The position numbers were made by a program, and so were the translations under genes. From an uncultured Pelagibacteraceae bacterium (GTDB taxonomy: Bacteria > Pseudomonadota > Alphaproteobacteria > Pelagibacterales > Pelagibacteraceae), in contig CACBYP010000003.1 in the NCBI GenBank assembly GCA_902543485.1, positions 91,549 through 155,548 of the forward strand: a stretch of 64,000 nt of DNA. Reading direction: 5' to 3'. Of this stretch, positions 1 through 64,000 are shown in pieces (position 1 is the stretch's first letter; the number at the start of each line of letters is the position of its first letter). The notes under the pieces are model-generated. The model was given only the letters and a program-made list of their open reading frames with translations, was not told where the DNA came from and searched no databases.

Positions 1-520
1 TATGCACTTCATGAAATTCATCACGTGAAATACAATCATTTGCACCCGACTCGATTGCTAATTCAAAAATTTTATCTTGTTCAATTTCATTTTTGTCTAT
101 TTTAATTACACCCAGTCTTTGAAAATTATGTGATGCAGAACCCTGGGTTCCTAAAGAGCCATTATTTTTTGAAAATATTGTTCTTATATTAGAAGCGGTT
201 CTATTTTTATTGTCAGTCAATGCTTCAACTATTACAGCAGATTTACTCGGTCCAAAACCTTCGTACCTAATATTTTCAAAGTTTGATTGATCATTGTTAG
301 AAGATTTTTCAATTGCTCTCTCAATATTTTCTTTTGGCATGTTAGCTGATCTAGCTGCTTGTATTGCTGATCTTAGTCTCGAATTCATATCGGGATTCTT
401 ATCTCCTAGTTTTGCGGCTACCGTGATTTCTCTAGAGAGTTTAGAAAAAATTTTTGATCTCTGTTTATCAGCTTTGCCTTTTTTATGTTTAATACCCGCC
501 CAATGTGAGTGTCCAGCCAT
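1..520 (-). CDS. yebC: YebC/PmpR family DNA-binding regulatory protein (partial, C-terminus beyond window start)
   Basis: Reverse-strand translation from ATG at 520 gives MAGHSHWAGIKHKKGKADKQRSKIFSKLSREI..., open to position 1; absent from the ORF track because no stop lies in the window. Confidence 0.93.
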   Translation of the reverse strand, partial: MAGHSHWAGIKHKKGKADKQRSKIFSKLSREITVAAKLGDKNPDMNSRLRSAIQAARSANMPKENIERAIEKSSNNDQSNFENIRYEGFGPSKSAVIVEALTDNKNRTASNIRTIFSKNNGSLGTQGSASHNFQRLGVIKIDKNEIEQDKIFELAIESGANDCISRDEFHEVH

Positions 521-522
521 AA

Positions 523-1329
523 TTAATTTACGTTATTTAAACTCCCACCAAAAATGAAACTCTCTATATTTTTTGCAAGTCCATTTCTTACATCGCAATC
601 TACAACTACCCCACTCAGAGATGCTTCTCCATTGGCGGGAAAATGTTTTACAGATTCTTTTTTTAGAAATCTGTTAATTGAATTTTGTGCATTCATACCA
701 ATTACCGAGTCATAGTCGCCACACATTCCAGCATCAGTAATATAGCTAGTTCCATTTTTTAAGACTCTTGCATCATTTGTTGGCACGTGCGTATGAGTAC
801 CTACAACTAAAGTTGCATATCCATCAAATAGATTGCCTATAGCCATTTTTTCACTTGTTATTTCTCCATGAAAATCCACTATTAAAAAATCATAATCCTT
901 TGATTTTTTTTTTTCTGCAATAAATTCAGTAGCAATTTTAAAAACATCATCACACTTTTTCATAAAAACGTTACCCATAAGATTTAATACACCAACTTTC
1001 AGATTTTTTTTTGAATTGAATATGGAAAAACCTTTGCCAGGTAAATTTCCACTCATATTTATTGGTCTTAATAATTTTTTTTCAGTTTTTATATATTCAT
1101 AAATTTCTTTTTGATCCCAAACATGATTGCCTGTTGTAATTACATCTACACCTACATTAAAAAGTTCATTAGCAATATTTTCAGTTAGACCCTTACCTTC
1201 ACTGGCTGCATTTTCACCGTTAACACAAACAAAATCTATACCTTTTTTTGAGACTATATTTGACAAGTTTTTTTTTACTGATTTGAGACCTGCATCTCCA
1301 ACTATATCACCTAAAAATAAAATCTTCAT
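523..1329 (-). CDS. TIGR00282/YmdB family metallophosphoesterase
   Basis: MKILFLGDIVGDAGLKSV...NGENAA...TTGNHVWDQKEI...VVGTHTHVPTNDARVL motifs. Confidence 0.92.
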   Translation of the reverse strand: MKILFLGDIVGDAGLKSVKKNLSNIVSKKGIDFVCVNGENAASEGKGLTENIANELFNVGVDVITTGNHVWDQKEIYEYIKTEKKLLRPINMSGNLPGKGFSIFNSKKNLKVGVLNLMGNVFMKKCDDVFKIATEFIAEKKKSKDYDFLIVDFHGEITSEKMAIGNLFDGYATLVVGTHTHVPTNDARVLKNGTSYITDAGMCGDYDSVIGMNAQNSINRFLKKESVKHFPANGEASLSGVVVDCDVRNGLAKNIESFIFGGSLNNVN

Positions 1330-1330
1330 T

Positions 1331-1915
1331 TTACATTAATTTTTCTGTCAAAATTAAATCTAATTTTCTATCAAAATTTTCAACATTAATTTTATTAACT
1401 TTTTGATGTGAAAAAGCCAGTCCAATTGTTGTACATTTTTTAATTTGAGAAATTTTTTCTAAATATCTGTCATAAAATCCACCACCATAGCCAATTCTGT
1501 TCCCGAATTTATCAAAAGCAACTATCGGTACAAATATTATATCTGGGTATACTTTTTTCAATTTTAGTGGCTCAGGAATTCCTAATGAGCTTATTGTTAA
1601 AGGATCATTTGGACTCCATTTATAAAAATCCATTTGATGATTTCTTTTTATAATCGGCAACGAAATACTATAACCGTGAGAATAAAATTTTTTTAGTATT
1701 TGCAAACAATCAAATTCAAAATTTATTGGAAAATAGCCTCCAATAATTTTATTTTTTGATAGATTAATTTTATTATGAAAACTATCTATAATATTATTAC
1801 CTATTTTGATTTCAAAATATTTTTTTTTTCTTAAGTTAATAATTTTTTTTCTTAATTTAAATTTTGACACTGATATTTTATGAAACAGAAGTATTTGTGC
1901 TATTTTTTTTGACAA
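1331..1915 (-). CDS. 5-formyltetrahydrofolate cyclo-ligase (true start probably internal, ~1850)
   Basis: KLRKKIINLRKK... and GNRIGYGGGFYDRYL motif; located after zapA as in many proteobacteria. Confidence 0.88.
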   Translation of the reverse strand: MSKKIAQILLFHKISVSKFKLRKKIINLRKKKYFEIKIGNNIIDSFHNKINLSKNKIIGGYFPINFEFDCLQILKKFYSHGYSISLPIIKRNHQMDFYKWSPNDPLTISSLGIPEPLKLKKVYPDIIFVPIVAFDKFGNRIGYGGGFYDRYLEKISQIKKCTTIGLAFSHQKVNKINVENFDRKLDLILTEKLM

Positions 1916-2324
1916 AGTCTTCTATTTCTAAAGTTACTTTATCTATTAAATTTTCATAACTTATTTTGTAGTTTTCAATATCATTCTCAAGTTCTTCTTG
2001 TGATGAGCTTAAATTTTTAATTTCATTTTCTTTGTTATCTTTGTACTGATAAACTAAAGATTTTAATTCTTTAAATTTTTCTTTCAATTCTTGAAGCTCT
2101 TTTTTTTGCGCATCTACTTTTTTTTTGGTTTCAAAATACTCATCCATGACTTTTATAGAAGATATTAGTAATAATTTATTCTCTCCAATATTTCCAAGAT
2201 CAAATTTTAGATCATTAAATTTTTTATTTAAACTCAAGGATAATTCTTCCAAATGTTCCTCTTGACCATCTTCACAAGATAATAAATATTCTTTACCATT
2301 AAATTTTATATTTACATTTGCCAT
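1878..2324 (-). CDS. zapA: Cell division protein ZapA-like
   Basis: VNIKFNGKEYLLSCEDGQEEHLEELS N-terminal pattern, coiled-coil C-terminus. Confidence 0.8.
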   Translation of the reverse strand: MANVNIKFNGKEYLLSCEDGQEEHLEELSLSLNKKFNDLKFDLGNIGENKLLLISSIKVMDEYFETKKKVDAQKKELQELKEKFKELKSLVYQYKDNKENEIKNLSSSQEELENDIENYKISYENLIDKVTLEIEDFVKKNSTNTSVS

Positions 2325-2665
2325 TTATCTATTTCTTCCAATAAATTATCTGTTTCTTGATTTAATTCATCAATTTTTTTATTAAATTGATTTTCTTTTC
2401 TTTTTGAAGTTTCGTAATCCTTTTTTAATTCATTTATTTGACTTCTAAGTTTTAAGTTTTCTTCTTCTAAGCTTTGGAGAGATGTGGTTATCTGTTTTTT
2501 TTCAATTTCTAATTGATTTTTTTGATCTTTTAAAATTGCAACTTTATCTAATTCTTCATTATGTTGAATGTTTATCTCTCCTAATTTTTTTAAAGTATCC
2601 TTTAGTTTTTTTTCTTTTTCATCAATGTTTTTCATATATATATCTATATTAATAAATTGAATCAC
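2312..2665 (-). CDS. Small coiled-coil protein upstream of zapA (DUF4164-like)
   Basis: Lys/Glu-rich heptad sequence; position next to zapA. Confidence 0.5.
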   Translation of the reverse strand: MIQFINIDIYMKNIDEKEKKLKDTLKKLGEINIQHNEELDKVAILKDQKNQLEIEKKQITTSLQSLEEENLKLRSQINELKKDYETSKRKENQFNKKIDELNQETDNLLEEIDKWQM

Positions 2666-2687
2666 CTAAGTCTAGATAGGATACTTT

Positions 2688-4643
2688 TTGAAAAATATAG
2701 AAAAAAATTTATCAAATGCTATTCGTTTTTTATCAATGGATGCGGTTCAAAACGCTAATTCTGGTCACCCAGGTATGCCAATGGGTATGGCTGATGTTGC
2801 TACAATTTTATTTAAGTATTTTCTAAAATTTAATCCAAAAAATCCAAACTGGCTTAATAGAGATAGATTTATTTTGTCAGCTGGACATGGATCAATGTTG
2901 CTTTACTCGCTTTTGTACTTAACTGGATATAAAAGTGTATCACTTAACGATATCAAGAAATTTAGACAATTAAATTCAATTTGTGCTGGACACCCAGAGT
3001 ATCACCCAAACTCAGGTATTGAAACAACAACTGGTCCTTTAGGTCAAGGAATTGCAAATTCTGTGGGTTTTGCAATTGCAGAAAAAATTTTAAAGAAAAA
3101 ATTAGGAAGTAATTTAATAAATCACAAAACCTATGTCTTGGCTGGTGATGGGTGCCTTATGGAAGGAATAAGTCATGAAGCAATGAGTCTTGCCGGTCAC
3201 CTTAGACTTAATAATCTTATTATGCTTTTTGATAATAATTCTATTTCAATAGATGGTCCTACTAGTTTAGCAGTCTCAGATGACTATAAAAACAGATTTA
3301 AAAGCTATGGATGGAATTATATTTTAATCAATGGGCATAATTACAGAGAAATTTATAATGCGTTAAAAAAAGCGCAAACATCAAAAAAACCAACTGTGAT
3401 TTCATGTAAAACTAAAATAGGATTTGGATCTCCAAATAAAAGTGGAAAGGCCTCTTCTCATGGAAGTCCTCTTGGAATAGATGAAATTAAGTTAGTTAGA
3501 AAAAAATTAGATTGGAATTATAAACCATTTAAAATACCTAAAAAAATTTTAATCGATTGGAGGAAAATTGGAGAAAAAGGTATTAAAAAGGAAAAAATAT
3601 GGAATAAAACTTTTAGCAAACACAAACAAAAATTTAAAAATAATATAAAAAATAAATTCTCAAGTTCAATTATAAAACAAAAAAAAGACGCGATAAAAAA
3701 TTCTAAGACTATAGCTACAAGAAAATCCTCAGAAGAGTTTTTATCAGCTATATTAAAAGGGAGAAATACTTTAATTGGCGGCTCAGCTGATTTAGCGGGA
3801 TCAAACAATACAAAAACTAAGTTACATAAAGTTATTAATTCAAGTAACTTTGATGGTAATTATATTCACTATGGTGTTAGGGAGCACGCTATGAGTGGAA
3901 TAATGAATGGATTAGCTCTTCATAGTAATTTTATTCCTTATGGAGGTACTTTTTTAATATTTTCAGACTATTGCAAACCTTCAATAAGACTGTCTGCTAT
4001 AATGAAACAGAAGGTAATTTATATAATGACACATGACTCGATAGGACTAGGAGAAGATGGTCCTACGCATCAACCAGTAGAGCAACTTGCTGCATTAAGA
4101 TCTATTCCAAACTTAAATGTTTTAAGGCCAGCAGATCAAACTGAAACAATTGAATGTTGGGATATTGCTTTAAATAGCAACAAAACACCTAGCGTATTAG
4201 CCTTAACCAGACAAAACTTAAAACCCATAAGAAATAGCTTTAGCAAAAAAAATCAATGTTCTATGGGAGCTTACGAAGTAATAAGGACCAGAAAAAACAT
4301 AAATTTAACTATTTTAGCCTCAGGATCAGAGGTTAATCTTGCAATTGAGACTAGTCATAAATTGGCCAAACAAAAAATTTATTCAAAAGTAATATCAATG
4401 CCTTGCCAAGAAATTTTTGACAAACAAAACAAGAGCTATAAAGATAAAATCTTAAAAGAAAGCAAAAACATTTTTTCAATTGAGGCAGGATCAAAAATGC
4501 CTTGGGAAAAATATATTGAAAAAGGCTTGTCTTTTTCAATAGAGGACTTTGGTAAAAGCGCTCCTTATAAAAAAGTCTATGATCATTTTGGTTTAAGTAG
4601 TGAAAAAATTAGTAAAAAAATTAAATTTTATTTAAAAAAATGA
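2688..4643 (+). CDS. tkt: Transketolase
   Basis: ANSGHPGMPMGMADV, GDGCLMEGISHEA, GVREHAMSGIMNG; TTG start. Confidence 0.97.
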   Translation: MKNIEKNLSNAIRFLSMDAVQNANSGHPGMPMGMADVATILFKYFLKFNPKNPNWLNRDRFILSAGHGSMLLYSLLYLTGYKSVSLNDIKKFRQLNSICAGHPEYHPNSGIETTTGPLGQGIANSVGFAIAEKILKKKLGSNLINHKTYVLAGDGCLMEGISHEAMSLAGHLRLNNLIMLFDNNSISIDGPTSLAVSDDYKNRFKSYGWNYILINGHNYREIYNALKKAQTSKKPTVISCKTKIGFGSPNKSGKASSHGSPLGIDEIKLVRKKLDWNYKPFKIPKKILIDWRKIGEKGIKKEKIWNKTFSKHKQKFKNNIKNKFSSSIIKQKKDAIKNSKTIATRKSSEEFLSAILKGRNTLIGGSADLAGSNNTKTKLHKVINSSNFDGNYIHYGVREHAMSGIMNGLALHSNFIPYGGTFLIFSDYCKPSIRLSAIMKQKVIYIMTHDSIGLGEDGPTHQPVEQLAALRSIPNLNVLRPADQTETIECWDIALNSNKTPSVLALTRQNLKPIRNSFSKKNQCSMGAYEVIRTRKNINLTILASGSEVNLAIETSHKLAKQKIYSKVISMPCQEIFDKQNKSYKDKILKESKNIFSIEAGSKMPWEKYIEKGLSFSIEDFGKSAPYKKVYDHFGLSSEKISKKIKFYLKK

Positions 4644-5647
4644 CAATAAAAGTTGGCATTAACGGTATGGGAAGAATTGGCAGAATGATTGCTAGGTCAA
4701 TTTATGAAAATTATAATGGTAAAATAATTATCAAACATATTAATAATAGATCGAGCTCTGAAATTTGTGCAAATTTATTAAGACATGATTCAATTCATGG
4801 TAATTTTAGTTCTCTAGTAAAATCTGGAGGAAATTACATAAAAATAAATAGAGAAAAAATATCTTACACGCAACACTCTATAATTAATGACATAAAGTGG
4901 AAAAAATATGGTGTAGATTATGTTTTTGAGTGTACAGGTAATTTTAATTCTAAAGATCAATTAATGCCACATATAGAAAATGGGGTAAAAAAAGTTATTG
5001 TATCAGCCCCATGTAAAATGGCAGACAAAACTATAGTTTTTGGCATAAATCATAACAAGATCAAGAAGAATGATAGTATTATTTCAGCAGCTTCTTGCAC
5101 AACAAATTGTTTAGCTCCTGTTGCAGACGTAATTAATAAAAATTTTATAATTCTTAATGGTTTTATGACAACCATACATGCTTTTACAAGTGATCAAAGA
5201 ATATTAGATAATTCTCACAAAGATCCAAGAAGAGCGAGATCTGCAAGTCAATCAATTGTACCCACATCTACTGGAGCATCAAAAGCTATTGGTGAGATTA
5301 TACCCTCATTGAAAGGTAAGCTAGAGGGAGTAGCAATGAGAGTGCCCACACCAAATGTTTCATTAATAGAATTTATATTTAATGTAAAAAAAAATATTAC
5401 CGTAAAAAAATTAAATAACTCTTTATTTTCAGCATCTAAAACGAAGCTTAAAAATATTCTAAATGTTACAGATGAAAAGCTAGTCTCAGTTGATTTTAAT
5501 CATAATAGTGCATCTGCTATCATAGACTCATCACTTACTAATGTAGTTGGTAATAAAATGGGTAAAATTTCAGCTTGGTATGATAATGAATGGGGTTTCT
5601 CGAATAGAATGTGTGATATTGCTGAGTATGTAAGCAAGATCAAATAA
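4640..5647 (+). CDS. gap: Glyceraldehyde-3-phosphate dehydrogenase
   Basis: KVGINGMGRIGR, SAASCTTNCLAPV, SWYDNEWGFSNR (SAWYDNEWGFSNRM). Confidence 0.97.
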   Translation: MTIKVGINGMGRIGRMIARSIYENYNGKIIIKHINNRSSSEICANLLRHDSIHGNFSSLVKSGGNYIKINREKISYTQHSIINDIKWKKYGVDYVFECTGNFNSKDQLMPHIENGVKKVIVSAPCKMADKTIVFGINHNKIKKNDSIISAASCTTNCLAPVADVINKNFIILNGFMTTIHAFTSDQRILDNSHKDPRRARSASQSIVPTSTGASKAIGEIIPSLKGKLEGVAMRVPTPNVSLIEFIFNVKKNITVKKLNNSLFSASKTKLKNILNVTDEKLVSVDFNHNSASAIIDSSLTNVVGNKMGKISAWYDNEWGFSNRMCDIAEYVSKIK

Positions 5648-6819
5648 TGAAATCCATTGAAAATTTAGAAAATATTGAAAATAAAAGAGTAATTCTTAGA
5701 CTTGATTTAAATGTTCCAATAAAAAATGGAAAAATAACAGACCCTAACCGAATTGATAAGGTTATGCCTACACTAGAATTTCTATTAAAAAAAAAAGCAA
5801 AGATTATAATAATTTCTCACGTTGGAAGGCCAAAAGGTAAAATAGTTAAGGAACTTTCTCTAGAATTGGTATCGTTGTATATTAAAAGTAAAATTAAAAA
5901 AGAAGTATCGTTACTTAAAGAAAATATTTTTAATCTAAATAAAGAAAACATTTTTAAGAATTCAAATCATGAGTTGGTACTACTTGAAAATATTAGATTC
6001 TATCCTGAAGAAGAGGCCAACGATGATAAATTTTCAAAGAAATTAGCAAGCTTAGGTGAAATATATGTTAATGATGCATTTTCCTGTTCACACAGAGATC
6101 ATGCTTCTGTATCAAAAATAACAAGGTATATTCCATCGTACAGTGGAATTCAAATTAATGCAGAGGTAAATGCTCTCAACAAGATAACTTCTGAAATAAA
6201 AAAACCTATAACATGTATAATTGGTGGATCTAAAATATCTTCGAAAATAAATATAATAAAAAATTTAATACCAAAATTTAATAGTATTATAATAGTTGGT
6301 GCTATGGCAAATAATATACTGAAATTCAAAGGTTTAAAAATTGGTAGCTCTGTATATGAAAAAAATATTGATTACATAATTCAAGAAATTTTCACCTATG
6401 CTGAAAAAAATAAATGTAAAATATATTTTCCTAAAGATGTTAAAATTGGAAAAAAATTGAACGATAAATCTTTTGAAAAAGATTTTAAAGACATTGAAGA
6501 TGATGATATGATACTTGATGTAGGATCAAAAACATTAATTGAAATAAAAAAAATTATTGACGATTCCTCGACAATATTATGGAACGGACCATTAGGTTAC
6601 TTTGAAAATGAGAATTTTTCATTAGGAAGTATAGAAGTTGCAAAATATATATCGAATAGAGGGAACAAAATATTTTCCGTTGTTGGTGGAGGCGATACGG
6701 TTGCGGTAATTAATTCACTAAATATGAAAGATAAATTTAATTTTGTTTCAACTGCAGGTGGAGCATTTTTAGAATATCTTGAAGGCAAAGTTCTCCCTGG
6801 TATAAAAGCATTAAATTAA
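5647..6819 (+). CDS. pgk: Phosphoglycerate kinase
   Basis: RVILRLDLNVPIKNGKITD, ISHVGRPKG, VVGGGDTVAVI, STAGGAFLEYLEGK. Confidence 0.97.
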   Translation: MKSIENLENIENKRVILRLDLNVPIKNGKITDPNRIDKVMPTLEFLLKKKAKIIIISHVGRPKGKIVKELSLELVSLYIKSKIKKEVSLLKENIFNLNKENIFKNSNHELVLLENIRFYPEEEANDDKFSKKLASLGEIYVNDAFSCSHRDHASVSKITRYIPSYSGIQINAEVNALNKITSEIKKPITCIIGGSKISSKINIIKNLIPKFNSIIIVGAMANNILKFKGLKIGSSVYEKNIDYIIQEIFTYAEKNKCKIYFPKDVKIGKKLNDKSFEKDFKDIEDDDMILDVGSKTLIEIKKIIDDSSTILWNGPLGYFENENFSLGSIEVAKYISNRGNKIFSVVGGGDTVAVINSLNMKDKFNFVSTAGGAFLEYLEGKVLPGIKALN

Positions 6820-7833
6820 ATGTCTGAATTAAACAAAATAGCTCTTCAAATATTGTCAAATGGCAAAGGTATACTTGCAGCTGATGAAAGTACAGCCACA
6901 ATGACAAAAAGATTAGACTCAGTAAAAGTACATTCTGACGAAAATAATAGACTCCTTTTTAGACAAACTCTTTTTTCATCTTCATCAATGAGTGAATGTA
7001 TAGGTGGAGTAATACTATATGATGAAACAATAAAGCAAAGAACATCTAATGGAAAAACTATACCTGATCTAATAAACTCAAGTGGTTCATTAGCAGGGAT
7101 TAAAGTTGATACAGGAGCCAAAATATTGGCAGGATCTAAAGAAGAAAAAATTACAGAAGGTTTAGATGGTTTAAGAGAAAGACTTAATGATTATTATGAA
7201 CTAGGAGCAAGATTTACAAAATGGAGAGGTGTTTACTTAATTTCTGATAAATATCCTAGCAAACTATCTATTTCCGCAAATGCTCACGCATTGGCTAGAT
7301 ACGCTGCTTTAGTTCAAGAAGCAGGAATGGTTCCAATAATTGAACCCGAAGTTTTAATGGATGGCGATCATTCAGCTAAAGATTGTTTGATGAAAACATC
7401 TGAAGTAATAAATAAATGTTATGAAGAGTTAGAATTAAATAATGTTGATTTAAAGGGAACAATATTAAAACCAAACATGATTTTACCAGGAAAAAATTCT
7501 GGTGAAAAAATTTCCAGTGAAGAAATAGCAGAACTAACTATAGATTGTTTAAAAAATAATGTGCCTTCATCAGTCCCAGGCATAGCTTTTCTATCAGGAG
7601 GTCAAACAGAGATAGAGGCTACAGCAAACTTAAATCAAATAAACATAAAAAATGACACGAATTTTATAATGACTTATTCTTATGGAAGAGCTCTACAACA
7701 AAGTGCTCTAAAATTTTGGTCTAAAGATATAAAAAACATAATTGGAACCCAGAAAATATTCGATCACAGGGCTAAAATGTGTACTCTAGCTGCGCAAGGA
7801 AAATGGTCAGAAAATCTTGAAAATTCGCAATAA
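6820..7833 (+). CDS. fba: Class I fructose-bisphosphate aldolase
   Basis: GKGILAADESTATMTKRL; LARYAALVQEAGMVPIIEPEVLMDGDH; LSGGQTEIEAT. Confidence 0.96.
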   Translation: MSELNKIALQILSNGKGILAADESTATMTKRLDSVKVHSDENNRLLFRQTLFSSSSMSECIGGVILYDETIKQRTSNGKTIPDLINSSGSLAGIKVDTGAKILAGSKEEKITEGLDGLRERLNDYYELGARFTKWRGVYLISDKYPSKLSISANAHALARYAALVQEAGMVPIIEPEVLMDGDHSAKDCLMKTSEVINKCYEELELNNVDLKGTILKPNMILPGKNSGEKISSEEIAELTIDCLKNNVPSSVPGIAFLSGGQTEIEATANLNQINIKNDTNFIMTYSYGRALQQSALKFWSKDIKNIIGTQKIFDHRAKMCTLAAQGKWSENLENSQ

Positions 7834-8434
7834 AAAATTTATTTATTTAATATCACCAAATAAAGTTACAAATAAATCATTTTATAATAATTTAGATTTA
7901 GTTTTGCGATCAAAAAAAGTTAAGTTTTTTCAGTTACGACTGAAAAAAGGAAATATTAATAAAAAAATTACAATTGCTAGGAAAATTTTTAAAATTTGCA
8001 AAAAAAATAAAGTTAAATTTATTGTTAATGACAACCCTTATCTTGCTTTAAAAGTAAATGCAGATGGATGTCATTTGGGCCAAAAAGACATGAATGTTGC
8101 GAAAGCAAGAAGATTTTTAAAAAATAAAATAATTGGCGTTACTTGTCATAATTCAATAAGCCTAGCAAAAAAAGCTTCATTAAGTGGAGCTAATTATATT
8201 GCGGTAGGCGCGTTCTACAAAACTACAACTAAAAAAGTAATTCATAGAGCAAACATAAAAATTTTAAATAAAATAAAAATGTCAATAAATTTACCAGTCG
8301 TAGCTATTGGAGGAATTAATGAAAAAAATTATAAAAATCTTTTATTGAATAAAGCAGATTTTTTAGCTATTTCAGGCTACATTTGGAATAATAAAAAATT
8401 TAAACCATACCAAGCAATAAAAAATTTAATATGA
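7817..8434 (+). CDS. thiE: Thiamine-phosphate synthase (ThiE-like)
   Basis: FFQLRLKKG, VNDNPYLALKVNADGCHLGQKDM, IGVTCHN, VAIGGINEKN; TTG start. Confidence 0.85.
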   Translation: MKIRNKKFIYLISPNKVTNKSFYNNLDLVLRSKKVKFFQLRLKKGNINKKITIARKIFKICKKNKVKFIVNDNPYLALKVNADGCHLGQKDMNVAKARRFLKNKIIGVTCHNSISLAKKASLSGANYIAVGAFYKTTTKKVIHRANIKILNKIKMSINLPVVAIGGINEKNYKNLLLNKADFLAISGYIWNNKKFKPYQAIKNLI

Positions 8435-8991
8435 AAATTAATGCAACAGAGATAAGAGTGGGAATGATATTAGAGTATAAAAATGATTTATGGGAAGTAT
8501 TGAAAACTAATCATGTTAAACCTGGAAAGGGTGGAGCATTTGCGCAAGTTGAAATGAAAAGTTTAATTAAAAATACTAAGCTTAATGAAAGATTTAGATC
8601 GAGTGAAAGTATAGAAAAGGCTTCATTGGAAGAGGAAAAATATAATTTCTTGTACAGTGATGATAATGATTTTTATTTTATGAATCCCACTTCATTTGAG
8701 CAAATAAATTTAAACAAAGATATGGTGGGTGATAAAGGCAAAATGCTAACCGAGAATTTAGAAGTTACTATTAATTTTCATAATGAAAAACCTTTAAGCA
8801 TTTTACTTCCAAATCAATTGAATTGCATAATAGAAACAACTGATGCGGCAATAAAAGGTCAAACAGTTTCCTCATCTTACAAACCAGCCGTGCTAAAGAA
8901 TGGATTAAGTATTCAAGTTCCACCTTTTATAGAAAGTGGAGACACCATAATTGTTGATACAAGAACAATGGAATATGTAAAAAAAATTTAA
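8431..8991 (+). CDS. efp: Elongation factor P
   Basis: NATEIRVGMILEYKNDLWEVLKTNHVKPGKGGAFAQVEMK. Confidence 0.97.
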   Translation: MKINATEIRVGMILEYKNDLWEVLKTNHVKPGKGGAFAQVEMKSLIKNTKLNERFRSSESIEKASLEEEKYNFLYSDDNDFYFMNPTSFEQINLNKDMVGDKGKMLTENLEVTINFHNEKPLSILLPNQLNCIIETTDAAIKGQTVSSSYKPAVLKNGLSIQVPPFIESGDTIIVDTRTMEYVKKI

Positions 8992-8992
8992 A

Positions 8993-9739
8993 ATGAATTC
9001 AATATCTGCAAACTTAAATTTAATGATAAAAGCTTGCGAAAAGGCATCAAAAATAATTATAAGAGATTTTGGAGAGTTAGAGAATTTACAAGTATCAAAA
9101 AAAGGACCAAAAGACTTTGTTACAAAAACTGATAAAAAAGTAGAAAAAATTCTTATTGAGGAACTAGCAAAATCAAAAAAGAATTATTCATTTATAACTG
9201 AGGAAACTGGTAAAATTTTAAATAGGAATAAAGATATTTTCTGGATCATTGATCCCATAGATGGCACAACAAATTTTTTACATGGTATTCCGCATTTTGC
9301 AATATCAATAGCACTTCAAATAAATGAAGAAATTGTAATTGGCTTAGTATTTGATCCAATAAAAAATGAGATTTTTTATGCTGAAAAAAATAATGGTTCT
9401 TTTTTTAACAATAATAGAGTGAGGGTTTCTAATAAATCAAATCTTGATGATTGTTTATTTGCTACTAACAACGATGGTATAAAATCAATATATCCAAAAA
9501 TAAATTTGAGAAATTCAGGATGTGCAGCGCTTGACTTAGCGTATGTTGGATGCGGAAGATTAGACGGATATTTTCATAATAACATAAATTTATGGGATAT
9601 TGCTGCAGGTAAAATTATAATTGAGGAAGCTGGTGGCAAAGTTAATAAAATAAACGATTTTAAAATTAACAAAATTGATATTAGAGCAGGTAATCCAAAT
9701 ATTTATGAAAAAATGCTTAAAAAACTAAATAAGTTTTAA
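8993..9739 (+). CDS. suhB: Inositol monophosphatase family protein (SuhB-like)
   Basis: [45 protein letters not shown]. Confidence 0.92.
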
Positions 9740-9774
9740 TTGTTTTTAGAATATTTTTTGTTATAAGGCTGCCA

Positions 9775-10002
9775 ATGAAAAAAAACATACATCCAAATTA
9801 CCATACAATTAAAGTTGAAATGACAGATGGAACTCAATTTGAAACCAGATCAACTTGGGGATCTGAAAATGAAGTGCTAAAACTTGAAATAGATCCAATT
9901 TCCCATTCTGCATGGACAGGTGGAAAACAAAAAATTTTGGATAAAGGTAGAATAAGTAAATTTAATAAAAAATTTCAAAATTTTAGATCAGAGAAAAAAT
10001 AA
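9775..10002 (+). CDS. rpmE: 50S ribosomal protein L31
   Basis: [29 protein letters not shown]...[11 protein letters not shown]. Confidence 0.95.
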
Positions 10003-10583
10003 TGTCAAAAGCACCATTAATGCCAATGGCTACAGCTGTGTGGCTAGTAGAAAATACTTCATTAACATTTAAGCAAATTGCAGACTTTTGTAATTTACAT
10101 GAGGTAGAGATTCAAGGGATTGCTGATGGAGAGGTTGCAAAAGGTATAGTTGGATACAATCCAATCATATCAGGTCAATTGACAAAAGATGAAATTGAAC
10201 TCTCATCTAATGATGAAAATAGACCATTAAGCATTATAGATGAGGAAATAGAGATAAAAAATTCAGAAAATAAAATAAAAAAATATATACCCTTATCAAA
10301 ACGTCAGGATAAACCAGACTCAGCACTTTGGCTAATAAAGAACCATGCGACTTTAAAAGACTCACAAATAGCTAAATTAGTTGGCATTACTAAAAATTCA
10401 GTAACATCAATAAGAAACAAGAGCTACTGGAATTATAACGGCTTAAACGCAAAAGATCCCGTAGCGATGGGTCTGTTTGCACAAAAAGATTTATTAAAAG
10501 CAATTGAAAGAGCTGAAAGAAGAATACTGAAAGAAAAAAAAGATAAAGAAAAATCAAATATTAGTAAAAAAAGTGGAACTTAA
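10002..10583 (+). CDS. DUF1013 / TrcR-like cell-cycle transcriptional regulator
   Basis: PLMPMATAVWLVENTSLTFKQIADFCNLHEVEIQGIADGEVAKGIVGYNPI. Confidence 0.9.
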   Translation: MSKAPLMPMATAVWLVENTSLTFKQIADFCNLHEVEIQGIADGEVAKGIVGYNPIISGQLTKDEIELSSNDENRPLSIIDEEIEIKNSENKIKKYIPLSKRQDKPDSALWLIKNHATLKDSQIAKLVGITKNSVTSIRNKSYWNYNGLNAKDPVAMGLFAQKDLLKAIERAERRILKEKKDKEKSNISKKSGT

Positions 10584-10627
10584 AATCATAGACAAATTTA
10601 TATTAAAATGTTAACTAAGCGCACTTT

Positions 10628-10834
10628 TTGGAGGTTGTTATTAAAATAGAAGTTAAAGATAATAATGTTGAGCAAGCACTGAGGGTTTTGAAAAGGAAAC
10701 TTCAGCGGGATGGTTTTTTTAAAATTATAAAACTAAAAAACAACTACGAAAAACCATCTGAAAAAAAAAAGAGAATTCTTCAAGAGAACATTAAAAGAGT
10801 AAAAAAACTTAACAAACTCAAAAATAGGATTTAA
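10628..10834 (+). CDS. rpsU: 30S ribosomal protein S21
   Basis: VVIKIEVKDNNVEQALRVLKRKLQRDGFFKIIKLKNNYEKPSEKKKR; TTG start. Confidence 0.92.
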   Translation: MEVVIKIEVKDNNVEQALRVLKRKLQRDGFFKIIKLKNNYEKPSEKKKRILQENIKRVKKLNKLKNRI

Positions 10835-10838
10835 TTAT

Positions 10839-10915
10839 CGCGGGGTGGAGCAGCCTGGTAGCTCGCAAGGCTCATAACCTTGAGGTCGGCGGTTCAAATC
10901 CGTCCCCCGCAACCA
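10839..10915 (+). tRNA. Initiator tRNA-fMet (anticodon CAU)
   Basis: CGCGGGG...CTCATAA...GGTTCAAATCC...CCCCCGCAACCA: complete cloverleaf, unpaired C1:A, encoded CCA. Confidence 0.96.
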
Positions 10916-10918
10916 ATT

Positions 10919-11611
10919 TTATATTTTGAAACTAGATTTTTTTGTATCTTTTAAAAAACCTTTAACAGTATCAATTGTAAGTCTAGAATAACTTTTTCCA
11001 AAGTTTTCAATTTTTTCAATTATAGATGGAGGCACTGTAATTATATGGCAGCCAAGTTTTTTTGCTTGAAGATAGTTGTAAGGTTCTCTAGTACTGGCCC
11101 AAAGAATTTTTACATTCTTAAATTTTTTTGAAGCCTTTATACTTTTTTTAAATTGAGGGATCGGATCTTTTCCAGTGTCGGCCATTCTGCCTGCAAAAAT
11201 AGAAATTATAACACTTGTTTTTTTATCTATATTTTTTAGAATTTTTTTTGTCTGATTTGCTGTATAAACTGCTGTAATATTTAGTTTGATTTTCTTTTGA
11301 TTAAGATTTTTAATTACTTTTCCAGTAAATTTTCCTTTTGAATTAGTTACTGGAACTTTGACATAAACATTATTGCCCCAATTATTAATTATTTTTCCTT
11401 GATGAATCATGCTCTGATTATCATCAGCAAATACTTCACAAGAAACTGGTTTTTTTGTTAATTTCAAAATTTTTTTAGAATAATTCTCATAATTTTCTGC
11501 ACCAGCTTTTCTCATTAAGCTTGGATTTGTTGTGAAACCCTCTACAATTTGTTTTTTATTAAACTTCTTTATTAAATTTATATCTGCAATGTCACAGTAA
11601 ATTTTAGTCAA
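10919..11611 (-). CDS. Transaldolase / fructose-6-phosphate aldolase family protein
   Basis: MTKIYCDIADINLIKKFNKKQIVEGFTTNPSLMRKAG; NITAVYTANQ; SIFAGRMADTGKDP. Confidence 0.9.
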   Translation of the reverse strand: MTKIYCDIADINLIKKFNKKQIVEGFTTNPSLMRKAGAENYENYSKKILKLTKKPVSCEVFADDNQSMIHQGKIINNWGNNVYVKVPVTNSKGKFTGKVIKNLNQKKIKLNITAVYTANQTKKILKNIDKKTSVIISIFAGRMADTGKDPIPQFKKSIKASKKFKNVKILWASTREPYNYLQAKKLGCHIITVPPSIIEKIENFGKSYSRLTIDTVKGFLKDTKKSSFKI

Positions 11612-13006
11612 TTACAAACTCTTTACAATTTCTTCAGTCATTTTTTTTGCATCTGAGAATAACATTAAAGTATTGTCCCGATAAAATAAATCATTGTCTA
11701 TTCCAGCATACCCTGATGACAAACTTCTTTTTACAAAAAGAACCGATTTACTCTTTTCAACATCTAGTACAGGCATACCATAAATTGGACTCTGTGGATC
11801 TGATTTTGCAACTGGATTTGTTACGTCATTTGCTCCAATAACGTATGCTACATCACAATTTGCAAAATCGTTATTTATTTCTTCTAACTCAAAAACTTCA
11901 TCATATGGAACATTGGCCTCTGCAAGCAATACATTCATATGACCCGGCATTCTTCCTGCTACTGGATGAATTGCATATGAAACTTTTACACCATTTTTTT
12001 TTAAGGCATCAACCATTTCTCTAAGGGCATGTTGTGCTTGTGCCACTGCCATACCATATCCTGGAACTATAATTACAGAGGAAGCATTTTTCATTAAAAA
12101 GGCTGCGTCGTCTGCATTACCACTTTTAACGGGTTTTTGCTCTTTACTCTTTGTATTTGATGATTGATCTGTTGCACCCCATCCCCCCAAAATTACATTA
12201 AAGAAAGATCTGTTCATACCCTTGCACATTATATAAGAAAGTATGGCTCCAGATGAGCCGACCAATGCACCAGTTATTATTAGCGCTGTATTCTCTAGTG
12301 TAAAACCAATGCCTGCGGCTGCCCATCCTGAATATGAGTTTAACATTGATATAACTACTGGCATATCAGCTCCGCCTATTGGAATAATTAATAAAATTCC
12401 TATTAAAAATGAAATCATTACAATTGACCAAAAAATATTATTTGATTGCGATATACATAAGTAAAATATCAATCCTATTATCATTAACCCTAGGAATAAA
12501 TTGATAATATGTTGTCCCTTAAAAGTTATAGGTGAACCCGACATTATTCCTCGCAATTTTAAAAATGCAATTATAGAGCCAGAGAATGTGATAGCTCCAA
12601 TAGCAGCACCAAGCGACATTTCAATTAGACTTGCCAATTTAATATTGCCTATATTTCCCAAGCCAAAAGCTTCTGGTTTTAAAAATGCAGATATAGCAAC
12701 AAAAACTGCTGCTAGACCTACAAGGCTATGAAACCCTGCTACAAGTTCAGGCATAGCAGTCATGGGTATTCTGAATGCAATAAATGCACCAATAGATCCA
12801 CCAATAATTAAAAATACGATTACATATATAAATCCTTCTCCAAAATTACCTACTGATAAAAAAGTAACAATTATTGCAATAGCCATACCAGCTATACCAA
12901 AATAGTTTCCTTGTCTTGATGTTTCTGGTGAAGATAATCCTCTTAACGCTAATATGAATAATATCCCTGAAATTAAATAAAATAATGCTGATAAATTTGC
13001 TGTCAT
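11612..13006 (-). CDS. pntB: NAD(P) transhydrogenase subunit beta
   Basis: Long TM region then VIIVPGYGMAVAQAQHALREM, HPVAGRMPGHMNVLLAEANVPYD, VIGANDVTNPVAK. Confidence 0.97.
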   Translation of the reverse strand: MTANLSALFYLISGILFILALRGLSSPETSRQGNYFGIAGMAIAIIVTFLSVGNFGEGFIYVIVFLIIGGSIGAFIAFRIPMTAMPELVAGFHSLVGLAAVFVAISAFLKPEAFGLGNIGNIKLASLIEMSLGAAIGAITFSGSIIAFLKLRGIMSGSPITFKGQHIINLFLGLMIIGLIFYLCISQSNNIFWSIVMISFLIGILLIIPIGGADMPVVISMLNSYSGWAAAGIGFTLENTALIITGALVGSSGAILSYIMCKGMNRSFFNVILGGWGATDQSSNTKSKEQKPVKSGNADDAAFLMKNASSVIIVPGYGMAVAQAQHALREMVDALKKNGVKVSYAIHPVAGRMPGHMNVLLAEANVPYDEVFELEEINNDFANCDVAYVIGANDVTNPVAKSDPQSPIYGMPVLDVEKSKSVLFVKRSLSSGYAGIDNDLFYRDNTLMLFSDAKKMTEEIVKSL

Positions 13007-13009
13007 AAT

Positions 13010-13312
13010 TTATTTTTTTTTCTTTTTGTACATTTGCAACATTCTTTGAGTTACAAGAAATCCTCCAAAAATATTAACTGCAGCTAAAACAATTGCTAGA
13101 AAACCAAAAATATTTGAAGTTTCAAATATTTTTTCTGAAGAACCAGCAAGGGCTGCTATTATTGCTCCCACGATTATTACTGATGAAATAGCATTTGTTA
13201 CTGACATTAGTGGAGTGTGTAATGATGGAGTAACACTCCAAACAACATAGTAGCCTACAAAAATTGATAAAATAAAAATACTTAATCTAAATATAAAAGG
13301 ATCTATTTCCAT
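13010..13312 (-). CDS. pntAB: NAD(P) transhydrogenase subunit alpha part 2
   Basis: GYYVVWSVTPSLHTPLMSVTNAISSVIIVGA. Confidence 0.95.
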   Translation of the reverse strand: MEIDPFIFRLSIFILSIFVGYYVVWSVTPSLHTPLMSVTNAISSVIIVGAIIAALAGSSEKIFETSNIFGFLAIVLAAVNIFGGFLVTQRMLQMYKKKKK

Positions 13313-14397
13313 TATTTAACCTTTGTTTTTTCAATTATTTCATCTTCTAAATTTATCTGAAAATTTTTTTTTTCTTTATCATACAAATTGCTTACAAAAT
13401 TAAAGATATTTTTTGCATAAAGATTTGAAGCAGAAACTGGTAACTTATTCAAAATATTTGCTTCTCCCATGATTTTTACACCATTATTATCGATAATTTT
13501 ATCGACCTGGGTTAATTCAGAATTTCCTCCTTGTATTGCTGCTAAATCATAGATTACGGAACCTTTAGGCATTACCTGTATCATTTCTTTTGTAATTATA
13601 ATTGGTGCTTTTTTTCCAGGTATTAAAGCAGTACATATAACTATATCAATTTTTTTTAATGTTTCCTTGATTAACTCCTCTTGTTTTTTTTTAAAATCAT
13701 CAGATGTTTCTTTTGCATATCCACCTTCAGTCTCTAAATTTTCAGAACCTTCAACAATTAAAAATTTACCACCCAAACTTTCAACTTGTTCCTTGGATGC
13801 AATTCTAACATCAGTAGCAAAAACAATTGCTCCCATTCTTTTAGCTGTTGCAATTGCTTGAAGACCCGCAACTCCAGCTCCAACAACCAAAACTCTCGCT
13901 GCAGAGATTGTACCTGCCGCAGTCATCATCATTGGAATTGCTTTTTGAAAATAAGCAAAAGAATCTAGTACAGCTTTGTACCCTGCTAAATTAGCTTGAG
14001 ATGATAAAATATCCATTGATTGGGCTCGAGTAATTCTTGGGAGGAGCTCAAGTGAAAAACAATTAATATTTTTTGCAATTGTATCTTTTAATTTTTGCTC
14101 ATTTGAATAAGGATTAAGAACACCAATTAAAATTTGGTCTTTTTTTAATTTTTTCAAATTTTCGTCACTTGGTATGTTCATCTGGACAATTGCATTTGAA
14201 TTAGCGATCACTTCGTCGTTACTTAATATATTTGCGCCTTCAGATATATATTCTTTGTCATCTATTCCTAAATGAGATGCATAATCTGTACATAAATTTA
14301 TTTCTAATCCTAAAGATTTATATTTTTTTACTAAATCTGGAGTTATGGCAACTCTTTTTTCCGTTTTTTTATCTTCAGCTACAGAACCAATAAACAT
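13312..14397 (-). CDS. pntAA: NAD(P) transhydrogenase subunit alpha part 1
   Basis: EKRVAITPDLVKKYKSLG; MMMTAAGTISAARVLVVGAGVAGLQAIATAKRMGA. Confidence 0.96.
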   Translation of the reverse strand: MFIGSVAEDKKTEKRVAITPDLVKKYKSLGLEINLCTDYASHLGIDDKEYISEGANILSNDEVIANSNAIVQMNIPSDENLKKLKKDQILIGVLNPYSNEQKLKDTIAKNINCFSLELLPRITRAQSMDILSSQANLAGYKAVLDSFAYFQKAIPMMMTAAGTISAARVLVVGAGVAGLQAIATAKRMGAIVFATDVRIASKEQVESLGGKFLIVEGSENLETEGGYAKETSDDFKKKQEELIKETLKKIDIVICTALIPGKKAPIIITKEMIQVMPKGSVIYDLAAIQGGNSELTQVDKIIDNNGVKIMGEANILNKLPVSASNLYAKNIFNFVSNLYDKEKKNFQINLEDEIIEKTKVK

Positions 14398-14398
14398 A

Positions 14399-14509
14399 TT
14401 ATAAAAGGAATAATGCCATCAAAATTAAAATAATAACGACTGCAACCGAACCCCATAAAACAAATTTAGTAAAATTATTCCAAGTATTTTTGTGACTTTC
14501 GTTATCCAT
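14399..14509 (-). CDS. Short single-TM protein, aa3-type cytochrome c oxidase subunit IV-like
   Basis: Translated by hand: MDNESHKNTWNNFTKFVLWGSVAVVIILILMALFLL*; below ORF-track cutoff. Confidence 0.7.
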   Translation of the reverse strand: MDNESHKNTWNNFTKFVLWGSVAVVIILILMALFLL

Positions 14510-14517
14510 AATTTTAT

Positions 14518-14643
14518 TTATTTTTGTCTAGCTTTAAACTTAGGATTTTTTTTATTTATTATATATACTCTACCTCTTCTTCTTACGAGCTTAGAGTTTA
14601 AATCTCTTTTTTTCAGTGATTTTAAGGAGCTAGCGATTTTCAT
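14518..14643 (-). CDS. rpmJ: 50S ribosomal protein L36
   Basis: Translated by hand: [41 protein letters not shown]; below ORF-track cutoff. Confidence 0.9.
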
Positions 14644-14645
14644 GT

Positions 14646-15530
14646 TTAAATTTCACCCTTAATAAACGATGTGACGTAATCTTTCAAATTTATTTTTCCA
14701 TAATATTTCAAAACTTTGTTATTTAGTGACATATTTGTTAATGCAGAGTTATATCTTTCGCCAAGTCTTGGTGGTAAATACACTATTTTTGAATTAAACA
14801 TATTTGCCACACTCTTGATTGAGTAAGATTTTTTATTAGAAATGCTATAGTGAGCACATTTATTTAACTTCCATGCTTTGATACACACCTTTATTGTATC
14901 ATCTATGTGAGTAAATCTTCTTGTTTGATTTCCTGGCCTAACGACTGTTAAGGGTTGTTTGTTTGTGTATTGGTTCTCAAATATGCCAATAACAGTTGCC
15001 ATTTTCCCTTTTTTGATCTGTCTTGGTCCATAAACATTGTAAAAATAAATTATTTCAAATTTAAAGTTAAACCATTTTTTTAAATTATCTAATAATTCAA
15101 GATTTTTAGATTTAGTGAAAGCATAAGGAGATAAATTTTTGTCTTCACCTCCATTTCCTAGTGTTGCAGAGGTTGCCGAGTATATCAACTTTATTTTATT
15201 ATCTAGACAAAATTTAAATACTTCTTTGCTTCCTGTTGAATTTGATTCATAACATTCATTAAAGTTTTTAAAGCTTTGAAAAATTCTCGAGAATTCTCCA
15301 AAATGAAAAATAGTTTTGATTTGTTTTTTTTTCTTTTTTAATATTATTGATATATTTTTTGTATTACCTTTAATGTATTCAACTCTTCTAGAAAGTATAT
15401 GATTTCTTTTTGTTCCAGATGAATAGTTATCAATACTTATAATTTTATATTTTGTATTTCTTAATAAATAAGAAATTAGATTCCAACCAACAAAACCTGC
15501 GCCACCAGTTACAACTAAAATATTTTTCAT
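14646..15530 (-). CDS. NAD-dependent epimerase/dehydratase (GalE-like)
   Basis: [20 protein letters not shown] Rossmann motif; YNVYGPRQ; starts ~10 nt after the 5S rRNA 3' end. Confidence 0.88.
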
Positions 15531-15540
15531 TGGATATTAA

Positions 15541-15658
15541 AGCCTGGCAATGACCTACTCTTCCATGTCTTAAGACAAAGTACCATTGGCGCTGAAAGGC
15601 TTGACTTCCGAGTTCGGAATGGGATCGGGTATTACCCTTTCGCAATAATCACCAGGCA
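15541..15658 (-). rRNA. rrf: 5S ribosomal RNA
   Basis: Reverse complement TGCCTGGTGATTATTGCGAAAGGGTAATACCCGATCCCATTCCGAACTCGGAAGTCAAGCCTTTCAGCGCCAATGGTACTTTGTCTTAAGACATGGAAGAGTAGGTCATTGCCAGGCT; terminal helix GCCTGG/CCAGGC. Confidence 0.97.
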
Positions 15659-15663
15659 ACGAT

Positions 15664-15691
15664 CTTATAGATTATTTATTTTTTTTTACAA
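15664..15691 (-). promoter_or_regulatory. Candidate sigma70-type promoter for 5S rRNA: -35 TTGTAA (15691-15686), 16 nt spacer, -10 TATAAG (15669-15664)
   Basis: Read from the minus strand; -10 ends 6 nt before the predicted 5S 5' end; the -35 lies inside the 3' end of the upstream GT2 ORF. Confidence 0.45.
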
Positions 15692-16370
15692 CCAATAAAG
15701 TATGTAATATTTGCGCTAAGAATAGAGCGATTATTTTTAAATTAAACTTAGAATTTTCGTATTTTCTTTTATTAAAAAATATATTTTGATGTTCAATTTT
15801 AATATTGTGTTTTCCATTATAGATAATATCAAACAATATTTTATATCCTCTTTTAAAAAAAGTATTCTCATAGTCTAAAATTACTTCTTTTCTACATAGA
15901 AAAAACCCAGATAGAGGATCTAGAGATTTTTTGCTTAATATTAAATTTATTAATCTAATGGCTAAATTAGATATTAAACTTCTAAAAATACCTAAATTAC
16001 CTTCCAATGTGCTATTACCAAATCTACTTCCAATCACAATATCTGCGTTATTTTCTATTAGTTTATTTTTCATTTTTAAAATGTATTTTGGATTATGTTG
16101 AAGATCACAATCCATAACTAAAATTATTTTATTTTTAGATATTTTCACTCCTTTTAACACAGACTTAGATAAATCTCTTTGATCTAAATTTCTAAAAAAT
16201 ACTTTAACTTTTTTAATTTTTTTTAATTTTTTTAATTCTAAAATAGTTCCATCAGTGGAATTATCATCTACAAAAATAATTTCTGATATAAACTTTTGCT
16301 TTAATAAACTATCAAGCAATTTTGATATATTTTTTTTTTCATTATATGTTGGTATTACAACCGATATCAT
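15672..16370 (-). CDS. Glycosyltransferase family 2 (polyprenol/dolichol-P-mannose synthase-like)
   Basis: MISVVIPTYNEKKNISKLLDSLL...FVDDNSTDGT...MDCDLQHNPK. Confidence 0.9.
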   Translation of the reverse strand: MISVVIPTYNEKKNISKLLDSLLKQKFISEIIFVDDNSTDGTILELKKLKKIKKVKVFFRNLDQRDLSKSVLKGVKISKNKIILVMDCDLQHNPKYILKMKNKLIENNADIVIGSRFGNSTLEGNLGIFRSLISNLAIRLINLILSKKSLDPLSGFFLCRKEVILDYENTFFKRGYKILFDIIYNGKHNIKIEHQNIFFNKRKYENSKFNLKIIALFLAQILHTLLVVKKNK

Positions 16371-16419
16371 TTTTTTAATTGAATTTGTTTTAACATTATA
16401 TATTCATAGATTTTAATAA

Positions 16420-17430
16420 ATGAGAAAAATTGCATTAATTACTGGTATCAATGGGCAAGATGGAGCTTATCTAGCCCAGTTTTTACTAAAAAAAAAATAT
16501 AAAGTTATTGGGACTCATAAATCAAATAAGCCAAATATTTTAAAGTTAAAAAGATTGGGAATTGAAAAAAAAGTTAAATTGAGAAAAATGGATCTAGGCA
16601 GATTAAAAGATATACAAAAAATTTTTAATAAATATAAAATTAATGAAGTATATAATTTAGCGTCTCAGTCATATATTGATAAATCTTTTTATGACCCAAT
16701 AAAAACATCTGATATAAATGCTATTGGAGTTTTGCGCCTGTTAGAAACAATTAGATCAAAAAAATACAAAATTAAATTTTATCAAGCATCGTCTTCTGAA
16801 ATGTTTGGAAATAATAAAAATTACAAGCAATCTGAAACATCAAGATTTGATCCCCAAAGTCCATATGCTGTTAGTAAACTATATGGACATTTTATAACTA
16901 AAAATTATCGAGAATCTTATAATATTTTTGCAGTGTCAGGAATTTTGTTTAACCACGAATCTCCACTTAGAGATAAAAAATTTGTTACTTCTAAAGTCAT
17001 ACAAGGTCTAATTGATATTAAAAATAATAAAATAAATAAAATAAAACTTGGAAATATAAACATTAAAAGAGATTGGGGATATTCAAAAGAGTATGTGGCT
17101 CAAATGTGGAAAATGATGCAATTAAAAAAACCAAATGATTACATTATTGCTACAGGAAAAGCTCACTCTTTAAAAAAATTAATAAATATCGCAACTAAAA
17201 ATCTTGGGATGAAAACTAAATGGAAAGGATCAGGTTCAAATTTAAAATTAATTAATAAATTGAACAATAAAGTAATAATTTTATCAGACAAAAAATTTTT
17301 TAGACCATCAGATGTAATTTGTACTAGAGGTGATATATCAAAAGCAAAAAAAGATCTAAATTGGAGACCAAAGACTAGTTTTAATCAACTTGTTAATATT
17401 TTGATTATGGATTATCAAAAAAAAAATTAA
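16420..17430 (+). CDS. GDP-mannose 4,6-dehydratase family protein (divergent paralog 1)
   Basis: ALITGINGQDGAYLAQFLLKKKY; YNLASQSYIDKSF; YQASSSEMFG; SPYAVSKLYGHFITKNYRESY. Confidence 0.9.
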   Translation: MRKIALITGINGQDGAYLAQFLLKKKYKVIGTHKSNKPNILKLKRLGIEKKVKLRKMDLGRLKDIQKIFNKYKINEVYNLASQSYIDKSFYDPIKTSDINAIGVLRLLETIRSKKYKIKFYQASSSEMFGNNKNYKQSETSRFDPQSPYAVSKLYGHFITKNYRESYNIFAVSGILFNHESPLRDKKFVTSKVIQGLIDIKNNKINKIKLGNINIKRDWGYSKEYVAQMWKMMQLKKPNDYIIATGKAHSLKKLINIATKNLGMKTKWKGSGSNLKLINKLNNKVIILSDKKFFRPSDVICTRGDISKAKKDLNWRPKTSFNQLVNILIMDYQKKN

Positions 17431-17495
17431 ATTAATTGCAATTTTATAATAAATTAAAATGATATTTTTTTATTAATTAATTATCGGTTCAAATA

Positions 17496-19166
17496 ATGAT
17501 CGAAATTATAATTTCTTCAGTATTAAGTTCAATATTTATTTCATCCTATGGAAATTTTTTTTGTAAAATTTTCTTCAGTCAAAATTACTCTAAAAATCTT
17601 TTGTTATCAGAAAAATCTTTGATTGGTATTATATTTTTGACATTTATATCTATAATTTTAAATTTTTTCACACCACTTAATGAATTAATTTGTTCAATAA
17701 TTTTTTTAATAGGTATTTTTTTATCATTCAAGAACAAGATCTATTATGATTATAAATTATTATTAATTACTTCATTTGTATCTTTAATACTTGTCTCATA
17801 TTCAAATATAAATAGACCAGATGCTGGATTATACCATCTCCCAATTATTAGCATGCTTAATGAAAGTAAAATAATATTGGGATCTGCAAATCTTCACTTC
17901 CGTTTTGCTCATGGGTCAATAATTCAAAATTTTTCTAGTTTATATAATATTTATTTTTTAAGCTTAAATTTTATAACAATCTCAATTGCTTCCATTTTTT
18001 CATTTTTTTTGTATTTTTTATACGAAAAATTTAGCTTTACATTAAAGCAGGGTAACAAAAATTTATCATTTCTCTATACTTTTACTTTTGTTTTCTTAGT
18101 TTATTCATTCAATCGTTACAGTGGATATGGTAATGATGCAATTGCCCATATATTTTTTATTTATTTGTTTTTTTTATTTCTCAATTTTAAATTTGATAGT
18201 TCCATAAATCATGATCAATTTTTAAAAACTTTATTAATCAGTATTTTTTTAGTTGGTTTAAAGTTATTTATGATATTAACTATAGCTATTCCATTGATAT
18301 TATTATTTAAATTTAAACCAAAATTAAAGTTATTTAAAAATATTAGCACCTATATTTGTTTATTATTTATTATTTCTTTTTCTTTAAAATCAATTCTTAC
18401 TAGTGGATGTGTATTTTATCCTTTAGAAATCACATGTATTAAATCAATGAAAATCTTCAACAAAAATCAATTGGTAAATACTTCGGAAATGAGTGAGGCA
18501 TGGTCAAAAGGATGGCCTGATCAAGAGAAAGCAGCAAAAGATTATTCTACTTATAACAATAATTTTGTATGGATAGAAACATGGAAAGATAATCATTTTA
18601 AGTTTATTAAAAAAAAAATAAGTCCTTATATAATTTTTTTGATTTTGATTTTATTTTATTTTTTGATTATAAGAGAAAAAGTATTACATAAAGAAAAATC
18701 TTTTAATGAATTTAATTTTAAAGATTTATTTATAATTTTATCTTTTTTAATATTTTGTAATTTAATTTGGTTTTTTAAATTTCCATTATACAGATTTGGT
18801 ATTTCATTTTTGTACTGTCTAATTTTAATATTATTTGCAATATTTGCTAAAGATATTATAAAATTTGTACCAGTAAAAAAACTTAAAAATTTTTCAATTT
18901 TACTAATATTAGTATCTTCGACTGGATTTATTACAAAGAATTCATTAAGAATTATTAAAGCTAATACATTAGGAAGCAATGAAATATGGCCACAAATTAT
19001 CCCATTAGAAAATATTGAGAAAGTTAAAATTGATAATAATGGTTATTATTACTTTAGTAGCAGTAGCCAATGTATGTATAGTTTATCACCATGCACCTAT
19101 TATAGACCAAAAAATTTAATGTTTTCAACTTTTTTAAACTACAAAATATTTTGGATAAAAAGTTAA
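17496..19166 (+). CDS. Large polytopic membrane protein of the surface-polysaccharide locus (family copy A)
   Basis: Many TM segments; NRPDAGLYHLPIISMLNESKI motif shared with 29433-31094 and 43563-45431. Confidence 0.6.
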   Translation: MIEIIISSVLSSIFISSYGNFFCKIFFSQNYSKNLLLSEKSLIGIIFLTFISIILNFFTPLNELICSIIFLIGIFLSFKNKIYYDYKLLLITSFVSLILVSYSNINRPDAGLYHLPIISMLNESKIILGSANLHFRFAHGSIIQNFSSLYNIYFLSLNFITISIASIFSFFLYFLYEKFSFTLKQGNKNLSFLYTFTFVFLVYSFNRYSGYGNDAIAHIFFIYLFFLFLNFKFDSSINHDQFLKTLLISIFLVGLKLFMILTIAIPLILLFKFKPKLKLFKNISTYICLLFIISFSLKSILTSGCVFYPLEITCIKSMKIFNKNQLVNTSEMSEAWSKGWPDQEKAAKDYSTYNNNFVWIETWKDNHFKFIKKKISPYIIFLILILFYFLIIREKVLHKEKSFNEFNFKDLFIILSFLIFCNLIWFFKFPLYRFGISFLYCLILILFAIFAKDIIKFVPVKKLKNFSILLILVSSTGFITKNSLRIIKANTLGSNEIWPQIIPLENIEKVKIDNNGYYYFSSSSQCMYSLSPCTYYRPKNLMFSTFLNYKIFWIKS

Positions 19167-19859
19167 TTATTTAAAAATGCTATATCTAACAATACAAAAT
19201 AATGCTCTAAAAGCATCTTTTATTGTAATTTTTTTTCCTTCTTCATAAGATCTGCCACTATAACTTATTGGTACCTCATAGAATATAAATTTTTTTTTTG
19301 CTAATTTCACTGTTATCTCAGGTTCAATTCCAAAACCTTTTTCTGCAAGAGATATATCTTTAAGACATTCTTTTTTAAAAACTTTATATCCAGTTTCCAT
19401 ATCTGTCATATTCAAATTGGTAAAAATATTTGTCATTGTTGTGAGTAATTTGTTTGCAATATAATGCCAATAATAGTGGAGTCTCACATAGTCCCCTCCC
19501 ATAAACCTTGATCCATAAACAATTTGAGCATCTGTTTTAATAAATGGCACAATAAGCTTACTATAATCACTAGGATCATACTCTAAATCTGCGTCTTGAA
19601 TTAAAATTAGATCTCCTGTTGCATTTGAAAACCCCGTTTTTAATGCAGAACCTTTTCCTTTATTATTTTCATGATTTATTAAAATAATATCTCGATATTT
19701 TTCTTTTAATTCCATAAGAATTTTTGATGTGTTATCTGTTGAACCATCATTAATGATGATAACTTCTTTAATTATTTTTTCTTGCATGTAAATTTTATCT
19801 ATAATTAGGGAAATTGTTTTTTCCTCGTTAAAACATGGTATAATAATAGATACTTTCAT
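19167..19859 (-). CDS. Glycosyltransferase family 2 (DPM1-like); ORF extends to 19895 but start probably at 19859
   Basis: MKVSIIIPCFNEEKTISLIIDKI...IINDGSTDNT...LIQDADLEYDPSDY. Confidence 0.92.
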   Translation of the reverse strand: MKVSIIIPCFNEEKTISLIIDKIYMQEKIIKEVIIINDGSTDNTSKILMELKEKYRDIILINHENNKGKGSALKTGFSNATGDLILIQDADLEYDPSDYSKLIVPFIKTDAQIVYGSRFMGGDYVRLHYYWHYIANKLLTTMTNIFTNLNMTDMETGYKVFKKECLKDISLAEKGFGIEPEITVKLAKKKFIFYEVPISYSGRSYEEGKKITIKDAFRALFCIVRYSIFK

Positions 19860-21217
19860 TTTTTTATATTTATAATTTGGAAAATCATAATACAAATAAT
19901 AAGTGCAAATCCACCATTAAAATAGCCAGCTCCCCTAATTAATTGTGTTAATATTATAGGTAAATAAAAAAGTTTATTTCCTATACTGATTTTAGTATTA
20001 AATAAGTAATTTATTAAATAAAAGAAAAAAACAATACTAAAAACTCCAAACTCAACAATTATTTTAAAAAGATTATTACTTCCATCTTTTATATTATACT
20101 CGCCTACTCTTTTATTAATTGGTGGATACATTTTATTATAAAATTCAAAGGCATCACTATATCGATTTAAACCCCATCCAAATGGCCTATCTTTTATAGA
20201 AATTAAGGTTATTCTTAAGTTATTTAAATAAATTGATGAAGATAAAAATGTATCAAGCTCAAGCTTAGCTTTAATTATATTGTAAATCCTTATGTAATTT
20301 TTTTTAATGTATGGAATCTCATTTTGATTTTTAATTTCTTTATTATATTTATTTATATCAAAATCTTTATTATCATACTCAAGAACAAAAATTCTATATT
20401 TACATTCATCACTGTTGATAAAACTTAATGAAAACACAATTAATAGTGTTGCAAATAAAATTTGCGTTTTTTTTTTGATTTTATCGAAATTAAATAAATT
20501 AATTATAATTATACTTAAAATTACACCTACAATTAGTGTCGTTGAGCTTTTAATAAAACAAACGATAGCAAAAATTAGAATTAATAATTTTACAATATTT
20601 GAAATTTTTTTTTCACTGACAATATAAATACCATAAGCCAAAACTCCAGGTGCAACCATCCCTAAGTGTGAGTTTTCTTTAAATAAAAGTTCTGAGAAAG
20701 ATACTTTATAAGGAGATGAACTAACTCTACCAAGATCCACACTCGAGTGAGTAAAAAAACTAAATACATCAGGTATCCCACCGCAAAAAAATGGTGCATC
20801 AGGTAATTTTAATAAAATACCTATTGAAGATGATATTAAAAATAGGAATAGGAATAATATTAAAGATTTTTCTAAAATTTCTGAGAAATTATTATTAAAA
20901 TAGACAGAAACTAAAATAATAAATGAAAAAAAAATGTAAGAAAATAAAATATTGTAATCTAATTTTGCATTGTCATAAAATAAATTTATAAACAAATGTA
21001 AAAATAAAAATAAAATTATAAATGAGGATAATTTTAAAGAGCTATAATTACTATTTTTTAAATCTTTAATTAATTTGTAAATAAGGGGTATAAATATTAT
21101 TAGAATTAAAAATCTTGCTTGAAATAACTCAAATTTAACATCCCATAAATATACAAAGCTTATAAAGCCAATGTATAAAAATAAATAATCACTATTATTT
21201 TTTGTTTTTTCTAACAT
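19856..21217 (-). CDS. O-antigen polymerase/ligase-like membrane protein
   Basis: Polytopic; DRPFGWGLNRYSDAF loop typical of Wzy/WaaL-type proteins. Confidence 0.6.
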   Translation of the reverse strand: MLEKTKNNSDYLFLYIGFISFVYLWDVKFELFQARFLILIIFIPLIYKLIKDLKNSNYSSLKLSSFIILFLFLHLFINLFYDNAKLDYNILFSYIFFSFIILVSVYFNNNFSEILEKSLILFLFLFLISSSIGILLKLPDAPFFCGGIPDVFSFFTHSSVDLGRVSSSPYKVSFSELLFKENSHLGMVAPGVLAYGIYIVSEKKISNIVKLLILIFAIVCFIKSSTTLIVGVILSIIIINLFNFDKIKKKTQILFATLLIVFSLSFINSDECKYRIFVLEYDNKDFDINKYNKEIKNQNEIPYIKKNYIRIYNIIKAKLELDTFLSSSIYLNNLRITLISIKDRPFGWGLNRYSDAFEFYNKMYPPINKRVGEYNIKDGSNNLFKIIVEFGVFSIVFFFYLINYLFNTKISIGNKLFYLPIILTQLIRGAGYFNGGFALIICIMIFQIINIKK

Positions 21218-22757
21218 TTATATCTAGATTTTTGTCAACAAAATAAAAAATTAATGGATAAAAAGTTACAATATTAAGCCAATTGTTAAAGAAATTTCCA
21301 GAAGTCGAAAATGGAAATAATATTGAAAAATAGAATGATAAAAAAATTATTTCTCTTGGATTATTGTATTTATTCATAAATATTAAAGCAAGATTTTTTA
21401 AAATTTTAAAAGAGATGAATATAAATAAGCCAAATATAAATAGAAACCCAATATAACCAATTTCAGATAAAAGTTGTAAATAAAAATTGTGAGGGTGTGT
21501 CGAGCAACCGCTTATTTTTCTTTTAGAGTAAACTGGAATATTAAATATAGATGGGTCTAAATTTGCTATTCTATTACCATTCCAAAATAAATCTTTTTCT
21601 AGATCTAATTTCAAAACTTTTCCAGCTTTATCAGAATAATATTTTAATATTCTTGAAGAATTTTCAAATTTATAATTAAAAATTAAATCACCGTGCTTTA
21701 TTACATCGCCTTCTTTAATATATTGCTTCGTAATTTTAAGTGGTTTGTTATTTTTTTTCCATCCTAAATCAATCAACAATTCAGAATTATTAATTATTTT
21801 AAAGTTTGGACTGTATGAAATATATTCTGACTTATCACAGAAATATCTAAATGATTTTGGTCCTAATCCAAGAAATTTATTTGAATTTGAAATTTTTAAA
21901 GCTGTCTCAAAAAGTGGCATGTAATAGGGTAATATTATTTTATCTTTAGAGATTAGTTGTTTTGCAGTCTGAATAAAATATCGATCTAATATTGTGGGAT
22001 TTATCAACTGTATAATTCCTAACATTAAAATAAAAGAAAATGCTAAAGATGCTTTTGTGATTAATTCAATTTTAATTAAAACTAAAAATATAGAAAGAAA
22101 TATTAATAAAAGAAAAAAAGACGACCTTTCTCCAGTCAAAAATATCAATATAATTGTTAAAATAAGACATATACAATTAGTAATAAAAAAAAGTTTTTCT
22201 TTTTTATATATGTAAGAAAAATATAGTATTACAGGTGTCATTTTAAAAAGAAAACTTCCTAAAACAAGGTCATCACCAAAAAATCCTGAAATTCTATCTG
22301 GTCTAAGTTTTTGATAACCTATTAAATTTTCTCCAAAAATAAATTGTACGTATCCATCAAATAAAACAGTAAATATTGTAGCTATGAATACAAAATATAT
22401 AAAAATTAATTTATCATAATTTTTGTTTAATATATCTGAAGATGCATAGACAAATATAAAAAACCTGAAATAAAATAAAACATTAATCCAAACTTCATTA
22501 TAAATGTCAGAAAAAATAAAAGTATTAATTAGTAGATAAAGATAGAATATAAAAAAAAAAATAAAAAGATTTTCTTTTAATAAAAAAAATTTTTTTCTAT
22601 AAATAATATTGAAAATATATTGTAATCCAATTATAGATATAAATAAATCAGCTAAAAGTGGGCCAGCAACAATTGCAGCTGGTACTAATGAAATTATAAA
22701 AATTAAAAAACTGTTGTAATTAAAAAATAGACCCTTTGAAATTAATTTTTTTACCAT
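21195..22757 (-). CDS. O-antigen ligase family protein with a biotinyl/lipoyl-like insertion in its large loop
   Basis: Polytopic; KFLGLGPKSFRYFC...CSTHPHNFYLQLLSEIGYIGFL (WaaL signature); inserted ITKQYIKEGDVIKHGDLIFNYKF...KAGKVLKL. Confidence 0.78.
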   Translation of the reverse strand: MVKKLISKGLFFNYNSFLIFIISLVPAAIVAGPLLADLFISIIGLQYIFNIIYRKKFFLLKENLFIFFFIFYLYLLINTFIFSDIYNEVWINVLFYFRFFIFVYASSDILNKNYDKLIFIYFVFIATIFTVLFDGYVQFIFGENLIGYQKLRPDRISGFFGDDLVLGSFLFKMTPVILYFSYIYKKEKLFFITNCICLILTIILIFLTGERSSFFLLLIFLSIFLVLIKIELITKASLAFSFILMLGIIQLINPTILDRYFIQTAKQLISKDKIILPYYMPLFETALKISNSNKFLGLGPKSFRYFCDKSEYISYSPNFKIINNSELLIDLGWKKNNKPLKITKQYIKEGDVIKHGDLIFNYKFENSSRILKYYSDKAGKVLKLDLEKDLFWNGNRIANLDPSIFNIPVYSKRKISGCSTHPHNFYLQLLSEIGYIGFLFIFGLFIFISFKILKNLALIFMNKYNNPREIIFLSFYFSILFPFSTSGNFFNNWLNIVTFYPLIFYFVDKNLDINVRKNKK

Positions 22758-23496
22758 CGTAAAATTGTTTAACTCTATTTCTACATTTTAAAAAGAAAAA
22801 TCTTAAAATTTTAAAAATATTCAAATGAATATTTAGGAATTGTAGAATTCTAATATTTTGAATAAATATTTTATAAATACTTCTATTAGATATTCCTCCA
22901 ATTCGCATACTTACCAAAATTTTGTCTAAATAAACAAAATTTATATTTTTTTTCTCTAAAAATCTGTACATCAACTCTATATCTGCTGGATTGCCAATTG
23001 ACTGTTTATATAAACCATATTTTTCATAAATTTTTTTTTTAACAACAAAACTTGGATGTGGCGGTGACCATCCATTATGAAAAAAACCTTTTTCATAAGT
23101 ATTGCTAATCCATAATCTTAAGGGTTTATATTTTTTATCAACATAAATAAGATTTCCATAAAGAATATCTACATTATTAAGTGAAAAGCTTTGACAAATT
23201 TTGTGCAATACATCATTTGTATAAAAATAATCGTCAGAGTTTAATATTAATATATACTTTCCTCTTGCTAGATTTATACCTTTATTAATTGCATCATATA
23301 TTCCATTATCTGCTTCTGATAATATTTTTATTTTGTCATTACCAAATTCTTTAATAATTTTTAATGTTTTATCTGTAGATTTTTTATCAATAATAATTTG
23401 TTCATAATCGTGAAAATTTTGAGATTGTATAGAAAGAATATTTTTTTTTATTGTTTCTTCACTATTAAATGTAGGTGTTATTATAGATATTCTCAA
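22720..23496 (-). CDS. Glycosyltransferase family 2
   Basis: MRISIITPTFNSEETIKKNILSIQSQ...NDGIYDAINKGINLARGKYILILNSDDYFY. Confidence 0.93.
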   Translation of the reverse strand: MRISIITPTFNSEETIKKNILSIQSQNFHDYEQIIIDKKSTDKTLKIIKEFGNDKIKILSEADNGIYDAINKGINLARGKYILILNSDDYFYTNDVLHKICQSFSLNNVDILYGNLIYVDKKYKPLRLWISNTYEKGFFHNGWSPPHPSFVVKKKIYEKYGLYKQSIGNPADIELMYRFLEKKNINFVYLDKILVSMRIGGISNRSIYKIFIQNIRILQFLNIHLNIFKILRFFFLKCRNRVKQFYDGKKINFKGSIF

Positions 23497-23533
23497 ATTT
23501 TTTCTCCATTAAGGTTTTCAATATAACTTACAA

Positions 23534-24124
23534 CTATAAATTATTTGTCCAAATATTAGCACAAATCATGTCTGTCATAACTGCATTTGGAAAATATTTA
23601 TTTTTTTTGAAAAAATTAATATAATTTTTTATATCTTTTTTTCTATTCCATCTCTCTGGACTTACTAAACAAGTTTTATATTTTTTGAGATATACTAAGT
23701 TTTTATTGTTTAACGGTAATTTATTAACAGTATCTATCCATACCCATTTTACAAATCTCCTTAAATTATTTGTCAATTCCAGTGGTTCAAATTCAGAAAA
23801 TCTTGATGATAAATTGTTTTTTAAATTACCTTTTGAGGTAAATATAAAAGGGTGCTCAACATCTAATAAAAAAAATGATTTAACTTTGTATTTTTTAGCC
23901 ATTGTAATAACATCTTTTTCTATACCCGCCTCTTTAATGTTAAAAATAATAGTGCCATTTTGATAATTTTTTAAAAAATTAGATAATTTATCTCCGTTTT
24001 TTTTTGGTTCATGATTTAAAATTAGCTCTGAATTAAAGGATCTTACATCAATCTCAACACCAAAATTTTTTGGAATAGATTTTAAAAATTTTATTTTATT
24101 AACTCTATGAATAATTATTTCCAT
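23534..24124 (-). CDS. Glycerophosphodiester phosphodiesterase-like TIM-barrel protein
   Basis: IIHRVN...NFGVEIDVRSFNSELILNHEPKKNGD resembles the GDPD HR/ExD/H pattern. Confidence 0.6.
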   Translation of the reverse strand: MEIIIHRVNKIKFLKSIPKNFGVEIDVRSFNSELILNHEPKKNGDKLSNFLKNYQNGTIIFNIKEAGIEKDVITMAKKYKVKSFFLLDVEHPFIFTSKGNLKNNLSSRFSEFEPLELTNNLRRFVKWVWIDTVNKLPLNNKNLVYLKKYKTCLVSPERWNRKKDIKNYINFFKKNKYFPNAVMTDMICANIWTNNL

Positions 24125-24824
24125 TTATTTTTAATTTCAAAATATATTTTAATGATCTGTATGTTAATTTAATTTTGCCTAGTAAATTTCCTCCACCTTT
24201 TGCTGTTCCCGCAAATCTTTGCCCCCAATTAATTGGAAATTTCTTAATCTTATATTTAAAATGAGTTGATAATACCAGTAAATATAAATCTAAAGAAAAG
24301 TCATAAGGTGGGTTCTTGAACTTTTCTACAAATTTTTTGTTAAAAATTTTTGGTTGAGCATTAATATCTTCTAAATTTGTATCAAATATAAGGTTTACTA
24401 ATTTTGCCATAAAAAAAGTAAATAATCTGTCAAAAATTGTTCGATTTACTCTTTTTCCTTTAACTATAACTTTTTCATAGAGAAGCTCGTGTTTATATTT
24501 TAAAATTGCTTTTAAGACATCATTTGGATTTATTTGTAAATCTGCATGAAACCATGCAATTATTTTACCTGAGGAAATTTTTATCCCCATCAATATTCCG
24601 TGACCATATCCAAGATTTTTATTTAAGTTTTTTAATTTAAACTTTTTATTCTTAAAAATTGGATGGTTCCTTATGACCTTTATTGTATCATCGGTTGAAC
24701 CATTATTAACTAATATAACTTCAACTTTAGAGTTTTGTTTAATTATTTTTAATAGTTTATTACATAAAATTTTGAGATTTTTTGCCTCATTAAAACTAGG
24801 TACTACCAAACTTATCAAATTCAT
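24105..24824 (-). CDS. Glycosyltransferase family 2
   Basis: LVVPSFNEAKNLKILCNKLL...LVNNGSTDDTIKVI...GYGHGILMGIKIS...FHADLQINP. Confidence 0.92.
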   Translation of the reverse strand: MNLISLVVPSFNEAKNLKILCNKLLKIIKQNSKVEVILVNNGSTDDTIKVIRNHPIFKNKKFKLKNLNKNLGYGHGILMGIKISSGKIIAWFHADLQINPNDVLKAILKYKHELLYEKVIVKGKRVNRTIFDRLFTFFMAKLVNLIFDTNLEDINAQPKIFNKKFVEKFKNPPYDFSLDLYLLVLSTHFKYKIKKFPINWGQRFAGTAKGGGNLLGKIKLTYRSLKYILKLKINGNNYS

Positions 24825-25564
24825 AAAGTATTAAAATTGTTAAGTTCTTTTGGAGTTCCCCAACTAATATATTTTTTTACTTTGATATAGCTAACTTTCA
24901 TTTTTAGTTTTAATGCAATTTCAACACAAGTGTCTAAATAAAATTCATTATTAACCATAAGTCTTGATTTAAATAAATTATTTAATAATTTTTTAAATAT
25001 TTCGATATTTTTAAAAGCGAATATTCCTATTATAATCCAATCTTTTTCTGGTTTATTACTTACTTTAGATTTGCATGAACTTTTTAATATCTTTTCATTT
25101 TTTAATTTTATCCATCCAAAATTATTAAAATTATCAATATTAAATTTATTTGGTTTATTAACAAAAACTACAAAGTCATTTTTATGAAGTTTTTTTTCTA
25201 AAATTTTTTTATTGTATTCTATATACAGATCACAAGATGTAATAATTATATTCGAAAAAGGGTTTATGTATTTTTTTGCTTTGGAAACAGTTCTTGCTTG
25301 ACCATCTGTTTTATTTTTTAAAAAAATTATTTTTTTATTTTTAAATTTTTTATTTATTAGTTTTTTGTAATTATTTGCGAATCTATTTTTTCTTACTATA
25401 AAAAACCATTTATTATTCAATCCGTGCGATTCCGCTGCTTTTATAAACATTGGTGTACTCTTAACATTAATTAAAGGTTTCGGTTTTTTAAAACCTTCAA
25501 TTTTAAATCTTTTACCAATTCCAGACATTGGCATAATATAAATATTTTTATTTTTCATTGACAA
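24821..25564 (-). CDS. Sugar-phosphate nucleotidyltransferase (RmlA/MobA-like fold)
   Basis: IYIMPMSGIGKRFKIEGFKKPKPLINV; NIIITSCDLYIEYNK; ISWGTPKELNNF. Confidence 0.82.
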   Translation of the reverse strand: MSMKNKNIYIMPMSGIGKRFKIEGFKKPKPLINVKSTPMFIKAAESHGLNNKWFFIVRKNRFANNYKKLINKKFKNKKIIFLKNKTDGQARTVSKAKKYINPFSNIIITSCDLYIEYNKKILEKKLHKNDFVVFVNKPNKFNIDNFNNFGWIKLKNEKILKSSCKSKVSNKPEKDWIIIGIFAFKNIEIFKKLLNNLFKSRLMVNNEFYLDTCVEIALKLKMKVSYIKVKKYISWGTPKELNNFNTL

Positions 25565-26147
25565 GTTTTGCCTTCTTTAAATAGATATGTCTCCCTTTTG
25601 TATATTTATAAAAATATACGAATCTAAAATTTTCTTTTAATATTTTTTTTGAACTTAAAAACTTTTTAAATAAATTATCAGAAGTTAAAGAATTATTTAC
25701 TGAAGCTATTGTTAAATGCGGTTTCCAATTTTTATTAACAAATGGATAACCGAAAATCCTATAATTTCTATTAAATTCTTTATTTTTGAATTTTAATTTT
25801 TCTAATTTTTTAAATTTCTTAAATTTAAGTAATAATTTATCTTGGATTCTTTGCAATGTTTTATTTTTTTTTACCAAAAGAATAAATGTTATTTTTTTTG
25901 TGATAGGGTCCGATTCAAAATAATATCTTTTTTTTATAATTATCTTTAATTCATTTAATTTTAAATTTTTAATTTTAATTTCATTTTTTAAATTTATTTT
26001 GCTATTAATTTTCAAATTGAAAATAGTCAAATGAGGTAAATGATCGACGTAAGTTTGTTTTCCAAATTTTTTAAAAACTTCACCTTTGTATTTTTTTACT
26101 TCCAGAAAGATTTTTTTGTTAGGTTTTATTAATGCTACTAAGTTCAT
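25548..26147 (-). CDS. 2H phosphoesterase (2'-5' RNA ligase-like)
   Basis: Two HxT motifs: VDHLPHLTIFN and WKPHLTIASVN. Confidence 0.72.
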   Translation of the reverse strand: MNLVALIKPNKKIFLEVKKYKGEVFKKFGKQTYVDHLPHLTIFNLKINSKINLKNEIKIKNLKLNELKIIIKKRYYFESDPITKKITFILLVKKNKTLQRIQDKLLLKFKKFKKLEKLKFKNKEFNRNYRIFGYPFVNKNWKPHLTIASVNNSLTSDNLFKKFLSSKKILKENFRFVYFYKYTKGRHIYLKKAKLVNEK

Positions 26148-27546
26148 TTATTTTGAAATATAATATTTTTTTAAGAGATTTTCTCTCTATATTGGGTATC
26201 AATTTACCATTCAAAATTATAAAATTTAATTCTTTTAAATGGTCAATATTAATTTTATACCAGTCACTCATCTCAATATTGAAAAATTTGCCTATTAAAC
26301 ATCTAAGAAAAACATTATGGGTCACAACTAAATAATTAGTTGAAATATTTTTTTGATCTAATGATATAAGAGTATTTGTAAAATGATTAACTCTACTTAA
26401 AACCATTTTATTGTTTTCACCTGATGGAAATCTGACATCTTTTTTATCATTCCAACCCTTTATTATTGATGGAAATTTATCTTTTAATTGGTTGAAATTT
26501 AATCCATCAGCTTTGCCGTAATTTATCTCTTTTAAATTATTATTTAATTTAATTTTTTTGTTTGATTGAAATAACTTCGCTGTTTGTATAGCTCTCTTTA
26601 AAGGGCTAGAAAATATTCTACCGTATTTTTTGTTAAATTTTTTTTTTGGCCTCAATATTCCTATATCATTTTTACCTAAAAAAGATCCATCATTATTCTT
26701 AGTTTTTGCATGGCGTATAAATGTAACTGAACTTGTATTTTTTTTATAACTTTTTAGCCTTTTATAAAACATATCTAAAAATTTTTTAATAATTCTTAAG
26801 ATTTCTGAATCTTTATTTTTTAATAATCTATGAATCTGCTTTATAAATTTTTTGTCAAAATTTTGGGTAATTAAAAATATTTCCTCATTTTTTTTATTTA
26901 ATTTTACATTTTTTTGTTTGAGGAATTTATAGAAATTATTTACATTTTGACTAAATATATGCTTAGAATAATTTAGTATATTTAACTTATCTAAATTTTT
27001 ATAATAGGACTTTATTTGATAGTTATTTTTTTTGAAAATGTAACTATAAATTGATATTTGATGACTTTTTAAATCTTTATAATATTTGTTTATTGCTCTT
27101 CTTGAGTAAAAAAAATCAATCAGTTGTAAATTATTGACATTATAAATATCTTTTAATTTTAAACCAATTGATATGTTTTTTCTTTCCCAATCAAAACAAG
27201 TAAATGGACTCTTAATTACATGTTCTACATGTCCTTTAATATCATAAATCATCAAATGGACAGTAAAATAAACATTTTTATTATATTTTAATGGGCCAAA
27301 CGTATCGTTAATTTTAACTTTTTTTTTTGTATTAAAATTATGTTTTTTTACTATTAATTTACATTTACTATATATTTCTTTGGATATTTTTTTTGAAATA
27401 ATTACTAAATCTAAATCTCCTATGTCATTTAATTTTTTATTTTGGGCAAATGAACCTACAATGTTGGCTGAAATTACTCCATCTATTGCATAAATTTTAT
27501 TTAATAAATTTACAATATTTTTTTTGTTTTTTTTAATATTATCCAA
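26119..27546 (-). CDS. Fusion: N-terminal Pol-beta-type nucleotidyltransferase + C-terminal histidine phosphatase (phosphoglycerate mutase-like)
   Basis: N-term GSFAQNKKLNDIGDLDLVII; C-term SSVTFIRHAKTKNNDGSFLG...FSSPLKRAIQTAKLF...NYLVVTHNVFLRCL. Confidence 0.8.
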   Translation of the reverse strand: MDNIKKNKKNIVNLLNKIYAIDGVISANIVGSFAQNKKLNDIGDLDLVIISKKISKEIYSKCKLIVKKHNFNTKKKVKINDTFGPLKYNKNVYFTVHLMIYDIKGHVEHVIKSPFTCFDWERKNISIGLKLKDIYNVNNLQLIDFFYSRRAINKYYKDLKSHQISIYSYIFKKNNYQIKSYYKNLDKLNILNYSKHIFSQNVNNFYKFLKQKNVKLNKKNEEIFLITQNFDKKFIKQIHRLLKNKDSEILRIIKKFLDMFYKRLKSYKKNTSSVTFIRHAKTKNNDGSFLGKNDIGILRPKKKFNKKYGRIFSSPLKRAIQTAKLFQSNKKIKLNNNLKEINYGKADGLNFNQLKDKFPSIIKGWNDKKDVRFPSGENNKMVLSRVNHFTNTLISLDQKNISTNYLVVTHNVFLRCLIGKFFNIEMSDWYKINIDHLKELNFIILNGKLIPNIERKSLKKILYFKINELSSINKT

Positions 27547-28639
27547 TTTCGTACCTTGAAACTGTTTGAAGTTTCATAATTTCTATTATAGGTTTTTCAC
27601 TTCGTAGTACAGCTGCACCAGAAACTATTTTTTCACAATTAATTTTTTTTATGATTTTCGAGTTTACACCTCCATCAACCAATATTTTCATTTTTTTTCT
27701 GCTTCTATTCTTGTCAATTCTTTTAATTAAATCGAGGGCTCTAATATTGAATTTTTGACCTGAATATCCTGGGTTATCAATAGACAAAATCATAATTTCT
27801 TTAAAATTATTTAATATATGATCTAGATTTTGGTATTTATATTTTGCTGTTAATACAACTCCTGGAAGAACGTTATGTTTTAAAATATAATCTCTGAGGT
27901 CATTTAAATTCTCGTCTATTTCATAATGTATATAAATAATTTTAGAAAATTTTATAACTTTATCTATTATATACATAGGTGTTTTTGACATAATATGAGT
28001 ATGTATTTCTTTCTTAGGCCAATAAGAATTAATTTGCTCTAACTTTGAAAAATCTATGAGGTCAGCACTTTCTCTCATTGTTCTGTCAACAACATCAACA
28101 TGAATAAAATCAGGATATTCTCCTATTTTACTTTTTATTTTATCTAACTCCTCATGTCCATTTGCGTATATAGCTACTCCTACGCTAATTATTTTTTTAA
28201 ACGTAAATGCTAAGTGAAAAAAATATCCAATTATAAAAAATGTTCCTGAAAAAAAAAGTCTTTGTAAATTGTAATCAAATTGTTCAATAATTATATAATT
28301 TTTTAGTACTTTTTGAATTGAAAAAGAGAACAACGAAATAATAAAAAAATAAACTAATGATCTTCTGAGATATATTTTAGGGACTGCAAAATTAAACCTT
28401 ATGTTGAAATAAAAAGCAAAAAATATTCCTAATATTAATGGTAGGTATGTATATATTGTTTCATATGCATTGAAATTTATTAGCATTTTTCTTGTTATAA
28501 GCTCAAGTAAAATTGATAAAAAACCAATTAAAATATAGATTATTAAAAACTTTTTTTGATATAAAAAAAAATAAAATTTTTTCATCAGTTTTTTTTTAAT
28601 TTTGGCCGTAATATTTTTTTTTACTATGTTTTCTATCAA
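27539..28639 (-). CDS. Fusion: N-terminal GtrA-like 4-TM domain + C-terminal ribulose-phosphate 3-epimerase-like domain
   Basis: N-term FLIIYILIGFLSILLELITRKML...LILGIFFAFYFNIRFNF; C-term FIHVDVVDRTMRE, SIDNPGYSGQKFN, KILVDGGVN, IVSGAAVL. Confidence 0.83.
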   Translation of the reverse strand: MIENIVKKNITAKIKKKLMKKFYFFLYQKKFLIIYILIGFLSILLELITRKMLINFNAYETIYTYLPLILGIFFAFYFNIRFNFAVPKIYLRRSLVYFFIISLFSFSIQKVLKNYIIIEQFDYNLQRLFFSGTFFIIGYFFHLAFTFKKIISVGVAIYANGHEELDKIKSKIGEYPDFIHVDVVDRTMRESADLIDFSKLEQINSYWPKKEIHTHIMSKTPMYIIDKVIKFSKIIYIHYEIDENLNDLRDYILKHNVLPGVVLTAKYKYQNLDHILNNFKEIMILSIDNPGYSGQKFNIRALDLIKRIDKNRSRKKMKILVDGGVNSKIIKKINCEKIVSGAAVLRSEKPIIEIMKLQTVSRYEIG

Positions 28640-29288
28640 AATGAAATTTTGATATATATTTAGGTAATTTCGATTTGACTCCTATCTTAATTGAAGCATA
28701 AGCCATGTGTGCAATATACTCTATTAAATTTGAATTTATTACTGCCTTTGTATAATTTTCACCCCAGGCAAATTGCCCATGTCCTGAAACAAGTAATCCA
28801 GGACAGTTACTCATGTTAATTTTATCATCTGCTATTTTTTCACAAATAAGTTTTCCTGTAAAAAACTCATATTTTTTCATCTGTGCTCTGCTCAGATATT
28901 TGACTACAGGAATGTCTTTTTCCCAGAAATCTGCATGGGTAGTTCCCAGTAGTGGTATTGGTCTGGCTGCTTGAGCCCAAGCAGTTGCAAATTTGGAATG
29001 GCAATGAGAAATACTTTTAATATTTTTAAATTTCTTATAAATTTCTAAATGAGTTGGTGTATCAACAGAAGGTTTTAAATTAGTTTTATTTACTTTTTTT
29101 CCTGTTGGAATGTTAATCAATGGACAACTACCTTTGTTTAATTTCTTAACATTAACTCCACTGGGTTTTATAAAGAAATGATTTTCATTTACTCTAATAC
29201 TAACATTTCCAAATGAATGTTCACTTAATCCAAATTCTGTAAGTTTAATGTTTTGACTAATACAAATTTTTTCTAGTTTTTCGTACAT
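28596..29288 (-). CDS. L-ribulose-5-phosphate 4-epimerase (AraD-like, class II aldolase/adducin family)
   Basis: SVDTPTHLEIYKKFKNIKSISHCHSKFATAWAQAARPIPLLGTTHADFWEKDIPV closely matches the AraD/UlaF/SgbE pattern. Confidence 0.87.
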   Translation of the reverse strand: MYEKLEKICISQNIKLTEFGLSEHSFGNVSIRVNENHFFIKPSGVNVKKLNKGSCPLINIPTGKKVNKTNLKPSVDTPTHLEIYKKFKNIKSISHCHSKFATAWAQAARPIPLLGTTHADFWEKDIPVVKYLSRAQMKKYEFFTGKLICEKIADDKINMSNCPGLLVSGHGQFAWGENYTKAVINSNLIEYIAHMAYASIKIGVKSKLPKYISKFHFDRKHSKKKYYGQN

Positions 29289-29432
29289 TATTAAATTATT
29301 AACAAATAATAAAAGATTTAGTAATTAAAAATTTAAATTTTTATTAGAAACTACGTGAAAAAAAATTTATCTAATTTTCTTATATTAATATTCATATTTA
29401 TATAAGTATTGTGATTTGCACTTTATTGTTAT

Positions 29433-31094
29433 TTATAATGTCTCTTTATCAGATGTTTGTATAAACAAATAATTATTTTTAAACTCGATTATATAATTTT
29501 TTTTAACTTTATATAAACAAGGTTGTTTAAAATCTCCGCATTTCCAATTAGTGCTAAGAAACAATTCAATTTCATCTGTTTTTAAAAGACTTTTAATTTT
29601 TGAATAATCATAGGTTTTGTTGATAGGATTTATCAAATTATTCAAAGTAAATTTATTAAAATTTTTTACAATCAACGAAGCGCCAAAAATTATTACTAAG
29701 ACTGGAAAAATATTGAAGTGAACTTTTTTTAATATTGATTGTTCATATATAATCAAGGATAAAAATAAGCATGGGAAAAAAATTAAGACCCCCCATCCAA
29801 ATCTTATTTCTGGGGCCTGAAACCATATTATGAAATTAATTAAATAAAGAATAATAAAACTATAATAAAAATTCGGGAGCTCATATTTTTTTTTTTTTAA
29901 AAAATTTTTAATATAAATAAAAAAAGAACAGATTAATGAAAAAATAAAAATAGTAAAACTGATTAATAAAAACGCGTCTGAAATAAAATAACTTTTAATC
30001 CATGGAATTATCCAATCAAAACTATTAAGAGTATAGTCAAAATTAAGATATTTATCTCTTAATGGCGTATCCCTAGCAAAACTTTTTGTCTGATTTAAAT
30101 AAAAATCTACCTGATTTTTAGACAAAGACCAGCTACTATTAAAACATGTAAATTTAAATGGAAATATTAAACAAGAACTTAAAATGAAATTTCGTATCAT
30201 CCATATAACTACCAAGACAGATCCTAAAAAAGACACTAAATTAAAAATTTTAATCTTTTTGTAATATTTTGCAAAAATTATAATTAAAAATAAAAAGGAT
30301 CCAATATATGTTAACTTGATAAGTATGCAAATTACTGTGCAAACTATTAGTAAATAATATGAATTTGACTCTTTTTTTTCTAAAAAATTTAAAAAAAGAT
30401 AGCCTGCTGCTATAAAAAAAATCATCCCAATTGTATCAACCTCGGGATTACCTAAATGGTTAAATATAATTCCATTATTAAAAGGATGTAAGTAACTAAA
30501 AATAAACAAGAAACATGTTGAAAAAAATAACGTAAAATAACTTATGCTAAATTTATTTTTATTTTCAAACAATTCATTAAAAATAAATGCAAAAGGTATA
30601 AAATTTACTACGTATAGAAAATTAAATTTTTTGTAGTCTAGACTGAATAGAGATAAGAATATATGCCAAACAGAATTTAATGCATAATGCCAATCTAATA
30701 TAGCTAAACCGAAAGTGACTTTATAATTATGTATCCAATTAATTGTTTGCAAATGATAAATTGGAGAGTCTACATTATTTCCATTCCAATACGAAAAAAA
30801 TGAAAATAAAAATAAAAAAAATGCTAATCCTAAAAATTTAATTTGTATTTTTTTTTTGAAATTTCCTAAAATAAAAAAGAAAATTCCAATTAAATAAAAT
30901 ATAATTTTTATTTTTTCTACAGGAAGAAAAAAGTTAATAATAATAATTAAAAGTATTAAAAAAAAAATGCCATATAAAAAATCAAAGTTTTTTATATATT
31001 GGTTTTTTGGTGGAAAAAATAATATTTTGAAAAAAAAGGAGTATCCTAAAATAATAAATGATATAAATATATTTCCTATAAAAGATATTATCAT
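29433..31094 (-). CDS. Large polytopic membrane protein (family copy B)
   Basis: Many TMs; NNVDSPIYHLQTINWIHNYKV motif; CLIFPFKFTCF motif parallel to CVFYPLEITCI in copy A. Confidence 0.6.
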   Translation of the reverse strand: MIISFIGNIFISFIILGYSFFFKILFFPPKNQYIKNFDFLYGIFFLILLIIIINFFLPVEKIKIIFYLIGIFFFILGNFKKKIQIKFLGLAFFLFLFSFFSYWNGNNVDSPIYHLQTINWIHNYKVTFGLAILDWHYALNSVWHIFLSLFSLDYKKFNFLYVVNFIPFAFIFNELFENKNKFSISYFTLFFSTCFLFIFSYLHPFNNGIIFNHLGNPEVDTIGMIFFIAAGYLFLNFLEKKESNSYYLLIVCTVICILIKLTYIGSFLFLIIIFAKYYKKIKIFNLVSFLGSVLVVIWMIRNFILSSCLIFPFKFTCFNSSWSLSKNQVDFYLNQTKSFARDTPLRDKYLNFDYTLNSFDWIIPWIKSYFISDAFLLISFTIFIFSLICSFFIYIKNFLKKKKYELPNFYYSFIILYLINFIIWFQAPEIRFGWGVLIFFPCLFLSLIIYEQSILKKVHFNIFPVLVIIFGASLIVKNFNKFTLNNLINPINKTYDYSKIKSLLKTDEIELFLSTNWKCGDFKQPCLYKVKKNYIIEFKNNYLFIQTSDKETL

Positions 31095-31096
31095 TA

Positions 31097-32278
31097 TTAA
31101 TTCATTCTTATAGCATCTCCGTTTATAATTTTAATTCCCTTCTCGGATTTATCGTCAACCCAACACTTGATTTTTTCTCTTGAATCAAGATATTTTATAA
31201 AAAAACCCTTTTCTACTTTTATTTTAAAATTAGCTGATATTGCATTTTTTGGTCCACAATAAGAATTATCTACATATTGAATATTTATTGGATTTATAAA
31301 AATTATCCAAGAAATCAAATTTCCTAAACAAATTAAATAAAATGCAGTTTTATTATTTAAGTTAAATATTAAGAAAAGAACTATTATTAAAAAAAGTTGA
31401 AGATAAGAAAATTCTGCAGGTATCCATAAAAAAATGAGCAAATTACCAAAACATAAAACTAACAATACATTTAAATTTGAAAATAACTTAATTTTGTTCA
31501 GATTTTTAAAAAAGAAAAAAAATATGAAAAATGCACTTACATAACCTAAAGTAATATAAATCTTGTAAGAAAATCTCGCAAGTAATCCAAATATTCCCTG
31601 ATCAATTGGCCTAGCAGCAGTTAGCCATGATAAACCGAAACTGTTATCAAACCAAATAGGAAGATAAAATAAACCTCCAAAAATGAAGGAGCAGATAAAT
31701 AGATTTATTCTTCGTGGCAAAGATATGTCATCTTTAAAATGATAAAAAAGAATAACAAATAATACAAATAATACATAATTTATTCTTGTGCCTATTGCAA
31801 AAGCAAACATAACTACTGCTATTTCAAATAATTTTTTACTTAAAAAAAATACTCCGCACGAAAAAAAAAAGAAAGCCCAAGAATAATCAATAGGTTCTAA
31901 ATTATCAAAAAATATTATTGGACTTGTTAAACAAAAGAATAAAAAAAAAATAATTTTGCTCAAAGATTTATCTTTACTAAATGTTAAGAAGAAAAAAATT
32001 AAACCTAATAATAAAAATAGGTAGGTTGCAAGATTCGCAGCAAAACTTCCAAAATAATATGACAAAAAACCTATGCCCAACTCTGCAACAGGATTCCCAG
32101 TGAATCTAGATGAAACAAAACGACCACCATTTAGTAGAGAATCAAATACATGAAGCATTGGTATTGTATCTTCATCAGATCCATATCCTCCAATAAAACA
32201 TAAAAAAAAACCTAGAAAAATTATTATAAAAAAAATAAAAAAAATTAAATTATTTTCATTTCTCTTTAATAATTCCAT
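31097..32278 (-). CDS. Polytopic membrane protein, possible GT-C-type glycosyltransferase
   Basis: ~10 TM segments; polar GGYGSDEDTIPMLHVFDSLLNGGRFVSSRFTGNP first loop. Confidence 0.45.
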   Translation of the reverse strand: MELLKRNENNLIFFIFFIIIFLGFFLCFIGGYGSDEDTIPMLHVFDSLLNGGRFVSSRFTGNPVAELGIGFLSYYFGSFAANLATYLFLLLGLIFFFLTFSKDKSLSKIIFFLFFCLTSPIIFFDNLEPIDYSWAFFFFSCGVFFLSKKLFEIAVVMFAFAIGTRINYVLFVLFVILFYHFKDDISLPRRINLFICSFIFGGLFYLPIWFDNSFGLSWLTAARPIDQGIFGLLARFSYKIYITLGYVSAFFIFFFFFKNLNKIKLFSNLNVLLVLCFGNLLIFLWIPAEFSYLQLFLIIVLFLIFNLNNKTAFYLICLGNLISWIIFINPINIQYVDNSYCGPKNAISANFKIKVEKGFFIKYLDSREKIKCWVDDKSEKGIKIINGDAIRMN

Positions 32279-32282
32279 ATTT

Positions 32283-33230
32283 TCAATTTCTAATTTTTTT
32301 ATAATTTTTATTTAAATCTTTATAAGTTTCGATAATTGCATTTTTTAGATCTGATTTATATTTCCATCCATACTTTAAAGCTAATTTTGTATTCAAAACT
32401 TTACTTTTCATACCATCCAACTTTTTGTTATTATCAAACTTTATTTCTAATTTTATATTTAAAATATTTAGAATATATTTAACGTATTGCTTAATAGATT
32501 TTTCATTTGAAGTTCCTATATTTATTAAATTATGTTTTACTTTTTTATTCATAAAGTATATTACAGCGTCAGCTAAATCATCAACGTAGATGACTTCTCT
32601 TTTAGCTTTCCCAGTTCCCCAAAGTTTTATTGATTTTTTATTTCTTAATTTTGCCAAATAAATTTTTTTTAATATAGCTGGTATAAAATGTGAATTTTGC
32701 AGATTATAATTATCCCCTGGTCCAAATGTATTGGTTGGCATTAAACATATATAATTTGTATTATGCTGGATATTGTAACTTTCGCATAACTTAATACCGG
32801 CTATTTTCGCTATAGCATATGGCTCATTTGTTGGTTCAAGTGGACCGGTTAAAAGGTATTCTTCTTTTATTGGTCTTTTACAATTTAAAGGATAAACACA
32901 ACTTGATCCCAAAAAAATAATATTTTTAATTCCGTTTTTAAAACTACCATTAATAAGATTGTTTTGAATTTCTAAATTTTCTCTTATGAAGTCTGCTCTA
33001 TAAATATTGTTTGCTTTGATACCTCCCACTTTAGCGGCAGCTATAATTACTATTTTTGGCTTTTTAATTTTTAAAAAATTATAGACATCATGTTGTTTTA
33101 ATAAGTTAAGTTTTTTTTTACTAACAATAATAATGTTTTTATAACCTCTTTTAGTAAGCATTTTTAAAATTGCTGTACCTACTAAACCATTGTGCCCAGC
33201 TAAAAAAATTTTATCTTTTTTTTTTATCAT
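32283..33230 (-). CDS. fcl: GDP-L-fucose synthase
   Basis: [82 protein letters not shown]. Confidence 0.95.
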
Positions 33231-34257
33231 TCCCTTTAAGCATATCTAGATCCATCTCTACCATTTCGTGAACTAATTTATTTATGTCAATTTTTGGTTT
33301 CCAATTAAGAATTTTTCTCGCTTTTTTTGAGTTACCTAAAAGCGTATCAACTTCAGCTGGCCTAAAGTACTTTTTATTGCACTCAATAATGACATCTCCA
33401 TTTGAATTGTATACTTTTTGATTTATTCCTTTTCCAGTCCATCTAATTTTCATATTTAATTTTTTACAAGTAAGTTTTATAAAATCTTTAACACTATATT
33501 GTTTTCCAGTAGCAATTACGTAATCATCGGGGTTTTTTTGTTGCATAATTTTCCACTGGGCTTCAACAAAATCTTTAGCATGACCCCAATCTCTTTTTGC
33601 ATCTAAATTCCCTAGTATTAATTTCTTTTGCAACCCTAATTTAATTCTACACAACCCTAAAGTAATTTTTCTAGTTACAAAAGTTTCTCCACGCACTGGA
33701 CTTTCATGATTAAACAAGATGCCATTGCATGCGTATATACCATATGCCTCTCTATAATTTTTAGTTATCCAATGTGCAAAAACTTTTGAAACTGCATATG
33801 GACTTCTTGGATAAAAAGGAGTTTTTTCAGATTGAGGTATTTCAACTACTTTACCAAACATCTCAGAAGTACCAGCTTGATAAAACTTTGTTTTATTCTC
33901 TAAATTCAAAAACTTTATGCATTCTAGTATTCTTAGGGCACCTAAAGCATCAACATTTGCTGTATATTCTGGTAATTGAAAAGATACTGCAACATGTGAT
34001 TGCGCAGCAAGATTATATATTTCATCTGGCTTAATTTTATTAATAATTTTTTGTATAGACAGTGAGTCAGTTAAGTCTCCGTAATGAACAAAAAAGTTTT
34101 TAATTTTTTTATTTTCATACAAATGATCTATTCGATCTGTGTTAATTGAAGAAGATTTTCTTTTTACACCATGAACAATATAATTTTTCTTAATTAAAAA
34201 TTCAGCTAAATATGAGCCATCCTGACCTGTAACACCAAATATGAGTGCTTTTTTCAT
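33211..34257 (-). CDS. gmd: GDP-mannose 4,6-dehydratase (paralog 2, canonical)
   Basis: [100 protein letters not shown]. Confidence 0.97.
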
Positions 34258-34304
34258 TATTAAATTTTTTCAAATAAAAGAGTTAATTTGTTTGCTATAA
34301 TAAT

Positions 34305-34820
34305 TTGGTGAAAACGTCAAATTTAACATATTCTGTTTGGGGGATTTTTAATATTGAAGATAAATTTTATTTAGAAAGTCTTAAAAAAAAAATGCAGAAA
34401 GAATTAAAAGGACCAAGATTTCCAATTCATTTTACTGTAAGCCCCCATTTTTTAGGCAAAGAAAATGAGATCATTAATAAATTATCATATATTTCAAAAA
34501 AAATAAAAAATTTTCATATTTATACGAATAATTATGGTTTTAAAAAAAAGTTTTTTCAATCTATTTTTGTAAAAGTGAATTTAACAAATGGCCTAAAAAA
34601 TAATAAAGCTGTTATTGATAATTATCTAAATATAAAAAAAAAATATTTTTTTCCGCACATTAGTTTATTTTACGGAAACTTAAAAAAAGAACAAAAAAAA
34701 AATTATATAAAGAATTTTAAAAATTTTAAAAAAAAAATAAAAGTCAGAATGTTATGTCTTGTCGAAAATGATGAAAAAAATTTAAAATGGAAGATTATTA
34801 AAAAATTTAAAATAAAATAA
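34305..34820 (+). CDS. 2H phosphoesterase-like protein (second copy)
   Basis: FPIHFTVSPHFLG and FFPHISLFYGN (HxT/HxS pair). Confidence 0.6.
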   Translation: MVKTSNLTYSVWGIFNIEDKFYLESLKKKMQKELKGPRFPIHFTVSPHFLGKENEIINKLSYISKKIKNFHIYTNNYGFKKKFFQSIFVKVNLTNGLKNNKAVIDNYLNIKKKYFFPHISLFYGNLKKEQKKNYIKNFKNFKKKIKVRMLCLVENDEKNLKWKIIKKFKIK

Positions 34821-34825
34821 CAATT

Positions 34826-36862
34826 ATGCAGTCCTCTACATTGAATATTTTTAAAAATGAAAGTGTCGATTTTTCATTTAAATTTAATATTTATTTTTTT
34901 TTGATATTAATAAATTTTTTAACTTATTCAATTTATGCTGTATTATCGAAGTATAACATATTATTTATAGAAATTTTTATTAATCTTAACTTTCTAGCTT
35001 TTTTTTATTTATATAAAAAAAGCATAAATTCTTACATATTGATAAATTTAGTACTTAAAAGAAAAGAAATATTTTTTTTCTTATTTTTATTGTTTTTTTT
35101 AATTTTAATTAGTTTTTCAGAACTAAAACTACCATTATTTATTGATGAACTGGCATATACAAGAAGAGCCATACGAACTGCATATTTTTCATCATTTTTA
35201 ATCAGCAGCATTTTTGATTATGAGATCCTAAAATCGGTTCCCTTAAAATTTATAATACAAATTGTTAGTATAATTCAAATTATTTTTATTATATGTATTT
35301 TTTATTTAATTAAAAACAAAAGTAACTTAGTTACATTATTTGTTATTTTATTTATTAATTTTATATTTAGATTAATTTTAAAAGATGGAATTCATCATCC
35401 ACCATTAAATCATTTTTTTTCTAGCGCATTCATTTCTTTCTTTGGTTTAAGCCATATATCAATAAGAATGGCTTACTTGATACCTTTTTGGTTTTTTTTA
35501 ATTTCAATTTATACTTTAGCTAAAGAAACTCTAGGCAATAAAATTACTGCTAGTTTTTTATTAAGTCTATCAACTTTTCCATTACTTATTATATCAAGCG
35601 TATCTCCTGATCATTCTATCTGGTCATGCTTATTATTTACATATTTATTAATTTATCTGTCTACAAAAAAAAATATTGATTATAGGTTCTGTGTATTGTT
35701 AATTTCTGTTGGTATTTTATTTAGAATATCAATTTTTTCGTCTTTTTTACTTATTGGTTTGTGTTTAATAAATGATTTGATTAATAAAAAATTTTTAATA
35801 AAACAAAAATTAAAATTCTTAATTTTTGAACAAAAAATACCTTTAATTACATTTGTCTTTTTACCTCTTTTAATAATTAGTTTGCTAGGAACTCCAGCTT
35901 ACGAGGGTGTAGAAAATGTAAATGCAATTCAATATTTTTATCAAGCAATTAAATCTAAAGTGATAATTAACTCTTTAATTAAACAAATACCATTCTGGTA
36001 CTACATCTTTATTATAATAGTGCTTATATCACCATATAAAATTCCAATCTTAATATTTTTTATATTCAATCTTTTAATATATTTCTCAGTAGACCCAGAC
36101 CTTTGGGGGCAATCAAAATATGTTTTGGAATACGGGGTTCCATTTATTGTACTTGGGCATTTTTTATTAAATAAATATTTAATATCAAAAAAATTAATTA
36201 TGATTATTTATTTGATAAATTTATCGATATTTTTTTCTAATATTTATGAAATAGCTAATTTTCCTAAATCAAATATATCATCTGATTTAATATATAAGAA
36301 AGGTTTGTTTTCATTCAATAAGGATAGAGATAAGAAAACAAAGTATATACTTAAAATACCATATAAGTATGACGATGCTTTTGATTACGTTTCAAAAAAG
36401 GATGCAAAAAAAAATACTTTATTTTTAGGCACAACTTATGGTTTTTTACCTTATATCATAGAAGATTATAATTATTTAGAAATAATTGAAACTATTAAAC
36501 TTCGAAATGATTTTGACAGTATTTTAAATAGTGAGTATTCGCTGTCAAATAAAATTAAAGTAATTGATGATAAATTAAATTTTAGAGACAAAATTAAAAA
36601 TTATTTAAACATGATGAGAAAGAAAAGTATCTTAAAGAGGGAGAAAAGTTTTAAAAATTTAAAAGATAGCAAAGATAATGAGAGTGAAATTTTTACCAAA
36701 GTTAGTGATATTAAAAATCTAAAGTATATAATTTTAGCAAATTATGGAAATAGAGAAAATATTATTAAAACATTAACTTCAAATAATTGGATAATAGAAA
36801 AAAAATTTATAGAAACAAACTACAGATCAACATTATTATTATTTAAAAAACTAAGTAATTAA
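34826..36862 (+). CDS. Polytopic membrane glycosyltransferase-like protein (PMT/ArnT-like GT-C fold)
   Basis: Early LFIDELAYTRRA acidic loop motif followed by many TMs and a soluble C-terminal tail. Confidence 0.5.
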   Translation: MQSSTLNIFKNESVDFSFKFNIYFFLILINFLTYSIYAVLSKYNILFIEIFINLNFLAFFYLYKKSINSYILINLVLKRKEIFFFLFLLFFLILISFSELKLPLFIDELAYTRRAIRTAYFSSFLISSIFDYEILKSVPLKFIIQIVSIIQIIFIICIFYLIKNKSNLVTLFVILFINFIFRLILKDGIHHPPLNHFFSSAFISFFGLSHISIRMAYLIPFWFFLISIYTLAKETLGNKITASFLLSLSTFPLLIISSVSPDHSIWSCLLFTYLLIYLSTKKNIDYRFCVLLISVGILFRISIFSSFLLIGLCLINDLINKKFLIKQKLKFLIFEQKIPLITFVFLPLLIISLLGTPAYEGVENVNAIQYFYQAIKSKVIINSLIKQIPFWYYIFIIIVLISPYKIPILIFFIFNLLIYFSVDPDLWGQSKYVLEYGVPFIVLGHFLLNKYLISKKLIMIIYLINLSIFFSNIYEIANFPKSNISSDLIYKKGLFSFNKDRDKKTKYILKIPYKYDDAFDYVSKKDAKKNTLFLGTTYGFLPYIIEDYNYLEIIETIKLRNDFDSILNSEYSLSNKIKVIDDKLNFRDKIKNYLNMMRKKSILKREKSFKNLKDSKDNESEIFTKVSDIKNLKYIILANYGNRENIIKTLTSNNWIIEKKFIETNYRSTLLLFKKLSN

Positions 36863-37957
36863 AAATTTAAAAATATTAATTTTTGAAAAGGTTGGATGAA
36901 GTGACCAAGTTACAAAGAAAAATAAATAAACGAAAAATTTTGAACTATTTATTTTAGAGTCTTTAAAATTATATAAGTAAACAAAAATTAAAATTAATAA
37001 TGGATAAACCAAATTAATTAATCTAATTAAATTCTTTCCTGTTATATTTGGACCACCCACATAGGCGATGGAAAATGTAAAAAAAGTAATTAAAACAATA
37101 AATACATAAATTTCTGATTTTAGCTTTATGCCTTTAAATTTGTCATATTCAAAATAAACATAAACTAATAACGGTAACAAGATTATTAGAGGAAATATAT
37201 TATAAATTAAAAAATCAATTATAGAATAATTAAAATTGAAAATCGCAAACCTTTCATTAAATGAATATGTTTCATTATAATCAGTAACATAATCAGCAAA
37301 GTAAGAGTTTAATAAAAAAGTAAATAAAAACATTAATGAAAATAAAAACAAATCATTTATTTTGAATTTTGACTGTGATTTATAAATAAGCTTAGTGATC
37401 ACTATACCTATAAAGATGAAGATAGAATTTTGTCTTGTAATTAGTGTGAACAAAAAACCAGAATATAAAGCTAATTTATTACTTTTTAAAATTCCAAAAA
37501 TTATTAAAAGTATACCAAAAATAAATATCAAATCATTTATCATTGTAGGACACGCAATAAAATACCGAAAAAGATATGGATTAAAAATTAAAAATGACAT
37601 TAAAAAAAAAATTTGAAAATCATTTAACTTGAAACTTTTAATAATTTTTAAAAATATAATTAAAGATAAAATAGAAAAAATAATAATAAAAACTCTAAAC
37701 AAGAAATATAAATCTAGATTGAACAACTTGCTTATTAATCCAATTGAGGCTGGAATAATAAAACGCCAAACTTTGTGATACTGTAAAGTTTCGTTTGATA
37801 ACTCAGGGAAATTTTGTGCAATTAAAAAATAGTCTGTGCCATCCCTTGCTCCATAAATAATACTTTGATCGTATGTAAGTAAATTATTTGAAAAGAAAAT
37901 AAATATAAATGAAATGATTAAATAAATATTTAAATTTGATAATGAGTAAATTTTCAT
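36851..37957 (-). CDS. Polytopic membrane protein of the polysaccharide locus
   Basis: ~10 TM segments; GARDGTDYFLIAQNFPELS first loop. Confidence 0.4.
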   Translation of the reverse strand: MKIYSLSNLNIYLIISFIFIFFSNNLLTYDQSIIYGARDGTDYFLIAQNFPELSNETLQYHKVWRFIIPASIGLISKLFNLDLYFLFRVFIIIFSILSLIIFLKIIKSFKLNDFQIFFLMSFLIFNPYLFRYFIACPTMINDLIFIFGILLIIFGILKSNKLALYSGFLFTLITRQNSIFIFIGIVITKLIYKSQSKFKINDLFLFSLMFLFTFLLNSYFADYVTDYNETYSFNERFAIFNFNYSIIDFLIYNIFPLIILLPLLVYVYFEYDKFKGIKLKSEIYVFIVLITFFTFSIAYVGGPNITGKNLIRLINLVYPLLILIFVYLYNFKDSKINSSKFFVYLFFFVTWSLHPTFSKINIFKFLIT

Positions 37958-37959
37958 AT

Positions 37960-39444
37960 TTATTTATTAAGCTTATTTACTACTAAATTTATAAAATAAA
38001 ATAGTCCTATAGTTAGGAAAATAGCTCCAAACAATAGATAAGTTTGATGAGGCAAATAACCAAAATGTATCAATCTGTATGCAATTATATTTCCTATTAA
38101 ACATGAAAAAATTAAATTTTGATTTGATAATCTAAAAGCAAGGTATTCTATACAGGAAGCTATTAAACTTATTATGGATAAACTGAAAAATAAAAAATAT
38201 AATGATCCACTATAAAAAAGATAAGCTATTATACCAGGTAATGTATTTCCTTTAACATTTTCATACAATTGATCCTTATAATTAATTGTTTCGAGATTAA
38301 ATTCTAATTCGTAAAATGTAGGGTTTTTTTTATGATGTCTCTCTTTTAATGATTTCAAAATTAATTTATATCCTAAAAAATCTTCTTTTGAATTTACAGC
38401 CATAACACCATCTATCCCTACCCACCTATTAATTAGTAAATATAAAATTTCCGAATTATGTTGAGAAAAAGTTGCATATTTTTTATCAACGATTTGATCT
38501 TTTTTTTCTATAACATCTTTTTTAACAGTAATCTCTATAGATTTACCCACATAAAAGAAATTTGCTCTAATATAATTAACAGACGTAATAGAAATATAAA
38601 AAAAGATAAAGATAAATATCAAGGATTTTATATAAAAAAATACATTTTGTTTTAAGTTTAATTTTTTTGAAAATTTATAAATACCATAAATTAATGCAAA
38701 AGCATTGAAAATCATACCTCTGCTTAGCATTGAAATTGAACTAAAAAAAGTTTCTAAGTAAATTATTATAGAACTTAATAAAAAAAATTTTTTTAAAAAT
38801 TTCGCTTCAAAATAAATAATTAAAGTTGATATACTTGCTAAACCAAATAACAGTAACCATTTAATTGTGCCACTTAGAAAAAAATTAATATCATAAATTG
38901 GAATTAAACCTTTTTGATAAATCTTAAAATAAAAATTGATAACACTTATTAATATAAAAAATATAAGAAATATTGACCATATCAAGTATCGTTGCTTAAG
39001 AAAGAATTGACTTTCATTTTTTGTGTTTAAAAAAATTTTCTTTGGATATTTAAAAATAAATTTCTCTCTCAGGAAACTTGAAAAAATTAATGATAAAGCT
39101 CCTATCTGTGAGATTAAAAGAACATCGTCAAAAGAGTTATTAGTATAATTAAATTCTCCTATTCCCTCTCTAAATACTCCATCTGTAAAAGAAATAGTAC
39201 ACGTAAATTTGAACCAAAAACCCAACCATAATAAAACACCAAAAAAAGTTTCAAAAAAAATAGAATTTTTTCTGAGTGAAAAAATAATTAAAAAGTTATA
39301 AATTAAAGTAAAACTCAAATATATAAACTTGTTTCCAGTATAATTGATAATCCCATTTATAAATAAGAAAAATATTATTAAAAATGAAACAATTTTGATT
39401 GATAAAAAAATTTTTTTTTTCTTTCCTACAAAGAGATGGGACAT
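37960..39444 (-). CDS. Oligosaccharide repeat-unit polymerase-like (Wzy) membrane protein
   Basis: Polytopic; SMLSRGMIFNAFALIYG and RWVGIDGVMAV... loop typical of OafB/Wzy-type proteins. Confidence 0.5.
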   Translation of the reverse strand: MSHLFVGKKKKIFLSIKIVSFLIIFFLFINGIINYTGNKFIYLSFTLIYNFLIIFSLRKNSIFFETFFGVLLWLGFWFKFTCTISFTDGVFREGIGEFNYTNNSFDDVLLISQIGALSLIFSSFLREKFIFKYPKKIFLNTKNESQFFLKQRYLIWSIFLIFFILISVINFYFKIYQKGLIPIYDINFFLSGTIKWLLLFGLASISTLIIYFEAKFLKKFFLLSSIIIYLETFFSSISMLSRGMIFNAFALIYGIYKFSKKLNLKQNVFFYIKSLIFIFIFFYISITSVNYIRANFFYVGKSIEITVKKDVIEKKDQIVDKKYATFSQHNSEILYLLINRWVGIDGVMAVNSKEDFLGYKLILKSLKERHHKKNPTFYELEFNLETINYKDQLYENVKGNTLPGIIAYLFYSGSLYFLFFSLSIISLIASCIEYLAFRLSNQNLIFSCLIGNIIAYRLIHFGYLPHQTYLLFGAIFLTIGLFYFINLVVNKLNK

Positions 39445-41763
39445 TTAAAATTTAAAATTAATTTTTTTATTAGATATAGAAATGGAATATGAAAATAAAG
39501 CAATTAATGATGCTATAAAGAATGAAAATGATACAAAGACTGTTCCACCTAAATTGAATAAAATTGGAATTATAAAAGTAATAGATGTCCCATAGAGAAT
39601 ATCTCTTTTGAATAAATAATTACGCTCCTCAATAGAACTTTGAATTTTTCTATGTCTTAAATACATGGCATAGCTCATAAAATATGATCCCATTAAAGAG
39701 ATAGAAATAGTAAATGATATAAAGTGGTAATTAATTAAAGATGAGTTTATAGGATCTTTAACATTAGAAATTGAATATAAAAAAATTAAAATTAGAACTA
39801 AAAAAAAGAAATAAGATAAAAATTTAAAGCTTTTAGATATATTTATTTTTTGCTTAATAAATGCAGGTCCTACAACTGAGTTAAAAAGAGTACCGGGAAA
39901 TGAGCCTAAAGAAAAGCATGCAAAAAAAATTCCAGCTAAAGACTTGCTAAATATAAAATAAATCATAATTCGCCATGCAAAACTGCTTATTATAATTGAA
40001 AATGAAGATATAAATGCAATAGTTTTAATATTTAGTTCAACAATTTTATAAATATCAAAATTTCTGAAATTAGTTAAGACTTTAAATATATTTTTAACCA
40101 AAAAGGCCAAAATAAAAAAGATATATCCTGGTATTATAATTTCTAACAAATCAATTCTAAGTAAAATCAAAGAAATACCGATAAGAATTATAGCAATTAA
40201 ATTTGCATATGTAATAAATTTAAATATTGAGAATTTATTACGTATCTCATATTGAACTAAATTCATTTCATTAATCCATTGGACCATAATTAAAACTGAA
40301 ATCATTTTAATCAATGTTATATTTTCAAAATTTATAATGTATGGCTGTAAAGTAAAAAAAAGTAATAAAGTTATTATAGAAAATATTAATCTATATAAAA
40401 TTGTCATTTGAGCATAAACTTTGTTCTCTTCAGAGACAATAATGCTTCTCATATTACTTGAAAAAATTTGGGTAATCGTAATCCAAAAACTTGTTATTAA
40501 TCCAATCTCTCCTGCAACTGAATATTGCCCAAGAAAAACTAACAATACTACAATAATCGAGGAGAACATTAGGTTAAACATGTAAGTTCCTGAGGTGAAC
40601 AAAAAATCTACTTTACTAGTCTGATCAACAATTTTATTTTGATAATACTTTTCTCTACTAATTTGATTATTAATAATATCTACTTTTGTAAATTCGTTAT
40701 ATAAATTGATGTATTTTTCAAATATTTTTTTTAAAGAAATATTTTCTATAGTTTTTTTGAAACTGTCTAAGCCACTGTTAAGCCTCTTATCCAAAGTCCA
40801 AGTTGTGATATTTTTAATTTTTTCACTTATTTCTTTTTCATTTAAATTTGTTAAAAGTGATTTATTCTCTTTATCTATTGTTTCAATATCTTTATTAACT
40901 AGACTTGGTAATCCGTTTACAGAGGATTCCAAAATTGAAAGACTTAAAACTTCTGATTTTGATACTAATACGTTTAGCCATGCCCTCTTCATAATATTAC
41001 TTTTTTCAAGATCAAAAACTGGTTTTTTAATTTCAATTTGTTTTGAATTTTTTATTTGATTTAAAATTTTATTATAATATTTTTCATCATCTCTTATGCC
41101 ATATATCTCTAACTTCCAATCTTCTGATAATTTTGCTTTCAAAAATGAACTTATTAATAAATCTATATTTTTATGGGGATGTATTCTTCCAAAATAAACT
41201 ATCAGTTTATCTTTTTTTTTTTCTAAGTTTTCGGTATATTTAAAAGGTATTGGGTTTGGAATGAGAGTTACCTTATGATTTGGAAAGTATTTTTCGATTG
41301 CATTTTTTTCTTGATTTGTAATTGAAATAAATTCGACATTAGTTTTCAAAATAATATTTAAGTAAATTAAAGATATTTTTTTTAATAAAAATTTAAAATA
41401 GCCAGCACTTTTTAATGCTGGATCTAATAACATACCATGAGGGTGCACTATACAATTTAGTTTTCTTTTTGAGCAGATTAAGAGTGATATTAGTTGAATT
41501 GGTGCCCATAAACCATGTATATGTATTACATCATTTTCAAGTATAACTTTTTTTAGTTTATTTTGTTTAAAAAAATATATCCATTTATCGTAATTAAGAA
41601 CGTTTATATTCTTATTTCTAAATAAACCCTCTTCTAATTTTGAAGTTAGCACTGAATATAAATAATTTTTATCGATGTTTAAATTATTAGTAATAAATAC
41701 GATTAAAGAGGAAATACTGAAATTTTTTTTTGTAAATTCGTTTGTTATATGTAAGACCTTCAT
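39445..41763 (-). CDS. Fusion: N-terminal GT4 glycosyltransferase + C-terminal Wzx/MATE-like polysaccharide flippase
   Basis: N-term HPHGMLLDPALKS, LIVYFGRIHPHKNIDLLISSFL, LSILESSVNGLPSLV; after ~residue 365 at least 10 TM helices of Wzx type. Confidence 0.85.
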   Translation of the reverse strand: MKVLHITNEFTKKNFSISSLIVFITNNLNIDKNYLYSVLTSKLEEGLFRNKNINVLNYDKWIYFFKQNKLKKVILENDVIHIHGLWAPIQLISLLICSKRKLNCIVHPHGMLLDPALKSAGYFKFLLKKISLIYLNIILKTNVEFISITNQEKNAIEKYFPNHKVTLIPNPIPFKYTENLEKKKDKLIVYFGRIHPHKNIDLLISSFLKAKLSEDWKLEIYGIRDDEKYYNKILNQIKNSKQIEIKKPVFDLEKSNIMKRAWLNVLVSKSEVLSLSILESSVNGLPSLVNKDIETIDKENKSLLTNLNEKEISEKIKNITTWTLDKRLNSGLDSFKKTIENISLKKIFEKYINLYNEFTKVDIINNQISREKYYQNKIVDQTSKVDFLFTSGTYMFNLMFSSIIVVLLVFLGQYSVAGEIGLITSFWITITQIFSSNMRSIIVSEENKVYAQMTILYRLIFSIITLLLFFTLQPYIINFENITLIKMISVLIMVQWINEMNLVQYEIRNKFSIFKFITYANLIAIILIGISLILLRIDLLEIIIPGYIFFILAFLVKNIFKVLTNFRNFDIYKIVELNIKTIAFISSFSIIISSFAWRIMIYFIFSKSLAGIFFACFSLGSFPGTLFNSVVGPAFIKQKINISKSFKFLSYFFFLVLILIFLYSISNVKDPINSSLINYHFISFTISISLMGSYFMSYAMYLRHRKIQSSIEERNYLFKRDILYGTSITFIIPILFNLGGTVFVSFSFFIASLIALFSYSISISNKKINFKF

Positions 41764-41798
41764 AATGATAATAAATAATATATATAATTAATAATACA

Positions 41799-42551
41799 AT
41801 GAATGTGTATAAATTCTATAACTCTGAAGGTTGGCAAAAAAAAGATAATAAATTCAAAGATGCTAATTTATTTGAAGATAACAGAACAAGTTCTCAGAAT
41901 TATGTTTCAAAATGTAGAAAAAGAATTTTAAAATATATACCAAAAAAAGGGGAAAATATTCTCGATTTTGCATCTGGACCAATTCAATACAAAGAATATT
42001 TAGAATATTCAAAAAATTTTAAATACAGACACTGTGTAGATTTTTCTAAGAAAGCAATAGAAGAGGCAAAAAAAAAACTTGGTAAAAAGGGAAAATATTA
42101 TTGTAAAGATTTTTTAAAATTAAAATTTAAAAAGAATACTTTTGATTGCATTTTAAGTATGCATACAATTTATCATATTAATAAAAATCAACAGAGGAAA
42201 GTTATTTTAAAGATGATTGATATTGTAAGAAAGAATAAACCAATTATTATTGTTTATAGTAATCCAGATACAATCATCAATAGAATAAAAAATATATTTA
42301 AAAGAAAAAAGCGCAAACAACAAATTTACTTTTACTGTTTTAAAAATGAATGGTGGTATCAATTTAGTAAAAAAGCTGATATAAAATTTTATCCATGGAG
42401 ATCATTTTCTTCACAACATCAACAATTGTTATTTCCAAATAATTTTATCGGCAGTTTTTTTTTTAAAATTTTATTTTTTTTAGAAAATAAATTTAATAAA
42501 TTTTTTGTAAAATATTTTCAGTACCAAATAATTATTATAAAAAAAAGATAA
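41799..42551 (+). CDS. Class I SAM-dependent methyltransferase
   Basis: NILDFASGPIQYKEYL...FDCILSMHTIYHI. Confidence 0.82.
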   Translation: MNVYKFYNSEGWQKKDNKFKDANLFEDNRTSSQNYVSKCRKRILKYIPKKGENILDFASGPIQYKEYLEYSKNFKYRHCVDFSKKAIEEAKKKLGKKGKYYCKDFLKLKFKKNTFDCILSMHTIYHINKNQQRKVILKMIDIVRKNKPIIIVYSNPDTIINRIKNIFKRKKRKQQIYFYCFKNEWWYQFSKKADIKFYPWRSFSSQHQQLLFPNNFIGSFFFKILFFLENKFNKFFVKYFQYQIIIIKKR

Positions 42552-43547
42552 TCAGTTAAATTTATAAATTAATATAAAATAACTTACTATTAAACACATC
42601 AATATAAGGAAAGTGTAACCGATAAATAAACTTAATAAATAAGGAAATATTATCAAACTTTGTATTATCAAATTTACTTTAATTAAACTAAATTTTTTAA
42701 GTAATAAATGGTGAATATGATTTCTATCTGGTGAAAATGGATTTTGTTTTTTCGATAATCTTGAAATAAATAATCTAATTAATTCTAATCCAGGGATTAT
42801 CATTAAAAGTACAATATGATCGGAATATACTAGCTGATTTGAGTTATATAACTTAATAAACATTATTCCGATAATAAAAGACAAAAAAAGTGTTCCTCCA
42901 TCACCTAAAAAAGATTTAGATCTATAGTTCAAGAAAATAAATACAATTAAGGAAATAATTAGAGTTAATAACAATAGATCATATGAGGAGAAAAAAAATA
43001 TAACAACAGATAAAAAAAGTATGTAAGTTGAGGCTTGTAAATTTATTCCATCAAACATATTATAAGCATTCATAAATAGTAAGAAACATAACAGAGTCCA
43101 GAAGATACCAAATTTGTGTAAATTTATAGTTTGATACATGAATGAAAATCGCACTTCATAAATAATACTATTATCGAGAAAAACTATTATAGGTAATATA
43201 ACTATAATTATAAAAAAAAATTTTTTTAAAGCAGATATACTTTTTTTATCGTCATAAATTCCAATTAAAAAAAAAAGAAAAGAAGAAGCAAAGAATATTG
43301 TAAGTTGTCTAAAATTTTCAAAAAAATAACTTTCAACTAATTCATTATTTTTATTTAGAGCAAAATATATAAAATAAATGCATACATTTAAAAATATTAA
43401 TAGCCCTCCAGTTATTGGTGTAGCTGTTTTATGAAACTTTCTATTTGTATCGGGTTTATCATATATATTGATTAACAAGGCAATCTTACTATGAAAAAGA
43501 ATGTAGAAAAAGTTAAATACTAAAATACTTATTATATATACTAACAT
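42552..43547 (-). CDS. MraY/WecA/TagO-like polyprenyl-phosphate sugar-1-phosphotransferase
   Basis: DKPDTNRKFHKTATPITGGLLIF; NAYNMFDGINLQ; SFLGDGGTLFLSF; PDRNHIHHLLL. Confidence 0.93.
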   Translation of the reverse strand: MLVYIISILVFNFFYILFHSKIALLINIYDKPDTNRKFHKTATPITGGLLIFLNVCIYFIYFALNKNNELVESYFFENFRQLTIFFASSFLFFLIGIYDDKKSISALKKFFFIIIVILPIIVFLDNSIIYEVRFSFMYQTINLHKFGIFWTLLCFLLFMNAYNMFDGINLQASTYILFLSVVIFFFSSYDLLLLTLIISLIVFIFLNYRSKSFLGDGGTLFLSFIIGIMFIKLYNSNQLVYSDHIVLLMIIPGLELIRLFISRLSKKQNPFSPDRNHIHHLLLKKFSLIKVNLIIQSLIIFPYLLSLFIGYTFLILMCLIVSYFILIYKFN

Positions 43548-43562
43548 TGCTTATATGTTTTA

Positions 43563-45431
43563 TTATTGTCTTGCATAAGGATCAACTTTATTTGGATTAA
43601 TACAATCCGGCATTCGTTTAGTACTAATTTCGTAAATATAAATATCATATTTTTTGTTTGATTTACTAATGGGGTTCCTTACCGCGTTAAAATCTATATT
43701 TTTTTCCTTTTTGATAAGTTTTACTGTGCAGTTTATATATTTTTTATAAATACTACCTCGTTCAGAAAAAATTAAATATTTTGGATTTATCGATTTAATT
43801 TCTTCAACATAATCTTTTGCATTTTTATTATTCATATTAACGAAATATAAATGCTCCATCGATATAGGATAATTATTACTTAATGATATTGATCTATTAA
43901 AAGTAATCACTGGCTCACTTTTTTTAACTAATTGCTTATTAACCCATTGATAGAACTTATAGCCTACAGCGTTTCTTTCTAGTACTCTCTCTCTTAAATT
44001 TTCATTTATAACTCCAGGAGTTAAATTTATAACACCATAATAGATTGCGAGAATAATTATCACAGACTGAAATCTTATTAATTGAATATAGTATTTGTTA
44101 AATTTAATTTTTCTCTTAAACAAACATAAAAATATTAATATCCATAAAAATGGTTCAACAAAAAATCTGGAGGTAAACTGACCAAAAAAATAACTTATTA
44201 AGATAAATAAAATTATTAATGTAAACAGGTAATATTTTTTTTTTGTTTGAACAAAAAAAGCATAAAATATTATCAATGTGCCAATTCCAAGCGAATGAGT
44301 TAAATTGGATAAACTAGTTGGTAGTACAAACCATAAAATATTTGCCTCAGTAAGACCTGTTAAATATTTTTTAAAAAAATATAGTCCATATAAACTTGTT
44401 TCAAATGGACTATATAATAATTCGAAAAAATTACCCCCAAAAGTATTATATTTCCAAATAATAGGTAAAAAAATTATTACAAAATATAAAGGAATTAATA
44501 ATTTCGCTGTTTGTATTATTTTTTTAAATTTAAAATTTAGCAGAATAAAAGTCCCTAATAATAATAACGTACTTAAAAAAAATGAAAACTTAATTTGAGT
44601 TGAAAGAAATAATAAGCAGAATAGAAATAAAATTTTTTTTATATCGTATTCAGAAAATATTCTTTTATCAAATCTATTTTGTATAATAAAAGTAAATACA
44701 AAAGCAATCGTGCATATGCTAAAAAGTTGTGGCTTTAAAGATGATATAAAAAAAATTAAAACTGGAGATGATAAAAATGCTAAATAATATATTGGATCTA
44801 CTTTATATTTTTTGAAAATTCCTATGACAGTTAAGAGTCCAGAAAGTTGAATTATAGAGCCAAATTGCTCAGAGCCAACAGCTAATCCCATTGAAATCAA
44901 AATTTCACCTGCTCCTGACAATCTTGATGAATGAAAATTTGTTATGTCAGTTGGAAAACTTCCATTTTCCAATAGAAATTTAGCACTAAATAAATGATAA
45001 TCTAGTGAATCTGCATTAGTAACCGGTGCAAAACTTAATAAAGTCAATCCCGATAATATAAAAAAAATTAAAATATAATCTATTTTTTGAAAATTTATCT
45101 TAAGTGAAATTATTTTTTTTTTAATTTTTATGACTTTTAATTTTATGATGATTTGGATTATTCCATATAAAAATATTATAAAAGTAACTGCATGAATTAA
45201 ATAATTACTTTTAGAAAAAAATAAACATATTGGATATAAAAATAATAAAATAAAATTTACAGATATAAGTATATTTTGATAATTCGGCATAGAAACTTCA
45301 TCAATAATTTTATTTAATTTGAATTTTTTTTGAATAAATTCACCAAGATAATAAAATCCAACTAATAGTATAATTCCATTAATTAAACTTAGAATTGGTA
45401 CATGTAAATATGAATGATAAATAGGTTCCAT
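43563..45431 (-). CDS. Large polytopic membrane protein (family copy C)
   Basis: Many TMs; TNADSLDYHLFSAKFLLENGSF motif shared with copies A and B. Confidence 0.6.
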   Translation of the reverse strand: MEPIYHSYLHVPILSLINGIILLVGFYYLGEFIQKKFKLNKIIDEVSMPNYQNILISVNFILLFLYPICLFFSKSNYLIHAVTFIIFLYGIIQIIIKLKVIKIKKKIISLKINFQKIDYILIFFILSGLTLLSFAPVTNADSLDYHLFSAKFLLENGSFPTDITNFHSSRLSGAGEILISMGLAVGSEQFGSIIQLSGLLTVIGIFKKYKVDPIYYLAFLSSPVLIFFISSLKPQLFSICTIAFVFTFIIQNRFDKRIFSEYDIKKILFLFCLLFLSTQIKFSFFLSTLLLLGTFILLNFKFKKIIQTAKLLIPLYFVIIFLPIIWKYNTFGGNFFELLYSPFETSLYGLYFFKKYLTGLTEANILWFVLPTSLSNLTHSLGIGTLIIFYAFFVQTKKKYYLFTLIILFILISYFFGQFTSRFFVEPFLWILIFLCLFKRKIKFNKYYIQLIRFQSVIIILAIYYGVINLTPGVINENLRERVLERNAVGYKFYQWVNKQLVKKSEPVITFNRSISLSNNYPISMEHLYFVNMNNKNAKDYVEEIKSINPKYLIFSERGSIYKKYINCTVKLIKKEKNIDFNAVRNPISKSNKKYDIYIYEISTKRMPDCINPNKVDPYARQ

Positions 45432-45436
45432 TTTTT

Positions 45437-47176
45437 TTATTGTCTTAAAATAAGATAATTTTCAAGAGCTAAACAATCCATTTTTGTTCTTAAAAAACAA
45501 TCTAGTGCTTCGCCGGGTGTGTTTACGATTGGTTCATTTTCATTAAAAGAAGTATTCAAAATTATTGGAATGTTGGTTAATGAATTAAAACTTTGTATCA
45601 AATTATAATAATCTAAGTTCATTTCTTTAGAAACTGTTTGAAGTCTACCTGTGCCATCTACATGTGTCACAGCTGGAATTTTATTTCTCATTTCTTTTTT
45701 AATTAATAATACCTGAGACATAAAAGGTACATCTTCATCTACCTCAAACCAATCCTTTACTTTTTCACTAATTATAGATGGAGCAAACGGTCTAAATGTT
45801 TCTCTTTTCTTAATTTTGTTATTTAATAATTCTTTTATATTTGGATTTCTTGGATCAGCTAAAATAGATCTGTTACCTAAGGCTCTTGGCCCCCATTCCA
45901 TTCTACCTCTAAAAAATCCTACAACTTTTTGATTGGTTAACAAATCCGCTACAAAACTAAATAAGTCAGAATTAGCATCAAATTTATAAATTTTGCTCCC
46001 AGTCTTTTCTATAATATCATTTTTACTATCTAATAAAGATTTAATTTCTTCATTTGTATAACTTGGCCCTAAATATGGGTTATCATTTAAGTCTTTGACT
46101 TCTTGAAAATATTTTTTAAGTATAATACTTGCAGAACCAATTGCACCACCAGAGTCACCTGGAGATGGTGGTATATAAATCTTTTCATAATTTGTTTTAT
46201 GCTTAATTTTACCATTTGCGACCGAATTCATTCCACAACCACCAGATATGCATAAATTTTTAATTTCCTTATATTCATATATTGAATTAGCTAAATAAAT
46301 CAGCATATCCTCGTATACTCTTTGCGTAGAAGCTGCTATATCCATATGATCTTGGCTAATTCTTTCTTTTAATTCTCTTGGTCTACCTATTAATTTACTT
46401 AGTTCTTCACTATAAACTTTTCCAATTTTCGGCTCACCATCTAACCAAGACATTTCAACATTTCCTTTGTGGTGGTTGAAATATTTTAAATTTAATTCAA
46501 ATAAATTTTGTTTTTTTTTTATTATTAAATCACTTATCTCTTCATATTTTGTAACTTTACCGTATGGCGCTAAACCCATTACTTTATACTCATCACCATA
46601 ATTCATGAATCCAAGAAATTGCGTCATAGCAGTATAAAAAAGGCCTAGTGAATGTGGAAATAATACTTCCTTTACTTTATTAATTTGTTCTCCATCATAG
46701 AAACCGATTACTGTGCTCGCAAAATCTCCAAAACCGTCAACAGATATAAAATTTGTTTCGTCAAATTTTGAAAAAAAAACAGAACTTGCTATATGGGAAG
46801 TATGGTGATCAATATAATGAATTTTCCCATTAAATCGCTCATTAAACTGGGTATCAAGTTCATTTTTAATCGAATTTATTTTTTTTAAATTTGAAATTCT
46901 GTCTCTTAAAAAATTAAGCTTAAGTAATTTTTTTGATGCAAATATTAATTTTTGAAATATTTTTTGTTTAGGATTACGATTTATACAAATATGATCAACA
47001 TCAGATAGTGTTTTATTCGAATATTTTAGGCAATATTTAATAGAGTTAATTGGAAAACCTGCTGCGTGCTTAACTCTTGTAAATCTTTCTTCCTCAACTG
47101 CTGCTATAAGTTTTTGATCTATAAAAATGCAAGCAGAAGCATCCCCATGATAAGCATTGATTCCTAATATAATCAT
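45437..47176 (-). CDS. Carbamoyltransferase (NodU/CmcH family)
   Basis: ILGINAYHGDASACIFIDQKLIAAVEEERFTRVKHAAGFP; GGCGMNSVANGKI; GRMEWGPRALGNRSILADPRNP. Confidence 0.96.
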   Translation of the reverse strand: MIILGINAYHGDASACIFIDQKLIAAVEEERFTRVKHAAGFPINSIKYCLKYSNKTLSDVDHICINRNPKQKIFQKLIFASKKLLKLNFLRDRISNLKKINSIKNELDTQFNERFNGKIHYIDHHTSHIASSVFFSKFDETNFISVDGFGDFASTVIGFYDGEQINKVKEVLFPHSLGLFYTAMTQFLGFMNYGDEYKVMGLAPYGKVTKYEEISDLIIKKKQNLFELNLKYFNHHKGNVEMSWLDGEPKIGKVYSEELSKLIGRPRELKERISQDHMDIAASTQRVYEDMLIYLANSIYEYKEIKNLCISGGCGMNSVANGKIKHKTNYEKIYIPPSPGDSGGAIGSASIILKKYFQEVKDLNDNPYLGPSYTNEEIKSLLDSKNDIIEKTGSKIYKFDANSDLFSFVADLLTNQKVVGFFRGRMEWGPRALGNRSILADPRNPNIKELLNNKIKKRETFRPFAPSIISEKVKDWFEVDEDVPFMSQVLLIKKEMRNKIPAVTHVDGTGRLQTVSKEMNLDYYNLIQSFNSLTNIPIILNTSFNENEPIVNTPGEALDCFLRTKMDCLALENYLILRQ

Positions 47177-47180
47177 ATCA

Positions 47181-47957
47181 CTAAATAATCATGTTTTTAT
47201 ATTTTAATTTTAAAATAAAAATTTCTATCTTTTCAGGTAATATTAATTTTATTAAACTTGTTATTAGATAATAAATTATGTGAAAATATAACATTAAGAA
47301 ACCGCTATTGTATTTTTTTAAAATATTTATATTTTCACTCAAAACATTTAATCGATTCAAATCAGATGATCCTTTTGATCTTACTTTTGAGAGTACTTTG
47401 TTTATTTTTTTAAATTTCTTTTCCTTTAAATAGCTATCATAGAAAAAATCGAAATCACTAGAAAATTTATAATATATATTAAATTTTCTTTTTTTTAGAA
47501 TGTTTAATTTCACAACAGTAGATTGATGACAGAAAGGCATGACTACTGTATTATTATAAAATTTGCTGGATCTTTTCAAAAAATTAAAATTTTTTGTTCT
47601 AATTATTGTATCACCATATACAATATCGTAACTCCAATTAAGTCTTGAATTAATTAAATTTATTGTATTTTTGCTAACAAAAATATCTCCTGAATTCATA
47701 AAGATTACCCATTTACCTGATGCTTTTTTTAATCCTTTGTTCATAGCATCATATATTCCTTTATCCTTCTCAATTATAATTTTAGAAATCTTTTTTTTAT
47801 TTTTTAGAATTTCATCTCTAGTTCCATCAGTACTAAATCCATCAACTACTATAATTTCGTAATTTTTGTAGGTTTGTCTAATTATAGAATTCAAAGTTTC
47901 AAGAAAATGATTTTTAGTATTTAGTGACACTATGATTATAGAATATTTTTTTTTCAT
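47181..47957 (-). CDS. Glycosyltransferase family 2 (start probably at 47957; ORF opens to 48035)
   Basis: MKKKYSIIIVSLNTKNHFLETLNSIIRQTYKNYEIIVVDGFSTDGT...KDKGIYDAMNKGLKKASGKWVIFMNSGD. Confidence 0.93.
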   Translation of the reverse strand: MKKKYSIIIVSLNTKNHFLETLNSIIRQTYKNYEIIVVDGFSTDGTRDEILKNKKKISKIIIEKDKGIYDAMNKGLKKASGKWVIFMNSGDIFVSKNTINLINSRLNWSYDIVYGDTIIRTKNFNFLKRSSKFYNNTVVMPFCHQSTVVKLNILKKRKFNIYYKFSSDFDFFYDSYLKEKKFKKINKVLSKVRSKGSSDLNRLNVLSENINILKKYNSGFLMLYFHIIYYLITSLIKLILPEKIEIFILKLKYKNMII

Positions 47958-47958
47958 T

Positions 47959-49050
47959 CTATATTTTTTTATAAATTGATAATGTTTCTTCTGCACATTT
48001 TTTCCATGAAAATTTTTTTGATCTTTCAAATCCATAATTTACTTTTTCTTTTATAAAATTTTCTGAATTTAAAAAGTTCTCTAATTTATTTTTTATATCA
48101 TCAATTTCGTTGGGATTAAAATATTGTAAACCATCTCCACCTACCTCTCTAAGTGCACCTCCATTACTTGATATTACTGGACAGCCTAGTGTCATAGCCT
48201 CTAAAATTGGTATACCAAAACCTTCGTACATTGATGGATAGATTAATGCCAAAACATTTGAATACATATATGATAAGCTGAAATCTAAATCATTAAAGAA
48301 TAAAATATTTTTAAAATTAATATTATTTTTATTTATTACTTTATAATCATAATTATTAGGCTTTTCACCTCCATAAAAAATTATTCTAAAATTATTTTTT
48401 AAATAATTTGATTTTGAATAAGCAGATAAAAATCTTTCAAAATTTTTGTATCCATACCTGCTTCCAACAAATAGTAAACAATCGCTAAATTTTTTATAAT
48501 TTGACTTTTCTAATTTATAATTCTCAAAAGTTGAAGATAAATGTGTAACTTCAATTTTATGAGTTTCAACATCAAAATATTTGATTAAATCTTCTTTTGT
48601 TTTATTAGAAATACATATTATTTTATTTGCTCTTTTAAATGTATCTTTCTTAATTTCATATACATATTTGAAATTTGGAGAATAATTTGGGTATATTTCA
48701 TTAATCATATCATAGGCTGTACATACTGTTTTTAAATTTGAGTAATATTTTTTTTTTGAATAATAAGTTTCATGAACAATATTTGGTTGAAATTGTTTTA
48801 TAAATAATCTGGCATTAAAATGATTAAAGTTTTCAGTTATAAAATTAAGTTTATGAGGTAGAAAAGTAAAAAAGTTGCCAACTAAACAACTATTAGGTAT
48901 TTTTTTTAAATATTCATTTTTATGAACTTGGCTTGTAATTTTTAAGTCTATCTCTCTTTTTATAAATTCCTTGCTTAATTGATAAAAGTAGTTTGAAATT
49001 CCACCGTACCTTTGTTGATAGAAAATTTTATAATCAAATAGGATTTTCAT
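47959..49050 (-). CDS. Glycosyltransferase family 4 (GT-B)
   Basis: CLLFVGSRYGYKNFERFLSAYSKS; ALIYPSMYEGFGIPILEAMTLGCPVISSNGGALREVGGDG. Confidence 0.95.
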   Translation of the reverse strand: MKILFDYKIFYQQRYGGISNYFYQLSKEFIKREIDLKITSQVHKNEYLKKIPNSCLVGNFFTFLPHKLNFITENFNHFNARLFIKQFQPNIVHETYYSKKKYYSNLKTVCTAYDMINEIYPNYSPNFKYVYEIKKDTFKRANKIICISNKTKEDLIKYFDVETHKIEVTHLSSTFENYKLEKSNYKKFSDCLLFVGSRYGYKNFERFLSAYSKSNYLKNNFRIIFYGGEKPNNYDYKVINKNNINFKNILFFNDLDFSLSYMYSNVLALIYPSMYEGFGIPILEAMTLGCPVISSNGGALREVGGDGLQYFNPNEIDDIKNKLENFLNSENFIKEKVNYGFERSKKFSWKKCAEETLSIYKKI

Positions 49051-49121
49051 TTTATTTAATTGAAGACATCTTATATTAGTTTTAAAAAATTTTATAAATT
49101 GATATTATTTATATTTAATTA

Positions 49122-50303
49122 ATGTACAAACTATTCATTATAATTGACCTATCAGATAATCAAAATATTGAATATTACAAAAATACAATTGATGATTTTG
49201 CAAAAGAATTGAACAACATAAATTTAGTTGATGTAAGTTATATTCTAAATAAAAAATCAAATAATATCAAAATTACTAATAAATCAGATTTAAAAATTAT
49301 TCAGCCTAAAAACTACAAAGAATTTAGACAAATACTTAAAATAAAAAATCGAATGTACATGTATGGAATAAATACAGGAAGAAAATATTTTTTTATAAAT
49401 TTTTTTCTTGCAAAAGAAAATATTAAAAAATTTGTTATAAGTAATCTTGGATATAATCCTGAGAATTTTAATTATTTTAAGAAAAATTTTATCGATAAAT
49501 CCAAAATATTTCTTTTCATCAGACTTAAATATTATTTTACTAGATTATTGATTATTTTAAATATTTTACCAAAAATAGACTATTTTTTTGAATCAAGTGA
49601 TTTTATTTACAAATCAATCTCTAAAGGATTAAGTAATAAAATTAAAAAAAAATTTCCTTTATTTAATTTTTCTTATTACCAAGATGTGGTAAAAATAAAC
49701 AGTCGTCATTTTGATAATATATACTACTCCAGATACAATAATGCTGAGAATTACATAGTATTTATTGACGGTATGTTATTCGATCATAAAGATAGAATTA
49801 TGAGAGAAGGTGTTCCAAGTAATGAAGACAGAGAAATTTACTACAACAATCTTTATAAAGTATTGAAAGAGTATGAAAAAATTTTTAAAAGAAAAATTGT
49901 TGTATGCTTGCATCCAAAAAATAATTTTTCAATTAGACGAGGTGATTTTAAAGATTTGAAATGTGTGAAATATGAAACAGAAAAATATATTAGTGAGAGT
50001 TTTTTAATTTTTTTTCATGAAGGTAGCTCAATTATTCAAGCAATAGTTCAAAACAAAAATATTATTAATTTACATGGCCAGATGTTAGGTGATTATATTA
50101 ACAAAAGATGTGAAATGTACTCACAACTATTAAAATTATATCGAATAGATCTAAGTAAAATTAATATAGAAAAAGAACAAATCATAATGAAAGAAATATC
50201 AAATGCAAAAAAAAATTATGAAAAATATGTAAAGGAAAATATTGTAAATGACCGGAGTTTATCTGGAATATTACAAGTCATAAAATACTTAAAATTACAT
50301 TAA
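49122..50303 (+). CDS. GT-B-like/surface carbohydrate biosynthesis protein of unknown specificity
   Basis: C-terminal FFHEGSSIIQAIVQNKNIINLHGQ resembles nucleotide-sugar binding half of polysaccharide GTs. Confidence 0.45.
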   Translation: MYKLFIIIDLSDNQNIEYYKNTIDDFAKELNNINLVDVSYILNKKSNNIKITNKSDLKIIQPKNYKEFRQILKIKNRMYMYGINTGRKYFFINFFLAKENIKKFVISNLGYNPENFNYFKKNFIDKSKIFLFIRLKYYFTRLLIILNILPKIDYFFESSDFIYKSISKGLSNKIKKKFPLFNFSYYQDVVKINSRHFDNIYYSRYNNAENYIVFIDGMLFDHKDRIMREGVPSNEDREIYYNNLYKVLKEYEKIFKRKIVVCLHPKNNFSIRRGDFKDLKCVKYETEKYISESFLIFFHEGSSIIQAIVQNKNIINLHGQMLGDYINKRCEMYSQLLKLYRIDLSKINIEKEQIIMKEISNAKKNYEKYVKENIVNDRSLSGILQVIKYLKLH

Positions 50304-50344
50304 AAATTGTACTTTACTGTTCAATAAATGAACTATATACAATA

Positions 50345-50659
50345 TTGATTATGAAAAATAATGAAGATCACTTTAATGTTTTGAGAAAAATTGTTCAAAA
50401 ACCAGATTCATCTCAAAGAGAACTTGCATCAGAGTTAGGTTTTAGTCTTGGAAAACTTAATTACTGTTTAAAAGAACTAAAAAAAAAAGGTTTTATAAAA
50501 ATTGAAAATTTCAAAAAAAGCAAAAAAAAACTTAATTATCTTTACATGTTAACTCCATCTGGTTTTACCATGAAAAAAAATCTGACTTTAAATTTCATGA
50601 AAATCAAAATGAAAGAATACGACGAATTAAAAAAAGAGATAATCGTAAGTAAAAATTAG
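50345..50659 (+). CDS. MarR-family EPS-associated transcriptional regulator
   Basis: LRKIVQKPDSSQRELASELGFSLGKLNYCLKELKKKGFIKIENF winged helix. Confidence 0.9.
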   Translation: MIMKNNEDHFNVLRKIVQKPDSSQRELASELGFSLGKLNYCLKELKKKGFIKIENFKKSKKKLNYLYMLTPSGFTMKKNLTLNFMKIKMKEYDELKKEIIVSKN

Positions 50660-50660
50660 C

Positions 50661-51569
50661 ATGAGTAATATTGGGCATAATAATCCACCCCTAGATCCTA
50701 AGGAAACTATTCAAAATAATATAAATAGGAAAAAACCTATACTAGATAGAGAACCACAAATTTTTAAAGGAGTGCCTATACCAAGCTGGATAGAATTGAG
50801 TTTGATAGATGTGTGCAATAGATCTTGTAGTTTTTGCCCAAAATCAGATGAGTCGGTTGCACCAAACACTTATCAAAAAATGACATTAAAACTTATAGAT
50901 AAGCTAGTTAATGATTTAAAAAAAATTAACTTTGAAGGTGCTTTTTGTTTATGTGGATATGGAGAACCAATGCTTCATAAAAATTATATCGAAATCACTA
51001 ATAAACTTGGAGAATTGGGAGGTGTTGAAATAATTACTAATGGAGATTTAGTCAACGAAAAATCTTTAATTCAAATTTATCAGTCAAAAGCTACAAGGTT
51101 ATTAATCAGTCTATATGATGGTCCAGAGCAAGTAGAAAAATTTAAAAAATTAATAAAACAATTAAATATACCTGAAGGTTTTGTCATACTTAGAGACAGA
51201 TGGTACAGTGACAAAGTTGATTATGGTGTAAAATTAACTAACAGAGTTGGAACTATATCTGTAGGAAATCAGCCAAATACCGAAAATTATTCAAAAAAGA
51301 AATGTTATTATACTGCATATCAAATGTTAATTGATTGGAATGGAGATGTATTTTTATGTCCTCAAGATTGGCAAAGAAGACAAACAATGGGAAATATAAT
51401 GCAAGATGAAATTTTTAATATATGGAAAGGACCGATATTATCAAAATATCGAAGAAAATTATTAAGTGGAGATAGAAGTTTAAATCCATGTAACCAGTGT
51501 AATGCTGATGGACTAGTTTATGGAGAGCGTCACTATAATGCTTGGGAAAATAATAATGGTCGTAAATAA
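50661..51569 (+). CDS. Radical SAM protein with SPASM-like C-terminus
   Basis: IDVCNRSCSFCPKSDE (CxxxCxxC); DWNGDVFLCPQDWQRRQTMGNI...LNPCNQCNADG. Confidence 0.93.
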   Translation: MSNIGHNNPPLDPKETIQNNINRKKPILDREPQIFKGVPIPSWIELSLIDVCNRSCSFCPKSDESVAPNTYQKMTLKLIDKLVNDLKKINFEGAFCLCGYGEPMLHKNYIEITNKLGELGGVEIITNGDLVNEKSLIQIYQSKATRLLISLYDGPEQVEKFKKLIKQLNIPEGFVILRDRWYSDKVDYGVKLTNRVGTISVGNQPNTENYSKKKCYYTAYQMLIDWNGDVFLCPQDWQRRQTMGNIMQDEIFNIWKGPILSKYRRKLLSGDRSLNPCNQCNADGLVYGERHYNAWENNNGRK

Positions 51570-51582
51570 ATTAAGAAATAAA

Positions 51583-52188
51583 ATGCATCAATATACGATT
51601 TTTAAAGGTAAATTAATTGGTAATTTTGAAGGTCTCTATAAAAATTTTAAAGACCCTTTTTTGCAATCTAAAAAAGAGAAATTTGAAACCTCAAAGAAAG
51701 CTATAATCAATTACTGCCAACTAATACAAAGCACTAAAAAAAATAAACTTAAAACCTTAGAGATTGGTTGCGGATTTGGAAAATTAAGTAATGATTTAAA
51801 AAAACTTAAGTTTAGGGCTTTTGGAACAGACATAAGTAATACTGCAATAATTAAAGCAAAAAAGAGGGGCTCTGCAAAATTTTATGTATCAGATTTTCTT
51901 AATTATGAATTATATAAAAAAATTAATCCTGATATAATTATTTTAGCTGAAATATCTTGGTATGTTTTACCAGAATTAAAAAGTTTTTTAAAATTTATAA
52001 AAAAAAATTTTAAAAATAAATACTTAATTCATACACTTGCGATTTACTACCCAGGCAAACAGAAATATGGAAAAAAATATTTCACTAACCTAAAAGGAAT
52101 ATTAAAATACTTTAATATGGAGTATATTGAGTATGGTGAAAAATGGTCTAAAGAGGAAGGACGCACTTTTTTTTTAGCTAAGATATAA
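51583..52188 (+). CDS. Class I SAM-dependent methyltransferase (start likely ATG 51583; ORF opens at 51520)
   Basis: LKTLEIGCGFGKLSNDLKKLKFRAFGTDIS. Confidence 0.88.
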   Translation: MHQYTIFKGKLIGNFEGLYKNFKDPFLQSKKEKFETSKKAIINYCQLIQSTKKNKLKTLEIGCGFGKLSNDLKKLKFRAFGTDISNTAIIKAKKRGSAKFYVSDFLNYELYKKINPDIIILAEISWYVLPELKSFLKFIKKNFKNKYLIHTLAIYYPGKQKYGKKYFTNLKGILKYFNMEYIEYGEKWSKEEGRTFFLAKI

Positions 52189-52192
52189 AAAA

Positions 52193-53389
52193 TTGAAAAA
52201 TAATTTAGTAATAACTAGAGCAAAAAATCAATTCCTCTATGATGGAAAAAGGAAGATACTAGATTTCTCACTGTCAAGTGGAGCACTTATATTAGGTCAC
52301 ACAAATAGTATATTTTTAAATTCTCTTAAAAGACAAATAAATAAAGGATCTAATTACTCAAATACAAATATAAATGAAGTTAAGTTTACGAAATCACTTA
52401 AAGAGACATTCCATGAATTTAATAATTTTATTTTTTCTAACTCAGGATCTGAAGCAAATATGAGGGCACTTAGAATAGCAAGATCAATTACAGGTAAAGA
52501 AAAATTTGGTATGGTCAATGGTAGTTGGCATGGCGCGATAGATAATATGATGTTTGATTTTAAAAATACAAAGTATTTAGATATTAATAAAATCAGAAGC
52601 TTATCTTCTGGGATAAATTACGCAAAGAAGAATGTAATTTTACTTCCTTACAATAATATAGAGAAAAGTAAGGAAATTTTAGATAAAAATTATAGAAAAA
52701 TTTCTGTAATTGCTATTGAACCAATACAATGTGGGGTACCAAATAAAATTACAAAAGACTATCTAATATTTTTAAATAATTATTGTAAAAAAAAGAAAAT
52801 ATTACTTTGGTTTGATGAAGTTATTACAGGAATAAGAGTTAAAAAATTTGCAATTTATAAACAATTAAAACTTAAACCAGATATGGTAACATTTGCAAAA
52901 TGTTTTGGTGGAGGTATGCCAATAGGAATAACACTTTTTAACTCTAAAATTTTAAAAAACAAAAAAAAAAAAATTTTTTTTGGTGGAACATTTTCAGGCA
53001 ACCCTATCTCAACAAAAGTAGGATTAGATACATTTAATTACATAAAAAAATACAAAAAAAGAATTGATAAGCACATAAATGATTTATCTAATATGCTTGT
53101 AAATGAAATTAATTCATTCTGTAATATTCATAATAAAGAGTTCAAGTTGCAATCATATGAAACAATAGTTAGACCAATTTTTACATCAAAAAATATAAAT
53201 AATAAGTTTTTTAGAGAAAAATTTGACCCTTATTTTAAAAATTCTTTGAATTTGAAAAATTATTTAATAAAAAAAAATATATTTATTTCAAGTAACTGTG
53301 CTTTTTTTATAAGTTATTGTCACAATGTAAATGATATAAATAATTTAATTAATGAACTTAAGAAGTTTATTTTGAAAAATTGTAATTAA
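52193..53389 (+). CDS. Class III aminotransferase (glutamate-1-semialdehyde aminomutase-like)
   Basis: NFIFSNSGSEANMRALRIARSITGKEK; LWFDEVITGIRV; MVTFAKCFGGGMPIG; TTG start. Confidence 0.92.
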   Translation: MKNNLVITRAKNQFLYDGKRKILDFSLSSGALILGHTNSIFLNSLKRQINKGSNYSNTNINEVKFTKSLKETFHEFNNFIFSNSGSEANMRALRIARSITGKEKFGMVNGSWHGAIDNMMFDFKNTKYLDINKIRSLSSGINYAKKNVILLPYNNIEKSKEILDKNYRKISVIAIEPIQCGVPNKITKDYLIFLNNYCKKKKILLWFDEVITGIRVKKFAIYKQLKLKPDMVTFAKCFGGGMPIGITLFNSKILKNKKKKIFFGGTFSGNPISTKVGLDTFNYIKKYKKRIDKHINDLSNMLVNEINSFCNIHNKEFKLQSYETIVRPIFTSKNINNKFFREKFDPYFKNSLNLKNYLIKKNIFISSNCAFFISYCHNVNDINNLINELKKFILKNCN

Positions 53390-54236
53390 CGAACAGAACC
53401 TCAATAGTAGAATAAGGTAAATGCGAATATCTTGGTAAATTATAGCATTTGTAACCTTTGTTTTTTAAAATACTAATTATTTTTTTTACGTCTTCAGACC
53501 ATAAATTAAAATCTTCTTCCGAAATATTATCATGCTCAGAATATTCAAATTCAGCAACAATTTGATCTGGAAATATATTCTCTTTTAAAAAATCTTTCAT
53601 TACCTCTATACATGCACCTTCAATATCTAGCTTAATAACATCAACATTTTCATGATTATTTTTTCTCATTAATGTTGAAAGTTTATTACAATCTAGCAAC
53701 ATATAATTATTCGTCTCAAACAAATTTGTAATAGATCCTCCAGTATTTTTAAGGTCATTTTCATTTTGATTATAAAATTTTATTTTGCCATCTGATATCC
53801 ATATCCCACAAGGCTCAAAGAAGATATTTTCTTTATCATACTCTTCTCTTTTCATAAAATTAACAGCTAAAGTTGTTGGATCGAAACAATATACTTTACA
53901 ACCATATAATTTTGAGATTGTTTTTTCAAAACTTAGATTTTCTCCTATTCCAAAAGAATAAATAACAGTTTCTTTACTTAAAAAACTTTTTTTTAAAAGA
54001 TAATTGCCTATATTTACAATATCAATATCATCTAATTGATCTAAATTTTCTTTTGTAAATTTTTTTATTAATTTTCTTTTTTTTATAAAGTAATGTTTTA
54101 ATGGGAATTCTCCTGTGTACTTATGATTCAAAGTTTTATTCAAAAAATTAAAAATAGATTTAATAACACCAAATAATCCTTTATCTTTATATTTTAAAAT
54201 AATTCTATTTGACCAATATGAATTAAAAAAAGACAT
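53367..54236 (-). CDS. FkbM family methyltransferase
   Basis: VIYSFGIGENLSFEKTISKLYGCKVYCFDPT...VDVIKLDIEGACIEVMKDFLKENIFPDQIVAEFE. Confidence 0.85.
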   Translation of the reverse strand: MSFFNSYWSNRIILKYKDKGLFGVIKSIFNFLNKTLNHKYTGEFPLKHYFIKKRKLIKKFTKENLDQLDDIDIVNIGNYLLKKSFLSKETVIYSFGIGENLSFEKTISKLYGCKVYCFDPTTLAVNFMKREEYDKENIFFEPCGIWISDGKIKFYNQNENDLKNTGGSITNLFETNNYMLLDCNKLSTLMRKNNHENVDVIKLDIEGACIEVMKDFLKENIFPDQIVAEFEYSEHDNISEEDFNLWSEDVKKIISILKNKGYKCYNLPRYSHLPYSTIEVLFVNYNFSK

Positions 54237-54965
54237 TTATAATATTTTGATTAAGGTTTTTTTTGCTCTATCAAAAGCTAGATATTTAAATTCATTTTTT
54301 TGATAAGTTTCTGTTAAAGCTTTATACTCCCCGTTTTTCCACCAAAAAGGGTAGTTTACTAGTTCATCAAAGAGTATTAGCGAGTCTTTATTCATATATT
54401 TTTTTGTAACTTCTAAAATTTTTTTTGCTGTACTATAAATATTTACATCTACATGTATAAAATCAATTTTTTTAATATTATTTTTTTTAATAAAATCCTC
54501 CAAAGTATCTTCAATATATCCTTTAATTATTTTTACATTTTTATCTAAGTTTTTTGGAATTACTCCATTTTGATTAGATGAACCAATCATATTATCTGTT
54601 CCTGGCCAAATGTCGGGGTTTCCATAAAATGTATCAAATCCAATAATATTTATATTATTTTTCATGAATTTTTTTGAAAAGAATCTTATTGACTCACCTC
54701 CTCCAACACCAAACTCCATACATACTTTATTATTATCATCCTCATCAAGCTTCTCGACCTCTTTAATTGTAAAATCCCAAAGATCATGTTTACTCTCAAA
54801 AAATAGGGATCCTGAAATTTGATCTCCTAATATTTCTAAAGTTTTTTGGTGAGCATCCTTTTGTAAAAAACTTACAAAATTCATCCTATCATATTTAATT
54901 GCGGTGATGATTGTATTAACAAAAATTAATTTTATCCTATAAAAAAGCCTGTAAATTATTTTCAT
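54237..54965 (-). CDS. TylF/class I SAM-dependent methyltransferase
   Basis: VCMEFGVGGGESIRFFSKKF...GFDTFYGNPDIWPG...IDFIHVDVNIYSTAKKILE. Confidence 0.82.
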   Translation of the reverse strand: MKIIYRLFYRIKLIFVNTIITAIKYDRMNFVSFLQKDAHQKTLEILGDQISGSLFFESKHDLWDFTIKEVEKLDEDDNNKVCMEFGVGGGESIRFFSKKFMKNNINIIGFDTFYGNPDIWPGTDNMIGSSNQNGVIPKNLDKNVKIIKGYIEDTLEDFIKKNNIKKIDFIHVDVNIYSTAKKILEVTKKYMNKDSLILFDELVNYPFWWKNGEYKALTETYQKNEFKYLAFDRAKKTLIKIL

Positions 54966-55036
54966 AATTATATCTATAAATACCTTTTTTTTTAAAAAAC
55001 TACATCAAATAATGTATCTTATTAAAGATATTTATT

Positions 55037-55966
55037 TTAAATATTAAATAATTTCTCGATTGTTATTTTATTTTTACTCTCGTTATTTAGATCAATTATT
55101 TCACATTTTTTTATTTCGTGGAGTTGTTCATTTCTATCTAAAAATGTTAGTTTTTTTTTTTTATTTCTGCTTTCCATAAATTTATGATCTACGTAAACAT
55201 TTAAATTATTATCATTTGGTTTAATTTCCTTAAAAATTTCATAGTATTCATTAGACACAAAAAATGCGTTATTTTTAAATTTGTTAGTACCTAAAAAAAT
55301 AAATTTTTTATATTCCATCAAATCTATAAGAGCTTTGATTGATGTACCCCAACAAAGGTTAGAATAATGATAATTTGTTCTATTAAAATTATTTTTATTT
55401 GGAACTGTAATTTTATGAATATGACCAAATAAAGGATTATATTCAGCCACGCAAATTTTAGAAAATTTTTCAGGAAGTTTTTCAAGGACCCAATAATCAA
55501 TACCGTCGATATCTATACTAAAAATGTCTATATTTTTGTCAAAACCTTTTTTGTTTAATAAATCATTTATATTTTCACTGTTAACATTGGCTTCTAAAGT
55601 TTTTAATCTTCCTTTCCATAAATCCAAGTTTTTTGATAATTTTTTTTGATCAATTTTTTGATCAATTATTAGCCCTTCTGCATTTCTGATCTCATAAATG
55701 AGCCTTGTATTACTCTCTATATAATCCTCTACACCGATTTCGACAAACCTAGGCTCAGATATTTTTGTTTTTTCAAGTATAAAATCTAGTATGCCATCTT
55801 CTCCATTCTGTGAAAAGATTTTTTCTTCTGCCTCATTAATAGATTTATATTTAGAATAATTTTTTCTTTTATTCAGAATAATATTTTTTCCATACAAGGA
55901 CTTAATTTCAATATCTTTTTTTGAAATTTCAGAATTAAATAACTTATTTAAAATTTTTAGAAACAT
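55037..55966 (-). CDS. FkbM-like protein of unknown function
   Basis: SQNGEDGILDFILEKTKISEPRFVEIGVEDYIESNTRLI...IFSIDIDGIDYWVLEKL. Confidence 0.6.
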   Translation of the reverse strand: MFLKILNKLFNSEISKKDIEIKSLYGKNIILNKRKNYSKYKSINEAEEKIFSQNGEDGILDFILEKTKISEPRFVEIGVEDYIESNTRLIYEIRNAEGLIIDQKIDQKKLSKNLDLWKGRLKTLEANVNSENINDLLNKKGFDKNIDIFSIDIDGIDYWVLEKLPEKFSKICVAEYNPLFGHIHKITVPNKNNFNRTNYHYSNLCWGTSIKALIDLMEYKKFIFLGTNKFKNNAFFVSNEYYEIFKEIKPNDNNLNVYVDHKFMESRNKKKKLTFLDRNEQLHEIKKCEIIDLNNESKNKITIEKLFNI

Positions 55967-55970
55967 TTAA

Positions 55971-57692
55971 TTATTTTACAAATTTTTTTTTGTTTAAATC
56001 ATAAATCTTATTACACATTTTCAAAGATTGGCCTTTATGCGCTATATTTATAATTGTCATATCTTTAAAATTAGAAAAAACTTTATTAATTATTTTATTT
56101 TCAGTTTTAATATCCATTGCACTAAATGCTTCGTCTAAAATTAATAATTTTGGATTATTATATAGTGCTCTTGCAAGCCCTATTCTTTGTATTTGTCCAC
56201 CTGATAAATTTATTGCATTCTCCCCAATTATTGAGTTCAATTTACCTTTTTTTGATCTTACGAATTTTTCAATTTCTACTATTTTTAAAATCTTGTAAAT
56301 TTTATCGGAGTCTGAATTGTTATTAAAAGAAATATTGTATTTTATAGTATCATTGAACATAAAACTGTCCTGAGATACATACCCCAGATCTTTACCCCAA
56401 AAGTAGTCTTTAGAATTCAATTCTTTATTATCTAACAATATCTTGCCTTTGTATGACTCGACTAATCCTGAAATAATATCAACTAAAGTACTTTTTCCAG
56501 TTCCAGTAGCCCCAATAATTCCGATTTTATCACCTTTATGAATTTTTAGATTTAAATTATTTAGTATTTTTTTATTATATACGTAAGAAAAACTTAAATT
56601 TTTTATTTCAATTTTGGTTTTGAAATTTAGGGAATTTATATGTTTTTTTTGAATTTTTTTTCTTATTTTTTTTAAATCTAATGCTATGGTTTGCATAGCA
56701 ACGTAGTTGAATCTTATATTTTGTTGAGAGGTAACAATTTTATTTATTGATGGAATTAATCGAATAGCGGCTATACCAAACAATCCTAATGTTGATATAA
56801 TTTTTGAAAAATCATAATCACTTTTTACGAAAACGAACATGGTAGCTGCAAGAAAAAAAACCAAAATTACCTCTATGCCAAGTCTGGGGAAAGTTTGAAA
56901 AGTAAAAAAATTACTCATAACATTAGCATTTTTATCAAATAGGTTGTTAAAATAATTTAAAAAAATATTCTCAATTTTATTAAGTTTTATTTCTCTTATT
57001 CCTTTTAAAGCTTCATTCGATGTTTTGATAATTTTTTGATCAATTTCAGAGCGAGAGTCACCAAGATTTTTTATAATTTTTTTTGAAAAGTTTATATATA
57101 AAATTCCAAAGACGCTAAATATTACAATTATTGACAAAGATCCAAAACCGATTTGAGATATCAATATTAAACATATTCCAATTATCACAAGTATCTCACT
57201 CATAAGATAAATTATAGGAAGCAATACACCCGCAATAAATCTATTTGTATCTATCATAACGTTTCTTAAAATTTGAGAACTAAGCATTTGAAAATATTTT
57301 TCATATGACATTAATACATAATTTGCGATCAATTTTTTTGAAATACTTGATTGTAATTTCATTGAATATTTAAATTGTTGGTAATTAAACAACAAAGATA
57401 GAAAAAATTTGATTAAGAAAATCAAACACAAAGCTGATAATGTAAAATATATTTTTTGTAAATGCGAGAAATCTTGCATAAAAGGTAAATAGTTCGAATA
57501 ATTAGAGTAAAAGTTTTCATCCTCTAAAATAGAAATAACTGGAATAATCAATCCGATTGAAATAACTTCAAGTGACATAACTGCTATTAAAAAAAAAGTT
57601 AATATAATAAATCTGCTGATGCCAAATTTGTTGATTATGAAATAAAAGTCAGAAAAAAAATTTTTTATTTTATATTTCGGTTTCATTGTCAA
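55971..57692 (-). CDS. ABC transporter permease/ATP-binding protein (PglK/MsbA-like)
   Basis: 6 TM N-term; Walker A GATGTGKST; signature LSGGQIQRIGLARAL; Walker B LLILDEAFSAMD. Confidence 0.94.
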   Translation of the reverse strand: MTMKPKYKIKNFFSDFYFIINKFGISRFIILTFFLIAVMSLEVISIGLIIPVISILEDENFYSNYSNYLPFMQDFSHLQKIYFTLSALCLIFLIKFFLSLLFNYQQFKYSMKLQSSISKKLIANYVLMSYEKYFQMLSSQILRNVMIDTNRFIAGVLLPIIYLMSEILVIIGICLILISQIGFGSLSIIVIFSVFGILYINFSKKIIKNLGDSRSEIDQKIIKTSNEALKGIREIKLNKIENIFLNYFNNLFDKNANVMSNFFTFQTFPRLGIEVILVFFLAATMFVFVKSDYDFSKIISTLGLFGIAAIRLIPSINKIVTSQQNIRFNYVAMQTIALDLKKIRKKIQKKHINSLNFKTKIEIKNLSFSYVYNKKILNNLNLKIHKGDKIGIIGATGTGKSTLVDIISGLVESYKGKILLDNKELNSKDYFWGKDLGYVSQDSFMFNDTIKYNISFNNNSDSDKIYKILKIVEIEKFVRSKKGKLNSIIGENAINLSGGQIQRIGLARALYNNPKLLILDEAFSAMDIKTENKIINKVFSNFKDMTIINIAHKGQSLKMCNKIYDLNKKKFVK

Positions 57693-59301
57693 ATTTAAAT
57701 TTATTTGAATCTATAAATTTACTTATTTTATCTTTCAGATTTTTATCTACTTTAGGATTAAATAAATTTAACCATCTATCGTAAGCTTTGAAAGAATGAT
57801 CGTCAATTTGTTCAATATCTCTATTTTTTGACAACTCATCAGGATATAAATAGAAATTATTAAGGTACCTCATATAAAAATATTCGTACAATTGATCTTT
57901 ATTAAAATTAATTTTTAAGTTCTTATAATTAATAATTGAATCTTTGTATTCTATCAAATTTGATGGATTGTGATTAAAATCAAAACTTATATGAGGGTTA
58001 TTTAAAGAAGCATTTATCACTGGAATTTTATAATATGCATATTCGAAGCCAATTGTTCCAAACCCTGTTAAAACTAAATTTATACCTTCTGAAATTAATT
58101 GTTTATGAGATATATTGCTGTGAACCAAATTAAATTTTTTATATTTGTTAGTAAAATAATTTATTGTATCTAAATTATCTTTGTGATCCAATGGATGAAA
58201 CTTAATATACCATTCGTAATCTAATTTAAGCGAGAGTTTACCTAAATATTCAATCCAATCGTAAAAATCATCAAATAAAAGTCTTCCCCAAACATTTGGG
58301 GCATCACTAAAATGATGGGCTGCTATAAGACAATTTGTTTTGGATTTATTTTTTATAACTTTTCCTTTAAAATCAACATCACCAAACAATTTAGTATCTG
58401 GAAGATTACTAACTTTATTTTCAATTGTTTTTTTTCCAGAAAATTTCATATCCACTAAAAATTTAGCCTTTTCTCTTCTTTTTTTTTTTTCTTCATCTGA
58501 ATATAAATTAAATTGTTCTTTGTATTTCTGCATTTCAAATGTATTGACATTTTTTTTGTCTATTTTAAGTAATCTTGTTTCTGCGCCCACGTAAGTTGGT
58601 ACATTCATAAATGAAGCAATCCTTGATAGTATTCCATACTCATAAGAAACATCATGGATTATAACTGCTTTTACAGAATTATTTTCAAAATATTTTTTCC
58701 AAAAAAAGAATAATTTATAAAAATTAAAAAAATGATTTAATAATTTTTTATTTTTTATGTCGATAGTTGGTAGCATGTATTCTCTTAGATAAGAGTCATA
58801 AATTAAGTCACCAACAACTATTCCTGAAATTTCAATATCTAATATATCACTTTTCTTGTTTAATTTTATAAAGTTGTCTTCAATTTCATTATTTTCAATT
58901 TTAATATTTTTTAATGGATAAAAAAAATCAATTACGTTGAACGATCTGTAGATTTTAAAATAGTCTAGATTGAGTAATTTTTTAATTTTAAAAATATATA
59001 AGTAAATATAATTTTTAAAAAATTTTGGGTTAAATCCTAAAATTTTAGCATTATGTTTGGCAGCTAAAATATTCGATAGATAACTATTGAGCAAATGTAA
59101 TTCTCTTAATTTGTGTATTTCGACTAAAATAATATTCTGTGAAGCATAATCTGTTTTTTCAAAGTTTTGAATATTATGTTGAACAATTTTTTTTGTAGTA
59201 CGAAATTTCTTTAAGATAGAAACTAATTTATTCTTTAATTTCATTTTTTTTAAATCTATTACTTGCTTATTATGATAAAATAGTGTGGCTGTAAAATGCA
59301 A
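57670..59301 (-). CDS. Putative GT-B/capsule biosynthesis protein (start may be internal, ~59244)
   Basis: WYIKFHPLDHKDNLDTINYF...GINLVLTGFGTIGFEYAYYKIPVINAS resembles capsule/surface carbohydrate GTs. Confidence 0.5.
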   Translation of the reverse strand: MHFTATLFYHNKQVIDLKKMKLKNKLVSILKKFRTTKKIVQHNIQNFEKTDYASQNIILVEIHKLRELHLLNSYLSNILAAKHNAKILGFNPKFFKNYIYLYIFKIKKLLNLDYFKIYRSFNVIDFFYPLKNIKIENNEIEDNFIKLNKKSDILDIEISGIVVGDLIYDSYLREYMLPTIDIKNKKLLNHFFNFYKLFFFWKKYFENNSVKAVIIHDVSYEYGILSRIASFMNVPTYVGAETRLLKIDKKNVNTFEMQKYKEQFNLYSDEEKKKRREKAKFLVDMKFSGKKTIENKVSNLPDTKLFGDVDFKGKVIKNKSKTNCLIAAHHFSDAPNVWGRLLFDDFYDWIEYLGKLSLKLDYEWYIKFHPLDHKDNLDTINYFTNKYKKFNLVHSNISHKQLISEGINLVLTGFGTIGFEYAYYKIPVINASLNNPHISFDFNHNPSNLIEYKDSIINYKNLKINFNKDQLYEYFYMRYLNNFYLYPDELSKNRDIEQIDDHSFKAYDRWLNLFNPKVDKNLKDKISKFIDSNKFKFDNETEI

Positions 59302-60092
59302 CCACTTATTTGCTCGTTTCCTAAAATTTTAGTAGCTAGTGGTCTTCTTTCATTTTTTTGGCTTTTAATAATTTTTTTTTTATTAAAAAAATTATCTTTT
59401 ATTATTTTTATTTTACATTTTGGTTCAATTTTTTTTATATTCTGAGAGATGTAGTCAAATGACAAAATGTTAAAGTAGGAGAAAGCTCTAGCATTCCCTT
59501 TTTTGTCAAATTCTCTTTCTGCAGGGATATCTGTATCTTTCCACCAATTCTTATTATAAACAAGTTGAATTTTATAAGAAACATCAAAAAGAACTGTTCT
59601 GATAATAATTTTTTTTTTTGAAACTCGAATTAATTCTTTCAAGGGTTTTATAACATCATTTAAATGAATAAAAACATTACTGCAGAACGAAATATCAAAT
59701 TCATTTTTTTTAAAAGGTAATTTGTATATGTTTCCATTTACAAATTGAGCATTTTTGTCATTTTTCCAAGCTAATCTCGCTTTTTTTAAAAATATTTCAT
59801 AAGGGTCTGTACCAGTATAATAAAAATTTTTTTTAATCCTTTTTTTTAAAGATCTATAAAAATGGCCTGTAGCGCATCCAACATCCAAAATTTTGTTTTC
59901 TTCTTTTATCATTGGTTTTAATATCATAGAAATTGCTTTGGAGACTTCCATTTCTGGTGCCTTGCCTATGGATCTTGCATAGTAGACTTTTGCATTGTTA
60001 TTATTATTTTTATATTCATTTAGACAAAGACCATGTTTGTCTATCCTGGCTTTTTTTGAATTGTTTTTCATATTGTATTTATTAAGCTCCAT
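59259..60092 (-). CDS. Class I SAM-dependent methyltransferase
   Basis: KILDVGCATGHFYRSLKKRI...FDISFCSNVFIHLND. Confidence 0.88.
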   Translation of the reverse strand: MELNKYNMKNNSKKARIDKHGLCLNEYKNNNNNAKVYYARSIGKAPEMEVSKAISMILKPMIKEENKILDVGCATGHFYRSLKKRIKKNFYYTGTDPYEIFLKKARLAWKNDKNAQFVNGNIYKLPFKKNEFDISFCSNVFIHLNDVIKPLKELIRVSKKKIIIRTVLFDVSYKIQLVYNKNWWKDTDIPAEREFDKKGNARAFSYFNILSFDYISQNIKKIEPKCKIKIIKDNFFNKKKIIKSQKNERRPLATKILGNEQISGCILQPHYFIIISK

Positions 60093-61192
60093 TTATTATC
60101 CAAATTTACCTTCCAAATCTCTTGATTCCTATGCTTATCTACTATACTTGTAAATTGATCTTCACTCAGATTAAGATATTTTAATACTTCATTAAAATTT
60201 TTAGTCGGAAATTCACTATCATATTTCCTTGCTAGTTTGATTGCCTCATCTCTATTCATTTGGTTATTTTGTATCATCCTACAGGAGTCTCTTGTCGCTC
60301 TACCAAAACCAAATTTAATATATTGCATATAATAATATAAACAATCTATCTTATCATCTAAGCTATCAAAATTTGTGAATGTTCCTTGGGTTCTTTGATT
60401 CTCTTCTAATTTAAAGGTTGGTAACATTTTGCTGACATAGTGGAAATTGTCTAACATGCTCCATTTAAAAAAGTAACTAAAGTAATATGAGTTTAAATTA
60501 ATTTCGGCTAATTCCTTCTCCTCCGGATATATATATGGTGCTAAATCTTTTTCTGTAATTTCATTTGACACCCAATTTACTGGAAAATCGCCTACCTGGT
60601 GTTCTATTACTTCTCTTAAATTTCTTTTTTTTTCACTGTTTTGGTCTAGTACTAGGCCTCCATATTCACTTTCACCGTGTTCTGCATAAAATACAAATGG
60701 AATTTTATATTTCAGAGCTATTTGAACTGGTCCTGCATTAACACCAGCATCCCAAGCAACCTTGGGATTACCCCTTTCAATAAAGAATCTTTTAGAAAGT
60801 TTTTTTGCAATATACTGATTTGGATTAATGAAAATGGCATCAAATCCTTTTTTAATTAGTTCATTTCTATTAAAAGATCCAATATCATTAACCATCAAAG
60901 GAGAAAAGGTTACAAGAAGAGGATTTAAATCGAAATTAAATTTTAATTTTAGAGCAATTGATGTTGAGTCTTTTCCCCCAGACCAAGGAACAATACAATC
61001 ATACAAATTTTTGTTTTGTTTTGAATAGTTTTTAATATTCCTAACTAAATTTAAAAACTCATTCTCTCTTTCTTTCCAATTGATTTTTTCTTTTTTTTTA
61101 CTATGCATACAAGCATTACAAACGCCATTTTCAGAAAATTCTATTCTTGGTCTTGTATTTGGCATTATACACTCTTTGCAAAAATTGATCAT
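60068..61192 (-). CDS. N-acetyl sugar amidotransferase (WbpG/PseA-like)
   Basis: FCKECIMPNTRPRIEFSENGVCNACMHSKKK...DCIVPWSGGKDSTSIALKLK PP-loop. Confidence 0.93.
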   Translation of the reverse strand: MINFCKECIMPNTRPRIEFSENGVCNACMHSKKKEKINWKERENEFLNLVRNIKNYSKQNKNLYDCIVPWSGGKDSTSIALKLKFNFDLNPLLVTFSPLMVNDIGSFNRNELIKKGFDAIFINPNQYIAKKLSKRFFIERGNPKVAWDAGVNAGPVQIALKYKIPFVFYAEHGESEYGGLVLDQNSEKKRNLREVIEHQVGDFPVNWVSNEITEKDLAPYIYPEEKELAEINLNSYYFSYFFKWSMLDNFHYVSKMLPTFKLEENQRTQGTFTNFDSLDDKIDCLYYYMQYIKFGFGRATRDSCRMIQNNQMNRDEAIKLARKYDSEFPTKNFNEVLKYLNLSEDQFTSIVDKHRNQEIWKVNLDNKWSLINTI

Positions 61193-61198
61193 TATTGA

Positions 61199-61945
61199 TT
61201 ATCTTCTGATATTAATTTTTTTGTCTATTAAAAATTTTTTAGCCGATACTATACTCTCTTCTGTAAAATGAAAAATATTTTGAGTACATGCTCCTGATAT
61301 ATTACTCTCTGATAGTAATTCAAAAATATGCTGCCAATTACCGGCACCACCCAATGCTAAAATTGGACAGTTTATTGTCTTAGTAAACATTTCAATAAGT
61401 TTTAAATCATAACCTAGTAAACTGCCATCATTATCAATGTTATTAATAAGTATTTCACCAATACCAAGGTCTAGAGCTTTTTTAGAGTAATTAATTGGAT
61501 CTATCTTTGTATCCAATGTCCCACTACTCCTCATTACTGTATATTTATTAGTTTGAGTATCTAATTTTTTACAATCAATTGATTGTATTATGGATTGACT
61601 GCCAAACTTTGCTGCAATTTGATTAATTAAATTATCAATAAAGATAGAATTTGTTCCTAAAAGAACTTTATCAGCACCATTTTTAAAAAAAGTATCAGCA
61701 TCTTTTAAGCTCTTTATACCACCTCCAACGGTTATTGGGACATAACAATTTGTGGAGAAATATTTTATTGTATCACAAAAATTTTTAGAAATTTTTTTTT
61801 TTGAAATATCAATTAATACAAGTTCGTCAATGCTCCATAAATCTATAAAGTTTTTCGTATACCTATAATCTGGTTTAAATTTTTTTGTTCTAAAAAGAAC
61901 ACCATCAAAAAATGTTAAGGTAATAATTATTCTTTTTTTCAACAT
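61199..61945 (-). CDS. HisF-like imidazole glycerol phosphate synthase cyclase subunit (polysaccharide-locus paralog)
   Basis: ELVLIDISKKK; VPITVGGGIKSLKDADTFFKNGADKVLLGTNSI; ILINNIDNDGSLLGYD; ALGGAGN. Confidence 0.92.
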   Translation of the reverse strand: MLKKRIIITLTFFDGVLFRTKKFKPDYRYTKNFIDLWSIDELVLIDISKKKISKNFCDTIKYFSTNCYVPITVGGGIKSLKDADTFFKNGADKVLLGTNSIFIDNLINQIAAKFGSQSIIQSIDCKKLDTQTNKYTVMRSSGTLDTKIDPINYSKKALDLGIGEILINNIDNDGSLLGYDLKLIEMFTKTINCPILALGGAGNWQHIFELLSESNISGACTQNIFHFTEESIVSAKKFLIDKKINIRR

Positions 61946-62560
61946 TCAACATCTTTCATAAAAATTTTTTAATATTTTTAGACCGTTAGATTGACTTTTT
62001 TCAGGGTGAAATTGAACTCCATATATATTTTCTTTATTTATAGATGAAACAAAATCAATTTCGTAGTGAGTAGTTGTTGAAATAATTCCATTTTCACAAT
62101 TTTGAACTAAAAATGAGTGAGTAAAATAAAAATCAGATAAATTTTTTATATCATAAAATAACTGATTATTTTTTTTTATTTTACATTCATTCCAACCAAC
62201 ATGTGGAACCTTAATAGTTTTTTTTAGGTCGCGAAAATTTAAAAAACTTCCATTTAATATATTTAAACCTTCGGACTTCCCATGCTCATTACTCTCAGAA
62301 AATAAAACTTGAAAACCTACACATACTCCCAACAAAGGAAAATTCCTCAGAATTTTATATTTAATAATTTCATCCATACCTGTGTCTTTTAGTTTGACCA
62401 TAAAATCATTAAATGCTCCAACTCCAGGTAAAATTATTTTATCGACTTTTTCAAAATCAAATTTATTTCTACAAAGTCTATATTTAATGTTTAATTTTTT
62501 TATTGCTGATTCTAATGATGCAAGATTTCCTGTGTTCAAATCAATTAATCCTAAATACAT
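61946..62560 (-). CDS. HisH-like glutamine amidotransferase (polysaccharide-locus paralog)
   Basis: IDLNTGNLASLESAIKKL; ILPGVGAFNDFM; PLLGVCVGFQVLF; YGVQFHPEKSQ. Confidence 0.94.
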   Translation of the reverse strand: MYLGLIDLNTGNLASLESAIKKLNIKYRLCRNKFDFEKVDKIILPGVGAFNDFMVKLKDTGMDEIIKYKILRNFPLLGVCVGFQVLFSESNEHGKSEGLNILNGSFLNFRDLKKTIKVPHVGWNECKIKKNNQLFYDIKNLSDFYFTHSFLVQNCENGIISTTTHYEIDFVSSINKENIYGVQFHPEKSQSNGLKILKNFYERC

Positions 62561-64000
62561 TAAAAACTCTCGAGAAAAAATTTTGTACTTATAATTGAAA
62601 ACAAAAATTTAGAAATATGATTTGGTATTTCATTAATATTAATATCATTTTTCAAAGATTTTAAATCTACAAATTCTGAAATTTCTGAGTTTCTGTCGAA
62701 TATATATCTCTCTACATCTTTATCTGTAAGATCTATCAACGAATTTATAGATGCATTAAAACCTTTCTTTTTCCTATTATTTACAATCTTGTTATTTAAA
62801 ATATGTAAAGATGCATCTCTTAAAACTTTTTTTTGATAACCATCTCTAATTAATAAATGTGGAGGTATAGTTAATGAAAATTTTAAAAGATTTCTATCTA
62901 GATAAGGACTCCTATTTTCAACAGAATAATACATTGAATTAAGATCATCATGCTTTAGAATGACTGGCACAACCTCATTAAACATTTCATTTAACATTCT
63001 GTTTCTCAGTAACTCATCACAATATTTGTTCTCTTTAAATTTAAAATTATTTTTTTTTTTTGAATATTTTAAAATATTAAAATTTTTCTCAAAAACTAAA
63101 TCTCTATTTTTAGGATCATCTATATACAAAAAAGGATCTTTTAAAAATTTATTTCTTAAAATTGGATTTATATATTTTTTCCAATCATCTAAATTTTTTT
63201 CAAAAAAGTTTGTACTTTTTATTGCTTCTAGTTGAAGTAGAAAATGATCGTAGTATCCAGTAAATAATTCATCCGCTCCAGTTCCTGAAATTGCCACCTT
63301 ATGTCCAGAATCTGATATTTTTTCACTTAAAAAAGAATGTATATAATATGAAATCGTTGCAATTGGTCCATCATGATATTTTGTAAGTTTCTTCAATCTT
63401 TCAAAAAAAATTTTTTTGTCATTTTTCAAGTAAAATAAGTTTGACTTTATACCTAAGTCATTTGATATTAATTCTATTTCATGCTTTTCATTATATCTTT
63501 CATCTTCATCAATTATTGAAAATGCAGATATTTCTTTACCAAAGATTTTTTTTCCACATGAAACTAAAAAACCTGAGTCAACGCCGCCGCTTAAACAAAA
63601 TGCTATTGGAACATCTGACCTCATTCTTAATTTAATACTTTCTAAGAGAATATTTTTTAATTCATCTGAGGCTTCATTACTTTTCATACTATAATTAATA
63701 TCTAGTTTTGGTATCCAGTATTTTTTTGATTGTAATTTAATGTCTAGATCAATAATTAAATTTGTACTGGGCTCAAGAATATTTATATTTTTAAAAAATG
63801 TTTCATTAGTTTTGTTTAACGACTTATATCCATAAAATAAGTTTTGAAATATTTTATTGTCATTTTTTTCTAATTTATCATTTGTTAATGATTCAATAAA
63901 TTTAATTTCTGAGGCAAAATAAAAACCATCTTTATTTATATAATAATATAGTGGCTTTTCACCAAAAGGATCTCTAGACAAAAATAGTATTTTTTTTTTT
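62560..64000 (-). CDS. asnB: Asparagine synthase (glutamine-hydrolysing), partial; N-terminus beyond window end
   Basis: KILFLSRDPFGEKPLYYY...IAFCLSGGVDSGFLVSCGKK...NRSPYLDRNLLKFSL; frame remains open to 64000, so listed start 63981 is not the real start. Confidence 0.93.
   Translation of the reverse strand, partial: KKKILFLSRDPFGEKPLYYYINKDGFYFASEIKFIESLTNDKLEKNDNKIFQNLFYGYKSLNKTNETFFKNINILEPSTNLIIDLDIKLQSKKYWIPKLDINYSMKSNEASDELKNILLESIKLRMRSDVPIAFCLSGGVDSGFLVSCGKKIFGKEISAFSIIDEDERYNEKHEIELISNDLGIKSNLFYLKNDKKIFFERLKKLTKYHDGPIATISYYIHSFLSEKISDSGHKVAISGTGADELFTGYYDHFLLQLEAIKSTNFFEKNLDDWKKYINPILRNKFLKDPFLYIDDPKNRDLVFEKNFNILKYSKKKNNFKFKENKYCDELLRNRMLNEMFNEVVPVILKHDDLNSMYYSVENRSPYLDRNLLKFSLTIPPHLLIRDGYQKKVLRDASLHILNNKIVNNRKKKGFNASINSLIDLTDKDVERYIFDRNSEISEFVDLKSLKNDININEIPNHISKFLFSIISTKFFLESF

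Follow-up and report, generated by a model that had tools for sequence, protein, structure and literature searches.

A conserved seven-gene cassette as a candidate route to lipid-linked L-pentulose donors for surface glycans in SAR11 and other phyla

Seven contiguous genes in a Pelagibacteraceae genome form a unit that is conserved across phyla, and we propose, with roughly even confidence, that it is a donor-synthesis-and-flip cassette supplying a lipid-linked L-pentulose (L-ribulose or L-xylulose) for surface glycans. L-Xylulofuranose occurs as a side chain of an O-antigen in whose gene cluster no donor pathway has been assigned (PMC11380512), and our literature searches found neither an assigned route for activating ketoses such as xylulose in bacterial glycans nor a published description of this gene set. 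The cassette offers a compact candidate enzyme set for ketose activation, and it does so in relatives of SAR11, in other marine bacteria and in one archaeal metagenome-assembled genome (MAG). If the proposal is right, pentulose-bearing surface glycans are predicted in abundant plankton, with relevance to phage recognition and grazing.

The window, a stretch of 64,000 nucleotides, carries the cassette at positions 23534-29288. Neighbouring ORFs overlap or are separated by a few bases, and a membrane protein outside the conserved seven lies alongside:

28596..29288, minus strand: AraD-like L-ribulose-5-phosphate 4-epimerase, 230 aa (PRK08193, PDB 1jdi)
27539..28639, minus strand: GtrA-type membrane domain fused to a ribulose-phosphate 3-epimerase (RPE)-like domain (PF00834; likely start ATG 28585)
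26119..27546, minus strand: Pol-beta-type nucleotidyltransferase fused to a histidine phosphatase (NTase::HisPhos), 475 aa (PF00300; PF01909 in the family)
25548..26147, minus strand: 2H phosphoesterase-like protein, 199 aa (PF13563)
24821..25564, minus strand: sugar nucleotidyltransferase (NTP), GT-A fold, 247 aa (PF00483)
24105..24824, minus strand: GT2 of the polyprenyl-phosphate-sugar synthase type, 239 aa (PF00535)
23534..24124, minus strand: minimal GDPD-type phosphodiesterase, 196 aa (signature residues, AF2, Foldseek)
29433..31094, minus strand: flanking 553-aa membrane protein, 12 predicted TM helices, candidate GT-C acceptor-specific transferase (NF047510)

The first-pass annotation had read the seven genes as one probable transcription unit. 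All the ORFs were confirmed with unchanged coordinates, and chance association is excluded because the whole unit is conserved in other phyla. For the GtrA::RPE fusion, the ATG at 28585 fits the homologues better than the TTG start at 28639, which probably makes the protein too long. The cassette sits in a surface-glycan island of low GC content, which also holds GMD-type genes along with GT2s and genes for Wzy-like membrane proteins. A promoter scan of this DNA gave fewer sites than shuffled sequence and is uninformative at such AT content.

Counting the window, 17 full loci carry the six non-AraD families, save that one of them, in Actinomarina, is without GDPD, which may be dispensable or unlinked there. 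The hosts (SAR11, Verrucomicrobia, Neomarinimicrobiota, Cytophagaceae, Actinomarina and one Pacearchaeota MAG) represent about six phyla, and the reading thereby withstood the check on co-occurrence in other genomes. No further neighbour family is found in half of the loci, the next commonest being present in only 7. In each of the 21 pairs of families the distance matrices co-vary (r 0.54-0.85, permutation p 0.001), and catalytic residues are invariant in every cassette enzyme. In the Pacearchaeota locus GtrA, RPE, NTase and HisPhos are fused in one ORF, supporting the idea that they act together. Seeming losses of 2H and NTP in loci L015 and L018 were traced by six-frame HMM searches to overlapping spurious ORFs. 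Searches of mobile elements with cassette proteins gave no match to NTase::HisPhos or GDPD in phage records and none in viral contigs, and plasmids searched for the GtrA::RPE fusion returned ordinary RPEs only. A whole-class profile search with NTase::HisPhos returned mostly unrelated histidine phosphatases.

In the pathway that we propose, a housekeeping RPE would supply D-xylulose-5-phosphate, which AraD would convert to L-ribulose-5-phosphate. The cassette RPE domain probably C3-epimerises L-ribulose-5-phosphate to L-xylulose-5-phosphate, or equilibrates L-ribulose-5-phosphate. NTase::HisPhos, 2H and GDPD may together move or replace the phosphate to a position usable by the GT-A-fold NTP enzyme, which would form an NDP-pentulose. 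The DPM1/GtrB-like GT2 would then move the pentulose onto polyprenyl phosphate, the GtrA domain would take part in flipping the lipid-linked sugar across the membrane, and the neighbouring locus-specific GT-C-type enzyme would attach it to the surface glycan. We infer the substrates, the identity of the product as L-ribulose or L-xylulose, the order of steps and the involvement of the GT-C-type protein. The cassette encodes no isomerase or reductase, and making a pentose or pentitol would therefore take enzymes encoded outside it.

Placement on a surface glycan or lipid, as the first-pass annotation had suggested, gains support from the combination of GtrA, GT2 and a multi-TM neighbour, following the logic of Gtr and three-component systems. 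The GT2 matches PF00535 (E 5.2e-22), and its best NCBIfam matches include PgfS and ArnC (PRK10714); against the Gtr reading, its sequence and length (239 aa) leave no C-terminal TM helices of the GtrB kind. The 4-TM GtrA-type domain expected of a Gtr operon is detected as PF04138 (GtrA_DPMS_TM) in 9/19 members of the fusion family (best E 1.5e-12), the window protein itself being unmatched, and stand-alone GtrA-like proteins are present in 5 loci. The flanking 553-aa protein belongs with the LIC_10190 family (NF047510, E 3e-44). Proteins of GT-C size with 7-13 TM helices and variable sequence flank 13 of the 18 loci examined; Pfam GT-C matches were obtained for 2 of 10 tested (PMT_2 in one, GT87 in one). 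These membrane neighbours are not one family, and no single conserved GT-C partner was found. The arrangement recalls the GtrA/GtrB/Gtr(type) O-antigen glucosylation operons, in which a polyprenyl-phosphate-sugar-type GT2 and a flippase candidate form a conserved pair beside a variable GT-C-like gene. In contrast to those operons, the cassette has its own donor-synthesis enzymes (AraD, RPE, NTase::HisPhos, 2H, NTP and GDPD), its GtrA is fused to RPE, and its donor is evidently not UDP-Glc. Three-component pentofuranose systems, which consist of a PPPRS, a MATE flippase and a GT136 and derive their donor from PRPP via a UbiA-type enzyme (Kelly et al. 2024, PMC11127046), likewise flip a lipid-linked five-carbon donor for transfer outside the membrane and use an auxiliary epimerase to diversify the sugar (PMC11127046). 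Unlike theirs, the cassette sugar appears to be edited as a ketose phosphate before activation, and none of the seven cassette proteins is a UbiA-type PPPRS, PRP-HAD or MATE protein.

In NTase::HisPhos the phosphatase domain is matched by His_Phos_1 (PF00300, E 5.6e-25), and the N-terminal Pol-beta/NTP_transf_2 domain is recognised by Pfam in 13/16 family members (PF01909), while a PDB profile search with this domain yielded only weak Pol-X matches. The motifs GS...DxD and RH/R/E/H are invariant, and Foldseek searches with the AF2 model (pLDDT 90) are dominated by phosphatases, the C-terminal half matching enzymes of the phosphoserine phosphatase/CobC type. The 2H protein (2_5_RNA_ligase2, PF13563, E 9e-7) has two H-x-T/S motifs, whose H39 and H144 do not vary among 16 members. 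NTP lies just above threshold (NTP_transferase, PF00483, E 8.7e-5; 22.7 bits vs a cut-off of 21.2), and its family profile matches 4evw (E 3e-16) and GlmU (E 6e-11). The GDPD-like ORF has no Pfam match; its AlphaFold model (pLDDT 95) has GDPD 2pz0 as top Foldseek match (TMq 0.62-0.69), and the TIM barrel and HR...ExD...H signature of the superfamily are both present, with H6R7, E24xD26 and H38 invariant in 17 members.

These enzymes also allow a different chemistry. Ring closure to a furanose is impossible for a ketopentose 5-phosphate, and the terminal phosphate is therefore the obvious handle: NTP might make a terminal NDP-5-pentulose, comparable to CDP-ribitol or CDP-6-glucitol, from which pentulose-5-phosphate (or a pentitol) would be transferred as a phosphodiester substituent, with GDPD and 2H acting as phosphodiester transferases or editing enzymes. 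The presence of two phosphodiesterase-type enzymes is consistent with this, and activation through the terminal phosphate is known for CDP-glucitol in Campylobacter (PMC10918830). We consider this reading rather unlikely, as GT2 and GtrA point to a polyprenyl-phosphate-sugar donor, a pentitol would lack its reductase and the phosphatase domain would be superfluous. Capsule precursors of the CDP-ribitol/CDP-6-glucitol type (PMC10918830) share with the cassette the nucleotide activation of ketose-phosphate-derived units; the cassette differs in having no reductase and in including GT2, GtrA, a Pol-beta NTase and two phosphodiesterases.

A sister class of cassettes, found on an E. coli plasmid (NZ_CP145712.1) and in Hirschia, Azospirillum and some SAR11, combines tandem NTP, GtrA, GT2 and GDPD with other ketose-phosphate enzymes. 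NTP, GT2 and GDPD are homologous in the two classes and GtrA is usually present, giving a common core. In the sister cassettes, however, a second NTP domain stands in place of the Pol-beta NTase, and AraD, RPE, HisPhos and 2H are replaced by a kinase, HAD phosphatase and class II aldolase or, alternatively, by a hexuloisomerase and polyol dehydrogenases. The window NTP groups with the C-terminal, not the N-terminal, NTP domains of these cassettes. Because the core is paired there with hexulose- or kinase-type modules, it is not pentulose-specific; of the pentulose reading first put forward, the unit, its conservation, the intact catalytic residues of AraD and RPE and the lack of araA and ribulokinase stand, and the product is our interpretation. 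We tentatively suggest a new phylum-spanning class of donor pathway, in which an NTP, GT2, GDPD and GtrA core makes lipid-linked ketoses, interchangeable modules edit the ketose phosphate and a nucleotidyl intermediate serves to relocate phosphate, the window holding the AraD/RPE (L-pentulose) version. If the pentulose proposal is right, the cassette also brings to light a wider family of sister cassettes, amenable to testing in organisms that can be grown (Hirschia, Azospirillum and E. coli with its plasmid).

AraD is matched by PRK08193 (E 6.6e-65) and TIGR00760 (E 1.6e-55) and aligns to PDB 1jdi over residues 1-229 (E 3.8e-42), yet it scores below the curated NCBIfam cut-offs (218.9 bits vs 257 and 187.8 vs 389, respectively), which places it as a homologue outside the curated AraD clade. 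Alignment is full-length, and the zinc ligands (H95, H97, H171) and catalytic D120 and Y229 of AraD have invariant equivalents (n=17); N28, K41, S43, G44, S74, D76, H95, H97, D120, H170, H216 and Y227 are invariant in 15 cassette AraDs and 2 encoded beside ribulokinase. The RPE domain (PF00834, E 5e-21) similarly keeps its metal ligands and acid/base residues (H180, D182, H215 and D322, all invariant and of the H35, D37, H70, D175 type), but other canonical pocket residues (S10, M39, M141 type) are replaced in cassette members, by comparison with the genome's own RPE (L062). The catalytic residues are thus intact in both enzymes, with the RPE pocket altered. Since a housekeeping RPE is encoded elsewhere in the genome and these pocket residues are lost, the cassette RPE probably performs another 3-epimerisation and not the first step that it had been assigned; L-ribulose-5-phosphate to L-xylulose-5-phosphate is our preferred guess.

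Comparison with ribulokinase bears on the role of AraD. The cassette AraD is missing in 3/3 genomes with ribulokinase and in 0/11 without it (Fisher p 0.0027), in a sample that consists partly of incomplete single-cell genomes and MAGs. An AraD adjoins ribulokinase in 2 of the 3, and appears to substitute for the cassette enzyme in these two genomes; the L015 genome has no AraD that we could find anywhere. AraD is missing from the cassette exactly where ribulokinase is present; apparently, then, the cassette requires AraD activity and its AraD is no enzyme of arabinose catabolism.

Alternatively, the sugar may be a longer ketose, with the AraD-like and RPE-like enzymes acting as C4 and C3 epimerases that convert, for example, fructose-6-phosphate to tagatose-, sorbose- or allulose-6-phosphate. 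The RPE domain also matches D-allulose-6-phosphate 3-epimerase models and has changed active-site residues, and enzymes resembling 6-phospho-3-hexuloisomerase and GatZ occur in sister cassettes. A hexulose or heptulose nonetheless seems unlikely to us, given a full-length AraD close to true AraD with all catalytic residues kept, and its apparent replacement by ribulokinase-adjacent AraDs.

The usual outlet of AraD and RPE is the pentose-phosphate pathway, and phosphodiesterases and phosphatases can be catabolic, but a unit degrading a pentulose to xylulose-5-phosphate, whether the pentulose is phosphodiester-linked or derived from arabinose or ascorbate, is highly improbable: unlike in an araBAD operon, no L-arabinose isomerase or ribulokinase accompanies the cassette AraD, an absence noted at first for the window that extends to the whole genome (araA was not found, and the sole FGGY kinase reads as a glycerol kinase), and the set includes NTP, GT2 and GtrA within a surface-glycan island.

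The seven minus-strand genes at 23534-29288, whose positions match the first-pass annotation and which neighbour one another with overlaps or gaps of a few bases, are a conserved unit. Of the identities proposed in the first-pass annotation, those of AraD (L-ribulose-5-phosphate 4-epimerase), RPE (ribulose-phosphate 3-epimerase), the His phosphatase, the 2H protein, the sugar nucleotidyltransferase (NTP) and GT2 are borne out by Pfam and NCBIfam. The other two fused domains receive no call in the window proteins but are recognized in relatives: the GtrA domain of GtrA::RPE (likely start ATG 28585) by PF04138 in 9 of 19, and the N-terminal Pol-beta-type domain of NTase::HisPhos by PF01909 in 13 of 16. 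The last ORF has no Pfam match; its reading as GDPD-like held up, as GDPD 2pz0 is the top Foldseek match to its predicted model (pLDDT 95) and the H-R, E-x-D and H residues do not vary across its family.

Among 397 genomes of the order searched at the protein level, three further SAR11 genomes show full synteny (protein identity 34-56%). An NTase::HisPhos alignment, used in a pattern scan across 84,980 species genomes, gave 20 loci, a lower bound, from SAR11 and other Alphaproteobacteria, two Verrucomicrobia, an unclassified lake bacterium, Neomarinimicrobiota, a Cytophagaceae MAG, Actinomarina and a Pacearchaeota MAG; because several loci come from MAGs, single phylum assignments carry a binning risk. 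The expected co-occurrence of the genes was confirmed by six-frame HMM searches of 17 uncut loci, including the window, in which GDPD was absent from the Actinomarina locus and the cassette AraD from three loci (L014, L015, L018). Gene order is nearly fixed (AraD / GtrA::RPE / NTase::HisPhos / 2H / NTP / GT2 / GDPD), with relocated genes in L022, L025 and the Pacearchaeota locus L027, where GtrA::RPE and NTase::HisPhos are merged in one 833-aa ORF. Distance matrices correlate for all 21 family pairs (r 0.54-0.85, permutation p 0.001), and the most widespread other neighbours are NDP-sugar epimerases (7 loci). Locus L030, with inverted cassette halves and AraD truncated at 5994, is probably a single-cell amplification chimera.

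Judged by their residues, the cassette enzymes look active. AraD aligns lengthwise with E. coli AraD, and all its catalytic and zinc-binding positions are invariant, as had been anticipated. For the RPE domain this holds in part: metal ligands and the acid/base pair are invariant, but the canonical pocket Ser and two Met are missing by comparison with the housekeeping RPE encoded elsewhere in the same genome. The NTase GS/DxD, phosphatase RH/R/E/H, 2H H-x-T and GDPD signature residues are retained in their families.

Strong ribulokinase matches (565-597 bits) occur in all three genomes whose cassette lacks AraD and in 0 of 11 with a cassette AraD (Fisher p 0.0027, 14 genomes), a contrast that is suggestive rather than final because the 11 include many partial single-cell genomes. 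In two of the three, ribulokinase is followed immediately downstream by an AraD, and we infer that this enzyme replaces the cassette AraD functionally; no AraD was found in the third, possibly through MAG incompleteness. Arabinose isomerase (AraA) was undetected in all 14 genomes, including the three ribulokinase-bearing ones, whose ribulokinase operon therefore uses another entry route. In the window genome, which is 98% complete, AraA is absent and the sole FGGY kinase reads as glycerol kinase (32 bits against the ribulokinase model). The pattern suggests that the cassette needs AraD, and not for arabinose use. Verrucomicrobial ribulokinase-AraD pairs (L107, L109 with L068, L070) lie in genomes without a detectable AraA_N match; they may represent a route of arabinose or ribulose type that relies on a different isomerase or takes up L-ribulose directly.

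Observation covers only the anatomy, conservation, residues and AraD/ribulokinase pattern of the cassette; the most likely route, read from sequence, would run as follows. AraD would convert D-Xu5P to L-Ru5P, which the RPE domain might convert to L-Xu5P; NTase::HisPhos, 2H and GDPD would relocate the phosphate by nucleotidyl transfer, 5-dephosphorylation and phosphodiester cleavage; NTP would make an NDP-pentulose and GT2 a polyprenyl-P-pentulose; GtrA would flip the lipid-linked pentulose, and a neighbouring GT-C candidate would transfer it. L-Xylulose is a plausible product, since L-xylulofuranose is a known O-antigen side chain whose gene cluster has no named donor genes (PMC11380512). No description of the seven-gene set was found in the open-licence literature, so novelty is not proven.

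In 13 of 18 loci the cassette is flanked by a multi-TM protein of about 340-890 aa. These neighbours are only partly homologous (those of L014 and L021 cluster with the protein at window 34826-36862), with GT-C-type Pfam matches in 2 of 10 (PMT_2, GT87); the protein at window 34826-36862 also matches PMT_2. A variable acceptor enzyme stands beside conserved GT2 and GtrA in Gtr operons, and the three-component pentofuranose systems described in 2024, in which a variable acceptor enzyme accompanies conserved components (PMC11127046), follow a like logic. GC content drops from 0.29 to 0.21-0.24 from about 16 kb, which fits a variable island of surface-glycan genes. The low-GC stretch holds genes of the GDP-mannose dehydratase type along with GT2s and Wzy-like proteins. 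Two further GT2s match the cassette GT2 profile, and in five loci NTP and GT2 are separated by a stand-alone GtrA-like protein, in addition to the RPE-fused domain:

Window 15672-16370, GT2 (198 bits), between epimerase/GMD-type genes
Window 19167-19895, GT2 (104 bits)
L013:12753-13145, stand-alone GtrA-like
L018:15140-15550, stand-alone GtrA-like
L019:12673-13086, stand-alone GtrA-like
L021:11334-11729, stand-alone GtrA-like
L030:4261-4542, stand-alone GtrA-like

A GDPD profile search revealed sister (type B) cassettes, in four SAR11 genomes and other Proteobacteria, that combine GDPD, GT2 and a tandem NTP::NTP with different ketose-phosphate enzymes:

L088, L089, L090, L091, L098-L102, L104-L106: NTP::NTP, GT2 and GDPD, often GtrA
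L088, L089: 6-phospho-3-hexuloisomerase-like, polyol dehydrogenases, xylose-isomerase-like barrel
L090: GatZ-like and PRK-like kinase
L091, L101: P-loop kinase-like::class II FBP-aldolase-like::RPE
L104 (NZ_CP145712.1:6022-14984): E. coli plasmid, complete sister cassette

In our tree, NTPs of the seven-gene (type A) cassettes intermix with the C-terminal domains of the type B tandem NTPs, whose N-terminal domains form one group (support 90/79), deep forks being weak. The Pol-beta NTase::HisPhos of type A appears to take the place of the extra NTP and HAD of type B. Annotated type B examples on an E. coli plasmid (IncR replicon), Hirschia baltica pHbal01 and an Azospirillum plasmid carry GtrA, PRK/uridine kinase, HAD and class II aldolase; the E. 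coli plasmid cassette occurs in only 2 of 5426 complete genomes of that species.
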